Origin: Achromobacter deleyi
GTDB lineage: Bacteria; Pseudomonadota; Gammaproteobacteria; Burkholderiales; Burkholderiaceae_B
Direction: 5' to 3'
DNA: 64,000 nucleotides
Assembly: GCF_902859705.1 (NCBI RefSeq)
Contig: NZ_CADIJO010000001.1
Coordinates: 496,001 to 560,000 of the forward strand
Under the pieces are notes generated by a model. That model was not told the origin of the DNA and made no database searches. It was given only the letters and a program-made list of their open reading frames with translations. The position numbers and the translations under genes were made by a program. The number at the start of each line of letters is the position of its first letter. Positions within the stretch are counted from its first letter, which is position 1. Shown in pieces: positions 1-64,000 of this stretch.

Positions 1-505
1 AGGCCTGCTCGGCGCCGCGCTGCGCAGCGGGGAAATCGCCGCGGTTGTAGTCGGTATAGGCGCGCGTGGCGATCGGAAAGCCGCGGCGGTAGGCCGCCGT
101 GGTGCCCGGCGCGCCGCCGGCTGCCGCGCCCGCCGGCTGGGCGGCGCGGGGCCGCAGGTTGGCGCGCGCCTGGCGCAGCCCGGGCGTGTCCAGCCCGCTC
201 TTGATCGCATCCGCCGCCGCCTTGTCGGCTTCTTGCAGCTTGCCTTGCTTTTGCAGTGAATAGATCAGCAGCAGGCGCAGCCGCTCGACGTCCGGGCGCA
301 GCGCGATGGCGGATTCCGCCTGTTGCTGCGCCAGCGCGTAATTGCCGGCGTCATAGCTCTTGTAGCCTTCGTCGGCGAACTGGTAGGCGGCGCCTTCCAG
401 CGGGGCCTCGGCGGCGCGGGGCGCGGATTGGGCCTGGGCCGGCCCGGCGTTCCCGGCGCAAGCCAGCGCGGCGGACAGCAAAAACGATCGGGTCAATGGC
501 TTCAT
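1..505 (-). CDS. nfrA: NfrA-like outer-membrane/TPR protein, N-terminal part (cut by window edge)
   Basis: Only the first ~168 residues are in the window. The protein starts with a clear Sec signal peptide (MKPLTRSFLLSAALACAGN..., Ala-rich cleavage region near AQA-QS). It continues into Tyr/Ala/Gln-rich TPR-like helices (for example FADEGYKSYDAGNYALAQQQ). Its start overlaps the stop of the upstream glycosyltransferase by 4 bp (ATGA), so the two are co-translated. NfrA-family proteins are outer-membrane export components paired with the inner-membrane glycosyltransferase NfrB. The NfrA identity rests mostly on this pairing and on the signal peptide plus TPR content. The C-terminal part needed to confirm it lies outside the window. 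Confidence 0.6.
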   Translation of the reverse strand, partial: MKPLTRSFLLSAALACAGNAGPAQAQSAPRAAEAPLEGAAYQFADEGYKSYDAGNYALAQQQAESAIALRPDVERLRLLLIYSLQKQGKLQEADKAAADAIKSGLDTPGLRQARANLRPRAAQPAGAAAGGAPGTTAAYRRGFPIATRAYTDYNRGDFPAAQRGAEQA

Positions 506-2214
506 GGAGTCGCGGGTTTTTCGTCGGTATGTGCCGGCGCGGCTGCCGCCGCCGTGGCGTCGGCCTGGCCGCCTTGCTGGAAATGAATGGCTTCTTTCAG
601 GGTGCCTTCGTCCAACCAGCCTTGTTCCATCAGGATCTCGCCCAGCGGCCGCTTGTCACGCGCCTGGATTTCCAGTGCGCGCGATAGTTTATCTTCGTCG
701 ATCGCCTGCCACGACAGCAACAGTTCTCCCAGGCGCTGGCGCTGCTGGGCCAATTGGTCGGTGGACGGGAAGTCGTGCATGGTCTTGTCCCAGGCCAGCC
801 GCTTGCCCGTGATCAGGTGGCCGATGAACAGCTTCCAGGCGCGCGCGGCGGCCATGGCATTGATGAAGTTGCCCACGATCATCCGCGGAATCGACAGCAG
901 TGCGTGTTCCCAGCCATACATGCGGCCCACGAAATAGGCCCGCTGCACCACCCGCAGCAGCAGCGCCACTGCGTTGATCCACATCAGCGTCACCAGCCAG
1001 CCGCCGGGCTTGAAGTACGACGGGTAATACACCTTCCACCAGCCGAACAGGTCCGCCAGGTAGAAAACGAAGAAGTTGGCCAGCAGCAGGTACGCCAGGA
1101 TCGCGATGAACGAGGTCACCAGGCCCTTGCGGTCGCGGAACAGCAGATACTTGGTGGCCAGCGATCCGGTCCAGCCGACCTGTTGCCACCCTTGCAAGCC
1201 GATGCCCAGCGTCCAGCGGGCCTTCTGCCGGTAGGCGGTGCGAAAGGTGTTGGGGAAGTATTCGCGCACGCCCAGCGGCATGTGCACGCTGGAAATCTTT
1301 TCCTTGCCCAGGCCGAACCAGGCGCGTCGGCGGGTCACGTATTCGACGCCGAACTTGCCGAAGATCTGGCGCATGCCGCGCTGGGCCAGCCGTGCGCCGA
1401 TGTCGTAGTCTTCCGTCAGCGTGTCGGTATTGAATGGCTGGTTATTGGTCTCGTTGGCCAGCTCGACCAGCGCGCGGCGCGAAAAGCAGGTGCCCACGCC
1501 GGCCGACGGCACCATCTTGGACAGGCTTTCGCGCACCACCAGGTCCTTGGTGTGCCATTCGGCGAATTCGTCCATGTAGGTGCCGGCCACCAGTTCGTAC
1601 CAGTGGCGTTCCAGCGAGGTCACCGGAAGCTGGATGAAGTCGATGCGCGGCAAGAGGTAGTTGTAATACTTGAGCTCCAGCGGGTGCAGCACGTCTTCGC
1701 TGTCGTGCAGGATCACGCCGGCAAACGGCACCGGCTGCTTGGCATCCTGCGCGAAGATCGCCTGCACGATCCAGTTCAGGCAGTCCGCCTTGCAGGTGGG
1801 GCCGTCGTGCGGCACTTCCACCCGGATCAACTGGCGGTAGCGCCGACGCATCCGCTCGACTTCCTTGATCGTGCGCTCGTCGTTCTGGTAGGTGCCGGCG
1901 AAGATCATGTAGTTCTTGTATTCCAGCGTCGACACCATGGTCTCGAGCATCGACGCGATCACGTCGTACTCGAGCCAGGCCGGCACCATGATCGCCAGCG
2001 GCTGTTCTTCCTTCTCGCGCAGCTGTGATGCCGCCAGCGGCGCAAAGCGCCGCTTGATGGTCAGCGAGCGCCAGGTCTCGCGCACCCAGTACCACGCGTC
2101 GATGAACAGATCATCCAGGCTCGAAAGCAGGATGATCACGCCAACGATGGCGGTCACGATCTCCAGGCCGCGGTAGTAATCGGCGATGAGATAGGGCCAG
2201 TAAAGCGAAGACAT
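502..2214 (-). CDS. nfrB: NfrB-like membrane glycosyltransferase with C-terminal MshEN (c-di-GMP-binding) domain
   Basis: This is a 570-residue processive GT2-type inner-membrane glycosyltransferase. An N-terminal TM helix (about residues 18-35) precedes the catalytic domain. That domain shows a DxD-like HDSED (D171-D174), a TEDYD acceptor-site motif (about 267) and QKARW (330-334), the Q-x-x-R-W signature of processive synthases. Several TM helices follow between about 360 and 450. The C-terminus carries two tandem MshEN motifs, RLGELLL...LEIQ (494-517) and RPLGEILMEQG...HFQQ (522-547), the fold that binds c-di-GMP in MshE and NfrB. It lies 18 bp downstream of the bcsB-like gene and overlaps nfrA. 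Inference: c-di-GMP-activated synthesis of a secreted glycan, probably using ManNAc made by the adjacent WecB. Confidence 0.85.
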   Translation of the reverse strand: MSSLYWPYLIADYYRGLEIVTAIVGVIILLSSLDDLFIDAWYWVRETWRSLTIKRRFAPLAASQLREKEEQPLAIMVPAWLEYDVIASMLETMVSTLEYKNYMIFAGTYQNDERTIKEVERMRRRYRQLIRVEVPHDGPTCKADCLNWIVQAIFAQDAKQPVPFAGVILHDSEDVLHPLELKYYNYLLPRIDFIQLPVTSLERHWYELVAGTYMDEFAEWHTKDLVVRESLSKMVPSAGVGTCFSRRALVELANETNNQPFNTDTLTEDYDIGARLAQRGMRQIFGKFGVEYVTRRRAWFGLGKEKISSVHMPLGVREYFPNTFRTAYRQKARWTLGIGLQGWQQVGWTGSLATKYLLFRDRKGLVTSFIAILAYLLLANFFVFYLADLFGWWKVYYPSYFKPGGWLVTLMWINAVALLLRVVQRAYFVGRMYGWEHALLSIPRMIVGNFINAMAAARAWKLFIGHLITGKRLAWDKTMHDFPSTDQLAQQRQRLGELLLSWQAIDEDKLSRALEIQARDKRPLGEILMEQGWLDEGTLKEAIHFQQGGQADATAAAAAPAHTDEKPATP

Positions 2215-2232
2215 GGGCTGGCGCGTCCTGGA

Positions 2233-4446
2233 TTACTTGCTGTCCTTGTTCCTTCTGCGGCTGGCGCGCATCGCGAAGATCAGGATCAGCAGCAATACCA
2301 GCAGGCTGATGCTGATCGCCGGCACGCTCCAGGAAATGTAGCGGCGCCATTCGAAGAACGCGCTTTCACCGGCGCCGGGCGGATGGCTGGCATCCGGGTT
2401 GGCGCTGTCGATCCAGGCCACCGGGCCCGCCGCGCCGATGATCGCCACGTTGCCGCGGTTCAGCACGAACGGCGCGTCCAGCATGCCGGCGCGCTGGCCC
2501 AGGGTGTGCCACAGCACGCCGTCCTGGCCGCTGGCGCTGATGACCTCGGCCGTGCTCAGGTGATCCAGTCCGGAAATGTCCAGCCAGGTCGCGTTCTTGC
2601 CGTCCACCCGCAACTGCTTGCGGTCGGTGACCGTGACCATCGGCTTGGCGCCATCCACGGCCACTTCCATCGCCAGGAACGGGCGGGCGGGCTTGACCGT
2701 CTGGCCGCCGGCCGCCACGGTGAGTTCGGCGCGGGTGGTCGACACGCCGCTGGCCGAAGCAATGCCGATCAGGCGCTTGAGGTTGTCGGGCGCGTCAGCC
2801 AGGTAGCTGTCGGGCACGATCACCTGCGGGCTGCCGGCAAGCAGCGGCAACAGCCCCACGAAGGTGCCGTCCGGTTCGGCCCGGTCGGGCTTCACGTAGC
2901 TGGTCGGCAGCACGTTCACCGGGTAACCCTGCGGAATCTCGTTGCAATCGACCGACACCGGCTGGCGCTGGAAGGTCACGCGTACCGCGTTGGTGACGCC
3001 CAGCGCGTAGCCGGGCACGCGCGCCGTCAGGCGTTCGGGCTTGCCGTTGGCGTCCAGCTGTTTGGCCGCCAGCAGAATGCCGTTCCAGAACACCGACGCC
3101 ACCGGCCGCGTCGACGATGCGCCAGGCGCGGCCGACACGTCCATGACCAGTTCGCCGGGCATGCGGCCATCGGACGACACCGCGGCCAGCGGGAAGGTGG
3201 TGTTCCAGTCGCCGCTCGCGACGACGTTGAAGCTGTTGGGCGAGCCGCCCAGCGCCGTCAGGCGCAGGCCGCCGTCCTTGAAGGTTTCGGGCGGCATCGC
3301 GGCCTTGACCTGCACCTGGCGCGTGACCAGGATGCGGCGCCAGGCCGTGTCGAAGGCGCCCGCGCCCTGGGCGCCGGCATCCGCGGCGACGGCGATCACG
3401 GCCTGGCGGCCCATGGCGGCCAGACGGATTTCCTTGGATTGCAGGTCGGCCGCGGCCAGCGGCGCACGGCGCGCACGCCAGGTCTTGAAGGCCTCGGCCG
3501 CATCCGCATCGGAGGCAAACTGCGATTGCAGCGCGTCCAGCGCCTCGTTCAGCTTGGCGCGCAGCCCGGCATCGGCAATCACGACGTCGCCCGCCACGGC
3601 CGGCGCGCCCATGACCAGCAGCGCGCCGATCTCGGCGGCATTGGCCAGCTTGTGCTTTTCGTTGCCCGTCAGCGCGGCGAACGCGGGCACATGCGACAGG
3701 CCCTCGGGGGCCTGCAGGCCGCGCGTGTCGATCTCGTCGCCGACGGCCGGAAAGGCCCGCACCGCGACGCGCTTGCCCGCGCGCTCCAGCGCCACGCCGA
3801 TGCGCCAGGCGCTGTCGAAGGCCTGCTGGTCCAGCTTGGCGCCGGCCACGATCAGGGTCGGCTTGCCGGGCAGGGTGCCCCAGGCGTCATCCAGGTTGCC
3901 GATGGCCGAGGCGTCGTAGCGGTAGGTCAGCCGCGTCTGCGGCGAGATCGTCAGCGCGTTGGCGGTGGCGCGATTGCTTTCACAGTGGCGCAGCGCGATT
4001 TCCGATTGCCAGTCCACGCCTACCCGCAGGAAGCCGCTTTCGCGGCTGCGCGGATCCACCGCGAAACCGCGCGTCACCGTGCCGTCGCCGTCGGCGATGC
4101 GCTGGGCATTCAGCGGCACGCCATCGGCCCACAGCACCAGGCTGGTGCGGCCTGGCTCGCCCTTGGTGTACTTGGCGTCGAAATTCAGGGTGGCATCGGT
4201 GATCGGCACGCCGCGCGGCACCGGCACATAGAATTCCTGGCGCGCGTCGCTGTTGCTCAGTACCACCGGCTCGCCGATCCCCAGATCGGCCAGCGTGGTG
4301 TTGCGCGTCACCCAGTCGTCGCCTTGCAGTTGGCGCAGGGCGTCTCCGGCAGGGCTGGCCATCGCGCCCAGCGGCAGCAGCAGGCCGGCGGCCATCAGCG
4401 CGCGGCAAAGCGTCAGGGCGGCGGGAAAGGGAGTGGGCTTTGACAT
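2233..4446 (-). CDS. BcsB-like periplasmic/inner-membrane exopolysaccharide subunit
   Basis: The protein is 737 residues, with a signal peptide (LLLPLGAMA near residue 27), a long periplasmic region of carbohydrate-binding/flavodoxin-like character, and a single C-terminal TM helix (SISLLVLLLILIFAM) with a short basic tail. This is the architecture of BcsB, the membrane-anchored partner of cellulose synthase BcsA. Here it sits beside NfrB instead of BcsA, so a role as the periplasmic partner of a different synthase is inferred. The start at 4446 places the signal peptide at the N-terminus; an upstream in-frame ATG would add 32 Arg/Pro-rich residues ahead of it. Sequence similarity to BcsB looks distant. 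The cellulose substrate should not be assumed. Confidence 0.7.
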   Translation of the reverse strand: MSKPTPFPAALTLCRALMAAGLLLPLGAMASPAGDALRQLQGDDWVTRNTTLADLGIGEPVVLSNSDARQEFYVPVPRGVPITDATLNFDAKYTKGEPGRTSLVLWADGVPLNAQRIADGDGTVTRGFAVDPRSRESGFLRVGVDWQSEIALRHCESNRATANALTISPQTRLTYRYDASAIGNLDDAWGTLPGKPTLIVAGAKLDQQAFDSAWRIGVALERAGKRVAVRAFPAVGDEIDTRGLQAPEGLSHVPAFAALTGNEKHKLANAAEIGALLVMGAPAVAGDVVIADAGLRAKLNEALDALQSQFASDADAAEAFKTWRARRAPLAAADLQSKEIRLAAMGRQAVIAVAADAGAQGAGAFDTAWRRILVTRQVQVKAAMPPETFKDGGLRLTALGGSPNSFNVVASGDWNTTFPLAAVSSDGRMPGELVMDVSAAPGASSTRPVASVFWNGILLAAKQLDANGKPERLTARVPGYALGVTNAVRVTFQRQPVSVDCNEIPQGYPVNVLPTSYVKPDRAEPDGTFVGLLPLLAGSPQVIVPDSYLADAPDNLKRLIGIASASGVSTTRAELTVAAGGQTVKPARPFLAMEVAVDGAKPMVTVTDRKQLRVDGKNATWLDISGLDHLSTAEVISASGQDGVLWHTLGQRAGMLDAPFVLNRGNVAIIGAAGPVAWIDSANPDASHPPGAGESAFFEWRRYISWSVPAISISLLVLLLILIFAMRASRRRNKDSK

Positions 4447-4481
4447 GGGGGCTCCGGGCGGGGAATACGGGGCAGAAGGCA

Positions 4482-5642
4482 TCAGGCCGGCGTGCCGGCG
4501 TGGGATCCGTACGGATCGAATTCGGCAACGGGGCGGCCGCACAGCGCGTCGACGATGCGCTGGCTGGCGTGGCCGTCGCCATAGGGGTTGATGCGGCGCG
4601 AAAAAGAGGCGTGCAGGGCGGGGTCGTCCAGCAGCCGGTTGACCTCGGTGACGATGCGCTGCGTGTCGGTACCCACCAGGGCAACCGTGCCGGCCTGAAC
4701 GGCCTCGGGGCGCTCGGTGACTTCGCGCATCACCAGCACCGGCTTGCCCAGGTAGGGGGCCTCTTCCTGCACCCCGCCAGAATCGGTCAGGATGACGTGC
4801 GCGCGTTGCATGAACCAGACAAAATCCAAGTAATCCAGCGGATCGATCAGGTGCACGCGGTCCAGTCCGGCCAGGTCCGTCATGACCACATTGCGCACCT
4901 GCGGGTTCAGGTGCACGGGATAGACGATCTGCAGGTCTTCGCGGCGGGCCAGTTCGGCCAGCGCGGCACAGATGTTCTTGAAGCCGCCGCCGAAGCTCTC
5001 GCGGCGGTGGCCGGTCACCAGCATCAGCCGGCGCTTGGGGTCGAGCCAGTCATAGCGGGCCTGCAGTCCGCGCGCCAGCTCGCCATCGGGAGCCAGCTTG
5101 GCGCAGGTCATCGCCAGCGCATCAATGACCGTATTGCCCGTCACTGTGATGCGGCCGGCCAGGTTTTCGCGCAGCAGGTTGCCGCGCGATTCCGCGGTGG
5201 GCGCGAACAGCAGGTCGCCAATCGCGTCGACCACGCGGCGGTTCATTTCTTCGGGGAAGGGCATCGCCAGATTGCCGGTGCGCAGGCCCGCTTCGACGTG
5301 GCCGATCCGGATGCGGCGATGAAACGCGGCCAGCGCACACGCTGAAGCGGTGCTGGTGTCGCCATGCACCAGCACGTAATCCGGCTGTTCCTTTTCCAGC
5401 ACCTCGTCCACGCGGCCAATCAGGCGCGCGTACAGGCCGTTCAAGGTCTGGTTGGGCACCATGATGTCCAGGTCGTGCTGCGCATGCAGATCGAAAAGCG
5501 CCAGCACCTGGTCCAGCATCTGGCGATGCTGGCCGGTCACGCAGACCACACTTTCTATCGAGGGCTCGCGCTGCAGCGCGGTCACCAGGGGCGCCATCTT
5601 GATGGCTTCAGGACGCGTTCCGAATAAGGAAAGTATCTTCAT
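4482..5642 (-). CDS. wecB: UDP-N-acetylglucosamine 2-epimerase (non-hydrolysing)
   Basis: The 386-residue protein begins MKILSLFGTRPEAIKMAPL, the hallmark of WecB/MnaA epimerases. It also shows VHGDTSTASA, GHVEAGLRTGN, PFPEEMNRR, TGHRRESFGGG and LTDSGGVQEEAP, all family signatures. It interconverts UDP-GlcNAc and UDP-ManNAc in the cytoplasm. It is the first gene of the four-gene operon (35 bp before bcsB-like), so it probably supplies UDP-ManNAc to NfrB. E. coli phage N4 adsorption likewise needs WecB (NfrC) together with NfrA and NfrB. The start was moved to ATG 5642, because the upstream in-frame codon adds only six unconserved residues. Confidence 0.93.
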   Translation of the reverse strand: MKILSLFGTRPEAIKMAPLVTALQREPSIESVVCVTGQHRQMLDQVLALFDLHAQHDLDIMVPNQTLNGLYARLIGRVDEVLEKEQPDYVLVHGDTSTASACALAAFHRRIRIGHVEAGLRTGNLAMPFPEEMNRRVVDAIGDLLFAPTAESRGNLLRENLAGRITVTGNTVIDALAMTCAKLAPDGELARGLQARYDWLDPKRRLMLVTGHRRESFGGGFKNICAALAELARREDLQIVYPVHLNPQVRNVVMTDLAGLDRVHLIDPLDYLDFVWFMQRAHVILTDSGGVQEEAPYLGKPVLVMREVTERPEAVQAGTVALVGTDTQRIVTEVNRLLDDPALHASFSRRINPYGDGHASQRIVDALCGRPVAEFDPYGSHAGTPA

Positions 5643-6088
5643 CGCTGTTGAGCGGCCCAAGCCGGTGGCATTTTCTTGCGTTTATTATGTCTTGAAAGCA
5701 TTGGTAATATGTGACGGAGTATTTCCCGACCTTCCGAATGGCTGGCAACAGTTTGCGAAATTGGCGGGGGACAGATGAAAGGCGCTCTCTTGCTAGGCGC
5801 ATAAATTAGGGCCGCATCAACTTTCAATCCCCTGCCAATGTGGTATCACGGTATATCCGACGAAGTTTCTTTTGGTTACTAATAGGCCAGTGATAAACCT
5901 TGCCGATAATGTTCGGGATTAATAGCCCGGGGTTTTTGCCGCTCGGGAACAGCCGGAAATAATCATTCATTTTTGAATAATCCCAACACAGGGAACCGCG
6001 GTTGCATTGCCTCTTGACGCTATAGCTACTTCAGGCTTTCTCATACACCTCAGGCCCGGCAACCGCCGCGGCGCCAGCAAGGACAAGC
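5643..6088. other. AT-rich intergenic region between divergent wecB and the CDF exporter
   Basis: There are 446 bp without a credible gene. The stretch from about 5680 to 5980 is clearly more AT-rich than its surroundings, as expected for the divergent promoters of the wecB operon (minus) and the exporter (plus). Short open frames here lack conserved content and ribosome-binding sites. A small palindrome, ATTCA-tttt-TGAAT (5965-5978), is the only symmetric site I noticed. I could not assign a convincing -35/-10 pair. Confidence 0.5.
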
Positions 6089-6982
6089 ATGAGCGACAGC
6101 CACCAGCACGGCGAAATACGCGCACTGCCCGAATCCCGCCTGTGGATTGCATTCGGGCTCACCAGCACCTTCATGGTCGTAGAGGTCGTCGGCGGCCTGT
6201 GGACAGGCAGCCTGGCGCTCATCTCTGACGCCATGCACATGATGACCGACGCCATCGCCTTGCTGCTGGCCCTGATCGCAATCCGGGCGGGCCGCAAGGC
6301 GGCGGACCTGATGCGCACCTACGGCTACGCCCGCTTCGAGATCCTGGCTGCCGCCGTCAACGCATTGGTACTGCTGGGTGTGGCCTTCTACATCCTGTAC
6401 GAGGCGTATCGCCGTTTGGATGCACCTCCCGACATTCAATCGGGCGGCATGCTGGCCGTGGCGATCGCCGGGCTGGTGATCAACCTGGTGTCGATGCGTC
6501 TCCTGGCGGGCGCCAAGGATGAAAGCTTGAACGTGAAGGGGGCCTATCTGGAGGTCTGGGCCGACATGCTGGGCTCCGTGGCCGTCATTGCGGGCGCGGT
6601 CATCATCTGGCTGACGGGCTGGCGTTGGGTCGATTCCGCGCTGGCCGTGGCCATCGGTTTCATGGTCTTCCCGAGAACCTGGGTGCTGTTGCGCGAATGC
6701 ATCAATCTGCTGCTCGAAGGCGTGCCGCCCGGCATGAGCCTGAGCGCCGTGCGCGACACCATCGTTCAAACCCCGGGCGTGGCGGGCGTGCACGACATCC
6801 ACCTGTGGGCGATCACGCAGAAGCAGCCGCTTCTGACCGGGCACGTGGTGCTGCGCCAGGGGGCCGATGGCGAAAGTGTCCGGCTGGACATCGAGCAGCG
6901 CCTGCAGGAAGGCTTCGACCTGCACCACACCACGCTGCAGATGGAACGTACCGACCGTTCCGAGCAGGAACACATTCACTGA
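6089..6982 (+). CDS. Cation diffusion facilitator (Zn2+/Co2+/Cd2+ exporter, ZitB/CzcD type)
   Basis: This 297-residue CDF protein has six predicted TM helices and a short cytoplasmic C-terminal domain, and exports divalent metal by proton antiport. The metal site in TM2 reads DAMHMMTDA (HxxxD). In TM5 the matching motif is YLEVWADMLGS, so the first ligand position is Glu instead of the His seen in E. coli ZitB. The N-terminus (SDSHQHGE) and C-terminus (EQEHIH) are His-containing, as in other zinc exporters. No other metal-handling gene is adjacent. The gene converges on ssrA, with a shared hairpin terminator starting 12 bp past its stop. Confidence 0.88.
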   Translation: MSDSHQHGEIRALPESRLWIAFGLTSTFMVVEVVGGLWTGSLALISDAMHMMTDAIALLLALIAIRAGRKAADLMRTYGYARFEILAAAVNALVLLGVAFYILYEAYRRLDAPPDIQSGGMLAVAIAGLVINLVSMRLLAGAKDESLNVKGAYLEVWADMLGSVAVIAGAVIIWLTGWRWVDSALAVAIGFMVFPRTWVLLRECINLLLEGVPPGMSLSAVRDTIVQTPGVAGVHDIHLWAITQKQPLLTGHVVLRQGADGESVRLDIEQRLQEGFDLHHTTLQMERTDRSEQEHIH

Positions 6983-6994
6983 GCGCAGCGCAAA

Positions 6995-7025
6995 AAAATG
7001 GCCAACCGGTAAGGTTGGCCATTTT
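6995..7025. terminator. Bidirectional terminator between the CDF exporter and ssrA
   Basis: A perfect 13-bp stem (AAAATGGCCAACC / GGTTGGCCATTTT) has a GGTAA loop. It is flanked by an A-run on the exporter side, which becomes a U-run for the minus-strand ssrA transcript. It ends 18 bp past the mature tmRNA 3' end. Confidence 0.85.
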
Positions 7026-7042
7026 GGCGACATCGCAGTATT

Positions 7043-7433
7043 TGGTGGAGCCGGGGGGAATTGAACCCCCGTCCGCAAGCCCTCTGCAATCAGTTCTACA
7101 TGCGTAGTCGATTTATTTAGTTTTAACCTTGGACTTAGCCAACCGACAGGCCGGACCAAAGCGATTCACGTAATTTAAATCTGAGCCGTGTGACCCCAGC
7201 GCAGACCGATTCCTTGTGAATGTCGCTGCTGTGGTTCGAGGGTTACCCCCCCTAGGAAGTTGCCTTCCTCCACCTGACCCAAGGACAGATCAGTGCAGCG
7301 GCTCACCGCTTAAGCGGCGAGAGCGAAACGCTCGTCGTTGGCGTTTGTAGTGTTTCCAGTGGTTTAACGAGCGAACTGGTGCTCGGCATGCCCTGAGTTG
7401 TTTCGCGACCCACGTCGAATCCGGATCGGCCCC
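7043..7433 (-). ncRNA. ssrA: tmRNA (trans-translation rescue RNA)
   Basis: On the minus strand the RNA begins GGGGCCGATCCGGATTCGAC and ends with a T-arm (GGTTCAATTCCCCCC) and GGCTCCACCA, so a tRNA-Ala-like acceptor can form between the two ends. The internal reading frame (7310-7342) encodes the degradation tag ANDERFALAA followed by TAA. The length of ~391 nt is normal for the one-piece form. A minus-strand -10 element TACAAT lies at 7443-7448, about 10 nt upstream of the 5' end. With SmpB the RNA frees stalled ribosomes and tags the nascent peptide for proteolysis. Confidence 0.97.
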
Positions 7434-7474
7434 AAGAAGTCTATTGTACTGGTAAACGCAATAGCCTGCTGCCT

Positions 7475-7508
7475 TTGCGCAGCCCGCCAGGCAGGGCGGG
7501 CTGCGCAA
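7475..7508 (-). terminator. GC-rich hairpin downstream of the MFS transporter gene
   Basis: A perfect 14-bp inverted repeat (TTGCGCAGCCCGCC / GGCGGGCTGCGCAA) with a 6-nt loop lies 16 bp past the stop of the transporter and 42 bp upstream of ssrA. It has no U-tract, so termination would have to be Rho-assisted, or the hairpin may simply stabilise the 3' end. Confidence 0.45.
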
Positions 7509-7523
7509 GGTTGCAATCGGTGC

Positions 7524-8702
7524 CTAGGCCACGTTGGCGCAAGCCGCCTTGCCGGCCGCGCGCGGGCGCGAGGCTGCCATCAGCAGAAACGCCAGGGCCA
7601 CCGACAGCGCCACGATCGCGGCGGCCGCCCAGCCCAGCGACGCCAGGCCGTACTGGTCGATCACGCGGCCGCCGACCACCGCGCCCAGGCCGATCCCGAT
7701 GTTGGCGCCCGAAATATTGAGCGATGCGGCAAAGGCGGGCGCTTCGGGGGCGGACTTCATCAGGCGCACGTGGCAGACGATGAACAGGGCCGCCTGGGCA
7801 ATGCCCCAGGTCGTCAGCGCCACGGCCAGCAGGCCATGTGACTGCATCACGGGGCCGACGAAGGCCAGGCCCGCGGCCATCAGCGCCGAAAACAGCGCGG
7901 TGGCGCCCAGCGGGCTGCGGTCGACCAGGCGGCCGCCCAGCGTGTTGCCGATCAGGCCCACCGCGCCAAACGCCATCATCGTCCAGCCAACGACCTGGCC
8001 ATTGAAGCCAGCCAGGCGTTCCAGCATGTCCGCCAGATAGGTGTAGGCCGTGAACATCCCGGTGAACACCAGCAGCGACAGCAGCACGTGGCCGACGACG
8101 ATCGGGTTGCGCAAGATGCGCAGCTGCGTGACCAGCTTGACGCTTTCAGCGCGAATGCGGGTGCTGGGGAAGGCCAGCAACAGCAGCAGCGCCTTGGCAA
8201 ATGCCACCACGGACAGCACCCAGAAGGCGGCGCGCCAGCCGAAGGCGTCCGAGATCAATACGCCAATGGGGATGCCGAACACCGTGGCCGCCACGATGCC
8301 GAACGCCACCATCGAGATGGCGCGGCCGGCGCGGGCCGGTCCCACGAGTTCCACGGCGGTGGCGCTGGCCAGCGACCAGAACACGGGCAGCGCCAGCGCG
8401 GGGACGAAGCGGGCGATCGCCATGACCCAGATATTGGGGGCCACTGCTGCCAGCGCGTTGGACAGGCCAAACAGCACCAGCACGCCGATGAACAGGCGCT
8501 TGCGTTCGATATTGGCCATCAATGCGGTCAGCAGCGGGCCGGTGGCCGCCACGGTAAAGGCGAACAGGGTGACCAGCAGGCCGGCCTGGGACACGGTGAC
8601 ACCCAGGTCGCGGGCCAGGCTGGGCAAGAGGCCGACGATCAGGAATTCCGTCGTCAGAATGGTGAAGCCGGCGGCTGAAAGTAACAGGATGGGCAAAAGC
8701 AT
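7524..8702 (-). CDS. Major facilitator superfamily efflux transporter (AraJ/sugar-efflux-like)
   Basis: This 392-residue, 12-TM MFS protein begins directly with TM1 (MLLPILLLSAAGFTILTTEF). The loop between TM2 and TM3 carries the short basic ANIERKRLF, the region of MFS motif A. AraJ/PbuE-like drug:proton antiporters share the 'TTEF.IVGLLP' beginning. The substrate cannot be told from the sequence. The start at 8702 was chosen because upstream in-frame sequence is Arg/Pro-rich and does not look like a membrane protein. The gene stands alone, with 331 bp of non-coding DNA upstream. Confidence 0.8.
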   Translation of the reverse strand: MLLPILLLSAAGFTILTTEFLIVGLLPSLARDLGVTVSQAGLLVTLFAFTVAATGPLLTALMANIERKRLFIGVLVLFGLSNALAAVAPNIWVMAIARFVPALALPVFWSLASATAVELVGPARAGRAISMVAFGIVAATVFGIPIGVLISDAFGWRAAFWVLSVVAFAKALLLLLAFPSTRIRAESVKLVTQLRILRNPIVVGHVLLSLLVFTGMFTAYTYLADMLERLAGFNGQVVGWTMMAFGAVGLIGNTLGGRLVDRSPLGATALFSALMAAGLAFVGPVMQSHGLLAVALTTWGIAQAALFIVCHVRLMKSAPEAPAFAASLNISGANIGIGLGAVVGGRVIDQYGLASLGWAAAAIVALSVALAFLLMAASRPRAAGKAACANVA

Positions 8703-9033
8703 AGGCAATTCCTGGTGCGCGCGATGCCGTCGGCAACGCGCGGATAGTGCGGGATGGGCGTTCAAAAAAGGTCTGGGTTGCGCACCGGTGACAGGTCGGT
8801 GCGCAATTGCACGAGGGCTGCAAGCCGTCGGTGCGTGGCGTGGATCTGCTGTGCGGGCGTTGCCGCACGGCGCCGGCATCTGCCGGGAAAGGCAATCGGG
8901 AAGCACCCGAATGCCGGTATGGACTCTACTTTAATTCAACAGCAATGGCGGATAAAGCCACGGTGCTCGGATAAATTGTTCGGTCAAATCAACTAATTCG
9001 ACCGAACCGTTGTCACGCCGCCAAGGCCGGCGG
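8703..9033. other. Intergenic region upstream of the MFS gene
   Basis: No gene is visible in these 331 bp between the 3' end of gph and the MFS start. About 8930-9005 is AT-rich and contains the inverted repeat listed separately. No convincing -35/-10 pair was found. Confidence 0.4.
8978..9007. promoter_or_regulatory. 8-bp inverted repeat, candidate operator (or gph terminator stem)
   Basis: GTTCGGTC (8978-8985) and GACCGAAC (9000-9007) are perfect reverse complements separated by 14 bp of AT-rich sequence. The site lies 26 bp past the gph stop and ~275 bp upstream of the MFS start. No U-tract follows the stem on the minus strand, so an operator is as plausible as a terminator. Confidence 0.35.
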
Positions 9034-9708
9034 TCAGCGCACGTCGCGCGGCAGCAGCGGCTGGATCGCCGCCCACAGGTCAGCCGGCGTATCGGCGCAG
9101 GCCTCGGCTTCCCAGGTGGACAGGTTTTCGTCCTCGCCGACATAGCCATAAGCGGCTGCCACCGCTGGCATGCCGGCTGCATGGGCGGCCTGGATGTCGC
9201 GCAGGTCGTCGCCCACGTAGACGCAGCGATCCACCGAAAAGCCCGCCTCGCGCGCCGCATGTTGCAGCGGCAGCGGATGCGGCTTGGCATGGGCGGTGGT
9301 GTCGCCGCAGACCAGGACGGCGCTGTCGCGGGTCAGATCCAGGAATTCGACGATCGGCAGCGTCAGGTAGGTGACTTTGTTGGTGACGATGCCCCAGGAC
9401 AGGCCGCGCTGGCGGATGTCGTCCAGCAGCGCCTGGATGCCGGGGAACAGCTTGCTGTGTACGGTCGAGCTGGCGGCGTAGTCTTCCAGGAATTGCAGGC
9501 GGGTCGGCTCGTAATCAGGGTCGCCGGCCTTCAGGCCGAGCGCCACGCGAAGCAGGCCGCGCGCCCCCTGCGAGGCCACCGGCCGCAGGGCTTCATAGGG
9601 CAGGGGATCCAGGCCGCGGCGCGTGCGCTGCTGGTTGGCGGCGGCGGCCAGGTCGGGGGCGGTGTCGGCCAGCGTGCCGTCGAAGTCGAACAGGATCAGG
9701 GCGCTCAT
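9034..9708 (-). CDS. gph: Phosphoglycolate phosphatase (HAD superfamily)
   Basis: The 224-residue HAD phosphatase has motif [11 protein letters not shown] at the very N-terminus (nucleophile Asp and general-acid Asp), motif II IVTNK, the motif III Lys in [10 protein letters not shown], and motif [10 protein letters not shown]. It would hydrolyse 2-phosphoglycolate arising from oxidative DNA damage repair, although related HAD enzymes act on other small phosphates. Its start overlaps the ubiG stop by 4 bp. The ubiG-gph pair is a widespread proteobacterial arrangement, which supports the assignment. Confidence 0.9.
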
Positions 9709-10433
9709 TTGCGGGTAGCCATCAGGTAGTTGACCGAGGTGTCGGACGTCAGCGAATAGATCTGCGTGATCGGGTTGTATTCCATGCCGCGCATGCCGAC
9801 CGGTTCCAGGCCGGCGCCGCGGGCGGCCGCGGCCAGCTCGCTGGGCTTGATGAACATGTCGTAGGTATGGGTGCCGCGCGGCAACAGGCGCAGCACGTAC
9901 TCGGCGCCCACGATCGCGAACAGGAACGCCTTGGCGTTGCGGTTGAGCGTCGAAAAGAACACCCAGCCGCCCGGTTTGGTCAGTGCCGAGCAGGCGCGCA
10001 CGATGGATGCCGGATCCGGCACGTGTTCCAGCATTTCCATGCAGGTCACCACATCGAACTGGCCGGCTTGCTCGGCGGCCAGCTGCTCGACCGGCACCTT
10101 GCGGTAGTCGACCTTCACGCCGGATTCCAGGCCATGCAGGCGCGCCACCTTCAGGGACTTGTCGGCCAGGTCGATGCCGGTGACGTCTGCGCCGGCCCGC
10201 GCCATTGCCTCCGACAGGATGCCGCCGCCGCAGCCGACGTCCAGCACCTTCTTGCCGCTCAGGCTGCCCACCGATTCCTGGATCCATTCCAGGCGCAGCG
10301 GGTTGATGGCGTGCAGGGGCTTGAACTCGCTTTCGGGGTCCCACCAGCGGCTGGCCAGGGCGCCGAACTTGTCCAGTTCAGCCTGGTCGGCGTTGATGGT
10401 GGCTTGGGCGGTGTCGGAGGTATGGGTGGTCAT
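9705..10433 (-). CDS. ubiG: Ubiquinone biosynthesis O-methyltransferase
   Basis: The 242-residue class I SAM methyltransferase has motif [26 protein letters not shown] (motif II region), [15 protein letters not shown] and the family-specific [11 protein letters not shown] near the N-terminus. It performs both O-methylations in ubiquinone synthesis. The start at 10433 gives the usual UbiG N-terminus; longer in-frame frames upstream run through the ompA terminator and are rejected. It is translationally coupled to gph. Confidence 0.95.
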
Positions 10434-10544
10434 GGGCGGTCCAGCATAAGGCGGCTCTCTATATATAGAGGGGGGTGCAGCGCCGGGCAGCGCCGCGAGT
10501 GCCGGGACGTCTGCACGGTTTTGGTGCAAGCCGGGCGAAAAAAA

Positions 10545-10565
10545 GGGCCTCGCTATGCGAGGCCC
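10545..10565 (-). terminator. Rho-independent terminator of ompA
   Basis: A 9-bp perfect stem (GGGCCTCGC / GCGAGGCCC) with a TAT loop is followed on the minus strand by an eight-T run. It lies 23 bp past the ompA stop. Confidence 0.9.
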
Positions 10566-10587
10566 CTTATTGTAGCTAGTCCGGCAA

Positions 10588-11181
10588 TTACTTGCGGCTA
10601 CCCACGATTTCGATTTCAACGCGACGGTTCTGGGCGCGGCCTTCCTTCGTCTTGTTGGAAGCGACCGGGTTCTTCTTACCCTTGCCTTCCGTATAGATAC
10701 GGTTGGGGTCGATGCCCTTGCTGACCAGGTAAGCCTTGACCGAAGCGGCGCGGCGCTCGGACAGCTTCTGGTTGTAGGCGTCCGTACCGATCGAGTCGGT
10801 GTGGCCCACAGCAATGATGGTTTCGAGGTCGATGCCACGTGCTTGCTGGGCGACTTGGTCCAGCAGCTGACGGCCTTCGGGCTTCAGCGTCGACTTGTCG
10901 AAGTCGAAGAACGTGTCGGCGTTGAAGACGACCTTGGCCGCCATCGGGGCCGGCTTCGCCTTCGCTTGTGCAACCGGAACGCCGTCGCAGCCGGGGATAC
11001 CGGTGGCCGGGGTCCAGAACGCATCGCGCCAGCACAGTTCGTTCGTACCGTTCTTCCAAACGTTACCGAACGGATTGCGCCAGTTGTCCACCGTCTGCGG
11101 ATAGGACTGGGCCGAGGCTACACCCGAGGCCGTGACGGCAGCGAAGGCGAGCGCCAGAGCGAATTTGGAGGGTTTGTTCAT
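10588..11181 (-). CDS. ompA: OmpA-family outer-membrane/peptidoglycan-binding protein
   Basis: The 197-residue precursor has a signal peptide (cleavage near ASA-QS). A short linker of ~60 residues contains two Cys (ELCWRD and PGCDGV). A C-terminal OmpA domain follows, with [37 protein letters not shown] and NRRVEIEI, the peptidoglycan-binding signature. There is no eight-stranded N-terminal barrel, so this is the short Bordetella-type OmpA rather than the E. coli form. It has its own promoter and strong terminator, consistent with a highly expressed single gene. Confidence 0.93.
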
Positions 11182-11256
11182 GTTTCTCCTCGTTGAGCTT
11201 GAAGCTGGATAAGTGACTCGCAGCGAACCCCCGCCGCATATCAGGAAAACGGGGCC

Positions 11257-11284
11257 AGTATAGCAACGCCAAGAGCTGGTTCAA
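11257..11284 (-). promoter_or_regulatory. Probable sigma-70 promoter of ompA
   Basis: On the minus strand, -35 TTGAAC (11279-11284), a 16-bp spacer and -10 TATACT (11257-11262) are present. They lie ~76 bp upstream of the ompA ATG, leaving a ~70-nt 5' UTR. Confidence 0.6.
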
Positions 11285-11594
11285 AGGAATAGCTACTGGG
11301 TTTCCTGCGTGCTGGAAACAATCTTAAGGCATTTGGGGGGCTTTGGCTTCCCTGGAGAGGCGCATTGACGCTGGATATGGCGATTTCGGCGCTCCATCCG
11401 TTTGGCCTGTTGGTTTTTGGCAACAGGGCGCCTGGGCGTTGGCGGACGCGCCGGCGCCGCCCGCCGCCGACATCCGGTCCAAGGCCCGCGCGGGGCCACG
11501 GGCGGCGCCCTTCGGGCCGCGATCCGAATCGAATGATAGAATTTCCTGTTTACCCGGCCCGGGTTCCTCCTTACACGATTCTGTCGTTATATAT
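11285..11594. other. Intergenic region upstream of gyrA
   Basis: No gene is visible. A TAGAAT -10-like element preceded by GA (11537-11542) lies 53 bp upstream of the gyrA ATG and is the best candidate for its promoter; no good -35 accompanies it. An in-frame upstream extension of gyrA to 11343 is Pro/Arg/Ala-rich and not GyrA-like. The bases just before the ATG (TTATATAT) show no Shine-Dalgarno sequence. Confidence 0.45.
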
Positions 11595-14258
11595 ATGGAT
11601 TCCTTTGCCAAGGAGACGCTTCCGGTTTCGCTGGAAGAAGAGATGCGCCGCAGTTACCTCGATTACGCGATGAGCGTGATCGTCGGGCGGGCGCTACCGG
11701 ATGTGCGGGACGGGCTCAAGCCTGTCCACCGGCGCGTGCTCTACGCGATGCACGAGTTGAACAACGACTGGAACCGCGCCTACAAGAAGTCGGCGCGTAT
11801 CGTCGGGGACGTCATCGGTAAGTACCACCCCCACGGCGACCAGTCCGTCTATGACACCATCGTCCGCATGGCGCAGGATTTCTCCATGCGCTACATGCTG
11901 GTCGACGGCCAGGGCAACTTCGGTTCCATCGACGGCGACAACGCCGCCGCGATGCGTTACACCGAAATCCGCCTGGCCAAGATCGCCCACGAACTGCTGG
12001 CCGACATCGACCAGGAGACGGTGGACTTCGGCCCCAACTACGACGGCAGCGAGCAAGAACCGCTGCTGCTGCCTTCGCGCCTGCCCAACCTGCTGGTCAA
12101 CGGCAGCTCGGGCATCGCCGTGGGCATGGCCACGAACATCCCGCCGCACAACCTCCAGGAAGTGGTCGACGGCTGCCTTTACTGCCTGCGCAATCCGGCT
12201 TGCACGGTCGATGAACTCATGGAGATCATCCCGGCGCCCGATTTCCCCACGGGCGGCATCATCTACGGCATGTCCGGCGTGCGCGAAGGCTACCGGACGG
12301 GCCGTGGCCGCGTCATCATGCGCGCCAAGACCCACTTCGAAGACATGGAAAAGGGCAATCGCCAGGCCATCGTGGTCGACGCGATTCCCTACCAGGTCAA
12401 CAAGAAGACGCTGCAGGAACGCATTGCCGAGCTGGTCAACGACAAGAAGATCGAAGGCATCTCCGACATCCGCGACGAATCGGACAAGGACGGCATGCGC
12501 CTGGTCATCGAGCTCAAGCGCGGCGAGGTGCCCGAGGTTGTCCTGAACAACCTCTACAAGAACACGCAGCTGCAGGACACCTTCGGGATGAACCTGGTGG
12601 CGCTGGTCGACGGCCAGCCCCGCCTGCTCAACCTGAAGCAGATGATCGACTACTTCCTGCAGCATCGCCGCGAAGTGGTCACGCGCCGCACGGTGTTCCA
12701 GCTGCGCAAGGCCCGCGAACGCGGCCACGTGCTGGAAGGCCTGGCCGTCGCGCTGGCAAACATCGACGATTTCATCGCCATCATCAAGGCCGCGCCGACG
12801 CCTCCCGTCGCGCGCCAGGAACTGATGGCCAAGTCGTGGGATTCGTCGCTGGTGCGCGAAATGCTCTCGCGCGCCGACGGCGATACGCCGGGCGGCCGCG
12901 CGGCCTTCCGCCCCGACGACCTGGGCGTGGAATTCGGCCTGCAAGGCGACGGCATGTACCGCCTGAGCGACACGCAGGCGCAGGAAATCCTGAACATGCG
13001 CCTGCAGCGCCTGACCGGCCTGGAACAGGACAAGATCGTCGGCGAATACAAGGACGTCATGTCCACCATCGCCGACCTGCTGGATATCCTGGCCCGTCCC
13101 GAGCGCATCACGACGATCATCGGCGAAGAGCTGCAGGCCATCAAGGCCGAGTTCTCGACCGGCGCCAAGGACTCGCGCCGCTCGGACATCGAGCTGAACG
13201 CGACCGAGCTGGACACCGAAGACCTGATCACGCCCACCGACATGGTCGTGACCCTGTCGCACGGCGGCTACATCAAGAGCCAGCCGCTGTCCGAATACCG
13301 TTCGCAAAAGCGCGGCGGCCGCGGCAAGCAGGCCACCGCGATGAAGGAAAACGACTGGATCGACCAGTTGTTCATCGCCAACACGCATGACTTCCTGCTC
13401 TGCTTCTCGAACCGCGGCCGCGTTTACTGGCTGAAGGTGTGGGAAGTGCCGCAGGGCACGCGCAACTCGCGCGGCAAGCCCATCGTCAACATGTTCCCGC
13501 TGGCTGACGGCGAGAAGATCACGGTGGTGCTGCCGGTCAAGGAATTCAGCGAAGATCACTACGTCTTCATGGCGACCTCGCGCGGCACGGTCAAGAAGAC
13601 CCCGCTGTCCGACTTCTCCAACCCGCGCAAGGCCGGCATCATCGCGGTCGACCTCGACGACGGCGACTACCTGATCGGCGCCGACCTCACCGACGGCAAG
13701 CACGACGTCATGCTGTTCTCGGACGCCGGCAAGGCCGTGCGCTTCGACGAAAACGACGTGCGTCCGATGGGCCGCAATGCCCGCGGCGTGCGCGGCATGA
13801 TGCTCGAAGACACGCAGAACGTGATTGCGCTGCTGGTCGCGGGCGACGAAACCCAGACCGTGCTGACCGCCACCGAAAATGGTTACGGCAAGCGCACCCC
13901 GATCGGCGAATACACGCGCCATGGCCGTGGCACCAAGGGCATGATCGCCATCCAGACCAGCTCGCGCAACGGCAAGGTCGTTGGCGCCGTGCTGGTCATG
14001 CCTTCGGATGAAATCATGCTGATCACCACCGGCGGCGTGCTGGTGCGTACCCGCGTCGCGGAAATCCGCGAAATGGGCCGTGCCACGCAGGGCGTCACGC
14101 TCATCAACGTCGACGACGGCAGCTCGCTGTCCGGCGTGCGCCGTGTCGTCGAAAGCGATGCGGACGACGACGGCGAAGACCTGGAAGACGGCCTGGAAGC
14201 GGGTGGCGAAGGCGACGACGCCGGCGCAGCAGATACGACGGAACCTACGGAGCAATAA
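11595..14258 (+). CDS. gyrA: DNA gyrase subunit A
   Basis: The protein is 887 residues. The catalytic Tyr122 (MRYTE) and the quinolone-resistance region [11 protein letters not shown] are at the same numbering as in E. coli. Position 83 is Gln and position 87 Asp. The GyrA-box QKRGGRG (571-577) opens the DNA-wrapping C-terminal beta-pinwheel. The last ~40 residues are strongly acidic ([14 protein letters not shown]), a tail that tunes supercoiling in other GyrAs. With GyrB it introduces negative supercoils. The stop codon overlaps the serC start by one base (TAATG), making gyrA the head of the biosynthetic supraoperon. Confidence 0.98.
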
Positions 14259-15388
14259 TGGCCCGCCCCTGGAACTTCTCGGCTGGCCCCTCGGCCTTGC
14301 CCGAGGTGGTACTGCAGCAAGCCGCTGCGGAAATGCTGGACTGGCACGGCAGCGGCATGTCCGTGATGGAAATGAGCCATCGCGGCAAGCACTTCGTGCA
14401 GATCTGCGATGAAGCCGAGAACGACCTGCGTGAACTGCTCGGCCTGTCGCCCGACTACGCCGTGATGTTCATGCAGGGCGGGGGGTCCGGCGAGAACGCC
14501 ATCGTCCCCATGAACCTCATGGGCCGGCGCGGCGCGCCGGCAGCCGACTTCGTCGTGACGGGCCATTGGTCGTCGCGTTCCTACAAGGAAGCCGGGCGCT
14601 ATGGCGACACGCACGTCGCCGCCACCAGCGCCCAGGCGACCCAGCTGGACGGTCGCGAACAGGCGCCGTTCACCTGGGTGCCCCCGGTCGATACCTGGAA
14701 GGTGCGCCCCGAATCGGCCTACCTGCACCTGTGCAGCAACGAAACCATCGGTGGCGTCGAGTTCATGGACTGGCCCGATACGGCCGCCCTGGGCGCGCCC
14801 GACGTGCCGCTGGTCGTCGATGCCTCGTCGCATTTCCTGTCGCGTCCCATGGATGTCAGCCGCTGCGGCATGATGTACGCGGGCGCCCAGAAGAACGCGG
14901 GCCCGGCCGGCGTCACCATGGTCATCGCCCGCCGCGACCTGATCGGCCACGCGCTGCCGATCTGCCCGTCGGCGTTCGACTACGCCAACGTGGCCGCGGA
15001 CCACTCGCGCTACAACACGCCGCCCACCTTCGCCATCTATATCGCCGGATTGGTGTTCAAGTGGGTCAAGGCCAATGGCGGCGTGGCCGGCATGGAAGCC
15101 GCCAATCGCGCCAAGGCCGACCTGCTGTACGGCTACCTGGACAGCACCCAGTTCTACCGCAATCCCATCCACGCGCCCGTGCGTTCGCGCATGAACGTGC
15201 CGTTCGTGCTGCGCGACGAGTCGCTCAACGACGCCTTCCTGCAAGGCGCCGACGCGGCCGGCCTGACCCAGCTCAAGGGCCACAAGAGCGTGGGCGGCAT
15301 GCGTGCGTCGATCTACAACGCGGTGCCGCTGGCCGGCGTGGCCGCGCTGGTTGAGTACCTGAAGGAATTCGAGCGCCGCTATGGATGA
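14258..15388 (+). CDS. serC: Phosphoserine aminotransferase
   Basis: The 376-residue class V PLP aminotransferase has the N-terminal [15 protein letters not shown] and SHRGKHFV motifs and the PLP-binding lysine K212 in [12 protein letters not shown]. It converts 3-phosphohydroxypyruvate to phosphoserine and also acts in the pdxH-linked pyridoxal route. The phosphate-binding loop reads [16 protein letters not shown]. The start codon overlaps the gyrA stop and the last 8 bp overlap pheA, indicating translational coupling. The position between gyrA and pheA is typical of Burkholderiales. Confidence 0.96.
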
Positions 15389-16466
15389 CGATCTGCAGCG
15401 CAAGCTGCGCCCCTTGCGTGACCGCATCGATGCGCTCGATGCACAAATTCTGGACCTGCTGTCGCAGCGCGCCCGCGCCGCGCAGGAAGTCGGCGAAGCC
15501 AAGCACGCGGCGCATGCCGATGGCCCGGTGCTGCGCCCCGAGCGCGAAGCCGAAGTCATCCGGCGCCTGCAGCAACTGAATCCCGGCCCGTTTCCGGCCG
15601 CGGGCGTGGCGTCCGTCTGGACGGAAATCATCTCGGCCTGTCGCGGCCTCGAGCGCGGCATGACGGTTGCCTACCTGGGGCCGCAGGGCTCGTTTTCCGA
15701 GCAGGCGGCGCTTGAGCATTTCGGCCATGCCGTGCAGAAACTGCCGTGCGTGTCGTTCGACGAGGTCTTTCGCGCGGTCGAGGCCGGGCAGGCCGACGTC
15801 GGCATGGTGCCGGTCGAGAATTCCACCGAGGGTGCGGTCAACCGCAGCCTGGACCTGCTGCTCAATACGCCGCTGCGGATCCTGGGCGAACGCTCGCTGG
15901 TGATCCGCCACTGCCTGATGTCGCAGTCGGGCAACATGGACGGCATCAAGACGATTTCCGCGCACCCGCAGGCGCTGGCGCAGTGCCAGGGCTGGCTGAC
16001 GCGCAACTATCCCGACCTGGATCGCGTGGCCGCGGCCAGCAATTCCGAAGCCGCGCGCCTGTCCGCGTCCGACCCGACCATCGCCGCGATTGCCGGCGAA
16101 GTCGCCGCGCCGGCCTGGAACCTGCAGGTCGTCAGCGCCGGCATCCAGGACGACCCGCACAACCGCACGCGTTTCCTGGCCATCGGCAACATCGAGCCCC
16201 TGGTCAGCGGCAAGGACAAGACCAGCCTGATCCTGGCTGTCCCCAACCGCGCGGGCGCGGTCTATGAAATGCTGGCGCCCTTGGCTGCCAATGGCGTTTC
16301 CATGACGCGCTTCGAGTCGCGGCCGGCGCGCACCGGCGAGTGGGAATACTATTTCTACGTCGATGTCCTGGGACATCGCAATGATCCGAATGTCGCGCTC
16401 GCCCTGGATACCCTGCGGGCGCAGGTTGCCTACCTGAAAGTGCTGGGTTCCTACCCGGCGCCGTGA
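15381..16466 (+). CDS. pheA: Bifunctional chorismate mutase / prephenate dehydratase (P-protein)
   Basis: The 361-residue protein has an AroQ chorismate mutase domain at ~1-90 ([20 protein letters not shown]), a prephenate dehydratase domain at ~95-275 ([34 protein letters not shown]) and a C-terminal ACT domain (~285-355) with the ESRP motif of phenylalanine feedback sites ([10 protein letters not shown]). It makes phenylpyruvate from chorismate. The reading frame begins 8 bp inside serC and ends 7 bp before hisC. Confidence 0.96.
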
Positions 16467-16473
16467 GTCTGCC

Positions 16474-17595
16474 ATGACCAACACCACCAAGCCCCTCGCC
16501 GCTCCTGCCCACGTCAGCGCCATCGCGCCCTACCAGGCGGGCAAGCCCATCGAAGAACTGGCCCGCGAGTTCGGGCTGGATCCGGCCGGCATCGTCAAGC
16601 TGGCGTCCAACGAAAACCCGCTGGGCATGCCCCAGTCGGCGCGCGCGGCCATGCTGGCTGCCGCCGAATCGCTGGCGCGTTACCCGGATCCCAACGGCTT
16701 TGACCTGAAGGCCGCGCTGGCCGCGCGCTACGACGTGCCGATGAACTGGATCACGCTGGGCAACGGCTCCAACGACATCCTGGAAATCGCGGCGCTGGCG
16801 CTGCTGGAGCCGGGCGCCTCGGCGGTGTACGCGCAGTATTCGTTCGCGGTCTACCGCCTGGCCACGCAGGCCCGCGGCGCGCGCCACATCGTGGTGCCGG
16901 CGCAAGACTACGGCCATGACCTGGACGCCATGTTCGAGGCCATTGCCGACGACACGCGCCTGTTGTTCATCGCCAACCCGAACAACCCCACCGGCACCTT
17001 CGTGCCGGGCGACAAGGTGGCTGATTTCCTGGAACGCGTGCATGCCGCGCATGGCGATCGCGTCACGGTGGTGCTGGACGAGGCCTACAACGAATACCTC
17101 GATCCTGAACACCGTTTCGACAGCACCGCGCTGGTGCGCCGCTATCCCAACCTGATCGTGTCGCGCACGTTCTCCAAGGCCTACGGCCTGGCGGGCCTGC
17201 GGGTGGGCTTCGCGGTGGCGCAGCCGGCCCTGACCGACCTGCTCAACCGCGTGCGCCAGCCGTTCAACGTCAACACCCTGGCGCAGGCCGCCGCGGTGGC
17301 CGCACTGGGCGATGCCGCCTACCTGGAAGAGGCCTACGCTTCGAACAAGGCCGGCAAGGCGCAGCTGTGCGCGGCGTTCGACCAGCTCAAGCTGCGCTAC
17401 GTGCCCAGCTATGGCAACTTTGTCCTGGTGCACGTGGGCGATGCCCCGCGCATCAACCTGGCGCTGCTCAAGCGCGGCGTCATCGTGCGTCCGGTGGCCG
17501 GCGACGGCCTGCCTGAATGGCTGCGCGTGTCTATCGGCCTGCCGCAAGAGAACGCCCGCTTCATCGACGCGCTGACCGCCATCCTGTCCGAATGA
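16474..17595 (+). CDS. hisC: Histidinol-phosphate / aromatic aminotransferase (HisC2-type)
   Basis: The 373-residue fold-type I PLP aminotransferase has KLASNENPLG, LGNGSNDILE, NPNNPTGTF, VLDEAYNEYL and the PLP lysine K235 in SRTFSKAYGLAGLRVG. It stands between pheA and tyrA instead of in a his operon. It may therefore transaminate phenylpyruvate or hydroxyphenylpyruvate as well as imidazole-acetol phosphate; this is inferred from position. The stop overlaps the tyrA start (ATGA). Confidence 0.93.
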   Translation: MTNTTKPLAAPAHVSAIAPYQAGKPIEELAREFGLDPAGIVKLASNENPLGMPQSARAAMLAAAESLARYPDPNGFDLKAALAARYDVPMNWITLGNGSNDILEIAALALLEPGASAVYAQYSFAVYRLATQARGARHIVVPAQDYGHDLDAMFEAIADDTRLLFIANPNNPTGTFVPGDKVADFLERVHAAHGDRVTVVLDEAYNEYLDPEHRFDSTALVRRYPNLIVSRTFSKAYGLAGLRVGFAVAQPALTDLLNRVRQPFNVNTLAQAAAVAALGDAAYLEEAYASNKAGKAQLCAAFDQLKLRYVPSYGNFVLVHVGDAPRINLALLKRGVIVRPVAGDGLPEWLRVSIGLPQENARFIDALTAILSE

Positions 17596-18494
17596 ACGGC
17601 GCTTCCTCTACGCCAGATCAGGGGGCCGCTGGCCCCCTGATTCCTGTGCTGGCGGTGGTGGGCGTGGGCCTGATCGGCGGATCGTTCGCCGCGGCGTTGC
17701 GCCAGGCGGGGCAGGTGGGCCGGGTGCTGGGGGTAGGGCGCAATGCGCAATCCCTGGCACGCGCCGTCGAGCTGGGCCTGATCGACGAAGCCGTCAGCGC
17801 CGAAGACGCCGCGGAACGCGCCGATCTGGTTTTCCTGGCTACTCCCGTGGGTGGCCTGCGCGATGTGCTAGCGCGCATGCTGCCGCATTTGCCGGACCAC
17901 GTGGTGCTGACCGATGGCGGCAGCACCAAGGCCGAAGTCGTCGACGCCGCGCGTGCGGCGCTGGGCGAGCGCATCGGCCAGTTCGTGCCGGGCCACCCGA
18001 TAGCGGGCGCCGAACGCACCGGCCCGGAAGCCGCCGACGCGGCGCTGTATCGTGGCCGTTGCGTCATCCTGACCCCGCAGCCTGAAAACAGCGCCGCGGC
18101 TGTCGCACTCGTGCGCGCCGCCTGGCAGGCCTGCGGCGCCCGCGTCATCGACATGGATGCCGAGGCGCACGACCGTGTGCTGGCCTCGGTCAGCCATTTG
18201 CCGCATCTGCTGTCGGCCGTCTACATGGAGCAGGTCGCTACCGCCGATGACGCCGCGACCCGCCTGGCGCTGGCCGGCAGCGGCTTTCGCGATTTCACCC
18301 GCATCGCCGCCGGTTCGCCCGAGATGTGGCGCGATATTTTTCTGTCCAACCGCGGCGCCATGCTGACCGAGATCGCGGCCGTGCGCGCCGTGCTGGATCG
18401 CGCCGAGCGCGCGATCGACGGCGGTGATGGCGCGGCCTTGCTGGCGCTGCTCGATACCGCGGCGCAGGCGCGTCGCCATTGGCGCAAGGAGTAG
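17592..18494 (+). CDS. tyrA: Prephenate/arogenate dehydrogenase
   Basis: The 300-residue NAD(P)-dependent enzyme has the Rossmann motif [15 protein letters not shown]. Further family motifs are [16 protein letters not shown], the catalytic-site [11 protein letters not shown] and [10 protein letters not shown]. It carries no chorismate mutase or ACT extension, so it is the minimal form. It commits prephenate to tyrosine. An upstream in-frame start lies deep within hisC and adds basic residues, so the ATG at 17592 overlapping the hisC stop was chosen. Confidence 0.95.
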
Positions 18495-18499
18495 CTGAC

Positions 18500-19822
18500 A
18501 TGGGCGCTTTGCCTTTCCTGGATCTGCCGCGCGTGCGTCGCGCGCAGGGCGTGATGGCCTTGCCGGGTTCCAAGAGCATTTCCAACCGGGTGCTGCTGCT
18601 GGCGGCCATTGCCGACGGCGCCACCACGATCACGGGGCTGCTCGATTCCGACGATACGCGCGTGATGCTGGCTGCGCTGCGCCAGCTGGGCGTGGCGGTG
18701 TCCGACCTGGAAAATGGCCAGGTCACCGTGCAGGGCGTGCGCCGCTTTCCGGTGGGCGCCGCCGACCTGTTCATGGGCAACGCCGGCACCGCCATCCGGC
18801 CGCTGACGGCCGCGCTGGCCTTGATGGGCGGCGACTACCGCCTGTCGGGCGTGCCGCGCATGCACGAACGTCCCATCGGCGACCTGGTCGACGCACTGGC
18901 CGCCCTGGGCGCCCGCATCGACTATCTGGGCCAGCCGGGGTATCCGCCTTTGCACATCGGCCGTGGCCAGATCACCGCGCCCGCCATCACCCAGGTGCAG
19001 GGATCGGTGTCGAGCCAGTTCCTGACTGCCTTGCTGCTGGCCGCGCCCCTGCAGGCGGGGCAGAGCGGCCAGCCGGTCGTCATCGAGGTGGTCGGTGAGC
19101 TGATCTCCAAGCCGTACATCGAGATCACCCTGAACCTGATGGCGCGCTTTGGCGTCACCGTGCGCCGCGACGGCTGGAGCCGCTTCACCATCGAGGCCGG
19201 CGCCAGCTACCGCAGCCCCGGCCGCATCGCGGTCGAGGGCGATGCGTCCACGGCCTCGTATTTCCTGGCCTTGGGCGCGATTGGCGGCGGCCCGCTGCGG
19301 GTAACCGGTGTGGGCGCCGACAGCATCCAGGGCGACGTCAAATTCGCCGATACGCTGGCCGCCATGGGCGCCAGCGTCACCTATGGCGACAACTGGATCG
19401 AGGTCACCGGCGTGCGCGTGGCCGAAGGCGGCCGCCTGAAGGCCTTCGATACCGACTTCAACCTGATTCCCGATGCCGCCATGACCGCGGCCGCGCTGGC
19501 CCTGTACGCCGACGGTCCTTGCCGCCTGCGCAATATCGGCAGCTGGCGCGTCAAGGAAACCGACCGCATCCACGCCATGCAGACCGAGCTGGAAAAGCTG
19601 GGCGCGCAAGTGGAATCGGGGCCGGATTGGCTGCGCGTCACCCCGCCCGCCGAAGGCGCCTGGCGCGATGCGCATATCGGCACCTGGGACGATCACCGCA
19701 TGGCGATGTGCTTTTCGCTGGCCGCGTTCGGTCCGGCGGTGGTGCGCATCCTCGATCCGGGGTGTGTCAGCAAGACGTTCCCGGGTTACTTTGATGTCTA
19801 CGCGGGCCTGGTGTCGGCGTAG
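18500..19822 (+). CDS. aroA: 5-enolpyruvylshikimate-3-phosphate synthase (class I)
   Basis: The 440-residue enzyme has [16 protein letters not shown], the class I (glyphosate-sensitive type) [25 protein letters not shown], the PEP-site Asp in NLIPDAAMT and a C-terminal [12 protein letters not shown]. It joins PEP to shikimate-3-phosphate. The start at 18500 follows an AAGGAG Shine-Dalgarno sequence inside the end of tyrA and lies 5 bp past the tyrA stop. Confidence 0.97.
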
Positions 19823-19852
19823 CGTTCACGGGCCGCGGCCCTTTCCTTTTCC

Positions 19853-20542
19853 ATGACTCTGACAGATTCAAGCGTGACTTCTCTCGCTCCCGTCATCACC
19901 ATCGATGGCCCCACCGCGTCGGGCAAGGGCACCGTCGCCCACCGCGTCGCCAAGGCGCTGGGCTGGGCGGTGCTCGATAGCGGGGCGCTGTACCGGCTGA
20001 CCGCCCTGGCCGCCATCAACCGTGGCGTGGATGCCGCCGACGAGCCCGCCGTGGCGCGGGTGGCCGAAACGCTGGATGTGCGTTTCGACGGCCCGCACGT
20101 CTATCTCGAGGGGGCCGACGTCGGCCACGAGATCCGGCGCGAAGCGGTCGGCAATTTTGCTTCCCGCGTGGCGGCGTTTCCCGGCGTGCGGCAGGCGCTG
20201 CTCGAACGCCAGCGGGCCTTTCGCCTGCCTCCCGGCCTGGTTGCCGATGGCCGCGACATGGGTACGGTGGTGTTCCCGGATGCGTCCCTGAAAGTGTTCC
20301 TGGTGGCCGATGTGGTCGCTCGGGCCGAGAGGCGGCGTAAGCAGTTGATCGAAAAGGGAATTTCTGCTAATCTTGATGACCTCCTACGAGACATGCGCGA
20401 GCGGGACGCAAGAGATACCCAGCGCGCCACGGCGCCATTGGCCCCCGCGGCCGATGCACAGGTACTGGATTCGTCGAACCTGACGATTGCGCAAACCGTG
20501 CAGGCGATCCTGGATTTCTGGCAGTCCGCAGCAAATCCGTAG
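19853..20542 (+). CDS. cmk: Cytidylate kinase
   Basis: The 229-residue NMP kinase has the P-loop [29 protein letters not shown], the bacterial CMP-kinase insert and [15 protein letters not shown]. It phosphorylates CMP/dCMP. It lies 30 bp after aroA and upstream of rpsA, the standard cmk-rpsA pairing. The N-terminal ~14 residues before the P-loop strand are unconserved, so a later start cannot be excluded. Confidence 0.95.
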
Positions 20543-20727
20543 CGCAAACTCGTAGAGCAAGCACGTCGTTTTTTGTTTTTGTTATAGGCCCTGCGCTAGC
20601 CAGGCGACACCCCCACGGGACACCCCGCAAGGGCAAACCGGCAGGCAGGTATTTTGACTCCACTGTGGCGGGCAATCCGCTGCGGTGTGTTCTTAACGGC
20701 CATTTCGGCCCAATGGATTTCAACCCC
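20543..20727 (+). promoter_or_regulatory. rpsA leader region
   Basis: This 185-bp gap follows cmk. A T-rich stretch (~20570-20584) is followed by a GC-rich leader containing the self-complementary GGCC-atttc-GGCC near 20698-20710, just before the start codon. There is no Shine-Dalgarno sequence ahead of ATG 20728. In gammaproteobacteria rpsA has an SD-less structured leader through which S1 regulates its own translation; the same logic is inferred here. Confidence 0.4.
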
Positions 20728-22440
20728 ATGTCTTCCGTTTCCACTACCGCCGCCGGCGGCGAAAGCTTCGCCGACCTTTTCGCACAAAGCCTCAAGAGCC
20801 AGGACATGAAGTCCGGCGAGGTCATCAGCGCCGAAGTCGTGCGCGTCGACCACAATTTCGTCGTCGTCAACGCCGGCCTGAAGTCCGAAGCGCTGATCCC
20901 CCTGGAAGAGTTCCTGAATGACCAGGGCGAGCTCGAAGTGCAACCCGGCGATTTCGTCTCGGTGGCCATCGATTCCCTGGAAAACGGCTACGGCGACACG
21001 ATCCTGTCGCGTGACCGCGCCAAGCGCCTGTCGGCCTGGCTGCAGCTGGAAAAGGCCCTGGAAAACGGCGAACTGGTTACCGGCACCATCACCGGCAAGG
21101 TGAAGGGCGGCCTGACCGTCATGACCAACGGCATCCGCGCGTTCCTGCCGGGTTCGCTGGTGGATCTGCGTCCGGTCAAGGACACCACCCCGTACGAAGG
21201 CAAGACCCTCGAATTCAAGGTCATCAAGCTCGACCGCAAGCGCAACAACGTCGTGCTGTCGCGTCGCCAGGTGCTGGAAGCCAGCATGGGCGAAGAGCGC
21301 CAGAAGCTGCTCGAAACCCTGCACGAAGGTGCTGTGGTCAAGGGCGTGGTCAAGAACATCACCGACTACGGCGCGTTCGTGGACCTGGGCGGTATCGACG
21401 GCCTGCTGCACATCACCGACATGGCCTGGCGCCGTGTGCGTCACCCCTCCGAAGTCCTGCAAGTGGGTCAGGAAGTCGAAGCCAAGGTCCTCAAGTTCGA
21501 CCAGGAAAAGAGCCGCGTCTCGCTGGGCGTCAAGCAACTGGGCGAAGATCCGTGGGTGGGTCTGGCTCGTCGCTACCCGCAAGGCACCCGCCTGTTCGGC
21601 AAGGTCACGAACCTCACCGACTACGGCGCGTTCGTTGAAGTCGAAGCCGGCATCGAAGGCCTGGTGCACGTCTCCGAAATGGACTGGACCAACAAGAACG
21701 TCGATCCGCGCAAGGTCGTGACCCTGGGCGAAGAAGTCGAAGTCATGGTCCTGGAAATCGACGAAGACCGTCGTCGCATCTCGCTGGGCATGAAGCAGTG
21801 CCGCCAGAACCCGTGGGAAGAGTTCGCCACCAACTTCAAGCGTGGTGACAAGGTCCGCGGCGCTATCAAGTCGATCACCGACTTCGGCGTGTTCGTCGGC
21901 CTGCCCGGCGGCATCGATGGCCTGGTTCACCTGTCCGACCTGTCGTGGACGGAAACCGGCGAAGAAGCCGTGCGCAACTTCAAGAAGGGCGACGAGATCG
22001 AAGCCGTGGTTCTGGGCATCGATACCGACAAGGAACGCATCTCGCTGGGCATCAAGCAGCTGGAAGGCGACCCCTTCAACAACTTCGTTGCCACGTTCGA
22101 CAAGGGCGCCGTGGTTCCGGGCACCATCAAGTCGGTCGAAGCCAAGGGCGCCGTCGTGACGCTGTCCGTGGACGTCGAAGGCTACCTGCGCGCTTCCGAG
22201 ATCTCCTCGGGTCGCGTCGAAGATGCCACCACCGTCCTGAACGCCGGCGAAAACATCGAAGCCATGATCGTCAACATCGACCGCAAGACGCGCTCGATCC
22301 AACTGTCGATCAAGGCCCGCGACAACGCCGAAACCGCCGAAACGATCCAGCGCATGTCCGATGCCAGCGCCTCGTCCGGCACCACCAACCTCGGCGCGCT
22401 GCTGAAGGCCAAGCTGGACCAACAGCGCAACGACGGTTAA
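20728..22440 (+). CDS. rpsA: 30S ribosomal protein S1
   Basis: The 570-residue protein has six S1/OB repeats, recognisable from recurrent phrases such as [40 protein letters not shown] and [20 protein letters not shown] and from repeated 'RISLGxKQ' ends. It unfolds mRNA on the 30S subunit and is an RNA chaperone. The start at 20728 ([18 protein letters not shown]) was preferred; an in-frame ATG at 20713 would add five residues. ihfB follows after 3 bp. Confidence 0.97.
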
Positions 22441-22443
22441 TTC

Positions 22444-22803
22444 GTGACCAAGTCGGAGCTGATCGCCGCCTTGGCGGCCCGCTATCCTCAGCTGGCCGCC
22501 CGCGACACCGATTACGCGGTCAAGACCGTGCTCGACGCAATGACCCAGGCCCTGGCCTCGGGTCAGCGCATCGAGATCCGCGGTTTTGGCAGCTTCTCGC
22601 TGTCGCAGCGGTCTCCCCGCATCGGTCGCAATCCGAAATCTGGCGAACAAGTGCTGGTGCCTGGCAAACAGGTGCCGCACTTCAAGGCAGGCAAGGAATT
22701 GCGCGAGCGGGTGGACTTGGTCGGCGGCAACGACGAGGACGCTCAATCCTCTGGATCGAGTGAACCGATGCCGTCCATGGCAGGTCTTCACGCCATGCAC
22801 TGA
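22444..22803 (+). CDS. ihfB: Integration host factor subunit beta
   Basis: The 119-residue HU/IHF-family protein has a GTG start 3 bp past rpsA. It contains [16 protein letters not shown], the beta-arm consensus [21 protein letters not shown] and [12 protein letters not shown]. It bends DNA as a heterodimer with IhfA. The C-terminal ~25 residues after RERVDLVGG form an acidic/Ser-rich tail ([13 protein letters not shown]) not present in the ~94-residue E. coli protein. A strong terminator ends the supraoperon 50 bp downstream. Confidence 0.95.
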
Positions 22804-22852
22804 CGGCACCGGCCAGTAAGGCTGCCTTCGGGCAGATCGGACCGCGAGCAAC

Positions 22853-22884
22853 GCCCCTTGAGCAATCAAGGGGCTTTGTTTTTT
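22853..22884 (+). terminator. Rho-independent terminator after ihfB
   Basis: An 8-bp stem (GCCCCTTG / CAAGGGGC) with an AGCAAT loop is followed by TTTGTTTTTT. It closes the gyrA-to-ihfB gene run. Confidence 0.9.
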
Positions 22885-22913
22885 GGGGCCTCCCTTCAGT
22901 AGTGGAGGTCGCT

Positions 22914-22919
22914 TACAAT
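22914..22919 (+). promoter_or_regulatory. Candidate -10 element for lapA-lapB
   Basis: TACAAT sits 31 bp upstream of the lapA ATG and just past the ihfB terminator, the expected place for a new promoter. The -35 region (about TTCAGT) is weak. AGGAG at 22938-22942 is the lapA ribosome-binding site. Confidence 0.4.
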
Positions 22920-22950
22920 TGACCCTCTTGAATACTTAGGAGCATGCGTC

Positions 22951-23265
22951 ATGCGCTACCTTGTCTGGGCCCTGCGATTGCTCGTGTTCGTGGCGGTATT
23001 GATGTTCGCACTGAAGAACACCGATCCCGTCGCCGTGAAGTTCTACGCCGATTACGTCGTGCAGGATGTGCCGCTGATCGTCGTCATGCTGGTGGTCTTC
23101 GTGGTGGGCGCTCTGTTCGGCCTGCTCCTGACCGTGCCCGCTGCCATGCGCCGCCGCCGCGAGGCCATTCGCCTGCGCCGCGAACTCGACCGCGTCCAGG
23201 CCGCCGTCAATGGCACCACGCCGGTCGTGCCGCCGGAAGCCGTTGCCCCGATGTCGCCGCTGTGA
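22951..23265 (+). CDS. lapA: LapA-domain inner-membrane protein (LPS assembly protein A)
   Basis: The 104-residue protein has two TM helices (about 3-20 and 41-62) followed by a basic, helical cytoplasmic tail (RRRREAIRLRRELDRVQAAV). This is the LapA/YciS (DUF1049) architecture, including the 'LKNTDPVAVKFY' segment between the helices. It lies 60 bp upstream of lapB, its usual partner. LapA-LapB couples LPS transport/assembly to LpxC turnover in enterobacteria. A good AGGAG lies 8 bp before the ATG. Confidence 0.9.
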   Translation: MRYLVWALRLLVFVAVLMFALKNTDPVAVKFYADYVVQDVPLIVVMLVVFVVGALFGLLLTVPAAMRRRREAIRLRRELDRVQAAVNGTTPVVPPEAVAPMSPL

Positions 23266-23325
23266 TGGCGCGGCGCACTCGGCATGCCCACTTTCCCGTA
23301 CTGAATTACCGCAAGAGCCCGCACA

Positions 23326-24543
23326 GTGGATTTTGAACCTTGGTGGTTGATATTCGTGCCGGTGTTGTTCGCGCTGGGCTGGCTGGCCGCGCGCTTCGAC
23401 ATCCGGCAGATGCTTCGGGAAACCCGCAGCCTGCCTGACTCTTATTTCCGGGGGCTGAATTTCCTGCTCAACGAGCAGCCCGACCGCGCCATCGATGCGT
23501 TCGTCGAAGTCGCCAAGCTCGACCCCGAAACCACCGAACTGCACTTCGCGCTGGGTAGCCTGTTTCGCCGTCGCGGCGAAATGGAACGCGCCATCCGCGT
23601 GCACCAGAGCCTGTTGAACCGGTCCGACCTGCCCGTCGCCGAGCGCGAGCATGCACAGCACGAGCTGGCCCAGGATTTTCTCAAGGCCGGCATGCTGGAC
23701 CGCGCCGAAAGTGGTTTCGAGCAGCTCAAAGACACTCGCTACGCCTTGCCGGCGCTGCGTTCGCTGATCCGCATCTACGAATCGGAACACGACTGGCCGC
23801 GCGCCATCGAAGCCGTCAAGACGCTGCATGGCCTGGTCGACGAACCTGTGCCGCAGATCGTGCACTACTACTGCGAACAGGCTGCCACCGCGCTGGCGGC
23901 CAAGCCGCCCAACGTCGATGCCGCGCACACGGCGCTTGATGCCGCCGACCACGCCTTGTCCACGGCCGATGCGGGCATGTCGAGCAAGGGCGCCATCGTG
24001 CGCACCGCCATGCTGCGCGCGCGCCTGGCCTTGCTCGAACAAGACCCCAAGCGCGAGCGCCTGTACCTGGAGTCGGTCATGACCGACGCCCCCGAATACG
24101 CCGGCCTGGTGGCTGAACAGTTGTTGGCCAACTACCGTGTGGCCGATCAGGCCGCGGCCGGCCTTGAACTGCTGCAGCGGCAGTATGCGCGCCATGCCTC
24201 GCTCGACCTGTTCAACGTCGTGTTTCGTGAATTGCGCGTGCAGCAAGGGTCTGCCCCCGCCTGGGCATTCGCCCGTGGCGCCTTGCGCAGCCATCCCTCG
24301 CTGCTGGGCCTGGATCGCCTGCTCGAAGCCGAACTCGCCAATGGCGAAGGCGCCACCGAACAAGGTCCGGTGCCCGGCGCCGACCTCACGCTGCTGCGCA
24401 GCCTGATCCACAAGCATACGCAACGTCTGGACCGCTACGCGTGCCGGAGCTGCGGTTTTCAAGCGCGCCGCTTCTATTGGCAATGCCCGGGCTGCAATGC
24501 CTGGGAGACCTACGCGCCGCGTCGTCTGGAAGAACTTGAATGA
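23326..24543 (+). CDS. lapB: LPS assembly protein B (TPR protein with rubredoxin-like zinc domain)
   Basis: The 405-residue protein starts at GTG. An N-terminal TM helix (WWLIFVPVLFALGWLAARF) is followed by ~8 TPR-like repeats (~35-355) and a C-terminal rubredoxin-type metal site CRSCGF...CPGCN (about residues 371-390). This is the complete LapB/YciM layout. In E. coli LapB is the adaptor that presents LpxC to FtsH and so limits LPS synthesis. The stop overlaps the hldA start (ATGA), so heptose kinase and LapB are translationally coupled. Confidence 0.94.
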   Translation: MDFEPWWLIFVPVLFALGWLAARFDIRQMLRETRSLPDSYFRGLNFLLNEQPDRAIDAFVEVAKLDPETTELHFALGSLFRRRGEMERAIRVHQSLLNRSDLPVAEREHAQHELAQDFLKAGMLDRAESGFEQLKDTRYALPALRSLIRIYESEHDWPRAIEAVKTLHGLVDEPVPQIVHYYCEQAATALAAKPPNVDAAHTALDAADHALSTADAGMSSKGAIVRTAMLRARLALLEQDPKRERLYLESVMTDAPEYAGLVAEQLLANYRVADQAAAGLELLQRQYARHASLDLFNVVFRELRVQQGSAPAWAFARGALRSHPSLLGLDRLLEAELANGEGATEQGPVPGADLTLLRSLIHKHTQRLDRYACRSCGFQARRFYWQCPGCNAWETYAPRRLEELE

Positions 24544-25481
24544 AGCAATTTCCCGCCGAATCCATTTCGCATAGCCGCGTGCTCGTGGTGGGTGATGTCA
24601 TGCTGGACCGCTACTGGTTCGGCGAAGTGGAACGCATCTCCCCCGAAGCGCCGGTCCCGGTCGTGCGCGTCGCGCGCCGCGAAGACCGCCTGGGCGGCGC
24701 GGCCAACGTGGCCCGCAACGTCGCGGCGCTGGGCGGCCATGTCACCCTGGTGGGCGTACTGGGCGAAGACGAGGCCGGCGACAGCGTGCGCCGCCTGTCT
24801 GCCGAGGCCGGTATCCAGGCCGACCTGATCACTGACCGCAGCCTGCACACGACGCTGAAGATGCGCGTGCTGGGCCGCCAGCAGCAGTTGCTGCGGGTCG
24901 ACTTCGAACAGCATCCGGCGCAGGAAGCCCTGGACAGCATCGACGCCGCCCTGGCGCGCCACCTGGCCAACCACGACATCGTGGTGCTGTCCGACTACGC
25001 CAAAGGCGTGCTGGCGCGCGTCGAGTCGCTGATCGCGCTGGCCCGCAATGCCGGCATTCCCGTGCTGGTCGACCCCAAGGGCGACGACTACTCGCGCTAT
25101 CGCGGCGCGACGCTGGTGACGCCCAACCGTTCCGAAATGCAGCAGGCCGTGGGCCGCTGGAACACCGAATCCGAACTGACCGATCGGGCGCAGCGCCTGC
25201 GCGCCGATCTGGACCTGGAAGCCCTGCTCGTGACCCGTTCCGAGCAAGGCATGACTTTGTTTACCGACACGGGCCGCGAACACATCGACGCGCAGGCGCA
25301 CGAGGTCTTCGACGTATCCGGCGCGGGTGATACCGTGCTGGCCACGCTGGCCGTCTCGCGCGCCATCGACTTGCCGTGGGTGGATGCCATGGGCTGGGCC
25401 AACCGGGCCGGCGGCATCGCCGTGGGCAAGCTGGGCACGTCCGTCGTCACCGCCGCCGAATTGGCAGGAGAACTCTCATGA
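24540..25481 (+). CDS. hldA: D-glycero-beta-D-manno-heptose-7-phosphate kinase (kinase domain only)
   Basis: The 313-residue PfkB/ribokinase-family enzyme has [36 protein letters not shown] and the catalytic [15 protein letters not shown]. It corresponds to the N-terminal half of E. coli HldE (RfaE); the adenylyltransferase half is absent and must be encoded elsewhere as hldC. It phosphorylates heptose-7-phosphate on the way to ADP-heptose for the LPS core. It overlaps lapB upstream and hldD downstream by 4 bp each. Confidence 0.94.
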
Positions 25482-26467
25482 TCGTCGTAACCGGAGCCGC
25501 GGGCTTCATTGGCAGCAACCTGGTGCGGGGCCTGAACCGCCGCGGTATCCAGGACATCATCGCGGTCGACGACCTGACCGAAGGCGACAAGTTCGTCAAC
25601 CTGGTCGACTGCAAGATCGCCGACTATCTCGACAAGGACGATTTCCGTCGTCGCGTCGCCGACGGCAGCCTGCCGGAAATCCGTGCGGTGCTGCACCAGG
25701 GCGCCTGCTCGGACACCACCGAGCGCAACGGCCGCTACATGCTGGACAACAACTACCGCGTCACGCTGGAGCTGTTCGAGTTCTGCCAGGCGCGCCGCAT
25801 TCCGTTCCTGTATGCCTCGTCGGCCGCCGTCTATGGCGGTTCGTCGGTCTACGTCGAAGACCCGGCCAACGAAGGCCCGTTGAACGTCTACGGCTATTCC
25901 AAGCTGCTGTTCGACCAGGTGCTGCGCACCCGCATGGACAGCCTCACGGCGCAAGTCGTCGGCCTGCGCTATTTCAACGTCTACGGCCCGCACGAGCAGC
26001 ACAAGGGGCGCATGGCGTCGGTGGCGTTCCACAACATGAACCAGTTCCTGGAGCACGGCCACGTGCGCCTGTTCGCAGGCTGGGATGGTTATGTGGATGG
26101 CGGCCAGAGCCGCGACTTCATCTCGGTCGAAGACGTGGTGGCCGTGAACCTGCATTTCCTGGACCACCCGGAAACGTCGGGCATCTTCAACTGCGGTACC
26201 GGCCGTGCACAGCCGTTCAACGACGTCGCCGCGGCGGTCGTGAACACCTTGCGCGCCGAACGCGGCGAAGCGCAACTGACGCTGGCCCAACTGGTCGAGC
26301 TGGACCTGATCCGCTACATCCCGTTCCCGGACGACCTGAAGGGCCGTTACCAGAGCTACACCCAGGCCGACGTGAGCCAGCTGCGCGCGGCGGGCTTCAC
26401 CGCGCCCATGCGCGACGTGCAGACGGGCGTGGCCGAATACGTGCGCTACTGGCGCGCCCGCAAGTAG
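25478..26467 (+). CDS. hldD: ADP-L-glycero-D-manno-heptose-6-epimerase
   Basis: The 329-residue SDR-type epimerase has [20 protein letters not shown], the Ser of [13 protein letters not shown] (Tyr-xxx-Lys) and [15 protein letters not shown], all typical of RfaD/HldD. It makes ADP-L,D-heptose, the last step before inner-core assembly. The ATG overlaps the hldA stop. The operon ends here with a strong hairpin. Confidence 0.97.
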
Positions 26468-26517
26468 GGCTGCCGGGCTGCCCGCCGGGCCAGGTGGGCG
26501 CTTGCCTGTCGCCTTGA

Positions 26518-26547
26518 GAAAGCCACCGCCTGCTGGTGGCTTTTTTT
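26518..26547 (+). terminator. Rho-independent terminator after hldD
   Basis: AGCCACC / GGTGGCT form a stem around a 7-nt loop, followed by a seven-T run and preceded by AAA that can extend the stem. Confidence 0.9.
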
Positions 26548-26669
26548 CGCCCGGGTGGTTGCCGGGGTGGATGCAACCGTTCACTGGCCAGGCATCGCCG
26601 ATGCGCGCCGGGCCATGATCAGGTCGTGGTGCAACAGCCGTTGCGCCGCCCTTATCCGGAGACCTGTTC

Positions 26670-27245
26670 ATGAATCCCTTTTTGCATTCCACCGTGGCGG
26701 CTGATCTGGCGACCCATGTGGCGAACCCAGCGGTGCTTCATGTGACCCCCCATGTTGCGCCCCGACTTGCAGCGCCTTGGCGCCGGCCACGGACGGCGGC
26801 GAGTGCAGCGCGCCGCGTGCTGCGGCTGGCGCTGGGCACGGCCCTGCTGGCGGCGGGGCTGGTCAGCGCTCCCGCGCATGCGGTCGACGTCAATGGCGCC
26901 ACCGCGCAGCAGCTCGAGGGCATCCGCGGCATCGGTCCGCGTACGGCGGAAACCATCGTGCGCGAGCGCGATCGCGGCGGCAAGTTCGAATCCTTGCAAG
27001 ACCTGGCCGAACGCGTGCGCGGCATCAGTGCGAAGAAAGCCCAGGCATTGGAGGCGGCCGGCCTGACGGTGGGCGGCGCACCCGCGGCCAAGAGCGCCGT
27101 GGCGCCAGACCTTGCGGCGAACCCGGCCCGATCCGGTGCCAAGCCCGCCATGGGCGCGGCAGGAGCAGCGGGCCCCGCCAGCGCCAAGGCAGGCGTTGCG
27201 GCCCAATCTGCCAAGCCGCCCGCCACGGCGCGGCCTCGCCCATGA
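26670..27245 (+). CDS. ComEA-like helix-hairpin-helix protein
   Basis: The 191-residue protein has a basic N-terminal stretch of ~45 residues, a TM/signal segment (LRLALGTALLAAGLVSAPAHA) and then a ComEA-type HhH module (VDVNGATAQQLEGIRGIGPR...GGKFESLQDLAERVRGI...KKAQAL). An Ala/Pro/Lys-rich low-complexity tail of ~55 residues follows. ComEA proteins bind incoming DNA in the periplasm. The start is supported by GGAGA 7 bp upstream, although the signal segment is unusually far from the N-terminus. Other competence genes are not nearby, so the role in DNA uptake is inferred from the fold only. Confidence 0.75.
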   Translation: MNPFLHSTVAADLATHVANPAVLHVTPHVAPRLAAPWRRPRTAASAARRVLRLALGTALLAAGLVSAPAHAVDVNGATAQQLEGIRGIGPRTAETIVRERDRGGKFESLQDLAERVRGISAKKAQALEAAGLTVGGAPAAKSAVAPDLAANPARSGAKPAMGAAGAAGPASAKAGVAAQSAKPPATARPRP

Positions 27246-27306
27246 TCGCGCCATGAACCCCTGGCGCGAGCGCGGCTTTTCGCCTCGGCCCGCGCCGGGG
27301 AGAGTT

Positions 27307-28227
27307 ATGATCGGCCTCATGACTACCACCTATCCCACCATCGAGCAGACCGTCGGCAATACGCCGTTGGTGCGTCTGCAGCGCATCCCCGGAGCCGCGG
27401 GCGCCGCGCGGGGCAACGTCATCCTGGCCAAGCTGGAAGGCAACAATCCCGCGGGGTCGGTCAAGGATCGCCCGGCGCTGTCCATGATCAAGCATGCGGA
27501 AGAGCGCGGCGACATCAAGCCCGGCGATACGCTGATCGAAGCCACCAGCGGCAATACCGGCATCGCCCTGGCCATGGCGGCCGCCATGCGCGGCTACCGC
27601 ATGATCCTGATCATGCCCGACAACCTTTCGGTGGAACGCCGCGCCGCCATGACGGCCTACGGCGCCGAACTGATCCTGACGCCGGCCGACAAGGGCGGCA
27701 TGGAATATGCCCGCGACCTGGCCACCGAAATGCAGGCCGATGGCCGGGGCCTGGTGCTGGACCAGTTCGCCAACCCCGACAACCCCCGCGCTCATATCGA
27801 AACCACCGGCCCGGAAATCTGGAACCAGACCGACGGCCGCGTGACCCACTTCGTCAGCGCCATGGGCACCACGGGCACGATCATGGGGGTGTCCACCTAC
27901 CTGAAATCGCGCAATCCCGCGGTGCAGGTGGTGGGGGCGCAGCCGGCCGAAGGCTCGTCCATTCCCGGCATCCGCAAGTGGCCCGAGGCCTATCTGCCCA
28001 AGATCTTCGATCGCAGCCGTGTCGACGCCTACGAATCCATCGAGCAGGCCGACGCCGAGGTCATGGCGCGCCGCCTGGCATCCGAAGAAGGCATCTTCGG
28101 CGGCATCTCGTCTGCCGGCGCCCTGGTGGCGGCTCTGCGCGTGGCCGAGCGCGTCAACGATGCGACCATCGTGTTCATCGTCTGCGACCGCGGCGACCGT
28201 TACCTGTCCACGGGCGTCTTCAACTGA
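27307..28227 (+). CDS. cysM: Cysteine synthase B (O-acetylserine sulfhydrylase, CysM)
   Basis: The ~306-residue PLP enzyme has TVGNTPLVRLQRI, the PLP lysine in NPAGSVKDRPAL, the phosphate-binding TSGNTGIALA and GTTGTIMGV. The shorter CysM-type C-terminus ends RGDRYLSTGVFN. It makes cysteine from O-acetylserine and sulfide (or thiosulfate). GGGGAG lies 4 bp before ATG 27307; ATG 27319 is an alternative start, four residues shorter. It is not linked to the sulfate operon 15 kb away. Confidence 0.94.
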   Translation: MIGLMTTTYPTIEQTVGNTPLVRLQRIPGAAGAARGNVILAKLEGNNPAGSVKDRPALSMIKHAEERGDIKPGDTLIEATSGNTGIALAMAAAMRGYRMILIMPDNLSVERRAAMTAYGAELILTPADKGGMEYARDLATEMQADGRGLVLDQFANPDNPRAHIETTGPEIWNQTDGRVTHFVSAMGTTGTIMGVSTYLKSRNPAVQVVGAQPAEGSSIPGIRKWPEAYLPKIFDRSRVDAYESIEQADAEVMARRLASEEGIFGGISSAGALVAALRVAERVNDATIVFIVCDRGDRYLSTGVFN

Positions 28228-28262
28228 TTGCAGGGCCGGGCGGCCGCGTCACGCCCCCGAAA

Positions 28263-28305
28263 AAAAGCCCCGCGCACCGGATCGTCTCTGGTGCGCGGGG
28301 CTTTT
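28263..28305. terminator. Bidirectional terminator between cysM and the Bug gene
   Basis: A perfect 16-bp stem (AAAAGCCCCGCGCACC / GGTGCGCGGGGCTTTT) with an 11-nt loop separates two convergent genes. Terminal A/T runs serve both strands. Confidence 0.92.
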
Positions 28306-28335
28306 GCTTTCGGGCCGCAGCAAGCGCCCTGACGC

Positions 28336-29316
28336 TTATTCCGGCTGGATGTTGGCGTCTTTCATGACCTTGATCCAGCGTGCGCTTTCGGCCAGGTTGA
28401 AGGCTTCGGCTTCCTGGTAGCTCATCGTGCTGGGCAGGGTGCCTTGCGACTTCAGGGCGTCGATCACCTTGGGCGACTGCGACGCTTCGATCATGGCCTT
28501 GTTCAGCTTGGCGATGATGGGCTCCGGCGTGTCCTTGGGCACCCACATGCCGTACCAGGTGACGATGTCAAAGCCCGGCAGGCCGTTTTCGGCGATGGTG
28601 GGCACGTCGGGCAGCTCGGCCAGGCGGGCCTTGGTGGTGACGGCCAGCGGGCGCACCTTGCCGCTCTGGATCAGGGGCAGGGCGGGCGCCAGCGGCGCGT
28701 ACATCAGGTCGACATGGCCGCCGGCCACATCGGTCAGGGCCGGGCTGCTGCCGCGGTAGCCCACGTGCGAGATCGACGCCTTGGTGGTGGTGTTGATCAG
28801 CTCGCCGGCCAGGTGCGGCAGGGTCGCCACGCCGGGGGATGCGAAGCTGAGCGTGCCCGGCTGGGCCTTGGCCTGGGCGATCAGCTCGCCGAAGGTCTTG
28901 AACTTCGAATCGGGCGGCACCACCGCCACCATGGGCACCGTGCCGAGCACGCCGACCATGCGGAAATCCTTGATGGGATCGAAGGTCAGGCTCTTGAACT
29001 GGGCGGGGTAGATGCCCTGCACCGACGGATTCATCAGCACCGTGTAGCCATCGGCCGGCGCACGCGCCACCTGGGCGGCACCGATGGTGCCGCTGGCGCC
29101 GGGCCGGCTTTCGATCACCAGCGGATGGCCCAGGATCTCGCCCATGCGCACCGCGATCACGCGGCCCACGACGTCGGTCGGGCCGCCCGCCGCCCACGGC
29201 ATGATCACGCGGATCGGTTTGTCGGGATAGGCGTCTTGCGCCTGCGCGCTGGCCAGCGGCAACGCCGCGATGGCGATCGCCGAACCTGCCGCGGCGAGCA
29301 AAGTGCGCTTGTTCAT
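28336..29316 (-). CDS. Bug-family (tripartite tricarboxylate transporter type) periplasmic solute-binding protein
   Basis: The 326-residue protein has a signal peptide (SAQAQDAYPDKPIRVIMPW). It also shows the Bug signatures PWAAGGPTDVVGR, ESRPGASGTIGAAQVAR, ADGYTVLM, HVGYRGSSPALTDV and LAELPDVPTIAE. Such proteins bind carboxylates; the family is massively expanded in Bordetella and Achromobacter. No TctA/TctB membrane subunits are adjacent, which is common for orphan Bugs. Its ATG overlaps the iclR stop by one base, so it is co-transcribed with an IclR regulator. The ligand is unknown. Confidence 0.9.
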   Translation of the reverse strand: MNKRTLLAAAGSAIAIAALPLASAQAQDAYPDKPIRVIMPWAAGGPTDVVGRVIAVRMGEILGHPLVIESRPGASGTIGAAQVARAPADGYTVLMNPSVQGIYPAQFKSLTFDPIKDFRMVGVLGTVPMVAVVPPDSKFKTFGELIAQAKAQPGTLSFASPGVATLPHLAGELINTTTKASISHVGYRGSSPALTDVAGGHVDLMYAPLAPALPLIQSGKVRPLAVTTKARLAELPDVPTIAENGLPGFDIVTWYGMWVPKDTPEPIIAKLNKAMIEASQSPKVIDALKSQGTLPSTMSYQEAEAFNLAESARWIKVMKDANIQPE

Positions 29317-30089
29317 CAGCTGTCTTCTCCTACAAAGGTTAGATTGGCCGAGGGCAGGGCCGCGAGCAGCAGCCCCTTGACCTCTTCCAGTTGTTTTCCA
29401 GTGGCGGCTTCGTTTTTCTGCATGCGCCCCAAGGGGCCGGCCACCACGATGGCGAAGGGTTGCTCATAGGCGCGAAAGCCCAGCGAGATGGACATCACGT
29501 CCTCGACGTTTTCGCCGATGGAACGTTGCCAGCCGCGCTGGATGCCGGCCTGCAGGTCGCGTTCGAACGCGGCCTGGCTGGTGAGCGTGGTTTCGGTATA
29601 GCGGGTGAATCCCGTATAGGTCTTGAACCATTTCTGGCGTTCGTCTTCGGTCAGCACCGACAGCAGGGCCTTGCCCGAGCTGGTGGCGTGCGCCGCCTTG
29701 AAGCCGCCAGGCTGGTGCGAGAAGCGGATGGTCTGCTTGGATTCGGCCACGATCAGGTACACCACCTTGTCGTCCGCCAGCTTGGCCAGCAGGGCGGTTT
29801 CGCCGGTGATGTCGCGCACGCGCGCCAGGACCGGTTCGATCACCGCGTTCAGGGGATCGCTGCGGCAGATCAGCGTAGCGACGTGGATCAGCTTCTGGGT
29901 GGGGTAGTAGCCGTGCTTCTTGCCGATTTCATAGAGGTAGCCGCGCGCGACCATGGTCTTTAGCAGGCCATGGCAACTGGACAGCGGGATCTCCATCTGG
30001 GCTGCGATTTCGCTGTAAAGCAGCGGCTTCTGCGCCTCGGCGAAGAGGTTCAGGACATCGAGGACCCGAGCGGCTGTTTTCACATCCAT
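29316..30089 (-). CDS. IclR-family transcriptional regulator
   Basis: The 257-residue protein has an N-terminal winged helix (about 5-65: AARVLDVLNLFAEAQKPLLYSEIAAQMEIP) and a C-terminal GAF-like effector domain (TSSGKALLSVLTEDERQKW, GFRAYEQPFAIVVAGPLGR). It is transcribed away from the cyclase gene and precedes the Bug gene. It therefore probably controls both, in response to the acid that the Bug protein binds or the cyclase-family enzyme handles. Effector and targets are inferred from layout only. Confidence 0.9.
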   Translation of the reverse strand: MDVKTAARVLDVLNLFAEAQKPLLYSEIAAQMEIPLSSCHGLLKTMVARGYLYEIGKKHGYYPTQKLIHVATLICRSDPLNAVIEPVLARVRDITGETALLAKLADDKVVYLIVAESKQTIRFSHQPGGFKAAHATSSGKALLSVLTEDERQKWFKTYTGFTRYTETTLTSQAAFERDLQAGIQRGWQRSIGENVEDVMSISLGFRAYEQPFAIVVAGPLGRMQKNEAATGKQLEEVKGLLLAALPSANLTFVGEDS

Positions 30090-30096
30090 GATGATA

Positions 30097-30114
30097 TTAT
30101 CCTATACGTGATAA
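30097..30114. promoter_or_regulatory. Candidate IclR operator in the divergent promoter region
   Basis: TTATC-ctatacgt-GATAA forms a 5-bp inverted repeat with an 8-bp spacer. It lies in the only AT-rich stretch (30090-30125) between the iclR start (30089) and the cyclase start (30157), the expected site for autoregulation and divergent control. Confidence 0.35.
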
Positions 30115-30156
30115 ATTTATGTCAATTCGCAGTTAATCGCCTAGGAGTTGCGACGC

Positions 30157-31206
30157 ATGAGATGGAAGAACCGTCCCGAGGGATCGAACTGGGGGGACTT
30201 CGGCCCTGATGACCAAAGAGGTTGCCTGAATTACATCACCTCCGCGAACGTGATGAAGGCGATCCAGGAAGTCCGCGAAGGATTGAGCTTCTGCCTGTCG
30301 CTGCCGCTGGACTATCCCGGAGGCAACGGCGTCAATGTCCGGCGCCATCCGCCCAAGCTGCGCCCCACCGAAAGGGACGGCGACCTGTACCTGAACTTCC
30401 CGCTTGGGCGGCTGCGTCCGGGCTGTGTCGACGTGCTCAGCGACGACATCGTCGAGATGAGCCTGCAGTACTCGACCCAATGGGATTCGCTGGCGCACGT
30501 GGGCGCGCTGTTCGACGCCAACGGCGACGGCCTGCCCGAACGCGTCTACTACAACGGCTACCGCCCCAATGAGCACGTGGTGGGGCCGGTGGACTACGAC
30601 GTGGACAACGGTTTTGCCAAGACCGACCTGGGCCGGGGCGGCGCGTCGAATGCCAAGAAGCTGGACATCACGCACCTGGCCGAGTCGTGCCTGCAAAGCC
30701 GGGGCGTGATGGTCGATCTGGCCCGGCACTACGGCCGCGAGCAGAAAGCGGTGGGCTACGACGACCTGATGCGTATCCTGGAAGCGGACCGGATCGAGAT
30801 CGAGCAGGGCGATATCGTGCTGTTCCATACCGAATTCGGCGATGCCCTGCTGGAAAAGAACCGCGAGCCGGACCCCCACACCTTGCACGAGATCTGCGCC
30901 GGCCTGGATGGCAGCGACGACAGGCTGCTGCGGTGGATCACCGATTCGAAAGTGGCCGCCATGGCGTCGGACAACCACGCGCTGGAAATCTACCCGACGC
31001 AAAAGCCCAACGCCTGCTGCGCCGCATTGCCGCTGCATCACCATTGCATCTTCAAGCTGGGCATGCCGATCGGTGAGATGTGGTACCTGGGCGCGCTGGC
31101 CCGCTGGCTGGCCGCGCATGGCCGCAGCCGGTTCCTGTTGACCGCACCGCCCTTGAATCTGCCGGGTGCAGTCGGTTCGCCTGCCACGCCGGTGGCCACG
31201 GTCTGA
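30157..31206 (+). CDS. Cyclase-family (kynurenine formamidase-like) hydrolase
   Basis: The 349-residue protein resembles the 'putative cyclase' (Pfam Cyclase) family. It has WDSLAHVGALFD (in place of the usual HxGTHxD metal-binding motif), ESCLQSRGVMVDLARHYG, DIVLFHTEFGD, MASDNHALEIYP and HHHCIFKLGMPIGEMWYL. Family members are metal-dependent amidohydrolases such as kynurenine formamidase or isatin hydrolase. The SLAHVG variant lacks the canonical 'GTHxD', so the substrate may differ. AGGAG lies 9 bp before ATG 30157; an in-frame TTG at 30148 abuts that AGGAG and is less likely. The gene is divergent from iclR-bug, forming a small catabolic unit. Confidence 0.78.
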   Translation: MRWKNRPEGSNWGDFGPDDQRGCLNYITSANVMKAIQEVREGLSFCLSLPLDYPGGNGVNVRRHPPKLRPTERDGDLYLNFPLGRLRPGCVDVLSDDIVEMSLQYSTQWDSLAHVGALFDANGDGLPERVYYNGYRPNEHVVGPVDYDVDNGFAKTDLGRGGASNAKKLDITHLAESCLQSRGVMVDLARHYGREQKAVGYDDLMRILEADRIEIEQGDIVLFHTEFGDALLEKNREPDPHTLHEICAGLDGSDDRLLRWITDSKVAAMASDNHALEIYPTQKPNACCAALPLHHHCIFKLGMPIGEMWYLGALARWLAAHGRSRFLLTAPPLNLPGAVGSPATPVATV

Positions 31207-31247
31207 GCGGCGGTGCCCCACGGCTGAAAGCGTTCGGCTGAAAAAGT

Positions 31248-31274
31248 ACGGGCCCGGCGGCAAGCCGGGCCCGT
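31248..31274. terminator. Hairpin between the convergent cyclase and mltB genes
   Basis: ACGGGCCCGGC / GCCGGGCCCGT is a perfect 11-bp stem with a GGCAA loop, midway between two convergent stops. It has no long U-tract, but AAAAAG flanks it for the minus-strand direction. Confidence 0.65.
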
Positions 31275-31294
31275 TGTCTGTGCGGCGTGCGGGG

Positions 31295-32449
31295 TCAGCG
31301 GCCGACCCGGGCCTCGATTTCGCTGGCCAGATCGGCCACCGAGGTGGCGTAGAAATAGCTGCGGTTGTACTTGGTCAGCGCGAAGAAGTTGGGCGTGCCC
31401 ACGCGGTATTGGGCGGTGCCGCGGGCTTCTTCGACCAGATCCACCACGCCCAGCGGCTGGTTGCCCCAGCCGGTGCTCGAGGCCCCGGGCTGCAGGCGTG
31501 CGCCCGCGGCGGTCAGGCTGGTCCAGCTTTGCTTGGGCTCCAGGCCGCCATCGACCAGCGCGGTGGGGTCTGCCGGCAGGGTCACCGGTGCGAACACCGG
31601 CAGGCCGCGTTGCCAGCCATGCTGCGCCAGGAAGCTGCCCACCGACATGATCGCGTCGCGGGTGTTGTTGGTCAGGTCGATATGGCCGCTGTCGTCGCCG
31701 TCCACCGCGTAGTGCTTGATGCTGGTGGGCATGAACTGCGGCATGCCGATGGCGCCCGCATACGAACCGCGAGTTTCGAGATCCAGCTTGCCGTTCATGA
31801 CCAGCGTCAGAAAGTCGGCCAATTGGCCACGGAACATGGTGGCGCGTTCGGGCTTGGCCGGGTCCGGGTAGTCGAAGGCCAGGGTGGCCAGCGCGTCGAG
31901 CACGCGGAAGTTGCCCATGTTGCGGCCATACAGCGTTTCAACGCCGATGATCGACGCGATGATCGGGGCCGGCACGCCAAAGCGCTGCGCCGCCTGGTTG
32001 AGCTGGTCGCGGTGTTCGTTGTAGAACTCCACGCCCCAGCCGATGCGCTTGGGTTCCACAAACCGCGAACGGTAGGTCAGCCAGCTGCGCCAGATTTTCT
32101 TGCCCGGGGGCGACGGCGCGATCAGGCGCGCCACCGTGGCGTTGTAGCGCGCGCCTTCCAGCGCCGACACCATTGGCTTGAGCGGCAGGTTGCGTTCGGC
32201 CGCCAGCGATTCGACGAAGGCGCGCACCTCGGGCCGCAGGGCGCCCGAGGGCGTCAGGGTGGCCGGGCCGTCATCCGCCGTGTCGGAGCCGGGTGTCGGC
32301 GTGGTGGGTCCGATGCGGATGGGAGCGGTGCCGGTGGCCGCCGGCGTCAGGGCGGCGGTCGAATTCGGGGCGGTGGGAGCGGTGGTGGAGCATCCGGCCA
32401 GGAGGGCCGTCAGGGTTCCGAGTTGCAGTATTCGCCGACAGATGAACAT
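31295..32449 (-). CDS. mltB: Membrane-bound lytic murein transglycosylase B (lipoprotein)
   Basis: The 384-residue precursor has a lipobox TALLAGCS (Cys20) and then a Thr/Pro/Ala-rich linker to about residue 65. The Slt35-type catalytic domain contains the catalytic Glu in IIGVETLYGRNMGNFRVLDAL and GSYAGAIGMPQFMPTS. It cleaves peptidoglycan glycan strands from the outer membrane. The start at 32449 puts the lipobox at the right distance; in-frame sequence further upstream belongs to the divergent gene. Only 10 bp separate its ATG from that of the HDAC-like gene. Confidence 0.93.
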   Translation of the reverse strand: MFICRRILQLGTLTALLAGCSTTAPTAPNSTAALTPAATGTAPIRIGPTTPTPGSDTADDGPATLTPSGALRPEVRAFVESLAAERNLPLKPMVSALEGARYNATVARLIAPSPPGKKIWRSWLTYRSRFVEPKRIGWGVEFYNEHRDQLNQAAQRFGVPAPIIASIIGVETLYGRNMGNFRVLDALATLAFDYPDPAKPERATMFRGQLADFLTLVMNGKLDLETRGSYAGAIGMPQFMPTSIKHYAVDGDDSGHIDLTNNTRDAIMSVGSFLAQHGWQRGLPVFAPVTLPADPTALVDGGLEPKQSWTSLTAAGARLQPGASSTGWGNQPLGVVDLVEEARGTAQYRVGTPNFFALTKYNRSYFYATSVADLASEIEARVGR

Positions 32450-32459
32450 AATCTTCCTT

Positions 32460-33383
32460 ATGGAGACCATGTATCTTACCCACCCGGCATGCCGCTTGCA
32501 TGAAATGGGCAGTTGGCATCCGGAGAGCCCGCAGAGGCTGGATGCCATTTCCGACCAATTGCTCGCCAGCGGCTTGATGCCTTATCTGGACGACCGGCAG
32601 GCGCCTCAGGCGTCCCGCCACGACCTGCTGCGCGTGCACACTGTCCAGTATCTGGACAGTTTGCGCGAACATACGCCGGACCACGGGTATTACCCGATAG
32701 ATCCCGACACCCTCATGAACCCGCACACCTACGAGGCCGCGCTGCATGCGGCTGGCGCAGGGGTGGCGGCGGTCGACGCGGTGATGGGCGGCGAGGCCCG
32801 CACGGCCTTTTGTGCGGTGCGTCCGCCCGGGCACCACGCCTGCCGCTCGCAGGCCATGGGCTTCTGCTTCTTGAACAACGTGGCCATCGCGGCCCGCCAT
32901 GCGCTGGATTTCCACGGCCTGTCGCGAGTGGCCATCGTCGATTTCGACGTGCACCACGGCAACGGCACCGAAGATGTCTTCGCGGGCGACGACCGCGTGC
33001 TGATGTGCAGCTTTTTCCAGCACCCGTTCTTTCCCAACAGCGGCACGGCCGACCCGGCCGCCAACATGCTGAACGTGCCGGTGGCCGCCTATACGACGGG
33101 CGCGGCCGTGCGCCCCATCGTCACCGATACCTGGCTGCCGCGCCTGGAAGCGCACCGCCCGGAACTCATCTTGATATCAGCCGGCTTCGATGCCCATCGC
33201 GAGGACGATATGGGGCAGATGGGGCTGGTGGAGGCCGACTATGCCTGGATCACCGAGCAGCTCGTGGACGTGGCCGAACGCCACTGCCAGGGCCGGATCG
33301 TCAGCACGCTCGAGGGCGGTTACAACCTGTCCGCCCTGGGCCGCAGCGTCGTGGCGCATATACGGGCGCTGGCGAAGCTGTAG
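32460..33383 (+). CDS. Histone-deacetylase-like / acetylpolyamine amidohydrolase family protein
   Basis: The ~307-residue arginase/deacetylase-fold enzyme has HPESPQRLDAI, VRPPGHHACRSQAMGFCFLNN (active-site His pair), the zinc ligands in VDFDVHHGNGTED and SAGFDAHREDDMG, and TLEGGYNLSALG. It would remove acyl groups from polyamines or proteins in the cytoplasm. Two close ATGs (32460, 32469) are possible starts, neither with a well-placed Shine-Dalgarno. It lies directly upstream of etfB, a neighbourhood conserved in Burkholderiales, which suggests a link to acyl metabolism. Confidence 0.88.
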   Translation: METMYLTHPACRLHEMGSWHPESPQRLDAISDQLLASGLMPYLDDRQAPQASRHDLLRVHTVQYLDSLREHTPDHGYYPIDPDTLMNPHTYEAALHAAGAGVAAVDAVMGGEARTAFCAVRPPGHHACRSQAMGFCFLNNVAIAARHALDFHGLSRVAIVDFDVHHGNGTEDVFAGDDRVLMCSFFQHPFFPNSGTADPAANMLNVPVAAYTTGAAVRPIVTDTWLPRLEAHRPELILISAGFDAHREDDMGQMGLVEADYAWITEQLVDVAERHCQGRIVSTLEGGYNLSALGRSVVAHIRALAKL

Positions 33384-33456
33384 AATCAGGAAAAAATTGT
33401 GCAATGCGATCCCGGCGCATACGCCGGGTAATTAATTTCCATTTGGAGGCAGCGGG

Positions 33457-34206
33457 ATGAAGGTGTTGGTACCTGTCAAGCGCGTCGTTGACTACAACGT
33501 CAAGGTGCGCGTCAAGTCTGATCAGACTGGCGTGGATATCGCCAATGTGAAGATGTCCATGAACCCCTTTGACGAAATCGCCGTCGAAGAAGCCACCCGC
33601 CTGAAGGAAAAGGGCGCCGTGGCCGAAGTCGTGGCGGTTTCTTGCGGCGTTGCGCAATGCCAGGAAACCCTGCGCACCGCCATGGCAATCGGTGCCGACC
33701 GCGGCGTGCTGGTCCAGACCGACGCCGAGCTGCAGCCGCTGGCCGTGGCCAAGCTGCTCAAGGCCCTGGTCGACAAGGAACAACCGCAACTGGTGATCCT
33801 GGGCAAGCAAGCCATCGACGACGACGCCAACCAGACCGGCCAGATGCTGGCCGCGCTGCTGGACTGGCCGCAAGCCACGTTCGCCAGCAAGGTCGAACTG
33901 GCCGACGGCAAGGTCACGGTCACCCGTGAAGTCGACGGCGGCCTGGAAACCCTGACGCTCAAGCTGCCCGCCATCGTCACCACCGACTTGCGCCTGAACG
34001 AGCCGCGTTACGTCACGCTGCCCAACATCATGAAGGCCAAGAAGAAGCAGCTGGACACCGTCACGCCGCAAGACCTGGGCGTGGACCCCGCGCCGCGCCT
34101 GAAGACCTTGAAGGTCAGCGAGCCGCCCGCCCGCAAGGCCGGCATCAAGGTGGCCGATGTCGCGGCCCTGGTGGACAAACTCAAGAACGAAGCGAAGGTG
34201 GTCTGA
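33457..34206 (+). CDS. etfB: Electron transfer flavoprotein subunit beta
   Basis: The 249-residue protein begins [20 protein letters not shown] and includes [40 protein letters not shown] and the recognition-loop/AMP-site sequence ending [28 protein letters not shown]. The heterodimeric ETF takes electrons from acyl-CoA dehydrogenases and passes them to ETF:ubiquinone oxidoreductase. GGAGG lies ~9 bp upstream. etfA follows after 1 bp. Confidence 0.97.
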
Positions 34207-34207
34207 G

Positions 34208-35137
34208 ATGACGACGCTGGTTATTGCCGAACACGATAACGCCCAGCTCAAGGGCGCAACCCTGAACGCCGTCGCCGCCGCCGCCAAGATCGGAGGCGAC
34301 GTCCACGTGCTGGTCGCCGGCGCCAACGCCCGCGCCGTGGCCGACCAGGCCGCGCAAGCGGCCGGCGTGGCCAAGGTGCTGCTGGCCGATGCCCCGCAAC
34401 TGGCCGATGGCCTGGCCGAAAACGTCGCGGCCCAGGTGCTGGCCGTGGCCTCGAACTACAGCCACATCCTGTTCCCGGCTACCGCCTCGGGCAAGAACGT
34501 GGCCCCGCGCGTGGCCGCGAAGCTCGATGTCGCCCAGATCTCGGACATCATCGGCGTGGAATCCGCCGACACCTTCCAGCGTCCGATCTACGCCGGCAAC
34601 GCCATTGCCACCGTGCAATCGGCCGACTCGGTCAAGGTCATCACCGTGCGTACCACCGGCTTTGACGCCGTGGCCGCGCAGGGTGGCTCGGCCGCCGTGG
34701 AAGACGTCGCCGCCGTGGCCGATTCGGGCCTGTCGAGCTTCGTCGGCCGCGAAGTCGCCAAGAGCGACCGTCCGGAACTGGCCGGCGCCCGCGTCGTCGT
34801 GTCCGGCGGCCGTGGCCTGGGCAGCGCCGAGAACTTCAAGATCCTGGATCCGCTGGCTGACAAGCTGGGCGCCGCGCTGGGCGCATCGCGCGCAGCCGTC
34901 GACGCGGGCTACGCCCCCAACGACTGGCAGGTCGGCCAGACCGGCAAGATTGTTGCGCCGCAGCTGTACGTGGCGGTGGGCATCTCGGGCGCCATCCAGC
35001 ATCTGGCCGGCATGAAGGATTCGAAGGTCATCGTGGCCATCAACAAAGACCCCGAGGCGCCGATTTTCGGCGTGGCCGATTATGGCCTGGTGGGCGATTT
35101 GTTCCAGGTCGTTCCCGAACTGACCGGCGCGCTGTAA
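34208..35137 (+). CDS. etfA: Electron transfer flavoprotein subunit alpha
   Basis: The 309-residue partner of EtfB has a C-terminal FAD-binding domain with [54 protein letters not shown] and [12 protein letters not shown]. The start at 34208 lies one base past the etfB stop. A perfect hairpin terminator follows, so etfBA ends as its own unit ahead of the aspartate cassette. Confidence 0.97.
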
Positions 35138-35160
35138 GCCTCGATATTCCAGTGGTACCC

Positions 35161-35193
35161 AAAACCCGCGGACATTATGTCCGCGGGTTTTTT
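35161..35193 (+). terminator. Rho-independent terminator after etfA
   Basis: AAAACCCGCGGACA / TGTCCGCGGGTTTT is a perfect 14-bp stem with a 3-nt loop, ending in a T-run. Confidence 0.93.
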
Positions 35194-35331
35194 CATGGCC
35201 GGCTGACAATCGAAACTATTTGATATCGACCCACTAAAACTTTTGATCTTTGGAAAGATTCTGATAATGTGTTCCGCGCGCAGCTAGATTCGCGCAAGTG
35301 CTTGGCCTATACATAACGAAGGAGATTCGGG

Positions 35332-37023
35332 ATGGAATGGTTCTTTGACACTCTGCGAAAATATCCGGAGCTTGCAATCTTCCTCACCCTGGGTCTGGGG
35401 TACTGGATAGGGGCCAAGAAAATATTCGGATTCAACCTGGGGGCAGTGACCGGCACCTTGCTGGTCGGCGTGCTGGTCGGCCAGCTCGACATCACCATCG
35501 CCCCTATCGTCAAGCAAGTCTTTTTCCTGTTGTTCCTGTTCGGCCTGGGCTACGGCGTCGGACCGCAATTCTTCCGTGGCATGAAAAGCGATGGCCTGCC
35601 GCAGGTCATCTTCGCCGTCGTCATCTGCGTCATCTGCCTGCTGGTCACCTGGGCGACAGCCGTGGGCTTTGGCTTTGACGCGGGTACCGGTGCGGGCTTG
35701 CTGGCCGGCGCGCAGACGATTTCAGCCGTGATGGGCGTGGCGACCGACACGATCAACGGCCTGGGCATCGATGCGGCGACCAAGAAGAAATGGATCGACA
35801 GCATTCCGGTGGCCTATGCCGTCTGCTACATCTTCGGCACGGTCGGCAGCGCCTGGCTGCTGGCATCGCTGGGACCCAAGCTGATGCGGGTGGACATCGT
35901 CAAGGAGTGCAAGGAGTACGAGGCCAAGATGTCTGGCTCTTCCGATTCGATGGAACTGTCCGGCTACCGCAAGTTCACGGCCCGCGCCTACAAGCTCGAG
36001 CACCTGGAATACGTCGGCAAGACTGTCGGTGAATTGGAATCGCACTTCGTCGAGGCGCGCGTGTTCGTCGAACGCATCCGCCGCGGCGACCAGATCATCG
36101 ACAACGATTCCACCACCGTGCTGCAGGCCGGCGATGTGCTGGGCGTGACCGGCCGGCACGATGCGCTGGTGCTGCAGGCGGCCGGCATCATCGGCACCGA
36201 AGTCGAGGACCGCGACCTGCTCAACCTGCCCGCCGAAATCATCGAGGTGGTGCTGACCAACAAGAACCTGGCCGGCAAGACCGTCAAGGAGATTTCCGAG
36301 CTGGAATCGGTGCGCCAGCTGGGCCGGGGCGTGTTCCTGCGCAAAGTGGTGCGCGGCGGCCACGAAATGCCGGTCAACTGGGGGCTGAAGCTGGACCGCG
36401 GCGATCACCTGTTCATCCTGGGCGCCAAGCGCGACGTGGAACGGGTGGTCGGCAAAGTGGGCTACGTGGACCGTCCCACCGAGCAGACCGACATGGTGTT
36501 CGTGGGCTTCGGCATCTTGCTGGGGGGCCTGTTCGGCACGCTGGTGCTGACCGTGAGCGGCATTCCCATCACCCTGTCGACCTCGGGCGGCTCGCTGATC
36601 GCCGGCCTGATCTTCGGCTACCTGCGGTCGGTGCATCCGACGTTCGGGCGGGTGCCAGAGCCCGTGCATTGGTTCCTGACATCCGTCGGCCTGACGGCCT
36701 TCGTGGCAGTGGTCGGCATCAGTTCCGGGCCGGGCTTCGTGCTGGGCTTCCAGCAATTGGGCGCCAAGCTGTTCATCGCCGGCATCATCGCCACCAGCAT
36801 ACCGATGATCCTGGGGGTGTATATCGCCCGCTACGTGTTCAAGTTCCACCCGGCCATCGTGCTGGGGGTCTGCGCCGGCGCCCGCACCACCACGGCGGCC
36901 ATCGGGCAGATCACCGAGACCGCCAAGAGCCAGGTGCCCGCGCTGGGCTACACCGTGCCTTATGCCATCGGTAACACCTTGCTCATCATCTGGGGCATCG
37001 TCATCGTCATGTTGATGACCTAG
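35332..37023 (+). CDS. aspT: Aspartate:alanine exchanger family transporter (AspT type), copy 1
   Basis: The 563-residue AAEx-family antiporter has an N-terminal TM half (~1-180), a central cytoplasmic region of two TrkA-C/RCK_C-like domains (~205-380) and a C-terminal TM half (~390-563). It has typical Gly-rich helices (FLFGLGYGVGPQFF; GVCAGARTTTAAIGQ). AspT exchanges aspartate for alanine across the inner membrane. It directly precedes an aspartate 4-decarboxylase gene, matching the aspT-aspD partnership of bacteria that gain proton-motive force from this cycle. GAAGGAGAT 6 bp before the ATG is a strong ribosome-binding site. Confidence 0.9.
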   Translation: MEWFFDTLRKYPELAIFLTLGLGYWIGAKKIFGFNLGAVTGTLLVGVLVGQLDITIAPIVKQVFFLLFLFGLGYGVGPQFFRGMKSDGLPQVIFAVVICVICLLVTWATAVGFGFDAGTGAGLLAGAQTISAVMGVATDTINGLGIDAATKKKWIDSIPVAYAVCYIFGTVGSAWLLASLGPKLMRVDIVKECKEYEAKMSGSSDSMELSGYRKFTARAYKLEHLEYVGKTVGELESHFVEARVFVERIRRGDQIIDNDSTTVLQAGDVLGVTGRHDALVLQAAGIIGTEVEDRDLLNLPAEIIEVVLTNKNLAGKTVKEISELESVRQLGRGVFLRKVVRGGHEMPVNWGLKLDRGDHLFILGAKRDVERVVGKVGYVDRPTEQTDMVFVGFGILLGGLFGTLVLTVSGIPITLSTSGGSLIAGLIFGYLRSVHPTFGRVPEPVHWFLTSVGLTAFVAVVGISSGPGFVLGFQQLGAKLFIAGIIATSIPMILGVYIARYVFKFHPAIVLGVCAGARTTTAAIGQITETAKSQVPALGYTVPYAIGNTLLIIWGIVIVMLMT

Positions 37024-37123
37024 CGGCAAATCCCCGCTCGCGCAGCGCGGGCGGGGCATCAAGCGGATACGGGGGAAATCCCCGGCAAGCGCCTGTCAAA
37101 TCGCAAACCAGGAGTACTGAATA

Positions 37124-38944
37124 ATGGCTTCCACCGCGCCTCTCACCGTCAGCCTGGCCTCGGCCCTGAAAACCACCCGTTCCCGCCAGCGCGACCTGGA
37201 GCAACTGTCGCCCTTCGAGCTGAAGGACTACCTGATCACCCTGGCCAAGGACAGCCAGCAGACCGCCGCGCTGACCATGCTGAACGCCGGCCGCGGCAAC
37301 CCCAACTGGATCGCCACCGAACCGCGCGACGCGTTCTTCCTGCTGGGCCAGTTCGCCATGAAGGAAGCGCGCCGGGTGCGCGATGACGTGATCCTGGCGG
37401 GCATGCCGCCCAAGAAGGGCTGCGCCGACCGGCTGCGCAAGTTCCTGTCCAAGAACAAGGGCGCTGCCGGGGCGGACTTCCTGGCCGGGGTGCTGGAGTA
37501 TGGCGTCAAGATCAAGAACTTCGTGCCGGACGAATGGATCCATGAGCTGACCGACAGCATCATCGGCGACAACTACCCCGTGCCGCCCCGGTCGCTGGTG
37601 CACCTGGAGCAGGTGGTGCACGACTACCTGATCAAGGAAATGTGCGACGGCCGTCCGCCCAAGGGCAAGTTCGACCTGTTCCCGGTCGAAGGCGGCACGG
37701 CGGCCATGTGCTACATCTTCGACTCGCTGATGCAGAACGGCCTGCTCAAGCAGGGCGACACCATCGCGCTGTTCCTGCCGACCTTCACCCCGTATATCGA
37801 AATCGCGCACCTGGAGCGCTTCCAGTTCAAGATCGTGGCCATCAATGCCAGCAGCGTGCGCGCCGACGGCACCCACGACTGGCACTATCCGGCCACCGAG
37901 ATCGCCAAGCTGGAGAACCCGAAGATCAAGCTGGCGGTGACGGTGAACCCCAGCAATCCTCCGTCGGTAGCGTTCAGCCCGGTAGAGATGAAGCAGATCG
38001 TGGGCCTGATCCGCAAGAATCCGGACCTGGTGCTGGTGACCGACGACGTGTACGGCACCTTCGTGCCGAACTTCCGTTCGCTGATGGCCGAGGTGCCGCA
38101 CAACACCATCTGCGTCTATTCGTTCTCGAAGAACTTCGGGTGCACGGGCTGGCGCCTGGGCGTGATCGCGACCCACGAAAAGAACACGATGGATCGCCGC
38201 ATCGCTGAATTGCCCGCGTCGTGGAAGCAGCGCCTGAACAAGCGTTATGGTGCCATGACGATGGAGCCGGAAAAGCTCAAGTTCATTGACCGGATGGTGG
38301 CCGACAGCCGCAACGTGGCGCTGAACCACACCGCCGGCCTGTCGCTGCCGCAGCAGGTGCAGATGGGCTTTTTCGCCTTGTCGCACCTGCTGGACCTGAA
38401 GGATGCGTACAAGCACCTGACGATGCAGATCGTGCGGGCGCGCCGCGATGCGCTGTGGCGCGGCCTGGGGGCGCCGCTGCCGCCGGAAGATCCGATGCGC
38501 GGCTGGTACTACGTCGAGCTGGACTTCATGGTGTGGGCCAAGAACACCTACGGCGACGCCTTCTGCAAGTACATGACGACGAACTACGAACCGGTGGACT
38601 TCCTGTTCCGCCTGGCCGAGAAGTCGGGCGTGGTGCTGATGGACGGCGGCGGCTTCGGCGGCCCGCCTTGGTCCATCCGCATCTCGCTGGCCAACCTGGA
38701 CGATGGCGACTATTCCAAGATCGGCAAGCACATGGTCGAGGCCGCCACGGAATACGTCGAAGCCTGGAAGGCCGGCCAGCTGGTGCGTTCGGGCCCGACC
38801 GCGGGCAAGGGCCAGACCGTCAAGGCATCGGCGGCCAAGCGCAAGGCCGGCGACAAGGGCGCCGCCAAGAAGGCCGTCAAAAAAGCGGTGAAGCAGGCCG
38901 CCAAGGCGGAACGTTCCGCCAAGAAGGCCACGGCGGGCAAGTAG
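37124..38944 (+). CDS. aspD: Aspartate 4-decarboxylase (bifunctional aminotransferase/decarboxylase) with Lys/Ala-rich C-terminal tail
   Basis: The 606-residue fold-type I PLP enzyme has the PLP lysine K336 in YSFSKNFGCTGWRLG. Other family segments are LDAGRGNPNW-type N-terminal sequence (here MLNAGRGNPNW), FPVEGGTAAMCYIFDSL, NPSNPPSVAFSP and VTDDVYGTFVPNF. It decarboxylates L-aspartate to L-alanine and CO2, consuming a proton. The body ends near residue 556. The last 50 residues contain 14 Lys and 15 Ala (for example KKAVKKAVKQAAKAERSAKK) and resemble a histone-H1-like tail. It sits between two AspT-type transporters with gaps of 100 and 34 bp. Confidence 0.93.
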   Translation: MASTAPLTVSLASALKTTRSRQRDLEQLSPFELKDYLITLAKDSQQTAALTMLNAGRGNPNWIATEPRDAFFLLGQFAMKEARRVRDDVILAGMPPKKGCADRLRKFLSKNKGAAGADFLAGVLEYGVKIKNFVPDEWIHELTDSIIGDNYPVPPRSLVHLEQVVHDYLIKEMCDGRPPKGKFDLFPVEGGTAAMCYIFDSLMQNGLLKQGDTIALFLPTFTPYIEIAHLERFQFKIVAINASSVRADGTHDWHYPATEIAKLENPKIKLAVTVNPSNPPSVAFSPVEMKQIVGLIRKNPDLVLVTDDVYGTFVPNFRSLMAEVPHNTICVYSFSKNFGCTGWRLGVIATHEKNTMDRRIAELPASWKQRLNKRYGAMTMEPEKLKFIDRMVADSRNVALNHTAGLSLPQQVQMGFFALSHLLDLKDAYKHLTMQIVRARRDALWRGLGAPLPPEDPMRGWYYVELDFMVWAKNTYGDAFCKYMTTNYEPVDFLFRLAEKSGVVLMDGGGFGGPPWSIRISLANLDDGDYSKIGKHMVEAATEYVEAWKAGQLVRSGPTAGKGQTVKASAAKRKAGDKGAAKKAVKKAVKQAAKAERSAKKATAGK

Positions 38945-38978
38945 CACCCAGCAGCAACCACCAGGGCGACATGACCTT

Positions 38979-40679
38979 ATGACGTGCTCAGTCGGGTTTT
39001 TCAATAGCGTTCCCATCGCGGTGCTGTTCCTGACGGTGGGGTTGGGATACCTGATCGGCAAGCTCAAGGTCGGGCCGATTCAACTGGGCGGCGTGTGCGG
39101 CACGCTGATCGTCGCCCTGTTGATCGGCCAGACCGGCTGCCAGATGCGCGGCGACCTGAAAGAGGTCGCGTTCGCCCTGTTCATCTTCGCCATGGGCTAT
39201 TCAGGCGGGCCGCAGTTCTTTGCCAACCTGAACCGTTCCAGCCTGCGCTACATCGTGCTGCCGGTGATCGAAGCCTTGCTGGTGCTGACCATCGTGCTGG
39301 CGGCCGTGCCGCTGTTCGGGCTGGACGCGGGCACCGCGGCCGGCCTGGCAGCCGGTGCGGCGACCGAATCGGCGGTGGTGGGTACCGCCGCCGAAGCGCT
39401 CAAGCACCTGGGCCTGCCCGATGCCGACGTGCAGCGCATGGAAGCCAACATCGCCACGGCCTACACGCTGACCTACCTGGTGGGACTGATCAGCATCGTC
39501 TTCTTCACCAGCCAGGTGGCGCCGGCCCTGCTGCGCATCAATCTGCGCGAGGCATCCAAGGCGCTGGAAGAAAAGCTGGGCGTGGCCTCGGGGGAAAGCG
39601 AAGACAGCAACCTGCCGACGCTGCCGCGCCTGGTGGGACGTTCGCACGTGGTCAAGGATGCGGACGGCAAGACGGTGGCCGAGGTCGAGGCGGCGCTGGG
39701 CGGGCGCACGGCCATCAGCCGCATCCTGCGCAATGGCGAGGCGGTCGACGCCGAACCCGGCGACACGCTGGCGACTGGCGACATCGTGGTGGTGCTGGGC
39801 CTGCGCCGTTTCGCGTTGCGGGCCGGCTCGGTGATCGGGCCGGAAATCCAGCTGCCCGAAGCCCACGCCGATGATCTGCAGTTGAGCGAGCTGGCGATCA
39901 TCGTCAGCAAGAAGGCAGTCAACGGCCATACGGTGGGCGAACTGGCCCAGCGGCCGCGCGCCAAGCGGGCCCGCGGCGTGTTTCTGCAATCGATCCAGCG
40001 ATCCGGGCACATGTTGCCGGTCACGCCCGCCACGGTGGTGCAGTACGGCGACCTGGTGACGCTGGTGGGCACCGAGCCGGAACTGTCCGAGGCCGGGGCG
40101 GCGCTGGGCAACGAACTGCGCCGCAGCGGCGTCACCGACCTGGTGTTCCTGGCGTTCGGCATCCTGGCCGGGTTGCTGATAGGCAGCCTGAGCGCGCGCC
40201 TGTGGGGCATTCCGGTTTCTCTGGGCAGCGGTGGCGGCGCCCTGGTCAGCGGCCTGGTGTGCGGCTGGATCAACGCCAAGCGGCCCGCGCTGGGCCATAT
40301 GCCCGACCACGCGGTGCAGTTGCTCAAGGACCTGGGGCTGGCGGTGTTCGTGGCCTGCGTCGGGCTGTCGGCCGGGCCCGAAGCGGTGTCGCTGATCCGC
40401 GAGCATGGCGCCGTGCTGCCCTTGATCGGGCTGCTGGTGTCCCTGGGGCCGGCCTGCCTGTCGCTGTGGGTCGGCCACAAGCTGCTCAAGATAGAAGGGC
40501 CGCTGCTGGTGGGGGCCATCGCCGGCCAGCACGTCAGCACGCCGGCCATCAGCGCGATTCTGGGGGCGAGCGGCAGCGCCGTGCCGCTGCTGGGCTATAC
40601 CGTCACCTACGCCATCGCCAACGTGCTGCTGCCGGTGCTGGGGCCGATCATCGTGTCGCTGGCGTATCACCTGAGCTGA
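38979..40679 (+). CDS. aspT: Aspartate:alanine exchanger family transporter (AspT type), copy 2
   Basis: The 566-residue AAEx-family protein has the same layout as copy 1: TM half, two TrkA-C-like domains (~210-375), TM half. The sequence is clearly diverged (VGLGYLIGKLKVG; AMGYSGGPQFFANL; AGAATESAVVGTAAEAL). Divergence and different charged residues in the TM halves suggest a distinct substrate or coupling, not a recent duplicate. An out-of-frame ATG at 38971 ends after three codons, so 38979 is the start. It closes the aspT-aspD-aspT cassette. Confidence 0.88.
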   Translation: MTCSVGFFNSVPIAVLFLTVGLGYLIGKLKVGPIQLGGVCGTLIVALLIGQTGCQMRGDLKEVAFALFIFAMGYSGGPQFFANLNRSSLRYIVLPVIEALLVLTIVLAAVPLFGLDAGTAAGLAAGAATESAVVGTAAEALKHLGLPDADVQRMEANIATAYTLTYLVGLISIVFFTSQVAPALLRINLREASKALEEKLGVASGESEDSNLPTLPRLVGRSHVVKDADGKTVAEVEAALGGRTAISRILRNGEAVDAEPGDTLATGDIVVVLGLRRFALRAGSVIGPEIQLPEAHADDLQLSELAIIVSKKAVNGHTVGELAQRPRAKRARGVFLQSIQRSGHMLPVTPATVVQYGDLVTLVGTEPELSEAGAALGNELRRSGVTDLVFLAFGILAGLLIGSLSARLWGIPVSLGSGGGALVSGLVCGWINAKRPALGHMPDHAVQLLKDLGLAVFVACVGLSAGPEAVSLIREHGAVLPLIGLLVSLGPACLSLWVGHKLLKIEGPLLVGAIAGQHVSTPAISAILGASGSAVPLLGYTVTYAIANVLLPVLGPIIVSLAYHLS

Positions 40680-40890
40680 GTAGACCGCGCAGTGCGGTGC
40701 CGGTGATGCGGCGCGGTTGTCGCGGCGACTTTGCGAGCGGCGCGCCCGCAAACCGCGGTTGAGGGTTTAAGATCGGTTAGGGAAACCACCGAGACCGTCC
40801 ATCGACCCGCGCCACGCGTGTCACCGAAGGCGGCGCCCCCCCGCATACCGCCGCGTCCGCCGTCACGGACGACAGGCTCATGGAGACACG

Positions 40891-42717
40891 ATGCCCTACC
40901 TTACCCCTCTGCAGGATTTCCGCTTTGCGCTGAAAGAACTGGCTGGCCTGGACGACGTCCTGAAATTGCCCGGCTTCGAAGAGGTGACGCCCGACCTGGT
41001 GGACGCCATCCTGGAAGAAAATGGCCGCTTCGTCGAGCAGGCGATTGCGCCGCTGAACGTGCCGGGCGACACCCGGCCGCCCGTCTGGAACGATGGGCAC
41101 GTGACGGCCACGCCGGGCTACGCGCAGGGTTTCAAGGACTATGCCGCCGGGGGCTGGCAGGGCCTGCAGCATCCGCAGGCCTGGGGCGGGCAAGGGCTGC
41201 CCAAGCTGGTCGCCGCCGCGCCTGGCGAAAACATCCAGGCGGCCAGCCTGGCATTCTCGTTGTGTCCGATGCTGACCGACGGCGTGATCGAGGCCATCCT
41301 GACGGTGGGGTCCGACGAGCAACGAAAAAAGTTCGTCCCCAATTTGATCGGCGGCAAGTGGACGGGCACCATGAACCTGACCGAGCCGCAGGCCGGTTCG
41401 GACCTGGCGCAGGTGGCCACGCGCGCCGTGCGCCAGGAAGACGGCAGCTTCCGGTTGTCCGGCCAGAAGATCTTCATCACTTACGGCGAGCACGACCTGG
41501 CCGAGAACATCATCCACCTGGTGCTGGCGCGCACGCCGGACGCCCCGCCTGGGGTGAAGGGCATTTCGCTGTTCATCGTGCCCAAGTTCCTGGTCGGCGC
41601 CGACGGCAGCCTGGGTGCGCGCAACGACGTCTGGTGCGCGTCGCTGGAGCACAAGCTGGGCATCCACGGCAGCCCCACCGCGGTGCTGCTGTACGGCTCG
41701 GGCAAGGGGGAAGCCGGCGAGGGCGCGGTGGGCTACCTGGTGGGCGAGCTGAACCGCGGGCTGGAATACATGTTCATCATGATGAACGCCGCCCGCTATT
41801 CGGTGGGGCAGCAGGGCATCGGCGTGTCCGAACGCGCCTACCAGCACGCGCTGGCCTATGCACGCGAGCGGGTGCAGGGGCGGGCAGTGGAAGGCTCGGC
41901 CGCGCCGGTCGCTATCGCGCGCCATCCGGACGTGCAGCGCATGCTGCTGACCATGAAGGCGCTGACCGAGGCGGCGCGGGCCGTGTCTTATGTGACGGCG
42001 GCGGCGCACGACAAGGGCACGCACCATCCCGATCCCGAGCAGCGCGCCCGCAACCGGGCGTTCTACGAATACATGGTGCCCATCGTGAAGGGCTTTTCGA
42101 CCGAGTCCGCCGTCGAGGTGGCGTCGCTGGGCATCCAGGTGCACGGCGGCATGGGCTACATCGAAGAGACCGGCGCGGCGCAGTATTACCGCGATGCCCG
42201 CATCCTGCCCATCTATGAAGGCACCACCGCGATCCAGGCCAACGACCTGGTCAGCCGCAAGACGCAACGCGACGCGGGCGCCACGGCCTACGCCGCCATC
42301 GCTGCCATGCGCGAAACGCTGCGGGCGGTCGAGGCCGAATCCTCGCGCGCTTCGGGCGCCGAGCGCGATGGCCTGCGCTTGCTGCGCGACAACCTGGACA
42401 GCGCGATCCAGGCCTATGAGGCCGGGGTGGAATTCATACTTGAGCAATCGGCCGCGAACATCCGCGCGGTCTATTCCAGCAGCGTGCCTTACCTGATGCT
42501 GGCCGGCGTGGTGCATGGCGGCTGGCAGATGGCGCGCGCGGTGCTGGCATGCCGCCGGCGTCTGGCCGGGGGCTCGACCGATCCGTTCCACCGCGAGAAG
42601 CTGGCCACCGGATTGTTCTATGCGGCGCACATCCTGCCGCGCGCCTTGGCGCTGTCCGCCGCGGTGCGCGCCGGGGTGGTCGCGGACGCGTGCGGGGCCG
42701 CTGCGAATATTGCATAA
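40891..42717 (+). CDS. Acyl-CoA dehydrogenase (long form with C-terminal extra domain)
   Basis: The 608-residue FAD enzyme has the N-terminal extension typical of the ~600-residue class, MNLTEPQAGSDLA (flavin-binding), GQKIFITYGEHD and GIQVHGGMGYIEETGAAQYYRDARILPIYEGTTAIQ, with the catalytic Glu in YEGTT. A C-terminal 'acyl-CoA dehydrogenase C' helical domain (~475-600) follows. It oxidises acyl-CoA and passes electrons to ETF. In related genomes this type of gene directly follows etfBA; here ~5.7 kb separate them. GGAGAC precedes the ATG. Confidence 0.92.
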   Translation: MPYLTPLQDFRFALKELAGLDDVLKLPGFEEVTPDLVDAILEENGRFVEQAIAPLNVPGDTRPPVWNDGHVTATPGYAQGFKDYAAGGWQGLQHPQAWGGQGLPKLVAAAPGENIQAASLAFSLCPMLTDGVIEAILTVGSDEQRKKFVPNLIGGKWTGTMNLTEPQAGSDLAQVATRAVRQEDGSFRLSGQKIFITYGEHDLAENIIHLVLARTPDAPPGVKGISLFIVPKFLVGADGSLGARNDVWCASLEHKLGIHGSPTAVLLYGSGKGEAGEGAVGYLVGELNRGLEYMFIMMNAARYSVGQQGIGVSERAYQHALAYARERVQGRAVEGSAAPVAIARHPDVQRMLLTMKALTEAARAVSYVTAAAHDKGTHHPDPEQRARNRAFYEYMVPIVKGFSTESAVEVASLGIQVHGGMGYIEETGAAQYYRDARILPIYEGTTAIQANDLVSRKTQRDAGATAYAAIAAMRETLRAVEAESSRASGAERDGLRLLRDNLDSAIQAYEAGVEFILEQSAANIRAVYSSSVPYLMLAGVVHGGWQMARAVLACRRRLAGGSTDPFHREKLATGLFYAAHILPRALALSAAVRAGVVADACGAAANIA

Positions 42718-42870
42718 GGTTATATGCCTTGCGTATTTCCCCCGCAACAGGTTTGATGGAAGAATCGATTTCCGGGGCGGCCCTTGCCGCCACTGAAACG
42801 ATTACCCGGTGGGTCCCGGGCCTGGAGACCCGCCGGTTCCGCAAACCTGAATGCGCACGCAGGAGACACC

Positions 42871-43512
42871 ATGAGTCATCTACGCCTGGGCGATACCGCC
42901 CCCGATTTCGAACAGGAATCCTCGGCCGGCCCGATCCGCTTCCATGAGTATCTGGGCAATAGCTGGGGTGTCCTTTTCTCGCATCCGGCCGACTTCACGC
43001 CGGTCTGCACGACCGAGCTGGGCTACACCGCCAAGCTGGCCGATGAATTCGCCAAGCGCAACGTGAAAGTACTGGCCCTGTCCGTGGACGGCGCCGATTC
43101 GCACAGCAAGTGGATCGAAGACATCAACGACACGCAGTCCACCAAGGTCAATTTCCCGATCCTGGCCGACAAGGACCGCAAGGTGTCCGAGCTGTACGAC
43201 ATGATCCACCCGAACGCCAACGCCACCCTGACGGTGCGCTCGGTGTTCATCATCGACCCGAACAAGAAGGTTCGCCTGACCATCACGTACCCGGCCAGCA
43301 CCGGCCGCAACTTCAACGAGATCCTGCGCGTCATCGATTCGCTGCAGCTGACCGACAGCCACAGCGTGGCCACGCCGGTCAACTGGGAAGACGGCGACGA
43401 CGTGATCATCGTTCCGTCCCTGCAGGACGAAGCCGTGATCAAGCAGAAATTCCCCAAGGGCTACAAGGCCGTGCGCCCGTACCTGCGCATTACGCCGCAA
43501 CCGAATAAGTAA
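42871..43512 (+). CDS. 1-Cys peroxiredoxin (Prx6 family)
   Basis: The 213-residue peroxiredoxin has the peroxidatic Cys46 in HPADFTPVCTTELGYTAKL. Cys46 is the only cysteine in the protein, so there is no resolving Cys and the enzyme is 1-Cys type. The long Prx6 C-terminal domain is present (VNWEDGDDVIIVP...FPKGYKAVRPYLRITPQ). It reduces hydrogen peroxide and organic peroxides in the cytosol with an external thiol. AGGAGA lies 7 bp before the ATG. It stands alone, with its own terminator. Confidence 0.95.
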   Translation: MSHLRLGDTAPDFEQESSAGPIRFHEYLGNSWGVLFSHPADFTPVCTTELGYTAKLADEFAKRNVKVLALSVDGADSHSKWIEDINDTQSTKVNFPILADKDRKVSELYDMIHPNANATLTVRSVFIIDPNKKVRLTITYPASTGRNFNEILRVIDSLQLTDSHSVATPVNWEDGDDVIIVPSLQDEAVIKQKFPKGYKAVRPYLRITPQPNK

Positions 43513-43578
43513 ATAAGAAAATCGTGCGCAAGGCGGCCCGCGCCGCCTTGCCCGATTTCGGCGGGCAAGGCCCGTAGC

Positions 43579-43612
43579 GCCGCGTTTTCCCCTGGGAAAG
43601 CGCGGCTTTTTT
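43579..43612 (+). terminator. Rho-independent terminator after the peroxiredoxin gene
   Basis: GCCGCGTTTTCC / GGAAAGCGCGGC form a 12-bp stem with one G-T pair and a short loop, followed by TTTTTT. Confidence 0.85.
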
Positions 43613-43747
43613 GCATTTTGGGGGCGCCGCGCACCGCTGCGCTATATGCCTGGGAGCGATGAGCAATCAAAGAATGATTCGTTCCGTTCAGAACAGGCCC
43701 CCGGCAAACTTGCTTCCACATTGCCAAACACGGGAAGGGAGCAAGGA

Positions 43748-44776
43748 ATGTCTTTCAGGAAAGCGGGTTGGTTGGCCGCCTTGGCCGCAGTGACGGTGTC
43801 CTTTGCCGCGATCGCGCCGGCCCAGGCGCAGCAGAAGCAGACCCTGTTGAACGTGTCCTACGATCCGACGCGCGAGCTGTACCGCGCCATCGATGACGCC
43901 TTCATCAAGCAATACAAGGAAAAGGCCAACGTCGATCTGACGATTCGCCAGTCGCACGGCGGTTCGGGCCGCCAGGCGCGCTCGGTCATCGACGGGCTGG
44001 AAGCCGACGTGGTGACGCTGGCGCTGGCCTACGACATCGACGCCATCGCCGATCGCGGCCTGGTGCCCGAGAACTGGCAGGCGCGCCTGCCGCAGAACAG
44101 CTCGCCGTACACCTCGACCATCGTGTTCCTGGTGCGCAAGGGCAACCCCAAGCAGATCAAGGACTGGGACGACCTCATCAAGGACGGCGTGCAGGTGATC
44201 ACGCCCAACCCGAAGACCTCGGGCGGCGCGCGCTGGAATTACCTGGCGGCCTGGGCCTACGCGCTGGAAAAGAACGGCGGCAGCGAAGAGAAGGCGCGCG
44301 CCTACGTCGGCGATCTGCTCAAGCATGTGCCGGTGCTGGATACCGGTGCCCGTGGTGCCACCACCACCTTCGTCGAGCGCGGCGTGGGCGACGTGCTGCT
44401 GGCCTGGGAAAACGAGGCCTTCCTGGCGCTCGAGGAACTGGGTCCGGACAAGTTCGATATCGTGGTGCCGTCGCTGTCCATCCTGGCCGAGCCGCCCGTG
44501 GCCATCGTCGACAAGATCGTCGACAAGAAGGGCACCCGCGCCGCGGCGCAAGCCTATCTTGAATTCCTGTACACGCCCGCCGCGCAGGAAATCATCGCCA
44601 AGAACTACTACCGCCCGATCGACAAGACCGTGGCCGCCAAGTACGAAAGCAAATTCCCGAAGGTCAAGCTGGTGACGATCGACGACAAGATCTTCGGCGG
44701 CTGGCGCAAGGCGCAGAAGGATCACTTCAGCGACGGCGGCACGTTTGACCAGATCTACCAGCCGCAGAAGAAATAA
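43748..44776 (+). CDS. sbp: Sulfate/thiosulfate ABC transporter substrate-binding protein
   Basis: The 342-residue precursor has a signal peptide ([13 protein letters not shown]). The sulfate-binding family signatures are present: [67 protein letters not shown] and [13 protein letters not shown]. It delivers sulfate to CysTWA and is the first gene of the seven-gene assimilatory operon. The start at 43748 follows AAGGA and gives a well-formed signal peptide; an in-frame start at 43646 would bury it. Confidence 0.95.
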
Positions 44777-44800
44777 GCGGACAACCAGCGGACGACGGCC

Positions 44801-45691
44801 ATGACTTCAGCCTCGATTCCGGCGGCAAAGGGCGCGCAGGCGCCTTTTGCCGTTCGGCGCAACAGCCCGGGCGTGCTGCCCGGTTTCGGCATTTCCATGG
44901 GCTACGCGGTGCTGTACCTGAGCGTGCTCGTGCTGATCCCCCTGGCGGCCTTGCCGATCAAGAGCGCCTCGCTCGGTTGGCAGGGTTTCTGGGACGCCGT
45001 GACGGCGCCGCGCGTGGTGGCGTCGTACCAGCTGACCTTCGGCGCATCGCTGCTGGCGGCGCTGGTGAACCTGGTGTTCGGCACCATCGTGGCCTGGGTG
45101 CTGGTGCGTTATCGCTTTCCCGGCAAGAAGATCCTGGACGCCCTGGTCGACCTGCCGTTCGCTTTGCCCACGGCGGTGGCCGGCATCGCGCTGACGGCGC
45201 TGTATTCCGAAAAAGGCTGGCTGGGCGCGCCGCTGGCCGAGTGGTTCGGTCTGAAAGTGGCGTTCACGCCGCTGGGTATCGTGATTGCGCTGATCTTCAT
45301 CGGCGTGCCGTTCGTGGTGCGCACGGTGCAGCCGGTGCTGGAAGACGTCGAACGCGAGATCGAGGAAGCCGCGGCCAGCCTGGGCGCCGACCGCTGGCAG
45401 ACCATCCGCCGCGTGCTGCTGCCCACGATCCTGCCCGCGCTGATGACCGGGTTCGCGCTGGCATTCGCGCGCGCAGTGGGGGAATACGGGTCGGTGGTTT
45501 TCATCGCCGGCAACATGCCGATGGTGTCCGAGATCACGCCGCTTCTGATCATCGCCAAGCTGGAGCAGTTCGACTATGCCGGCGCTGCGGCGATCGCGAC
45601 CGTGATGCTGGCGTTGTCCTTCGTGCTGCTGCTGGTCATCAATCTGCTGCAGGGCTGGCAAGCCCGTCGCGGCTTGGGGAGACAGGCATGA
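44801..45691 (+). CDS. cysT: Sulfate ABC transporter permease subunit CysT
   Basis: The 296-residue permease has a six-TM core and the EAA cytoplasmic loop [25 protein letters not shown] that docks on CysA. It is 24 bp downstream of sbp and overlaps cysW by 4 bp. 'AEKGWLG'-type periplasmic loops ([18 protein letters not shown]) mark the CysT/CysU subfamily. Confidence 0.96.
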
Positions 45692-46587
45692 GCGCTGTAG
45701 ACCGTCCGGCCCACCTGACCGAGCCGCGCTGGGTGCGCGGCGTGCTGCTGTTTCTGGCGCTGGGCTTTCTGACGCTGTTTCTGCTGGTGCCGCTGGCCGC
45801 CGTGTTCATCGAGGCGTTCCGCAAGGGCTGGCAGCTGTATCTGGATGCCATCGTCGAACCCGATGCCTGGTCGGCCATCAAGCTGACGCTGCTGGTGGCG
45901 GCCATTGCGCTGCCGGTGAACCTGGTGTTCGGCGTGGCCGCGGCCTGGGCCATCACCAAATTCCAGTTCCGCGGCAAGCAGTTCCTGATCACCCTGATCG
46001 ACTTGCCGTTTTCGGTGTCGCCAGTGGTGGCGGGGCTGGTGTTCGTGCTGCTGTTCGGTACCCAAGGCTGGTTCGGCGGCTGGCTGCAGGACAACGACAT
46101 CAAGATCGTCTACGCCGTGCCCGGCATCATCCTGGCCACGCTGTTCGTGACCTTTCCGTTCGTCGCGCGCGAGCTGATTCCGCTGATGCAGGCGCAGGGC
46201 AGCGAAGAAGAGCAGGCCGCGCTGACGCTGGGCGCCAGCGGCTGGCAGATCTTCTGGCGGGTGACGCTGCCCAATATCAAGTGGGGCCTGCTGTACGGCG
46301 CGATTCTCTGCAATGCGCGCGCGATGGGCGAGTTTGGCGCGGTGTCGGTCGTGTCCGGCCAGATCCGCGGCCTGACCAACACCATGACCCTGCACGTCGA
46401 GATTCTCTACAACGAATATCAGTACTCGGCGGCGTTCGCGGTGGCCTCGCTGTTGGCGCTCCTGGCGCTGGTGACGCTGGTGGCCAAGAACGTGGTCGAG
46501 TGGCGCAACGCGCGCTATCTGCGGGCGGCGGAACTGCCGGTCGAATATCCCGGGCCCGTGACGGCCATCAAGCCGGCCGCCGCCTGA
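45688..46587 (+). CDS. cysW: Sulfate ABC transporter permease subunit CysW
   Basis: The 299-residue second permease has [19 protein letters not shown], the EAA-like loop [20 protein letters not shown] and [19 protein letters not shown], signatures of CysW. It forms the heterodimeric channel with CysT. The ATG overlaps the cysT stop; longer in-frame sequence upstream is only a shadow of cysT. Confidence 0.96.
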
Positions 46588-46612
46588 TGCGGCCGGCCAG
46601 ACGGAGACAAGC

Positions 46613-47677
46613 ATGAGCATCGAAGTTCGCAACCTATCCAAGCGTTTCGGCCAGTTCCGGGCGCTGAACGACGTATCCCTGCACATCGAGACGGGCGAGC
46701 TGGTGGCGCTGCTGGGGCCATCGGGCTGTGGCAAGACCACGTTGCTGCGCATCATCGCGGGGCTGGAAGCGGCCGACAGCGGCAGCGTGCTGTTCGCCGG
46801 TGAAGACGCGACGTCCGTGGACGTGCGCCAGCGCCAGGTGGGATTTGTGTTCCAGCATTACGCGCTGTTCAAGCACATGACCGTGTTCGAGAACGTGGCC
46901 TTCGGACTGCGGGTCAAGCACCGTTCGCAGCGGCCGTCGGAAGACCAGATCCAGCGCAAGGTGCATGACCTGCTGGGGCTGGTGCAGCTGGATTGGCTGG
47001 CGGACCGCTATCCGGCCCAGCTGTCGGGCGGCCAGCGTCAGCGCATTGCCCTGGCGCGCGCCTTGGCGGTCGAACCGCGCGTGCTGCTGCTGGACGAGCC
47101 GTTCGGCGCGCTGGACGCCAAGGTGCGCAAGGAACTGCGCCGCTGGCTGCGCCGCCTGCACGACGAGCTGAACGTAGCCAGTGTGTTCGTCACGCATGAC
47201 CAGGAAGAGGCGCTGGAAGTGGCCGACCGGGTGGTGCTGATGAACGCCGGCAAGATCGAACAGGTGGGCACGCCGCGCGAAGTCTGGGAAGGCCCGGCCA
47301 CGCCGTTCGTCTACGGCTTCCTGGGCGACGTGAACCAGTTGCAGGGCGTGGCCAGCCGCGGCGTCTGGGAAGGCGCCGGCCTGTCGCTGCCGGCGCCTGA
47401 ACTGGCGCAGGCCGAAAACCAGCGCGCCACAGCCTACGTGCGGCCGCACGAGTTCGATATCGAACGCTATCGCGCGGGCGGCGACGGCATCCCGGTGCGC
47501 CTGGCGCACGCCTACCTGGCCGGCCCCAGCGCCTACCTGGAACTGACTCGCCAGGATTCCGACGCCATCCTTGAAGCCGAAGTGCCCGAGCACCTGTACC
47601 GGGAACTGGGGCTGCAGGACGGTGAAACCCTGCTGGCGCGTCCGCGCCGGGCGCGCATTTTCGCGGTGCAATCATGA
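46613..47677 (+). CDS. cysA: Sulfate/thiosulfate import ATP-binding protein CysA
   Basis: The 354-residue ABC ATPase has Walker [10 protein letters not shown], signature [15 protein letters not shown] and Walker [15 protein letters not shown]-terminal TOBE-type regulatory domain (~240-354, including [12 protein letters not shown]) follows. It powers CysTW. The stop overlaps the cysH start by 4 bp. Confidence 0.96.
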
Positions 47678-48429
47678 CGACAACTGAACTGTCCCCGCAG
47701 GCCGCACTGGATGCCGATCCGGCGCTGGCCGCCCGCTGGGCTGACCTGATCACCAGGCTGGCGGACATCCGCCAGCGCTATCCCGACGCCGCGCTGGCCT
47801 CGTCGCTGGCGGCCGAGGACATGGTGCTGACGCACGCCATCTATGACGCCGGGCTGGACCTGGAGGTCTTCACGCTGGACACCGGCCGCCTGCATGCGGA
47901 AACGCTGGGCGTGCTGGACGCCGTGCGCGAGCGCTACGGCCGTGACATCACCGTGTACCGGCCGGTCGCCGAGGCGGTCGAGCGTCACGTGGCCGAACAC
48001 GGCGCCTTTGCGTTCTATGAAAGCGTGGACCTGCGCAAGACCTGTTGCCAGATCCGCAAGGTCGAACCGCTCAAGCGTGCGCTGGCCGGGCGGGGCGCCT
48101 GGATCACAGGCCAGCGGCGAGCGCAGTCGGCCACGCGCGGCGAATTGCACCTGGAAGAAGACGACAAGACCTTCGGCCTCTACAAATTCAACCCGCTGGC
48201 CGACTGGAGCGAGGCGGACGTCTGGGGCGCGATTCGCGCCTTGGGCATTCCGTACAACCCGCTGCACGACCAGGGCTACCCGTCCATCGGTTGCGAGCCC
48301 TGTACCCGCGCGATCCGTCCAGGCGAAGACCTGAGGGCGGGGCGGTGGTGGTGGGAATCGTCCGATTCCAAGGAATGCGGCCTGCACGCTGGCAACCGCG
48401 TCATCAGCGTCGTGCCGGCGCGCACGTGA
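47674..48429 (+). CDS. cysH: Adenylyl-sulfate (APS) reductase, 4Fe-4S type
   Basis: The 251-residue PP-loop reductase has two cysteine pairs, C124-C125 (KTCCQIRK) and C207-C210 (GCEPCTR), that bind a 4Fe-4S cluster, and the catalytic C235 in SKECGLH. Cluster-containing CysH enzymes reduce APS directly; PAPS reductases of the E. coli type lack both pairs. [30 protein letters not shown] is the substrate-binding start. No APS kinase gene is present in the operon, which fits the APS route. Confidence 0.93.
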
Positions 48430-48469
48430 CGCCCGCCGCTCATCAGAAATCTGTTTTAGGGGAATACCT

Positions 48470-49378
48470 ATGTCCGCAGTGATCCAACGCAGCCACCTGG
48501 ACTGGCTGGAATCGGAAGCCATATTCATCATGCGCGAGGTGGCCGCGGAAAGCGAAAAGCCCGTGCTGCTGTTCTCGGGCGGCAAGGACTCGGTGGTGCT
48601 GCTGCGCCTGGCCGAGAAGGCATTCCGCCCCGGGCGCTTTCCGTTTCCGCTGATGCACATCGACACGGGCCACAACTTCGACGAGGTCATCGCCTTTCGC
48701 GATGCCCGCGCCGCCGAGCTGGGCGAGACGTTGATCGTGCGCAGCGTGGAAGACTCGATCAAGCGGGGCAGCGTGGTGCTGCGCCGCGAGACCGATTCAC
48801 GCAATGCGGCCCAGGCCGTGACGCTGCTGGAGGCCATCGAGGAATTCGGCTTTGACGCCTGCATCGGCGGCGCCCGCCGCGACGAGGAAAAGGCGCGCGC
48901 CAAGGAACGCATCTTTTCGTTCCGCGACGAGTTCGGCCAATGGGATCCCAAGGCCCAGCGCCCGGAACTGTGGAACCTGTTCAACACGCGGGTGCACCGC
49001 GGCGAGAACATGCGGGTGTTCCCGATCTCGAACTGGACCGAGCTGGACGTCTGGCAGTACATCCAGCGCGAGCAGCTGGCCCTGCCGCCGATCTATTTCA
49101 GCCACGAGCGCGAGGTGGTCCGGCGCAAGGGGCTGCTGGTGCCGGTCACGCGCCTGACGCCGCCGCAGGACGGCGAGACGGTCGAGCGCCTGCCGGTGCG
49201 GTTTCGCACGGTGGGCGATATTTCCTGCACCTGCCCGGTGGCGTCCGACGCCGCCGACACCGCCGCCATCATCGCCGAGACGGCCGTGACCGACATCACC
49301 GAGCGCGGCGCCACGCGCATGGACGACCAGACTTCCGAGGCCTCGATGGAGCGCCGCAAGAAAGAGGGCTATTTCTGA
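48470..49378 (+). CDS. cysD: Sulfate adenylyltransferase subunit 2 (ATP sulfurylase small subunit)
   Basis: The 302-residue PP-loop ATP pyrophosphatase has LLFSGGKDSVVLLRLA, HIDTGHNFDEVI, IGGARRDEEKARAKERIFSF and the invariant C-terminal ERRKKEGYF. With CysN it forms APS from sulfate and ATP. AGGGGA lies ~7 bp before the ATG. Confidence 0.97.
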   Translation: MSAVIQRSHLDWLESEAIFIMREVAAESEKPVLLFSGGKDSVVLLRLAEKAFRPGRFPFPLMHIDTGHNFDEVIAFRDARAAELGETLIVRSVEDSIKRGSVVLRRETDSRNAAQAVTLLEAIEEFGFDACIGGARRDEEKARAKERIFSFRDEFGQWDPKAQRPELWNLFNTRVHRGENMRVFPISNWTELDVWQYIQREQLALPPIYFSHEREVVRRKGLLVPVTRLTPPQDGETVERLPVRFRTVGDISCTCPVASDAADTAAIIAETAVTDITERGATRMDDQTSEASMERRKKEGYF

Positions 49379-49420
49379 TTGCACGAGCGGCCGGCGCAGC
49401 GCCGGCCACAGGGGACGCAC

Positions 49421-50719
49421 ATGAATGCAGTAAACGATTCTTTTCTTTCGGGCGCCGGCACGGGCGTGCTGCGCCTGATCACGGCCGGTTCGGTCGACGA
49501 TGGCAAATCGACGCTGATCGGCCGCCTGCTGTATGACAGCAAGGGCGTGTTTGCCGACCAGCTGGATGCGATCTCGCGCGCCAAGTACAAGCGCGTGGCC
49601 GAAGGCGGTATCGACTTCTCGCTGCTGACCGACGGCCTGGAGGCCGAGCGCGAGCAGGGCATCACGATCGACGTGGCCTACCGCTACTTTTCGACACCGG
49701 CGCGCAAGTTCATCATCGCCGACGCGCCGGGCCACGAGCAGTACACGCGCAACATGGTGACCGGCGCGTCCACTGCGGACGTGGCCGTGATCCTGATCGA
49801 CGCTACCCGCGCTGCCGACGGCAAGCTGCTGCCGCAGACCAAGCGCCACAGCACCATCGCCCGGCTGCTCGGCATCCGCCACATCGTGGTGGCGGTCAAC
49901 AAGATGGACCTGGTGGACTGGGACCGCGCGGTGTTCGAACGCATCCGCGACGCCTATGCCGACCTGGCGGGCAAGCTGGGCATCGCGCACTTCGACGCGC
50001 TGCCGCTGTCGGCGCTGAACGGCGACAACGTGGTGACGCTGTCGGACAAGACACCCTGGTACACGGGGCAGCCGCTGCTGACGCTGCTGGAATCGCTGGA
50101 CCTGTCCGGCGATGGCCGCAGCGGACCGCTGCGCTTTCCGGTGCAATGGGTGGCGCGTCACGACGGTGATCGCAAGGAAGACTTCCGCGGCTATGCCGGC
50201 CGCATCGCCAGCGGCGTGCTGCGCCCGGGTGACGAGGTCACGGTGCAGCCGTCGGGCGTGTCGGCGCGCGTGCGCGAAGTGCGCGTGTTCGACCGCGTGC
50301 TGGATGAAGCGGTGGCGGGCGATTCGGTCACGCTGGTGCTGGATCGCGATGTCGATGTGTCGCGCGGCGACGTGATCGTGCATTCAGAGGCGCAAGCGCA
50401 AGTCGCGCGCGAGTTCGAAGCCGAGCTGTGCTGGCTCGACGCGCAACCGCTGAACCCGGCGCGCAAGTACTTGCTCAAGCACGGCACGCGACTGACGTCG
50501 GCGAAGATCCGCGCGGTGCTGTCGCATCGCGATATCCACGAACTGCAGGAAGTGCAGAACACGGAAGGCACGCTGCGCATGAACGACATCGGCCGCGTCA
50601 CGTTCACCACGCGCGAAGCGTTGGCGGTCGATCGGTACGACGATGTCGCGGCCACGGGCGCCTTCATTTTGATCGACGAGGCCACGCATCAGACGGCGGC
50701 GGCGGGCATGCTTCGGTAA
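49421..50719 (+). CDS. cysN: Sulfate adenylyltransferase subunit 1 (GTPase)
   Basis: The 432-residue EF-Tu-like GTPase has G1 GSVDDGKSTLIGRLLYD, G3 IADAPGHEQYTRNMVTGAS and G4 AVNKMDLVDW, followed by two beta-barrel domains. GTP hydrolysis drives APS formation by CysD. The length is that of CysN alone: the C-terminal APS kinase (CysC) domain of NodQ-type fusions is absent, consistent with CysH using APS. The start at 49421 follows CAGGGGAC; the in-frame upstream ATG abuts cysD and adds unconserved residues. Confidence 0.96.
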   Translation: MNAVNDSFLSGAGTGVLRLITAGSVDDGKSTLIGRLLYDSKGVFADQLDAISRAKYKRVAEGGIDFSLLTDGLEAEREQGITIDVAYRYFSTPARKFIIADAPGHEQYTRNMVTGASTADVAVILIDATRAADGKLLPQTKRHSTIARLLGIRHIVVAVNKMDLVDWDRAVFERIRDAYADLAGKLGIAHFDALPLSALNGDNVVTLSDKTPWYTGQPLLTLLESLDLSGDGRSGPLRFPVQWVARHDGDRKEDFRGYAGRIASGVLRPGDEVTVQPSGVSARVREVRVFDRVLDEAVAGDSVTLVLDRDVDVSRGDVIVHSEAQAQVAREFEAELCWLDAQPLNPARKYLLKHGTRLTSAKIRAVLSHRDIHELQEVQNTEGTLRMNDIGRVTFTTREALAVDRYDDVAATGAFILIDEATHQTAAAGMLR

Positions 50720-50736
50720 ACCGCAAGCAGGCCGCG

Positions 50737-50777
50737 AAACAACACCCCTGTAGCCCCGAAAAAGGGGTGTTGTTTTT
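50737..50777 (+). terminator. Rho-independent terminator after cysN
   Basis: AAACAACACCCC / GGGGTGTTGTTT form a 12-bp stem with a 15-nt loop and a T-rich 3' side. It ends the sulfate operon. Confidence 0.88.
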
Positions 50778-50897
50778 ATTCCAAACCCAATGCTGGTGCG
50801 GGTTTCCGGCCGATATCGCAAGATGAAATCGAATTGTCCGGACGGCGTCTTCGTCTTGCGGTAAAGTGGGGCTGTCTTACGAAAAGGCTTTTGGTGC

Positions 50898-50926
50898 TTG
50901 TCAAAACCACTGTGTTTTTGTACAGT
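50898..50926 (+). promoter_or_regulatory. Promoter of the radical SAM gene
   Basis: -35 TTGTCA (50898-50903), a 17-bp spacer and -10 TACAGT (50921-50926) are present. The -10 overlaps the LexA box. The expected start of transcription (~50933) falls at the ATG (50934), so the mRNA would be leaderless or nearly so. Confidence 0.6.
50910..50925. promoter_or_regulatory. LexA (SOS) box
   Basis: CTGTGTTTTTGTACAG is an exact CTGT-N8-ACAG match; the flanking bases (CA before CTGT, TA after) add further fit to the E. coli consensus. It sits between the -35 and -10 elements and overlaps the latter, where LexA binding would block RNA polymerase. Confidence 0.85.
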
Positions 50927-50933
50927 AGTTTTC

Positions 50934-52304
50934 ATGGCACGCACCGATCATTCTTTTCCCGCCGGTTCTGGGTCCCCGGCTGCCGCCCCCGCCGCCTTGC
51001 GCGGTCGGGGTGCGGTTACTAATGTTCGGCATCGCTTTCAGCGCGATGATCGCGTGCAGGTCGACGACGGCTGGTCCGCTTCGGGCCTCCCGGCTGATTT
51101 CGTCGATGCTGTCCCCGATATTTCCCCCAAAGTCATTCCCATCCTGCCCGACGCCCGACTGGCGCCCGCGGCCCCCAAGACGACCGTCACGGCCGAAGAA
51201 GCCCGCAAGATCCTGTCGCGCAACGATTCGCCCGACATTCCCTTCGATGTGGCGGTCAACCCATACCGGGGATGCGAACACGGCTGCGTCTACTGCTACG
51301 CCCGGCCCACGCATTCCTACCTGGGTTATTCCCCCGGGCTGGACTTCGAAACCCGCCTGGTGGCCAAGGCCAATGCGGTAGAGGCGCTGCGGGCCGAAAT
51401 CAGCCGCCCGGGCTACAAGCCGTCGCCCATCAATATCGGGTCGGCCACCGACGCCTATCAGCCCATCGAACGCGACTGGCGCCTGACGCGCGGCATGCTC
51501 GAACTGATGCTGGAAACCCGGCACCCGGTCACCATCGTTACCAAGAACGCCCTGGTCGCCCGCGACCTGGATCTCCTTGCCGCGCTGGCCGAGCAGAAGC
51601 TGGTGGTGGTCTACATGAGCATCACCACGCTGGATGCCGGCATGGCCCGCACGCTGGAACCCCGCGCGGCCGCGCCCTGGCGCCGCCTGGAAGCCGTGAG
51701 CAACCTCACGGCCGCCGGGGTGCCCGTAGGGGTGCTGGTAGCGCCCGTGATCCCGTTCATCAACGACGACGCCATGGAGCACATCCTGCAGGAATCCAAG
51801 GCGGCCGGCGCGCACTATGCCAGCTACACCGTCATTCGGCTGCCCTGGGAAGTCAAAACCCTGTTCGAAGACTGGCTCAACGCCCACTACCCGGATCGCG
51901 CCCAGCGCGTGCTGCATCGCATCGAAGACCTGCGCAACGGCCGCCGCAACGATCCCAACTTCGGCTCGCGCATGCGCGGCACCGGCATCTGGGCCGACCT
52001 GCTGCGCCAGCGGTTCGCGGTGGCCACGCGCAAGCTGGGCCTGAATCGCCATCGCCTGGCGCTGGATGCCGACCGTTTCCAGCCGCCCTTGGCGGCCGGT
52101 GGCGCCGGAGCCCTGTTTTCAACGGCCGCAGGGGCGGCCCCCGTTTCCCTATCCCCGGTTGGCGCGAAAGCGTCTTCAGGGGTCCCTTTTTCCGGCACCC
52201 CGTCCGGTGCCACGCCCAGCCGCTCACCGGCGGCCGGCGCCTTTGGGCGCGGCGAGCGCCAATGGCGCGCCGTGGCTGCCGGGCAGTTGTCCTTGTTTGA
52301 CTGA
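50934..52304 (+). CDS. PA0069-family radical SAM protein (SplB-like), SOS-regulated
   Basis: The 456-residue radical SAM enzyme has the 4Fe-4S motif CEHGCVYCYARPTH (C-x3-C-x2-C) at ~115, with NPYRGCEHG immediately before it. Other segments are NIGSATDAYQPIE, TLEPRAAAPWRR and VLVAPVIPFINDD. It resembles the Rv2578c/PA0069 group related to spore photoproduct lyase; the reaction is unknown. The last ~60 residues are a Ser/Pro/Gly/Ala low-complexity tail ending QLSLFD. The start at ATG 50934 has no Shine-Dalgarno and lies right at the predicted transcription start; an upstream TTG at 50898 would overlap the promoter and is rejected. The LexA box implies a DNA-damage role. Confidence 0.88.
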   Translation: MARTDHSFPAGSGSPAAAPAALRGRGAVTNVRHRFQRDDRVQVDDGWSASGLPADFVDAVPDISPKVIPILPDARLAPAAPKTTVTAEEARKILSRNDSPDIPFDVAVNPYRGCEHGCVYCYARPTHSYLGYSPGLDFETRLVAKANAVEALRAEISRPGYKPSPINIGSATDAYQPIERDWRLTRGMLELMLETRHPVTIVTKNALVARDLDLLAALAEQKLVVVYMSITTLDAGMARTLEPRAAAPWRRLEAVSNLTAAGVPVGVLVAPVIPFINDDAMEHILQESKAAGAHYASYTVIRLPWEVKTLFEDWLNAHYPDRAQRVLHRIEDLRNGRRNDPNFGSRMRGTGIWADLLRQRFAVATRKLGLNRHRLALDADRFQPPLAAGGAGALFSTAAGAAPVSLSPVGAKASSGVPFSGTPSGATPSRSPAAGAFGRGERQWRAVAAGQLSLFD

Positions 52305-52415
52305 CGCCATGGCGCCGGACGGCCCTTGCCGTTCGCCCGACCTTGTTCGCCCGAGTCCGTTGCTGTTGCCCGTCGATTCTGACTGTCGTTTTTACCGCGC
52401 TACCAAGGAGTTCCC

Positions 52416-52739
52416 ATGAACACCGCTCAACTCTCCGTCCTGCCGGACGATCTTGCCGCCGTATCGCTGACCCCGCTGCGCCGTGCCGTGCAACGTGTCC
52501 GTACGTTCGGCACCCTGCCGGGCAAGTGGCCGTTTCCCCCGGCCGCCACCGATGTGGCGGCGCCCGCTGCCGGCAACGTCGTGCGCGGCCCGCGCGAACG
52601 CAGCCTGGGCAACGCCACGGTCGAACCGGTGTCCGATCAGGTCAGCGTCAAGAGCATGGTGGTGGATGTGGTGCTGGTGCTGGCATGGGGCGCCATGATC
52701 CCCGCGCTGATGTGGCTGGGCGCGGCCGGCGGATTCTGA
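52416..52739 (+). CDS. Small hypothetical protein with C-terminal membrane helix
   Basis: The 107-residue protein is not recognised. It starts behind a perfect AAGGAG Shine-Dalgarno (5 bp spacing), and its codon use is like that of its neighbours. The N-terminal ~75 residues are hydrophilic, with RRAVQRVRTFGTLPGKWPFP. The C-terminal helix (SMVVDVVLVLAWGAMIPALMWLGA) would anchor it with an N-in or N-out tail; orientation is unclear. It lies 111 bp downstream of the SOS-controlled radical SAM gene in the same direction, with no terminator visible between, so co-induction is possible. Confidence 0.65.
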   Translation: MNTAQLSVLPDDLAAVSLTPLRRAVQRVRTFGTLPGKWPFPPAATDVAAPAAGNVVRGPRERSLGNATVEPVSDQVSVKSMVVDVVLVLAWGAMIPALMWLGAAGGF

Positions 52740-52751
52740 CCCTCGCCGGGG

Positions 52752-53624
52752 TCAGGTCGACCCCAGCAGCACCACGCCGGCCAGAATCGACAGGCAGCCG
52801 GCCAGCCGGCCCGGGCCGACTTTCTCGCGCAAGAGGAACATGCCGGCCAGGGTGCCCAGCATCATCGACATTTCCCGGGCGGGGGCCACCAGGCTGAGCG
52901 GCGCGCCGTTGCGCAAGGCATACAGCACCAGGATGTACCCCAGCGGCGACAGCAGGCCTACCGCCAGCGCCAGGTGCCAGTGGCCGCGCATGGATTCCCA
53001 GGCCTGGGTGCGTCGGCGCAGCATGTGGGGCGTCATCATGGTGGTGCGGGTCACGCAGGTAAACCAGTCGAACAGCACCGGGCTGATCAACAGTACCTTC
53101 ACGCCGTAGGCGTCCACCACCGTGTAGGCGGCGATGAACAGGCCGATCACCATGCCCCAGCGCACGCCCACCCAGGCCTGGGCGTTGCGGAAAATCGACA
53201 GCCGTCCCTGGGTGGCGATCAGCAGCACCCCGATCACCACGCACAGCATGCCGGCAATGCCGGTGCCGGTGGCGGGTTCGCGCAGCAGCAGAAAGGCGCC
53301 GGTGGTCGAGAGCAGGGGGCCGGTACCTCGGGCAATGGGGTACACCACCGACAGGTCCGCCACCTGGTAGCCGCGTTGCAGGCACAGGCTGTAGCCCAGG
53401 TGCAACAGGCTGGACGTCAGGATCGCGGCCACCACGGGCCAGGTCCATGTCATGCCGTCGTGCAGCAGCACCCAGATCACCCAGGGGGCATACAGCACCG
53501 AGGCGCACAGCCCGTAGGCAAACACGAAGGGAGCGCCCACCATGGCCGCGCGCTTGGCGAGGAGATTCCACGTTGCGTGGGCCATCGCCGCCAGGACGAC
53601 CAATATCAGGGACGAATACGACAT
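52752..53624 (-). CDS. EamA/DMT-superfamily transporter
   Basis: The 290-residue protein has ten predicted TM helices in two EamA repeats (start AHATWNLLAKRAAMVGAPFVFAYG; second repeat from ~150 with GVRWGMVIGLFIAAYTVVDAYGVK). It has typical signatures YPIARGTGPLLSTTGAFLLLREP and APAREMSMMLGTLAGMFLLREKVG. Members export metabolites or drugs; the substrate is unknown. It converges on the small hypothetical gene (12 bp between stops) and is divergent from rplS. Confidence 0.85.
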   Translation of the reverse strand: MSYSSLILVVLAAMAHATWNLLAKRAAMVGAPFVFAYGLCASVLYAPWVIWVLLHDGMTWTWPVVAAILTSSLLHLGYSLCLQRGYQVADLSVVYPIARGTGPLLSTTGAFLLLREPATGTGIAGMLCVVIGVLLIATQGRLSIFRNAQAWVGVRWGMVIGLFIAAYTVVDAYGVKVLLISPVLFDWFTCVTRTTMMTPHMLRRRTQAWESMRGHWHLALAVGLLSPLGYILVLYALRNGAPLSLVAPAREMSMMLGTLAGMFLLREKVGPGRLAGCLSILAGVVLLGST

Positions 53625-53730
53625 GGGGAAAGACAGCGTCTTGTGACGTGTTTGTTACAGGAACTGCTAGGGTACCGCAAAGCGGTGGGCAGGCCGCCAT
53701 GTTACCTGACGCTCCAGGCAAATTTTGGTG

Positions 53731-53736
53731 TAGAAT
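53731..53736 (+). promoter_or_regulatory. Candidate -10 element for rplS
   Basis: TAGAAT lies ~145 bp upstream of rplS. The best -35 candidate (CTGACG, 53706-53711) has a long 19-bp spacing, so the assignment is tentative. A long leader between this element and AGGAG (ending 5 bp before the ATG) could hold L19-type leader control. Confidence 0.35.
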
Positions 53737-53879
53737 CATTGGTTTGCCAAATCTCATCCTCTGCTTGCGGTACATGGTCAATGGGTTCCAACAGGATTCC
53801 AACGACCCGATCAACACTAAAACGACATTGACTGGCAAAGCGTTTTTAGTCCGCAAGGCATGATGATCTAGGAGTTCTC

Positions 53880-54260
53880 ATGAACCTTATCGCTATCCTG
53901 GAACAGGAAGAGATTGCCCGCCTGACCGGCGGCCAAGCCAAGCCTGAATTTGCTCCCGGTGACACCGTCATCGTGAGCGTGAACGTCGTTGAAGGCACCC
54001 GCAAGCGCGTGCAGGCCTTCGAAGGCGTCGTGATCGCCAAGCGCAACCGCGGCCTGAACTCCGCGTTCACCGTGCGCAAGATTTCGTCGGGTGAAGCCGT
54101 GGAACGTACGTTCCAGCTGTACTCGCCGCAAATCGCCGGCATCGAAGTCAAGCGCCGCGGCGACGTGCGCCGCGCCAAGCTGTACTACCTGCGCAACCGC
54201 TCGGGCAAGTCGGCACGTATCAAGGAAAAGCTGGTCAGCAAGCAAGCCTCGGCGGCTTGA
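53880..54260 (+). CDS. rplS: 50S ribosomal protein L19
   Basis: The 126-residue protein contains [42 protein letters not shown] and the conserved [28 protein letters not shown]. It sits at the 30S-50S interface. AGGAG lies 5 bp upstream. The usual partners rpsP, rimM and trmD are not in front of it; a divergent DMT transporter is there instead. It ends with its own terminator, so it is a separate transcription unit. Confidence 0.97.
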
Positions 54261-54339
54261 TCGCTTATCGGCACACGGCCCTACCAGTGTCGGACGCACA
54301 CGCCATCCAGCGTTTTCGTTCGGCACGGGTTTCCGGGTT

Positions 54340-54367
54340 AAAAAGGCACCTGCGAGGGTGCCTTTTT
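54340..54367 (+). terminator. Rho-independent terminator after rplS
   Basis: AAAAAGGCACC / GGTGCCTTTTT forms an 11-bp perfect stem with a 6-nt loop. It ends only 16 bp before the next start codon. Confidence 0.88.
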
Positions 54368-54383
54368 CTATTTGAAAAGCCGA

Positions 54384-55115
54384 ATGTCTGATTCCTCGTC
54401 TTCTGCTCGGCCCAGGCGGCCGCTGGCGCGTCCCGGATTCGATCCGGCGTCGCAGCCATGGGTTGTCGCCAACGATTCCCTGCCGGCGGTGCCCGCCAAT
54501 CTGCTGACGCCCGACTTGCTGCGCGGCACACTCAGCCAGCCGTCTACCTGGACGCTGGAACTGTCGCGCGACAACGATCTGCGCTATCCCGGCCGCGAAG
54601 GCGTGCCGGTGCCGGCAGCCGTGCTGATTCCGCTGGTGACGCGCACCGATGGCGTGCACATCATGCTGACCCAGCGCGCTGCGCACCTGCACGATCATGC
54701 GGGCCAGGTCAGCTTTCCCGGTGGCCGCATCGAAACCAGCGATGCCACGCCGATTGCCGCGGCGCTGCGCGAGGCGCAGGAAGAAACCGGCTTGCCCGCC
54801 AACCACGTCGAAGTGCTGGGCAGCATGCCGCCCTACCTGACGGCCACGGGTTTTTCGATCATTCCGGTGGTGTCGCTGGTCACGCCCGGCTTCCAGCTGG
54901 CGCCTGATGCGTTCGAGGTGGCCGAGGTGTTCGAGGTGCCGCTGTCGTTCCTGATGGATCCGGCCAACCACCGCCTGTACGAGGCGCGGCTGGACGATGG
55001 CCGGGTGCGCCACTACTACGGCATGCCCTACGGCCGGCACTTCATCTGGGGCGCCACGGCCGGCATGCTGCGCAACCTGTACCACCTGCTGCGCAACGGC
55101 TTTCAGCCGCGCTGA
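54384..55115 (+). CDS. Nudix hydrolase, CoA pyrophosphatase (NudL) type
   Basis: The 243-residue Nudix enzyme has QRAAHLHDHAGQVSFPGGRIE followed by the Nudix helix AALREAQEETGL. The upstream 'HAGQ(V/I)(S/A)FPGG' stretch is the CoA-hydrolase (UPF0035) signature. The start of the Nudix box is degenerate, as in this subfamily. It would split CoA to 4'-phosphopantetheine and adenosine 3',5'-bisphosphate. ATG 54384 was chosen over an in-frame TTG at 54372. It converges on rsgA, with 3 bp between the stops. Confidence 0.87.
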   Translation: MSDSSSSARPRRPLARPGFDPASQPWVVANDSLPAVPANLLTPDLLRGTLSQPSTWTLELSRDNDLRYPGREGVPVPAAVLIPLVTRTDGVHIMLTQRAAHLHDHAGQVSFPGGRIETSDATPIAAALREAQEETGLPANHVEVLGSMPPYLTATGFSIIPVVSLVTPGFQLAPDAFEVAEVFEVPLSFLMDPANHRLYEARLDDGRVRHYYGMPYGRHFIWGATAGMLRNLYHLLRNGFQPR

Positions 55116-55118
55116 TTC

Positions 55119-56081
55119 CTAGTACCGCTGCTGGCCCGCCAGGTTTTCTTCCAGGATGCGCTGGTACAGCGCATAGCGGGCCGGGTCGATCTTGCCCGCT
55201 TGCAGCGCCGCGACCACGCCGCAGCCCGGCTCGTGGCGGTGGGTGCAGTTGTAGAAGCGGCAGGACTCGATCGGCAGGGTGAATTCGGGAAAGCCGCGAA
55301 TGATGTCTTCGCGGGTCAGGTGCTGCAGCCCAAAGGCCTGGAACCCAGGCGAATCGATCAGGTCGCCACCGGGCGCCGGCAGGTGATACAGGCGGGTGCT
55401 GGTGGTGGTGTGCTTGCCCATGTCCAGCGCCGTGGAGTGTTCGCGCGTGGCCGCCAGGGCGTCGGGGATCAGGGCGTTCAGCAGCGTGGACTTGCCCATG
55501 CCGCTTTGCCCCAGCAGCAGGTTGGTGCGGCCCGCCAGGCGCGGGGCCAGCACGGTATGCACCTTTTCGGGTTCCAGCGCGCTCAGTTCGACGATGTCCA
55601 CGCCCAGCGCGGCGATGGGCGCCAGGCGCGCGCGGGCGGCGGGCAGGGCGTCGACGAGGTCGGTCTTGTTCAGGATGATCAGCGGCGCGATGCCGGCGCT
55701 CCAGGCGCCGGCCAGCGCCCGGCCGGTCAGGTCGTCCGAGAACGTGGGCTGCACCGCGACGACGATCAGCAGTTGGTCGACATTGGACGCAAACTGCTTG
55801 GAGCGCATTTCGTCTGACCGGTACAGCAGGTTGCGCCGCGGCAGGATGGCGTCGATGGCGCCTTCGTCCTGGCCCTGGGGCGTGATGCGGACCCGGTCGC
55901 CGACGGCCGCGCCGGCCTTCTTGCCCCGCGGGAAGCACTTGCGCAGGCTGCCGTCGGCCAGTTCTACCGTGTAGTGGCGGCCGTGGGCCGCGATGATGCG
56001 GCCTTCGTTGGCGGCATTGGCAGGCGCGCTGTCTTGCGGCGCGCTGGCGAAGGTGGCCTTGGAGCGGTCGGACAGGCTCAT
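55119..56081 (-). CDS. rsgA: Small-ribosomal-subunit biogenesis GTPase RsgA
   Basis: The 320-residue circularly permuted GTPase has an N-terminal OB-fold (~25-95), then G4 NKTDLVD, G1 LGQSGMGKSTLLNALIP and G3 DSPGFQAFGL, in that order. A C-terminal zinc-knuckle CRFYNCTHRHEPGC completes the family. It acts late in 30S maturation. Its start overlaps the stop of the upstream protease gene (ATGA). The first ~25 residues (Ala/Ser-rich) are poorly conserved. Confidence 0.95.
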   Translation of the reverse strand: MSLSDRSKATFASAPQDSAPANAANEGRIIAAHGRHYTVELADGSLRKCFPRGKKAGAAVGDRVRITPQGQDEGAIDAILPRRNLLYRSDEMRSKQFASNVDQLLIVVAVQPTFSDDLTGRALAGAWSAGIAPLIILNKTDLVDALPAARARLAPIAALGVDIVELSALEPEKVHTVLAPRLAGRTNLLLGQSGMGKSTLLNALIPDALAATREHSTALDMGKHTTTSTRLYHLPAPGGDLIDSPGFQAFGLQHLTREDIIRGFPEFTLPIESCRFYNCTHRHEPGCGVVAALQAGKIDPARYALYQRILEENLAGQQRY

Positions 56082-57328
56082 GCCGCGGGCGCCATCAGGT
56101 GGCGGATGCGCACGGCGGCGGGGGGATGGCTATCGTAGAAGGCAGAGTGCACGGGATCGGGTGTCAGGGTGGCGGCGTTGTCGTCGTAGAGCTTGACCAG
56201 GGCGGATACCAGGCGGTCGGGCGAGCTTTGTTCGGCCGCGTAGCGGTCGGCTTCGAATTCGTCGCGGCGCGAATACCAGCTGGCCAGCGGCGTGAAGATG
56301 AAAGTGAAGACCGGGATGGCCAAAAAGAACAGCAACAGCGCCATGGCATCGTTGCGCCCGCCCAATTGCGGCAGTACGCCCAGCCCTTCGTAGAACCACG
56401 GTTGCTGCGCGACCCAGCCCAGGATGGCGAAAAAGCCCAGTGCGGCGGCAAAGCTGAACAGGATGCGCTTGATGATGTGGCGCTTGGCGAAATGGCCCAG
56501 TTCGTGGGCCAGCACGGCTTCGATTTCGTCGGCGTTCAGGCGGGCCAGCAAGGTGTCGAAGAACACGATGCGGCGCGAGCGGCCAAAGCCGGTGAAATAG
56601 GCGTTGCCATGCGCCGAGCGGCGTGAGCCGTCCATGACGAAGAGGCCGTTCAGCGCAAAGCCGCAGCGCTGGGCTAGGCGCTGGATGCGTCCGGCCAGTT
56701 CGGGGTCGGACAGCGGTGTGAACTTGTTGAACAGCGGCGCGATGAACATCGGGTAGATGATCAGCAGCGCCAGGTTGAAGGCGGTCCAGAGCGCCCAGGC
56801 CCAGACCCACCAGTATTGGCCGGCGCTACCCATCAGCCAGAGCACCGCGGCGGCCAGCGGCAGGCCCAGCGCGGCGGCGACCAGCAGGCCCTTGAATGCG
56901 TCGGACAGGAACAGTTCGGGCGTCATGCGGTTGAAGCCGAAACGGGCTTCGAGCTTGAACTGGCGCCACAATGTGAAGGGCAGGCCCAGCAGGCCGAGCA
57001 GCAGCGCCACGGCGACCAGCAACAGCATCTGGCGCAGGAAATCATTGCTGGTAAGCTGGCCTACCAGCAGATCGATCGCCTGCAATCCTCCCATCAGCGT
57101 CAGGCATACCAGCAGGATGGCGTCGTAGGTGCGTTCGAGCATGCCCAGCCTGACCCGCGCCACCGTATAGTCGGCCGCCCGCTGGTGGCTGGCCAGGCCG
57201 ATACGATGCGAGAATTCGGGCGGTACCTGGTCGCGGTTGCGGGCCACGTGGCGGATCTGCCGGGTGGCCAGCCACATGCGCACGGCGATATCGGTCAGCA
57301 GGAAGGCAACGAACAGCAGTGTGAACAT
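56078..57328 (-). CDS. M48-family membrane metalloprotease (Ste24/HtpX-like)
   Basis: The 416-residue integral-membrane zinc protease has AVLAHELGHFAKRH (HExxH) and the third ligand in RRDEFEADRYAAE. The N-terminal region with TM helices and RFGFNRMTPELFLSDAFKGLL is typical of CAAX-protease/Ste24-like members, and seven or so TM segments are visible. Bacterial homologues process or degrade membrane proteins. ATG 57328 was used; a TTG two codons upstream is possible. It is co-directional with and overlaps rsgA, and divergent from orn, an order common in betaproteobacteria. Confidence 0.9.
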   Translation of the reverse strand: MFTLLFVAFLLTDIAVRMWLATRQIRHVARNRDQVPPEFSHRIGLASHQRAADYTVARVRLGMLERTYDAILLVCLTLMGGLQAIDLLVGQLTSNDFLRQMLLLVAVALLLGLLGLPFTLWRQFKLEARFGFNRMTPELFLSDAFKGLLVAAALGLPLAAAVLWLMGSAGQYWWVWAWALWTAFNLALLIIYPMFIAPLFNKFTPLSDPELAGRIQRLAQRCGFALNGLFVMDGSRRSAHGNAYFTGFGRSRRIVFFDTLLARLNADEIEAVLAHELGHFAKRHIIKRILFSFAAALGFFAILGWVAQQPWFYEGLGVLPQLGGRNDAMALLLFFLAIPVFTFIFTPLASWYSRRDEFEADRYAAEQSSPDRLVSALVKLYDDNAATLTPDPVHSAFYDSHPPAAVRIRHLMAPAA

Positions 57329-57389
57329 GGGCAATGCGGCAGGCTCAAGTAGGTATGTGCGAAAATCGCGTGTTTTATAGGCAAATTAT

Positions 57390-57935
57390 ATGGCTGTGAA
57401 CGAAAACCGCCTGGTCTGGCTCGACATGGAAATGACCGGCCTTGACCCTGAAAAAGAACGCATCATCGAGGTCGCCGTGGTGGTGACCGAGGCCGACCTG
57501 ACCGTGGTCGCCGAAGGCCCCGTGCTGGTGGTGCACCAGTCCGACAGCCAGCTTGACGCCATGGACAACTGGAACAAGTCCACCCACGGCAAGAGCGGCC
57601 TGATCGACAAGGTGCGCGCATCGACGATTTCCGAATCGCAAGCAGAGGATACGCTGTTGGCGTTTCTTGCGCAGCACGTGCCGGCGGGCAAATCGCCCTT
57701 GTGCGGCAACACCATCAGCCAGGACCGCCGGTTCATGTTTGCTTACATGCCGCGCCTGGAACAGTTCTTCCATTACCGCAACCTGGACGTCAGCACGCTG
57801 AAGGAATTGGCGCGTCGCTGGGCCCCCGCGGTATACAAGGGCTTCGAGAAGAAAAGCCGCCACGAAGCGCTGGCCGACATCTACGAATCCATCGACGAAC
57901 TCAAGTACTACCGCGAGCACTTCCTCAAGGTGTAA
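57390..57935 (+). CDS. orn: Oligoribonuclease
   Basis: The 181-residue DEDDh 3'-5' exoribonuclease has [20 protein letters not shown] (Asp and Glu ligands), [20 protein letters not shown] and [18 protein letters not shown], with the catalytic His and final Asp. It degrades dinucleotides and completes c-di-GMP breakdown (pGpG). It stands divergent from the M48 protease and 5 bp upstream of nnrE. Confidence 0.97.
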
Positions 57936-57940
57936 GCACC

Positions 57941-58573
57941 ATGGCGTCCTTTCCCGTTGCCCGGATACGCCAGGCCGAACGGCTGGCCCTGGCGCAGGGG
58001 CGGGAACTGATGCCCATCGCGGGCGCCGCCGCGGCCGATTTCATCGCGTCGCGGTTTGTGCCGCCCGCCCGGGTGCTGGCCGTGGCCGGCCCGGGCAACA
58101 ACGGCGGCGATGCGCTCACCGCGGCCACGCGGCTCAAGGCGCTTGGCTACGCGGTCGACCTCTATCTGCCGTCCGGGCCGGATGCCTTGCCGCCCGATGC
58201 CTCCCGCGCCTGGCTGCGCTGGCATGAAGCGGGCGGCGCTTCGCTTGCCGCCTTGCCTGATCCCGACGGCTATGCCGTTGTCATCGATGGCCTGTTCGGT
58301 ATCGGCCTGAATCGTCCCCTGGAAGCGTCCTGGCAGGTCCTGATCGACCGCCTCAACAGCGGTGTCGCGCCGGTACTGGCGCTGGACGTGCCCAGCGGCA
58401 TCGACGCAGATACCGGCCAGGCGCTGGGCCGCCCCGTGCGCGCCCGCTGGACGCTGAGTTTCATTGCGATGGCGCGGGGGCTGGAGGCGCCGGGGGCGGG
58501 CCGCGATGCGGCCGGTGAATGCCATGTGCATGACCTGGGCGTGGCGATGCCGCCGCCCGCGGCCACGGACTGA
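57941..58573 (+). CDS. nnrE: NAD(P)H-hydrate epimerase (stand-alone YjeF N-domain)
   Basis: The 210-residue protein has the YjeF-N signature [30 protein letters not shown] and [18 protein letters not shown]. It interconverts R- and S-NAD(P)HX so that the dehydratase can repair it. The NnrD dehydratase domain fused in E. coli YjeF is missing here, so NnrD must be encoded elsewhere. Translation probably follows orn (5 bp gap). It converges on paaX. Confidence 0.9.
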
Positions 58574-58597
58574 CCCGTTGCTGCCTGGGCGCGTCAG

Positions 58598-59533
58598 TCA
58601 GGCGGCAGGCGGCCGTCCGCCGAAGCGCGACTCGCCTTCGGCCGTCAACGGCGTATAGCGGTCGTTGTCCTTGCCCGCCAGGGCGTCCAGGTGCGCTTCC
58701 GACGCATCGAAGACCCGCCAGTAGATCCGCCCGCACAATTCACGCGCCGCGTGGCCCGGCCAGTTGTCCGGCAGCATGGGCGTGGGCAGTTGGGGGTCAT
58801 GCAGCACGATGCGGCGCCAGCTGTGCAGCAGCAGCACCCGGGCGATGAACGCCTCGGCGGGCGCCGGGGCGTCTTCCAGCAATTTTTCCAGCGGACCGAA
58901 ATTCTTGATGAATTGCCGGTATTGCTCGGCCACGTCGTCCAGGTTCCAGCATTGCGAGGCCAGGCTGGCGATGGGCAGGCCGCCCGCGCCGGCCAGGTCG
59001 CGCGCCGACAGCACCAGGGCGCGGTCGGGGATGCCCAGCTTTTCCAGGATTTCGTGGGCCGCGCGGGCCTCGGTGTGCGGATGGGCGAACAGGCCCGGCG
59101 CGATCATGCCGAAGCCTTCCCAGACCAATTCACGGCGCAGCTCGGCGCGTTCGGCCAGGCCGTTGCCGGTGCGCGGCAAAGCCACCAGCGTCCATTCCCC
59201 GTTCCAGTCGCGCGGCGCGCCCTCGTAGATGCGCTGCGAGGCGTGTGCGGTATGGCGCGCGCCGTGTTCGGAAATCAGGTAGAGGCTGCGCCGGCCGTGG
59301 CGTTCGGATTGCAGCCAGTTCTGCGCCACCAGCCGGAACACGCTGGTGCGCAGCAGGCGCTCGTTGATCCCCAGGGGGGCCAGCAGCTCGATCAGGTCGC
59401 CCAGCCAGATGGCGCCGCCATGCAGCGTCAGGGCGTCTCCCAGCAGGCTCACGCACAGGGATTTGGCCCGCGGCGGATCGTTCTTGATCAGGCGTGACAG
59501 GTAACGGTCCAGGGGCGACTGAGGGTTTGCCAT
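58598..59533 (-). CDS. paaX: Phenylacetate pathway repressor PaaX
   Basis: The 311-residue protein has an N-terminal winged helix (SLCVSLLGDALTLHGGAIWLGDLIELLAPLGINERLLRTSVFRL), RRSLYLISEHG and a C-terminal PaaX-C domain with RVLLLHSWRRIVLHDPQLP-type sequence. PaaX represses paa genes until phenylacetyl-CoA binds. It is transcribed divergently from paaA, with an operator/promoter region between. No Shine-Dalgarno is visible before the ATG. Confidence 0.95.
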   Translation of the reverse strand: MANPQSPLDRYLSRLIKNDPPRAKSLCVSLLGDALTLHGGAIWLGDLIELLAPLGINERLLRTSVFRLVAQNWLQSERHGRRSLYLISEHGARHTAHASQRIYEGAPRDWNGEWTLVALPRTGNGLAERAELRRELVWEGFGMIAPGLFAHPHTEARAAHEILEKLGIPDRALVLSARDLAGAGGLPIASLASQCWNLDDVAEQYRQFIKNFGPLEKLLEDAPAPAEAFIARVLLLHSWRRIVLHDPQLPTPMLPDNWPGHAARELCGRIYWRVFDASEAHLDALAGKDNDRYTPLTAEGESRFGGRPPAA

Positions 59534-59572
59534 AAGGGGGGCCGGGGACGGCCGGTATCGGGATCCTCGATA

Positions 59573-59635
59573 TGATACATAAATCCAATGTGATACAGAT
59601 TTGAGTTTGACAATGGTTTTTTTGTATTAAATAAT
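59573..59635 (+). promoter_or_regulatory. paaA promoter with candidate PaaX sites
   Basis: A perfect -35 TTGACA (59607-59612), a 17-bp spacer and -10 AATAAT (59630-59635) drive paaA. Upstream, TGATACA occurs twice in the same orientation (59573-59579 and 59591-59597), 18 bp apart. TGTATTA (59624-59630) near the -10 is a near-inverse copy. PaaX sites in E. coli are TGAT-containing, so these are likely operators. Confidence 0.6.
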
Positions 59636-59705
59636 CCACCTATGACATGACGGCACTGCGCGACGTTTGCTTTGCGTTTGCGCAAACCGTCTCAAGGAGA
59701 CAACC

Positions 59706-60695
59706 ATGTACGCTCAACTCGTCGAAACCGGCGTCAAGCAGGTCAAGACCGCGGACCAGCTCGAAGGCCCGGAACAGACGTTCCAGCGCCGCATCGACGA
59801 TGGCGTGCGGATCGAGGCCAAGGACTGGATGCCCGAGGCCTACCGCAAGACGCTGGTGCGCCAGATCTCGCAGCACGCGCACTCTGAAATCGTCGGCATG
59901 CTGCCCGAAGGCAACTGGATCACCCGCGCGCCGTCGCTCAAGCGCAAGGCCATCCTTCTGGCCAAGGTGCAGGACGAAGCCGGCCACGGGCTGTACCTGT
60001 ACAGCGCCGCCGAAACCCTGGGCGTGTCGCGCGACGACCTGATCGACGACCTGCATGCCGGCCGCGCCAAGTACTCCAGCATCTTCAATTACCCCACGCT
60101 CAGCTGGGCCGATATCGGCATGATCGGCTGGCTGGTCGACGGCTCGGCCATCATCAACCAGATCCCGCTGTGCCGCTGTTCGTACGGCCCGTACGCGCGG
60201 GCCATGGTGCGCGTCTGTAAGGAAGAGTCCTTTCACCAGCGCCAGGGCTATGACCTGCTGATGCAGATGTGCCTGCACGGCACGCCCGAACAGAAGGCGA
60301 TGGTGCAGGACTCCCTGAACCGCTGGTGGTGGCCGGCGCTGATGATGTTCGGCCCCTCTGATGCCGACTCGCCCAACAGCGCCCAGTCGATGGCCTGGAA
60401 GATCAAGCTCTTCTCCAACGACGAACTGCGCCAGAAGATGGTCGACCAGACCGTGCCGCAGGCCGAATTCCTGGGCCTGACCGTGCCGGATCCCGAACTG
60501 AAGTGGAACGCCGAACGCGGCCACTACGACTTCGGCGAAATCGACTGGTCCGAGTTCTATGCGGTGCTCAAGGGCAACGGCCCCTGCAACCGCGAGCGCC
60601 TGGCCGCGCGCGTCAAGGCGCACGAAGACGGCGCCTGGGTGCGCGACGCGCTGGTCGCCTACGCCGACAAGCAGGCCGAACGCAAGGCTGCCTGA
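59706..60695 (+). CDS. paaA: 1,2-phenylacetyl-CoA epoxidase, catalytic subunit PaaA
   Basis: The 329-residue di-iron oxygenase subunit has the carboxylate/His ligands in [20 protein letters not shown] and [33 protein letters not shown] is highly family-specific. The PaaABCE complex epoxidises phenylacetyl-CoA. CAAGGAGACAACC precedes the ATG at 59706; an in-frame start at 59667 is less likely. It is the first gene of the paa operon. Confidence 0.97.
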
Positions 60696-60781
60696 ACCTG
60701 GCCGGGCCCCGGCCCGGCACTGCCACTCCATCACTTATTCATACCCGGGCGCCGCGCGCCCGGCATTCGAGGATATCCATC

Positions 60782-61066
60782 ATGAGCAAAGACTGGCCTC
60801 TGTGGGAAGTGTTCATCCGCAGCCAGCACGGCCTGGCGCACAAGCACGTGGGCAGCCTGCACGCCCCCGATGCGGAAATGGCGATCAACCACGCCCGCGA
60901 CGTCTACACGCGCCGCAACGAAGGCCTGAGCATCTGGGTCGTGCGCGCCGCCGACATCTCGGCCAGCAGCCCCGGCGACAAGGACCCGTTGTTCGAGCCG
61001 GCCAACAGCAAGGTCTACCGGCATCCGACGTTTTTCCCGATGCCCGAAGAAATCAAGCACATGTAA
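60782..61066 (+). CDS. paaB: 1,2-phenylacetyl-CoA epoxidase subunit PaaB
   Basis: The 94-residue subunit reads WPLWEVFIRSQHGLAHKHVGSLHAPDAEMA and DVYTRRNEGLSIWVV, ending KVYRHPTFFPMPEEIKHM. This is a near-invariant PaaB pattern. It bridges PaaA and PaaC in the oxygenase complex and has no catalytic residues. It lies between paaA (86 bp) and paaC (15 bp). Confidence 0.97.
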   Translation: MSKDWPLWEVFIRSQHGLAHKHVGSLHAPDAEMAINHARDVYTRRNEGLSIWVVRAADISASSPGDKDPLFEPANSKVYRHPTFFPMPEEIKHM

Positions 61067-61081
61067 GACGGCGGGGGAGAC

Positions 61082-61846
61082 ATGGACAAGACTTTCTTTG
61101 AATACCTGCTGCGCCTGGGCGACAGCTCGCTGATCCTGTCGCAGCGCCTGGGCGCCTGGACCGGGCACGGCCCCATCCTGGAAGAAGACCTGGCGTTGAC
61201 CAACACCGCGCTGGACCTGCTGGGCCAGGCCCGCATGTGGCTGACGCTGGCCGGTGAAGTCGAAGGCGCCGGCCGCGACGAAGACGCGCTGGCCTACCTG
61301 CGCGACGCCCACCAGTTCCACAACCCGCTGCTGGTCGAACGGCCCAACGGCAACTACGCCGACACCATGGCGCGCCAGTTCCTGTTCGACGTGTGGCATT
61401 ACTTCCTGCTGCAGCGCCTGGCCGAATCGTCCGACGAGCGCGTGGCCGCCATTGCCGCCAAGTCGATCAAAGAGGTCACCTACCACGTGCGGCGCTCGTC
61501 CGACATGGTGGTGCGCCTGGGCGACGGCACCGAGGTCAGCCATGCGCGCATGCAGGCGGCCCTCGATGACGCCTGGCGTTTCACCGGCGAGCTGTTCGCC
61601 GACGATGCGATCGACCAGGACATGGCCGCGCGCGGCATCGGCTGTGAACTGGCTGCCCTGCGCGGCCCCTGGGACCAGCACGTGCGCGAAGTGCTGCAGG
61701 AAGCCACCCTGACGGTGCCCGACGCCGCGGCCGCGGACCACCTGGCGTATCGCGGCGGCCGGCAAGGCAAGCACACCGAAGAGCTGGGCTACGTGCTGGC
61801 CGAGATGCAGTTCCTGCCGCGCGCCTATCCGGGAGCCACCTGGTGA
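61082..61846 (+). CDS. paaC: 1,2-phenylacetyl-CoA epoxidase subunit PaaC
   Basis: The 254-residue ferritin-like structural partner of PaaA has LLRLGDSSLILSQRLGAWTGHGPILEEDLAL, LGQARMWL, MARQFLFDVWHYFLL and YHVRRSSDMVVRLGDGT. It stabilises the catalytic subunit but does not hold the active di-iron site. GGGGGAG lies just upstream. The stop overlaps the paaD start. Confidence 0.97.
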   Translation: MDKTFFEYLLRLGDSSLILSQRLGAWTGHGPILEEDLALTNTALDLLGQARMWLTLAGEVEGAGRDEDALAYLRDAHQFHNPLLVERPNGNYADTMARQFLFDVWHYFLLQRLAESSDERVAAIAAKSIKEVTYHVRRSSDMVVRLGDGTEVSHARMQAALDDAWRFTGELFADDAIDQDMAARGIGCELAALRGPWDQHVREVLQEATLTVPDAAAADHLAYRGGRQGKHTEELGYVLAEMQFLPRAYPGATW

Positions 61847-62349
61847 ACGCGCTGGCGCCCGTGTCCATCGACCAGGTCTACGCCTGGCTGCAGGAGGTCC
61901 CCGATCCGGAGATCCCCGTGCTGTCGGTGGTCGACCTGGGCGTGGTGCGCGAGGTGTCCTGGGACGGGCAGGCCTGTGTGGTCGTCATCACGCCTACCTA
62001 TTCAGGCTGCCCCGCGATGCGCGAGATCACCGAAGACATCCGCCAGGTCCTGGCGCGCCATGGCATTGGCGAAGTCCACGTGCAGACCCGCCTGTCGCCT
62101 GCCTGGACCACCGACTGGATGAGCGAAAAAGGGCGCGCCGCGCTCAAGGGCTACGGCATCGCCGCGCCCGCGCAGCAGGCCATCGATATCTCGGGCATCA
62201 GCCGGCGCGCCGCCGGCCCGGCCATCGAGTGCCCGCGCTGCGGTTCGCGCGATACGCGCCTGGTCAGCAATTTCGGCTCGACGTCGTGCAAGGCGCTGTA
62301 TCGCTGCGTCGCCTGCCGCGAGCCCTTCGATTATTTCAAGACTCACTGA
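61843..62349 (+). CDS. paaD: Phenylacetate-CoA oxygenase assembly protein PaaD (PaaJ)
   Basis: The 168-residue protein with GTG start overlaps paaC (GTGA). A DUF59/MIP18 domain (VPDPEIPVLSVVDLGVVREV, TPTYSGCPAM) is followed by a C-terminal Cys-rich part (CPRCGSRD...SCKALYRCVACREPFDYFK). It is needed for the activity of the epoxidase, probably by metal or Fe-S maturation of PaaE or PaaA. Confidence 0.95.
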   Translation: MNALAPVSIDQVYAWLQEVPDPEIPVLSVVDLGVVREVSWDGQACVVVITPTYSGCPAMREITEDIRQVLARHGIGEVHVQTRLSPAWTTDWMSEKGRAALKGYGIAAPAQQAIDISGISRRAAGPAIECPRCGSRDTRLVSNFGSTSCKALYRCVACREPFDYFKTH

Positions 62350-62361
62350 GCGTGGTTTCCC

Positions 62362-63450
62362 ATGAGCCTGAACCAATTCCATTCCCTGAAGGTGGCCTCG
62401 GTGGCGCGCAACACGCGCGACGCGGTGGTCGTCACCTTTGACCTGCCCGACACGCTGGCCGATGAATTCGCCTTCCTGCCCGGGCAATACCTGACGCTGC
62501 GCACGCAGTTGAACGGCGAAGAACTGCGCCGCTCGTATTCGATCTGTTCGGCGCCGCGCGACAAGCTCTTGCGCGTGGCCATCAAGAAAGTCGACGAAGG
62601 CGCGTTTTCCAGCTGGGCCAACCATGAACTGCAACCGGGCCAGACGCTGGAAGTGATGGCGCCGGCGGGCAACTTCACCGTCGACTTTTCGCCCGAGAAC
62701 GCGCGCCACTACGTGGCCTTCGCGGTGGGCAGCGGCATCACGCCGGTGTTCTCGCTGGTCAAGACCGCGCTGTCGACCGAGCCCGACAGCAAGTTCACGC
62801 TGTTCTTCGGCAACCGCGCGTCGTCGGCCGTGCTGTTTCGCGAAGAAATCGAAGACCTGAAGAACCTGTACATGGAACGGTTCTCGCTGGTCTATGTGAT
62901 GAGCCGCGAAACCCAGGACATCGAACTCTTCAATGGCCGCCTGGATGGCGACAAGGTCGACCAGCTGATGTCGGCCTGGATGAGCCCCGAGGATATCGAT
63001 TACGCTTTTGTGTGCGGTCCGCAGACCATGACCGAAAGCGTGGTCGAACGTCTGCAGGCTCGCGGCATCCCGAAGGCGAACATCAAGTTCGAGCTGTTCG
63101 GCGCGCCCAAGGGCCCGCGTGCGCTGCGCACCGGGCAGGAAGCCCGCCAGGCCCCCGGCAAGGGGCAATGCGAGGTGACCGTGGTGCAGGACGGCCACAG
63201 CCGCAAGTTCGTCATCGACAAGAACAAGGACAGCGTGCTGGATTCGGCGCTGGCGCAAGGTATCGAGCTGCCGTATTCGTGCAAGGGCGGGGTGTGTTCC
63301 ACCTGCCGCTGCAAGGTGGTGGAAGGCGAAGTCGACATGGATGCCAACTTCGCCCTCGAAGATTACGAGGTGGCTCGGGGCTTCATCCTGAGCTGCCAGA
63401 GCTTTCCGGTCAGCGACCGCCTGGTCATCGATTTCGACCAGGAAACCTGA
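62362..63450 (+). CDS. paaE: Phenylacetyl-CoA epoxidase reductase subunit PaaE
   Basis: The 362-residue reductase has an FAD-binding N-domain (RRSYSICSAP), an NAD(P)-binding middle domain (AVGSGITPVFSLVKTAL, FVCGPQTM) and a C-terminal plant-type 2Fe-2S ferredoxin (LPYSCKGGVCSTCRCK with a distal Cys in LSCQS). It passes electrons from NADPH to PaaA. It is 12 bp downstream of paaD. Confidence 0.97.
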   Translation: MSLNQFHSLKVASVARNTRDAVVVTFDLPDTLADEFAFLPGQYLTLRTQLNGEELRRSYSICSAPRDKLLRVAIKKVDEGAFSSWANHELQPGQTLEVMAPAGNFTVDFSPENARHYVAFAVGSGITPVFSLVKTALSTEPDSKFTLFFGNRASSAVLFREEIEDLKNLYMERFSLVYVMSRETQDIELFNGRLDGDKVDQLMSAWMSPEDIDYAFVCGPQTMTESVVERLQARGIPKANIKFELFGAPKGPRALRTGQEARQAPGKGQCEVTVVQDGHSRKFVIDKNKDSVLDSALAQGIELPYSCKGGVCSTCRCKVVEGEVDMDANFALEDYEVARGFILSCQSFPVSDRLVIDFDQET

Positions 63451-63522
63451 CCGCCGCGAGACAAGTCATCGGTTCCGGCCGGTCTGGCCGGGCAGAGAAT
63501 ATTCAATATTTGGAGAGACGCA

Positions 63523-64000
63523 GTGTCCCAGAAATTCTTCGAACGCCATCAAGCCCTGCTGGAACAGGCCCTGGCCGCCGCCTCGCTGCGCGGCTACTGG
63601 AGCCCGTTTGCCGAATCCCCCAGCCCCCGCAACTACGGCGAAACCGCCAACGATGACGGCCGCGCCGCCTTCGAAGCGTTTCAGGGCAAGCCGTTTCCGC
63701 TGACGCAGCACGATGCCGACGGCACCGTGGGCGGCGAAAAGTCCCCCTACGGTTTCGACCTGGGCATCACCTATCCCCACGTGCCGGCCCCCAAGCTGGT
63801 CGCGGCCGCCAAGCGTGCGCTGGCAGACTGGCGCCGTGCCGGCCCGCAGGCCTGGGTGGGCGTGTCGCTCGAGATCCTGGCCCGCCTGAACAAGCTCAGC
63901 TTCGAGATGGCCTACGCGGTGCAGCACACCACCGGCCAGGGCTTCATGATGGCCTTCCAGGCCGGCGGCCCGCACGCGCAGGATCGCGGCTTTGAAGCCG
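63523..64000 (+). CDS. paaN: PaaN-type phenylacetate degradation dehydrogenase, N-terminal part (cut by window edge)
   Basis: The first 159 residues are present, from a GTG start with GGAGAG 5 bp upstream. The sequence SQKFFERHQALLEQAL, YGETANDDGRAAFEAFQGK, SPYGFDLGITYPH and HTTGQGFMMAFQAGGPHAQDR matches the aldehyde-dehydrogenase-like PaaN family of Burkholderiales. It is thought to act on the ring-opening/semialdehyde step after epoxide isomerisation. The catalytic Cys region lies beyond the window. Confidence 0.88.
   Translation, partial: MSQKFFERHQALLEQALAAASLRGYWSPFAESPSPRNYGETANDDGRAAFEAFQGKPFPLTQHDADGTVGGEKSPYGFDLGITYPHVPAPKLVAAAKRALADWRRAGPQAWVGVSLEILARLNKLSFEMAYAVQHTTGQGFMMAFQAGGPHAQDRGFEA

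Follow-up and report, generated by a model that had tools for sequence, protein, structure and literature searches.

The window was a stretch of 64,000 nucleotides of Achromobacter deleyi DNA, and within its positions 1 to 5642 wecB, a BcsB-like gene, nfrB and the start of nfrA were arranged on the minus strand (Table 1). According to the coordinates, these four core genes were separated by gaps of 35 bp and 18 bp, followed by a 4-bp overlap. The rest of nfrA was read in the DNA to the left of the window, and the complete gene (L002:8764-11505) was intact and encoded 913 amino acids, with a match to Pfam NfrA_C (E 1.8e-27) plus TPR repeats, which bore out the original prediction that the truncated left gene is an NfrA homologue. 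The "phage receptor" model NF007302, which we take to represent E. coli NfrA, gave 20 bits against a cutoff of 1223.

Table 1. Coordinates of the core Nfr genes and of the NfrB motif pair in the window
Feature	Position	Strand	Description
wecB	4482..5642	-	UDP-GlcNAc 2-epimerase, 386 aa
BcsB-like subunit	2233..4446	-	periplasmic, membrane-anchored, 737 aa
nfrB	502..2214	-	processive GT2 glycan synthase, 570 aa, C-terminal short MshEN motif pair
tandem 24-residue c-di-GMP motifs of NfrB	577..735	-	residues 494-546
nfrA, first 168 codons	1..505	-	TPR + outer-membrane NfrA_C; gene crosses window edge

Past nfrA, the operon continued outside the window with seven further genes on the same strand, encoding two AlgX-like proteins, an MBOAT, a carrier protein, a DltA-like ligase, AlgF and an acyl-CoA-dehydrogenase-like flavoenzyme. 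The family matches of these genes were AlgX (twice), MBOAT, PP-binding, AMP-binding, AlgF and acyl-CoA dehydrogenase, their spacing consisted of gaps of 4-32 bp or a 4-bp overlap, and the end of the operon abutted a convergent homologue of YbcH (DUF4434). The four genes of the tight operon described in the original prediction were thus found where they had been placed, but the unit is larger by seven genes. As had been proposed, a precursor enzyme, a synthase, a periplasmic partner and an outer-membrane pore are combined in one operon, as judged by homology.

The wecB product matched Epimerase_2 (E 7e-119) and the wecB equivalog TIGR00236 (473 bits, cutoff 210), and was the sole match in its own genome in a search at E 1e-10. 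By homology, WecB is the likely source of UDP-ManNAc, and NfrB would polymerise the sugar at the inner membrane. NfrB scored 953.7 bits against NF012033 (cutoff 537), and its GT2 residues D171, D174, E268, D269, Q330, R333 and W334 were kept in all 80 loci; the score against the E. coli NfrB equivalog NF008411 was 585.7 bits, below the cutoff of 1170. With regard to the two consecutive MshEN motifs claimed for the C-terminus of NfrB, the model NF053729 (MshE-related c-di-GMP domain) matched residues 494-546 (54.6 bits, cutoff 38, E 6.7e-15), and the motif glycines G496 and G525, which align with G491 and G519 of E. coli NfrB, were kept in 80/80 related loci. However, Pfam MshEN (PF05157) had no match to NfrB at E 0.1. 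In E. coli NfrB this model matches residues 542-628, a region largely missing from the shorter protein, and therefore only the short tandem-motif part of the domain is present. The tail past the second motif was shorter than 40 aa in 42 of the 80 loci. For E. coli, c-di-GMP binding at 1 uM is reported.

The product of the second gene was matched by Pfam BcsB barely above the cutoff (24.6 bits, cutoff 21, E 9.7e-6), and the same profile matched 29/40 of its relatives (E<=0.001), while its sequence profile found nothing in the PDB at E 1. When the AlphaFold model (pLDDT 84; helices 9-23 and 698-736) was searched against the PDB by Foldseek, ranks 1-22 were all BcsB chains (best E 1.4e-27). Both the Pfam profile and the fold thus upheld the assignment of this protein as BcsB-like. 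A BcsB-like gene lay beside nfrB in 79/80 related NfrB loci and was missing from all E. coli-type loci (10/10). A BcsB partner is thus the rule in this NfrB clade; the supposition of an unusual cellulose/Nfr hybrid was not supported, and the reading as an accidental hybrid was rejected. Compared to the cellulose BcsA-BcsB system, the locus shares a BcsB fold beside a GT2 synthase under probable c-di-GMP control, but it has an MshE-type motif pair instead of PilZ, the c-di-GMP domain of BcsA, and the BcsB chains found by fold shared about 12% identity with the protein. The BcsB-like protein would receive the chain in the periplasm and NfrA would export it.

Similar genes were already reported in 2021. 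According to Sellner et al. (PMC8669472), A. xylosoxidans has a single cluster with homologues of nfrA, nfrB, wecB and BcsB together with periplasmic O-acetyltransferase homologues, all of which are common to the present locus; the ligase, carrier, dehydrogenase and YbcH are not mentioned in the accessible text. The core gene layout is neither new nor rare. The A. xylosoxidans locus of this set (L037) was without acylation genes. Based on homology, the A. deleyi genes probably constitute a c-di-GMP-gated exopolysaccharide locus of the Nfr type, belonging to the BcsB-carrying clade.

The E. coli N4 glycan receptor (NGR) system, NfrB-NfrA-YbcH with WecB, has in common with this locus the GT2 motifs, the c-di-GMP motif pair with both glycines, a TPR/outer-membrane exporter, a DUF4434 protein and the supply by WecB. 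Differently, E. coli has neither a BcsB-like gene beside nfrB nor acylation genes there, encodes a longer NfrB (745 aa) and, according to the 2021 papers, carries wecB within the ECA operon. YbcH and the A. deleyi protein share DUF4434 (BLASTP E 7e-12), and the structural model matched glycosidase-like barrels, suggesting that this YbcH-type barrel protein probably cuts or trims the glycan chain. YbcH has been proposed as a scaffold (PMC8669469), and the present result makes it a candidate glycan hydrolase. The term "DUF4434" was not found in the open-licence PMC literature searched.

The acylation genes were then compared with known transfer systems. In the MBOAT, His344 was found in WHGA and Tyr523 in a C-terminal FLYFQF, which fits the acyl-shuttle motif FXYXXF given in PMC12148441; this motif formed the C-terminal end of 45/45 Nfr-linked MBOATs. 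The DxH motif was present in both AlgX proteins, and the AlgX serine was left out of the evidence because the search pattern was too loose. DltD was not found in the Nfr operon, where AlgX-type proteins stand in its place, and the separate DltX microprotein was absent, the shuttle motif being fused to the MBOAT. The AlgX-type proteins, AlgF and an MBOAT with C-terminal FXYXXF are shared with the alginate AlgIJXF and PatA-PatB systems, whereas the ligase and carrier are additions. PMC12148441 describes MBOAT pathways with a fused shuttle motif as carrier-free, evidently owing to their use of acyl-CoA. With the Dlt system for D-alanylation of teichoic acid and the Bordetella dra locus, the operon has in common a DltA-like ligase, a DltC-like carrier and a DltB-like MBOAT, but it differs in that DltD was not found, the motif is fused to the MBOAT, the pocket is not of the D-alanine type and a dehydrogenase is added.

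Simple O-acetylation of the glycan, in which the ligase, carrier and dehydrogenase would only provide or modify a conventional acyl group, has to be weighed first. MBOAT, AlgX and AlgF are alginate-acetylation families, and both 2021 papers, Sellner et al. being one of them, read such clusters as acetyltransferase-like. Furthermore, MBOAT, AlgX and AlgF occurred without a counted ligase in 7/80 named loci, including L050 with possible loss at a contig end, which leaves room for acetyl transfer by this machinery. Nevertheless, the ligase-carrier pair stood beside the MBOAT here and in 37/80 named loci (25% ligase matches in L034 and L045 were unrelated paralogues and were excluded), acetyl-CoA requires neither a ligase nor a carrier, and the ligase retains the Asp residue by which DltA holds the amino group (PMC8972799). 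O-acetylation alone was accordingly judged unlikely, and from its sequence the module looks like one for aminoacylation.

The substrate pocket of the ligase was analyzed at nine positions. The pocket read DFFAVGSCS, compared to DLYVLCTVA in dra, and 8/9 positions differed from the D-alanine type, while the amino-group Asp (Asp178) was kept in 46/46 rows. DltA chains were the closest in the PDB when the comparison covered the pocket region, and over the full length the top PDB matches were a two-domain NRPS, with DltA next. Strict class-specific changes affected 6/9 pocket positions vs 16/351 others (p 1.9e-6), and 5/6 vs 16/351 after removal of the three class-defining positions (p 2.5e-6); the ligase classes were first set from the pocket code, and the tree gave the same groups. 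The ligase of L069 (43%) stood outside the pocket table as its match was under the cutoffs. A third pocket, DFFAYGGVS, was found in G265/L144, the ligase of which is identical to that of L092. D-alanine-type pockets occurred in sister loci of Paraburkholderia and Acidovorax relatives.

These data bear on whether the module performs D-alanylation, as Dlt and Bordetella dra do, with pocket residues that have drifted. DltA was the best-scoring ligase family, and the dra-type ligases of L137-L139 and L143 shared 54-55% identity with the Nfr ligase. On the other hand, the latter reached only 324 of the 560 bits required for the DltA equivalog; the dra-type ligase was also below this cutoff, though nearer (391 bits). 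The residues Leu, Met and Cys, which are cavity residues for D-Ala according to PMC8972799, aligned with Phe, Phe and Gly here, whereas dra-type ligases keep Leu and Cys and have only Met replaced (Tyr or Phe). In addition, the DFFAVGSCS pocket was unchanged or had one substitution from Achromobacter to Pseudomonas, which argues against drift. The Pseudomonas putida locus L056 carries this module as well. The own genome also carries a dra-type locus on contig 6 (L137, labelled by gene set and pocket), with carrier, DltD, a DltX-like small protein, MBOAT and ligase. The MBOATs of dra were without the fused shuttle motif, and a DltX-like motif was found in 2/4 dra-type loci. A drifted D-alanylation system was considered quite improbable. 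Identity of the Nfr module with the Bordetella dra locus (BP2987-BP2991, as given in a citing paper) was rejected, as one genome carries both, and an action of dra on the Nfr glycan was disfavoured by the lack of an NfrB match in 6/9 ligase-bearing genomes of genus g36 (taken as Bordetella).

The dehydrogenase was linked to the pocket type. It was found in 23/25 loci with the DFFAVGSCS-type pocket vs 0/19 with the D-alanine type (12 Nfr and 7 dra-type loci), where loci extend 10 kb past nfrB and missing last genes can be cut-offs. The catalytic Glu was present in 23/23, L044 included. The locus set contains two pairs from the same genome (L018 with L031, and L019 with L045), and a 33% dehydrogenase in L095 was an unrelated paralogue excluded from the 21 named loci. 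In the tree the link was confined to one clade, which amounts to a single origin that was kept and not to many. Two Pandoraea loci (L040 and L043) had the ligase without the dehydrogenase, with none above 35% identity in their genomes; in G265/L144 the dehydrogenase was absent from the locus, and a 60% match elsewhere was cut by a contig end. When 14 whole genomes were searched (13 with the D-alanine-type ligase and that of L092), dehydrogenases of 34-61% identity only were obtained, and those of at least 44% lay away from the Nfr contig, with the exception of L055, apparently on the same contig at a distance of about 370 kb. In L140, a 36% dehydrogenase occurred in the dra-type stretch, just outside the cut.

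The nearest PDB chain of the dehydrogenase was human long-chain acyl-CoA dehydrogenase (LCAD, 372 bits), and the RedW model of prolyl-carrier dehydrogenases gave 205 bits against a cutoff of 650. Conversion of proline to pyrrole carboxylate is a route of the PltF/PltE type, and this reading was disfavoured, as the RedW/PigA models were far below cutoff and LCAD was nearest. Since LCAD is nearer than the prolyl-carrier dehydrogenases, the substrate of the enzyme may be a plain acyl chain, in which case the ligase would load a fatty or branched chain and the dehydrogenase would make an enoyl ester. Against this, the ligase groups with DltA and NRPS domains, which activate amino acids, and Asp178 is kept in every row, and loading of such a chain appeared as improbable as drifted D-alanylation.

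Taken together, we moderately favor an Nfr-type, probably c-di-GMP-gated glycan locus of the BcsB clade with a built-in aminoacylation module, in which the additional genes probably decorate the polymer with an unusual group derived from an amino acid. In such a module, the DltA-like ligase would activate an alpha-amino acid other than D-alanine and load it on the small carrier protein, and the flavoenzyme would desaturate the carrier-bound aminoacyl group. The MBOAT would then translocate the group across the membrane and attach it to the tyrosine in the FLYFQF tail at its C-terminus, and its placement on the glycan would fall to AlgF and the two AlgX-like proteins. This scheme would join Dlt-type activation by ligase and carrier to alginate/PatA-type transfer by an MBOAT with fused shuttle motif and AlgX/AlgF. 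More tentatively, the product may be a polysaccharide ester of an alpha,beta-dehydro amino acid, made by a Dlt-derived ligase, a dehydrogenase and an alginate-type transferase, with the sister loci of D-alanine-type pocket D-alanylating the same kind of glycan. Among the titles and abstract openings listed from the open-licence PMC literature, no aminoacylation of an Nfr glycan was seen.

In E. coli the Nfr glycan is a phage receptor. For Achromobacter, Sellner et al. suggest the same role for the nfr glycan (PMC8669472), whereas for the one Achromobacter N4-like phage considered, phiAxp-3, the use of LPS is reported (PMC5862860). The proposed module, if true, would break the rule given in PMC12148441 that MBOATs carrying a fused shuttle motif do without a carrier protein. 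Aminoacyl groups, if they are added by the module, would furnish the polymer with charged esters, which could alter adhesion, the binding of phages and the sensitivity to cationic peptides.

The operon at the left end of the window was read correctly in the original prediction: wecB, a BcsB-like gene, nfrB and the start of nfrA were all in place on the minus strand, and the truncated left gene proved to be an NfrA homologue when taken in full from the genome. Among the 80 named NfrB loci, which are the best 80 of 575 confirmed and represent one clade, wecB was detected in 70 and nfrA in 77 (some loci end at contig ends), and NfrB was 87-96% identical in 14, every one Achromobacter, the next locus standing at 83%, which assigns the own genome to that genus. 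The BcsB-containing layout, prized at the outset as unusual, is however already published and common. A passage of Sellner et al. (2021) describes a BcsB homologue and periplasmic O-acetyltransferase homologues clustered with nfrA, nfrB and wecB in A. xylosoxidans. Passages of Junkermeier and Hengge (2021) describe Simplicispira as having an alginate-type acetyltransferase cluster, and report wecB adjoining nfrB where a genome has no other wecB, which is consistent with the single wecB match in the own genome. The new part is a predicted Dlt-alginate hybrid acylation module with an altered amino-acid pocket and a flavoenzyme. Upstream of wecB, an ORF on the opposite strand (6089-6982) resembled by eye a cation diffusion facilitator.

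For the BcsB-like protein of 737 residues the sequence evidence was weak: Pfam BcsB was matched at 24.6 bits, and by 29 of 40 relatives at E 0.001 or better, while a 40-row profile found no PDB chain at E 1. In the AlphaFold model (pLDDT 84), PDB hits 1-22 were all BcsB chains (best E 1.4e-27), so that the modeled fold argues strongly for the predicted BcsB identity. The gene was found by profile search in 79/80 named loci (L095 being the one without) and in 10 further loci (L018-L022, L176, L178-L181; two are repeat genomes of the named set). All 10 E. coli-type loci (L023-L026, L170-L175; E no higher than 9e-241 between their NfrB and that of E. coli) lacked it in the fetched DNA, as did five loci at a greater distance (L177, L182-L185). 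This distribution indicated Nfr systems of two architectures, with and without BcsB. In L035 (A. marplatensis) the operon is otherwise complete, but the bcsB match spans a stop codon within the reading frame, from either an assembly error or a broken gene.

The two MshEN motifs predicted in NfrB were recovered by NF053729 (residues 494-546, 54.6 bits) but not by Pfam MshEN, which gave no match to this short domain; fewer than 40 residues followed motif 2 in 42/80 loci. The middle position of motif 1, glycine in the consensus, is Gln in the own NfrB and likewise in that of E. coli. G496 and G525, conserved in 80/80 related loci, align with E. coli G491 and G519, and a passage of PMC8669472 reports that G491L and G519S abolish or reduce N4 killing. 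The C-terminal part of E. coli NfrB has a c-di-GMP Kd of 1.0 µM (passage of PMC8669469). Judged from its sequence, the own NfrB likely binds c-di-GMP.

Features of the nfr operon (window = G000:C1:496001-560000), its continuation in L002, the fetched stretch around the own locus (L002 position = window position + 11000), and the dra-type Dlt locus of the same genome (L137 = G000:C6:168001-184000)
Feature	Position	Strand	Basis
wecB	window 4482-5642	-	Epimerase_2 and wecB equivalog
BcsB-like gene	window 2233-4446	-	Pfam BcsB, slightly over cutoff
nfrB	window 502-2214	-	GT2 with NfrB-type models
nfrA, first 168 codons	window 1-505	-	full NfrA from genome: NfrA_C with TPR
AlgX-like	L002 7730-8731	-	family match
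AlgX-like	L002 6622-7725	-	family match
MBOAT	L002 5035-6615	-	family match
carrier protein	L002 4770-5009	-	family match
DltA-like ligase	L002 3274-4749	-	family match
AlgF	L002 2591-3277	-	family match
acyl-CoA-dehydrogenase-like	L002 1451-2581	-	family match
DUF4434 protein	L002 469-1431	convergent with operon	PF14488
dra-type Dlt locus	L137, ligase 7552-9000	-	gene set, pocket

Beyond the window the operon continued with gaps of 4-32 bp or a 4-bp overlap, and the same gene order was found in other Achromobacter, Bordetella genomosp. 5, Pandoraea, Trinickia, Delftia, Diaphorobacter, Oxalicibacterium and Pseudomonas (in most, the DUF4434 gene falls outside the fetched DNA). Ligase, carrier and MBOAT occurred together in 37/80 named loci, two unrelated ligases left out, and MBOAT without a counted ligase in 7/80. 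Each of the 45 Nfr-linked MBOATs inspected, the own one among them, carried a C-terminal FLYFQF. In passages of PMC12148441, FXYXXF is the acyl-shuttle motif, which holds the acyl tyrosine in PatA, and pathways with a fused motif lack a carrier protein, evidently using acyl-CoA instead; the 37 Nfr loci counted above, in contrast, combine the MBOAT with ligase and carrier. The own dra-type locus is of plain Dlt design, with carrier, DltD, a DltX-like small protein ending FQYQQF, a motif-less MBOAT and a ligase with a D-alanine-type pocket. In the family survey NfrB was present in 12/121 genomes, and 65/268 gave a ligase match (E 1e-45), counting both types and a few NRPS-like hits. In genus g36, taken as Bordetella, 6/9 genomes with a ligase match have no NfrB.

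Nine pocket positions (GrsA numbering) were picked via alignment with DltA chains. The own Nfr ligase read DFFAVGSCS, versus DLYVLCTVA or DLFVLCTVA in dra-type rows (n=7) and DLYVLCTVA in Paraburkholderia Nfr rows (n=5); Acidovorax-type Nfr rows (n=7) differed slightly (e.g. DVYVLCTVA), retaining Cys, Thr, Val and Ala. According to a passage of PMC8972799, B. cereus DltA places the D-Ala methyl in a Leu/Met/Cys cavity, where Cys selects D- over L-alanine; the own ligase has Phe, Phe and Gly at the aligned positions. The majority residue differed between classes at 8/9 positions. Strictly class-specific columns (22/360) included 6/9 pocket positions (p 1.9e-6, with classes defined from the pocket code itself), and removing the three class-defining positions left 5/6 vs 16/351 (p 2.5e-6; equal thresholds p 1.6e-7), the rows being related by descent and the p values guides only. 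In the tree, one branch (100/100) set the 27 DFF rows apart and another (100/99) the 12 Nfr D-alanine-type rows, with a long-branch warning for L144/L092. These two loci (Alcaligenaceae MAG) have identical ligases with a third pocket, DFFAYGGVS, which may load yet another amino acid.

The dehydrogenase was present in 23/25 rows with the DFF..GSCS pocket vs 0/19 D-alanine-type rows, and in 0/2 third-pocket rows (L144, with none in its stretch, and L092, cut by its stretch). Its catalytic Glu, at the position of the long-chain type (LCAD), aligned with the residue exchanged for Gln in PDB 8w0z and was conserved in 23/23 dehydrogenases. Because the gene shares an operon with the carrier, we infer that the enzyme would work on the group that the carrier bears. 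Its absence from two of three Pandoraea loci makes it optional tailoring.

The DUF4434 protein, found within the fetched DNA of 34/80 named loci, is homologous to E. coli YbcH (PF14488 in both, E 5e-60 and 1.5e-69; 29% identity over 201 aligned columns). The structure modeled for the A. piechaudii protein (pLDDT 83.5) matched the putative alpha-L-fucosidase 4h41 (E 2.1e-13, TM 0.72); looser matches (TM about 0.3-0.6) followed to many glycoside hydrolases and to a few barrels of other kinds. The acids invariant across seven sequences include E147, E149, D216, E248 and E251. YbcH was suggested as a scaffold in a passage of PMC8669469; the model points instead to a putative glycan hydrolase. The K-12 gene lies at L026:3092-3982, and the labels given to YbcH in its RefSeq record and the paper passages are limited to putative scaffold and auxiliary protein.

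The acylation module was present in 10/14 named Achromobacter loci and missing in L031, L034, L037 (the sole locus named A. xylosoxidans) and L039. In the last three, nfrA and the DUF4434 protein were 53-55% identical to the own ones, with nfrB at 87-89% and bcsB, nfrB and wecB within 79-89% (L039 gave no wecB match), a pattern resembling a joint swap of exporter and putative hydrolase; in L031 nfrA was 78% and the DUF4434 protein 80% identical. Exporter and putative hydrolase thus tend to change jointly where the module is missing, which fits a glycan with a different decoration.
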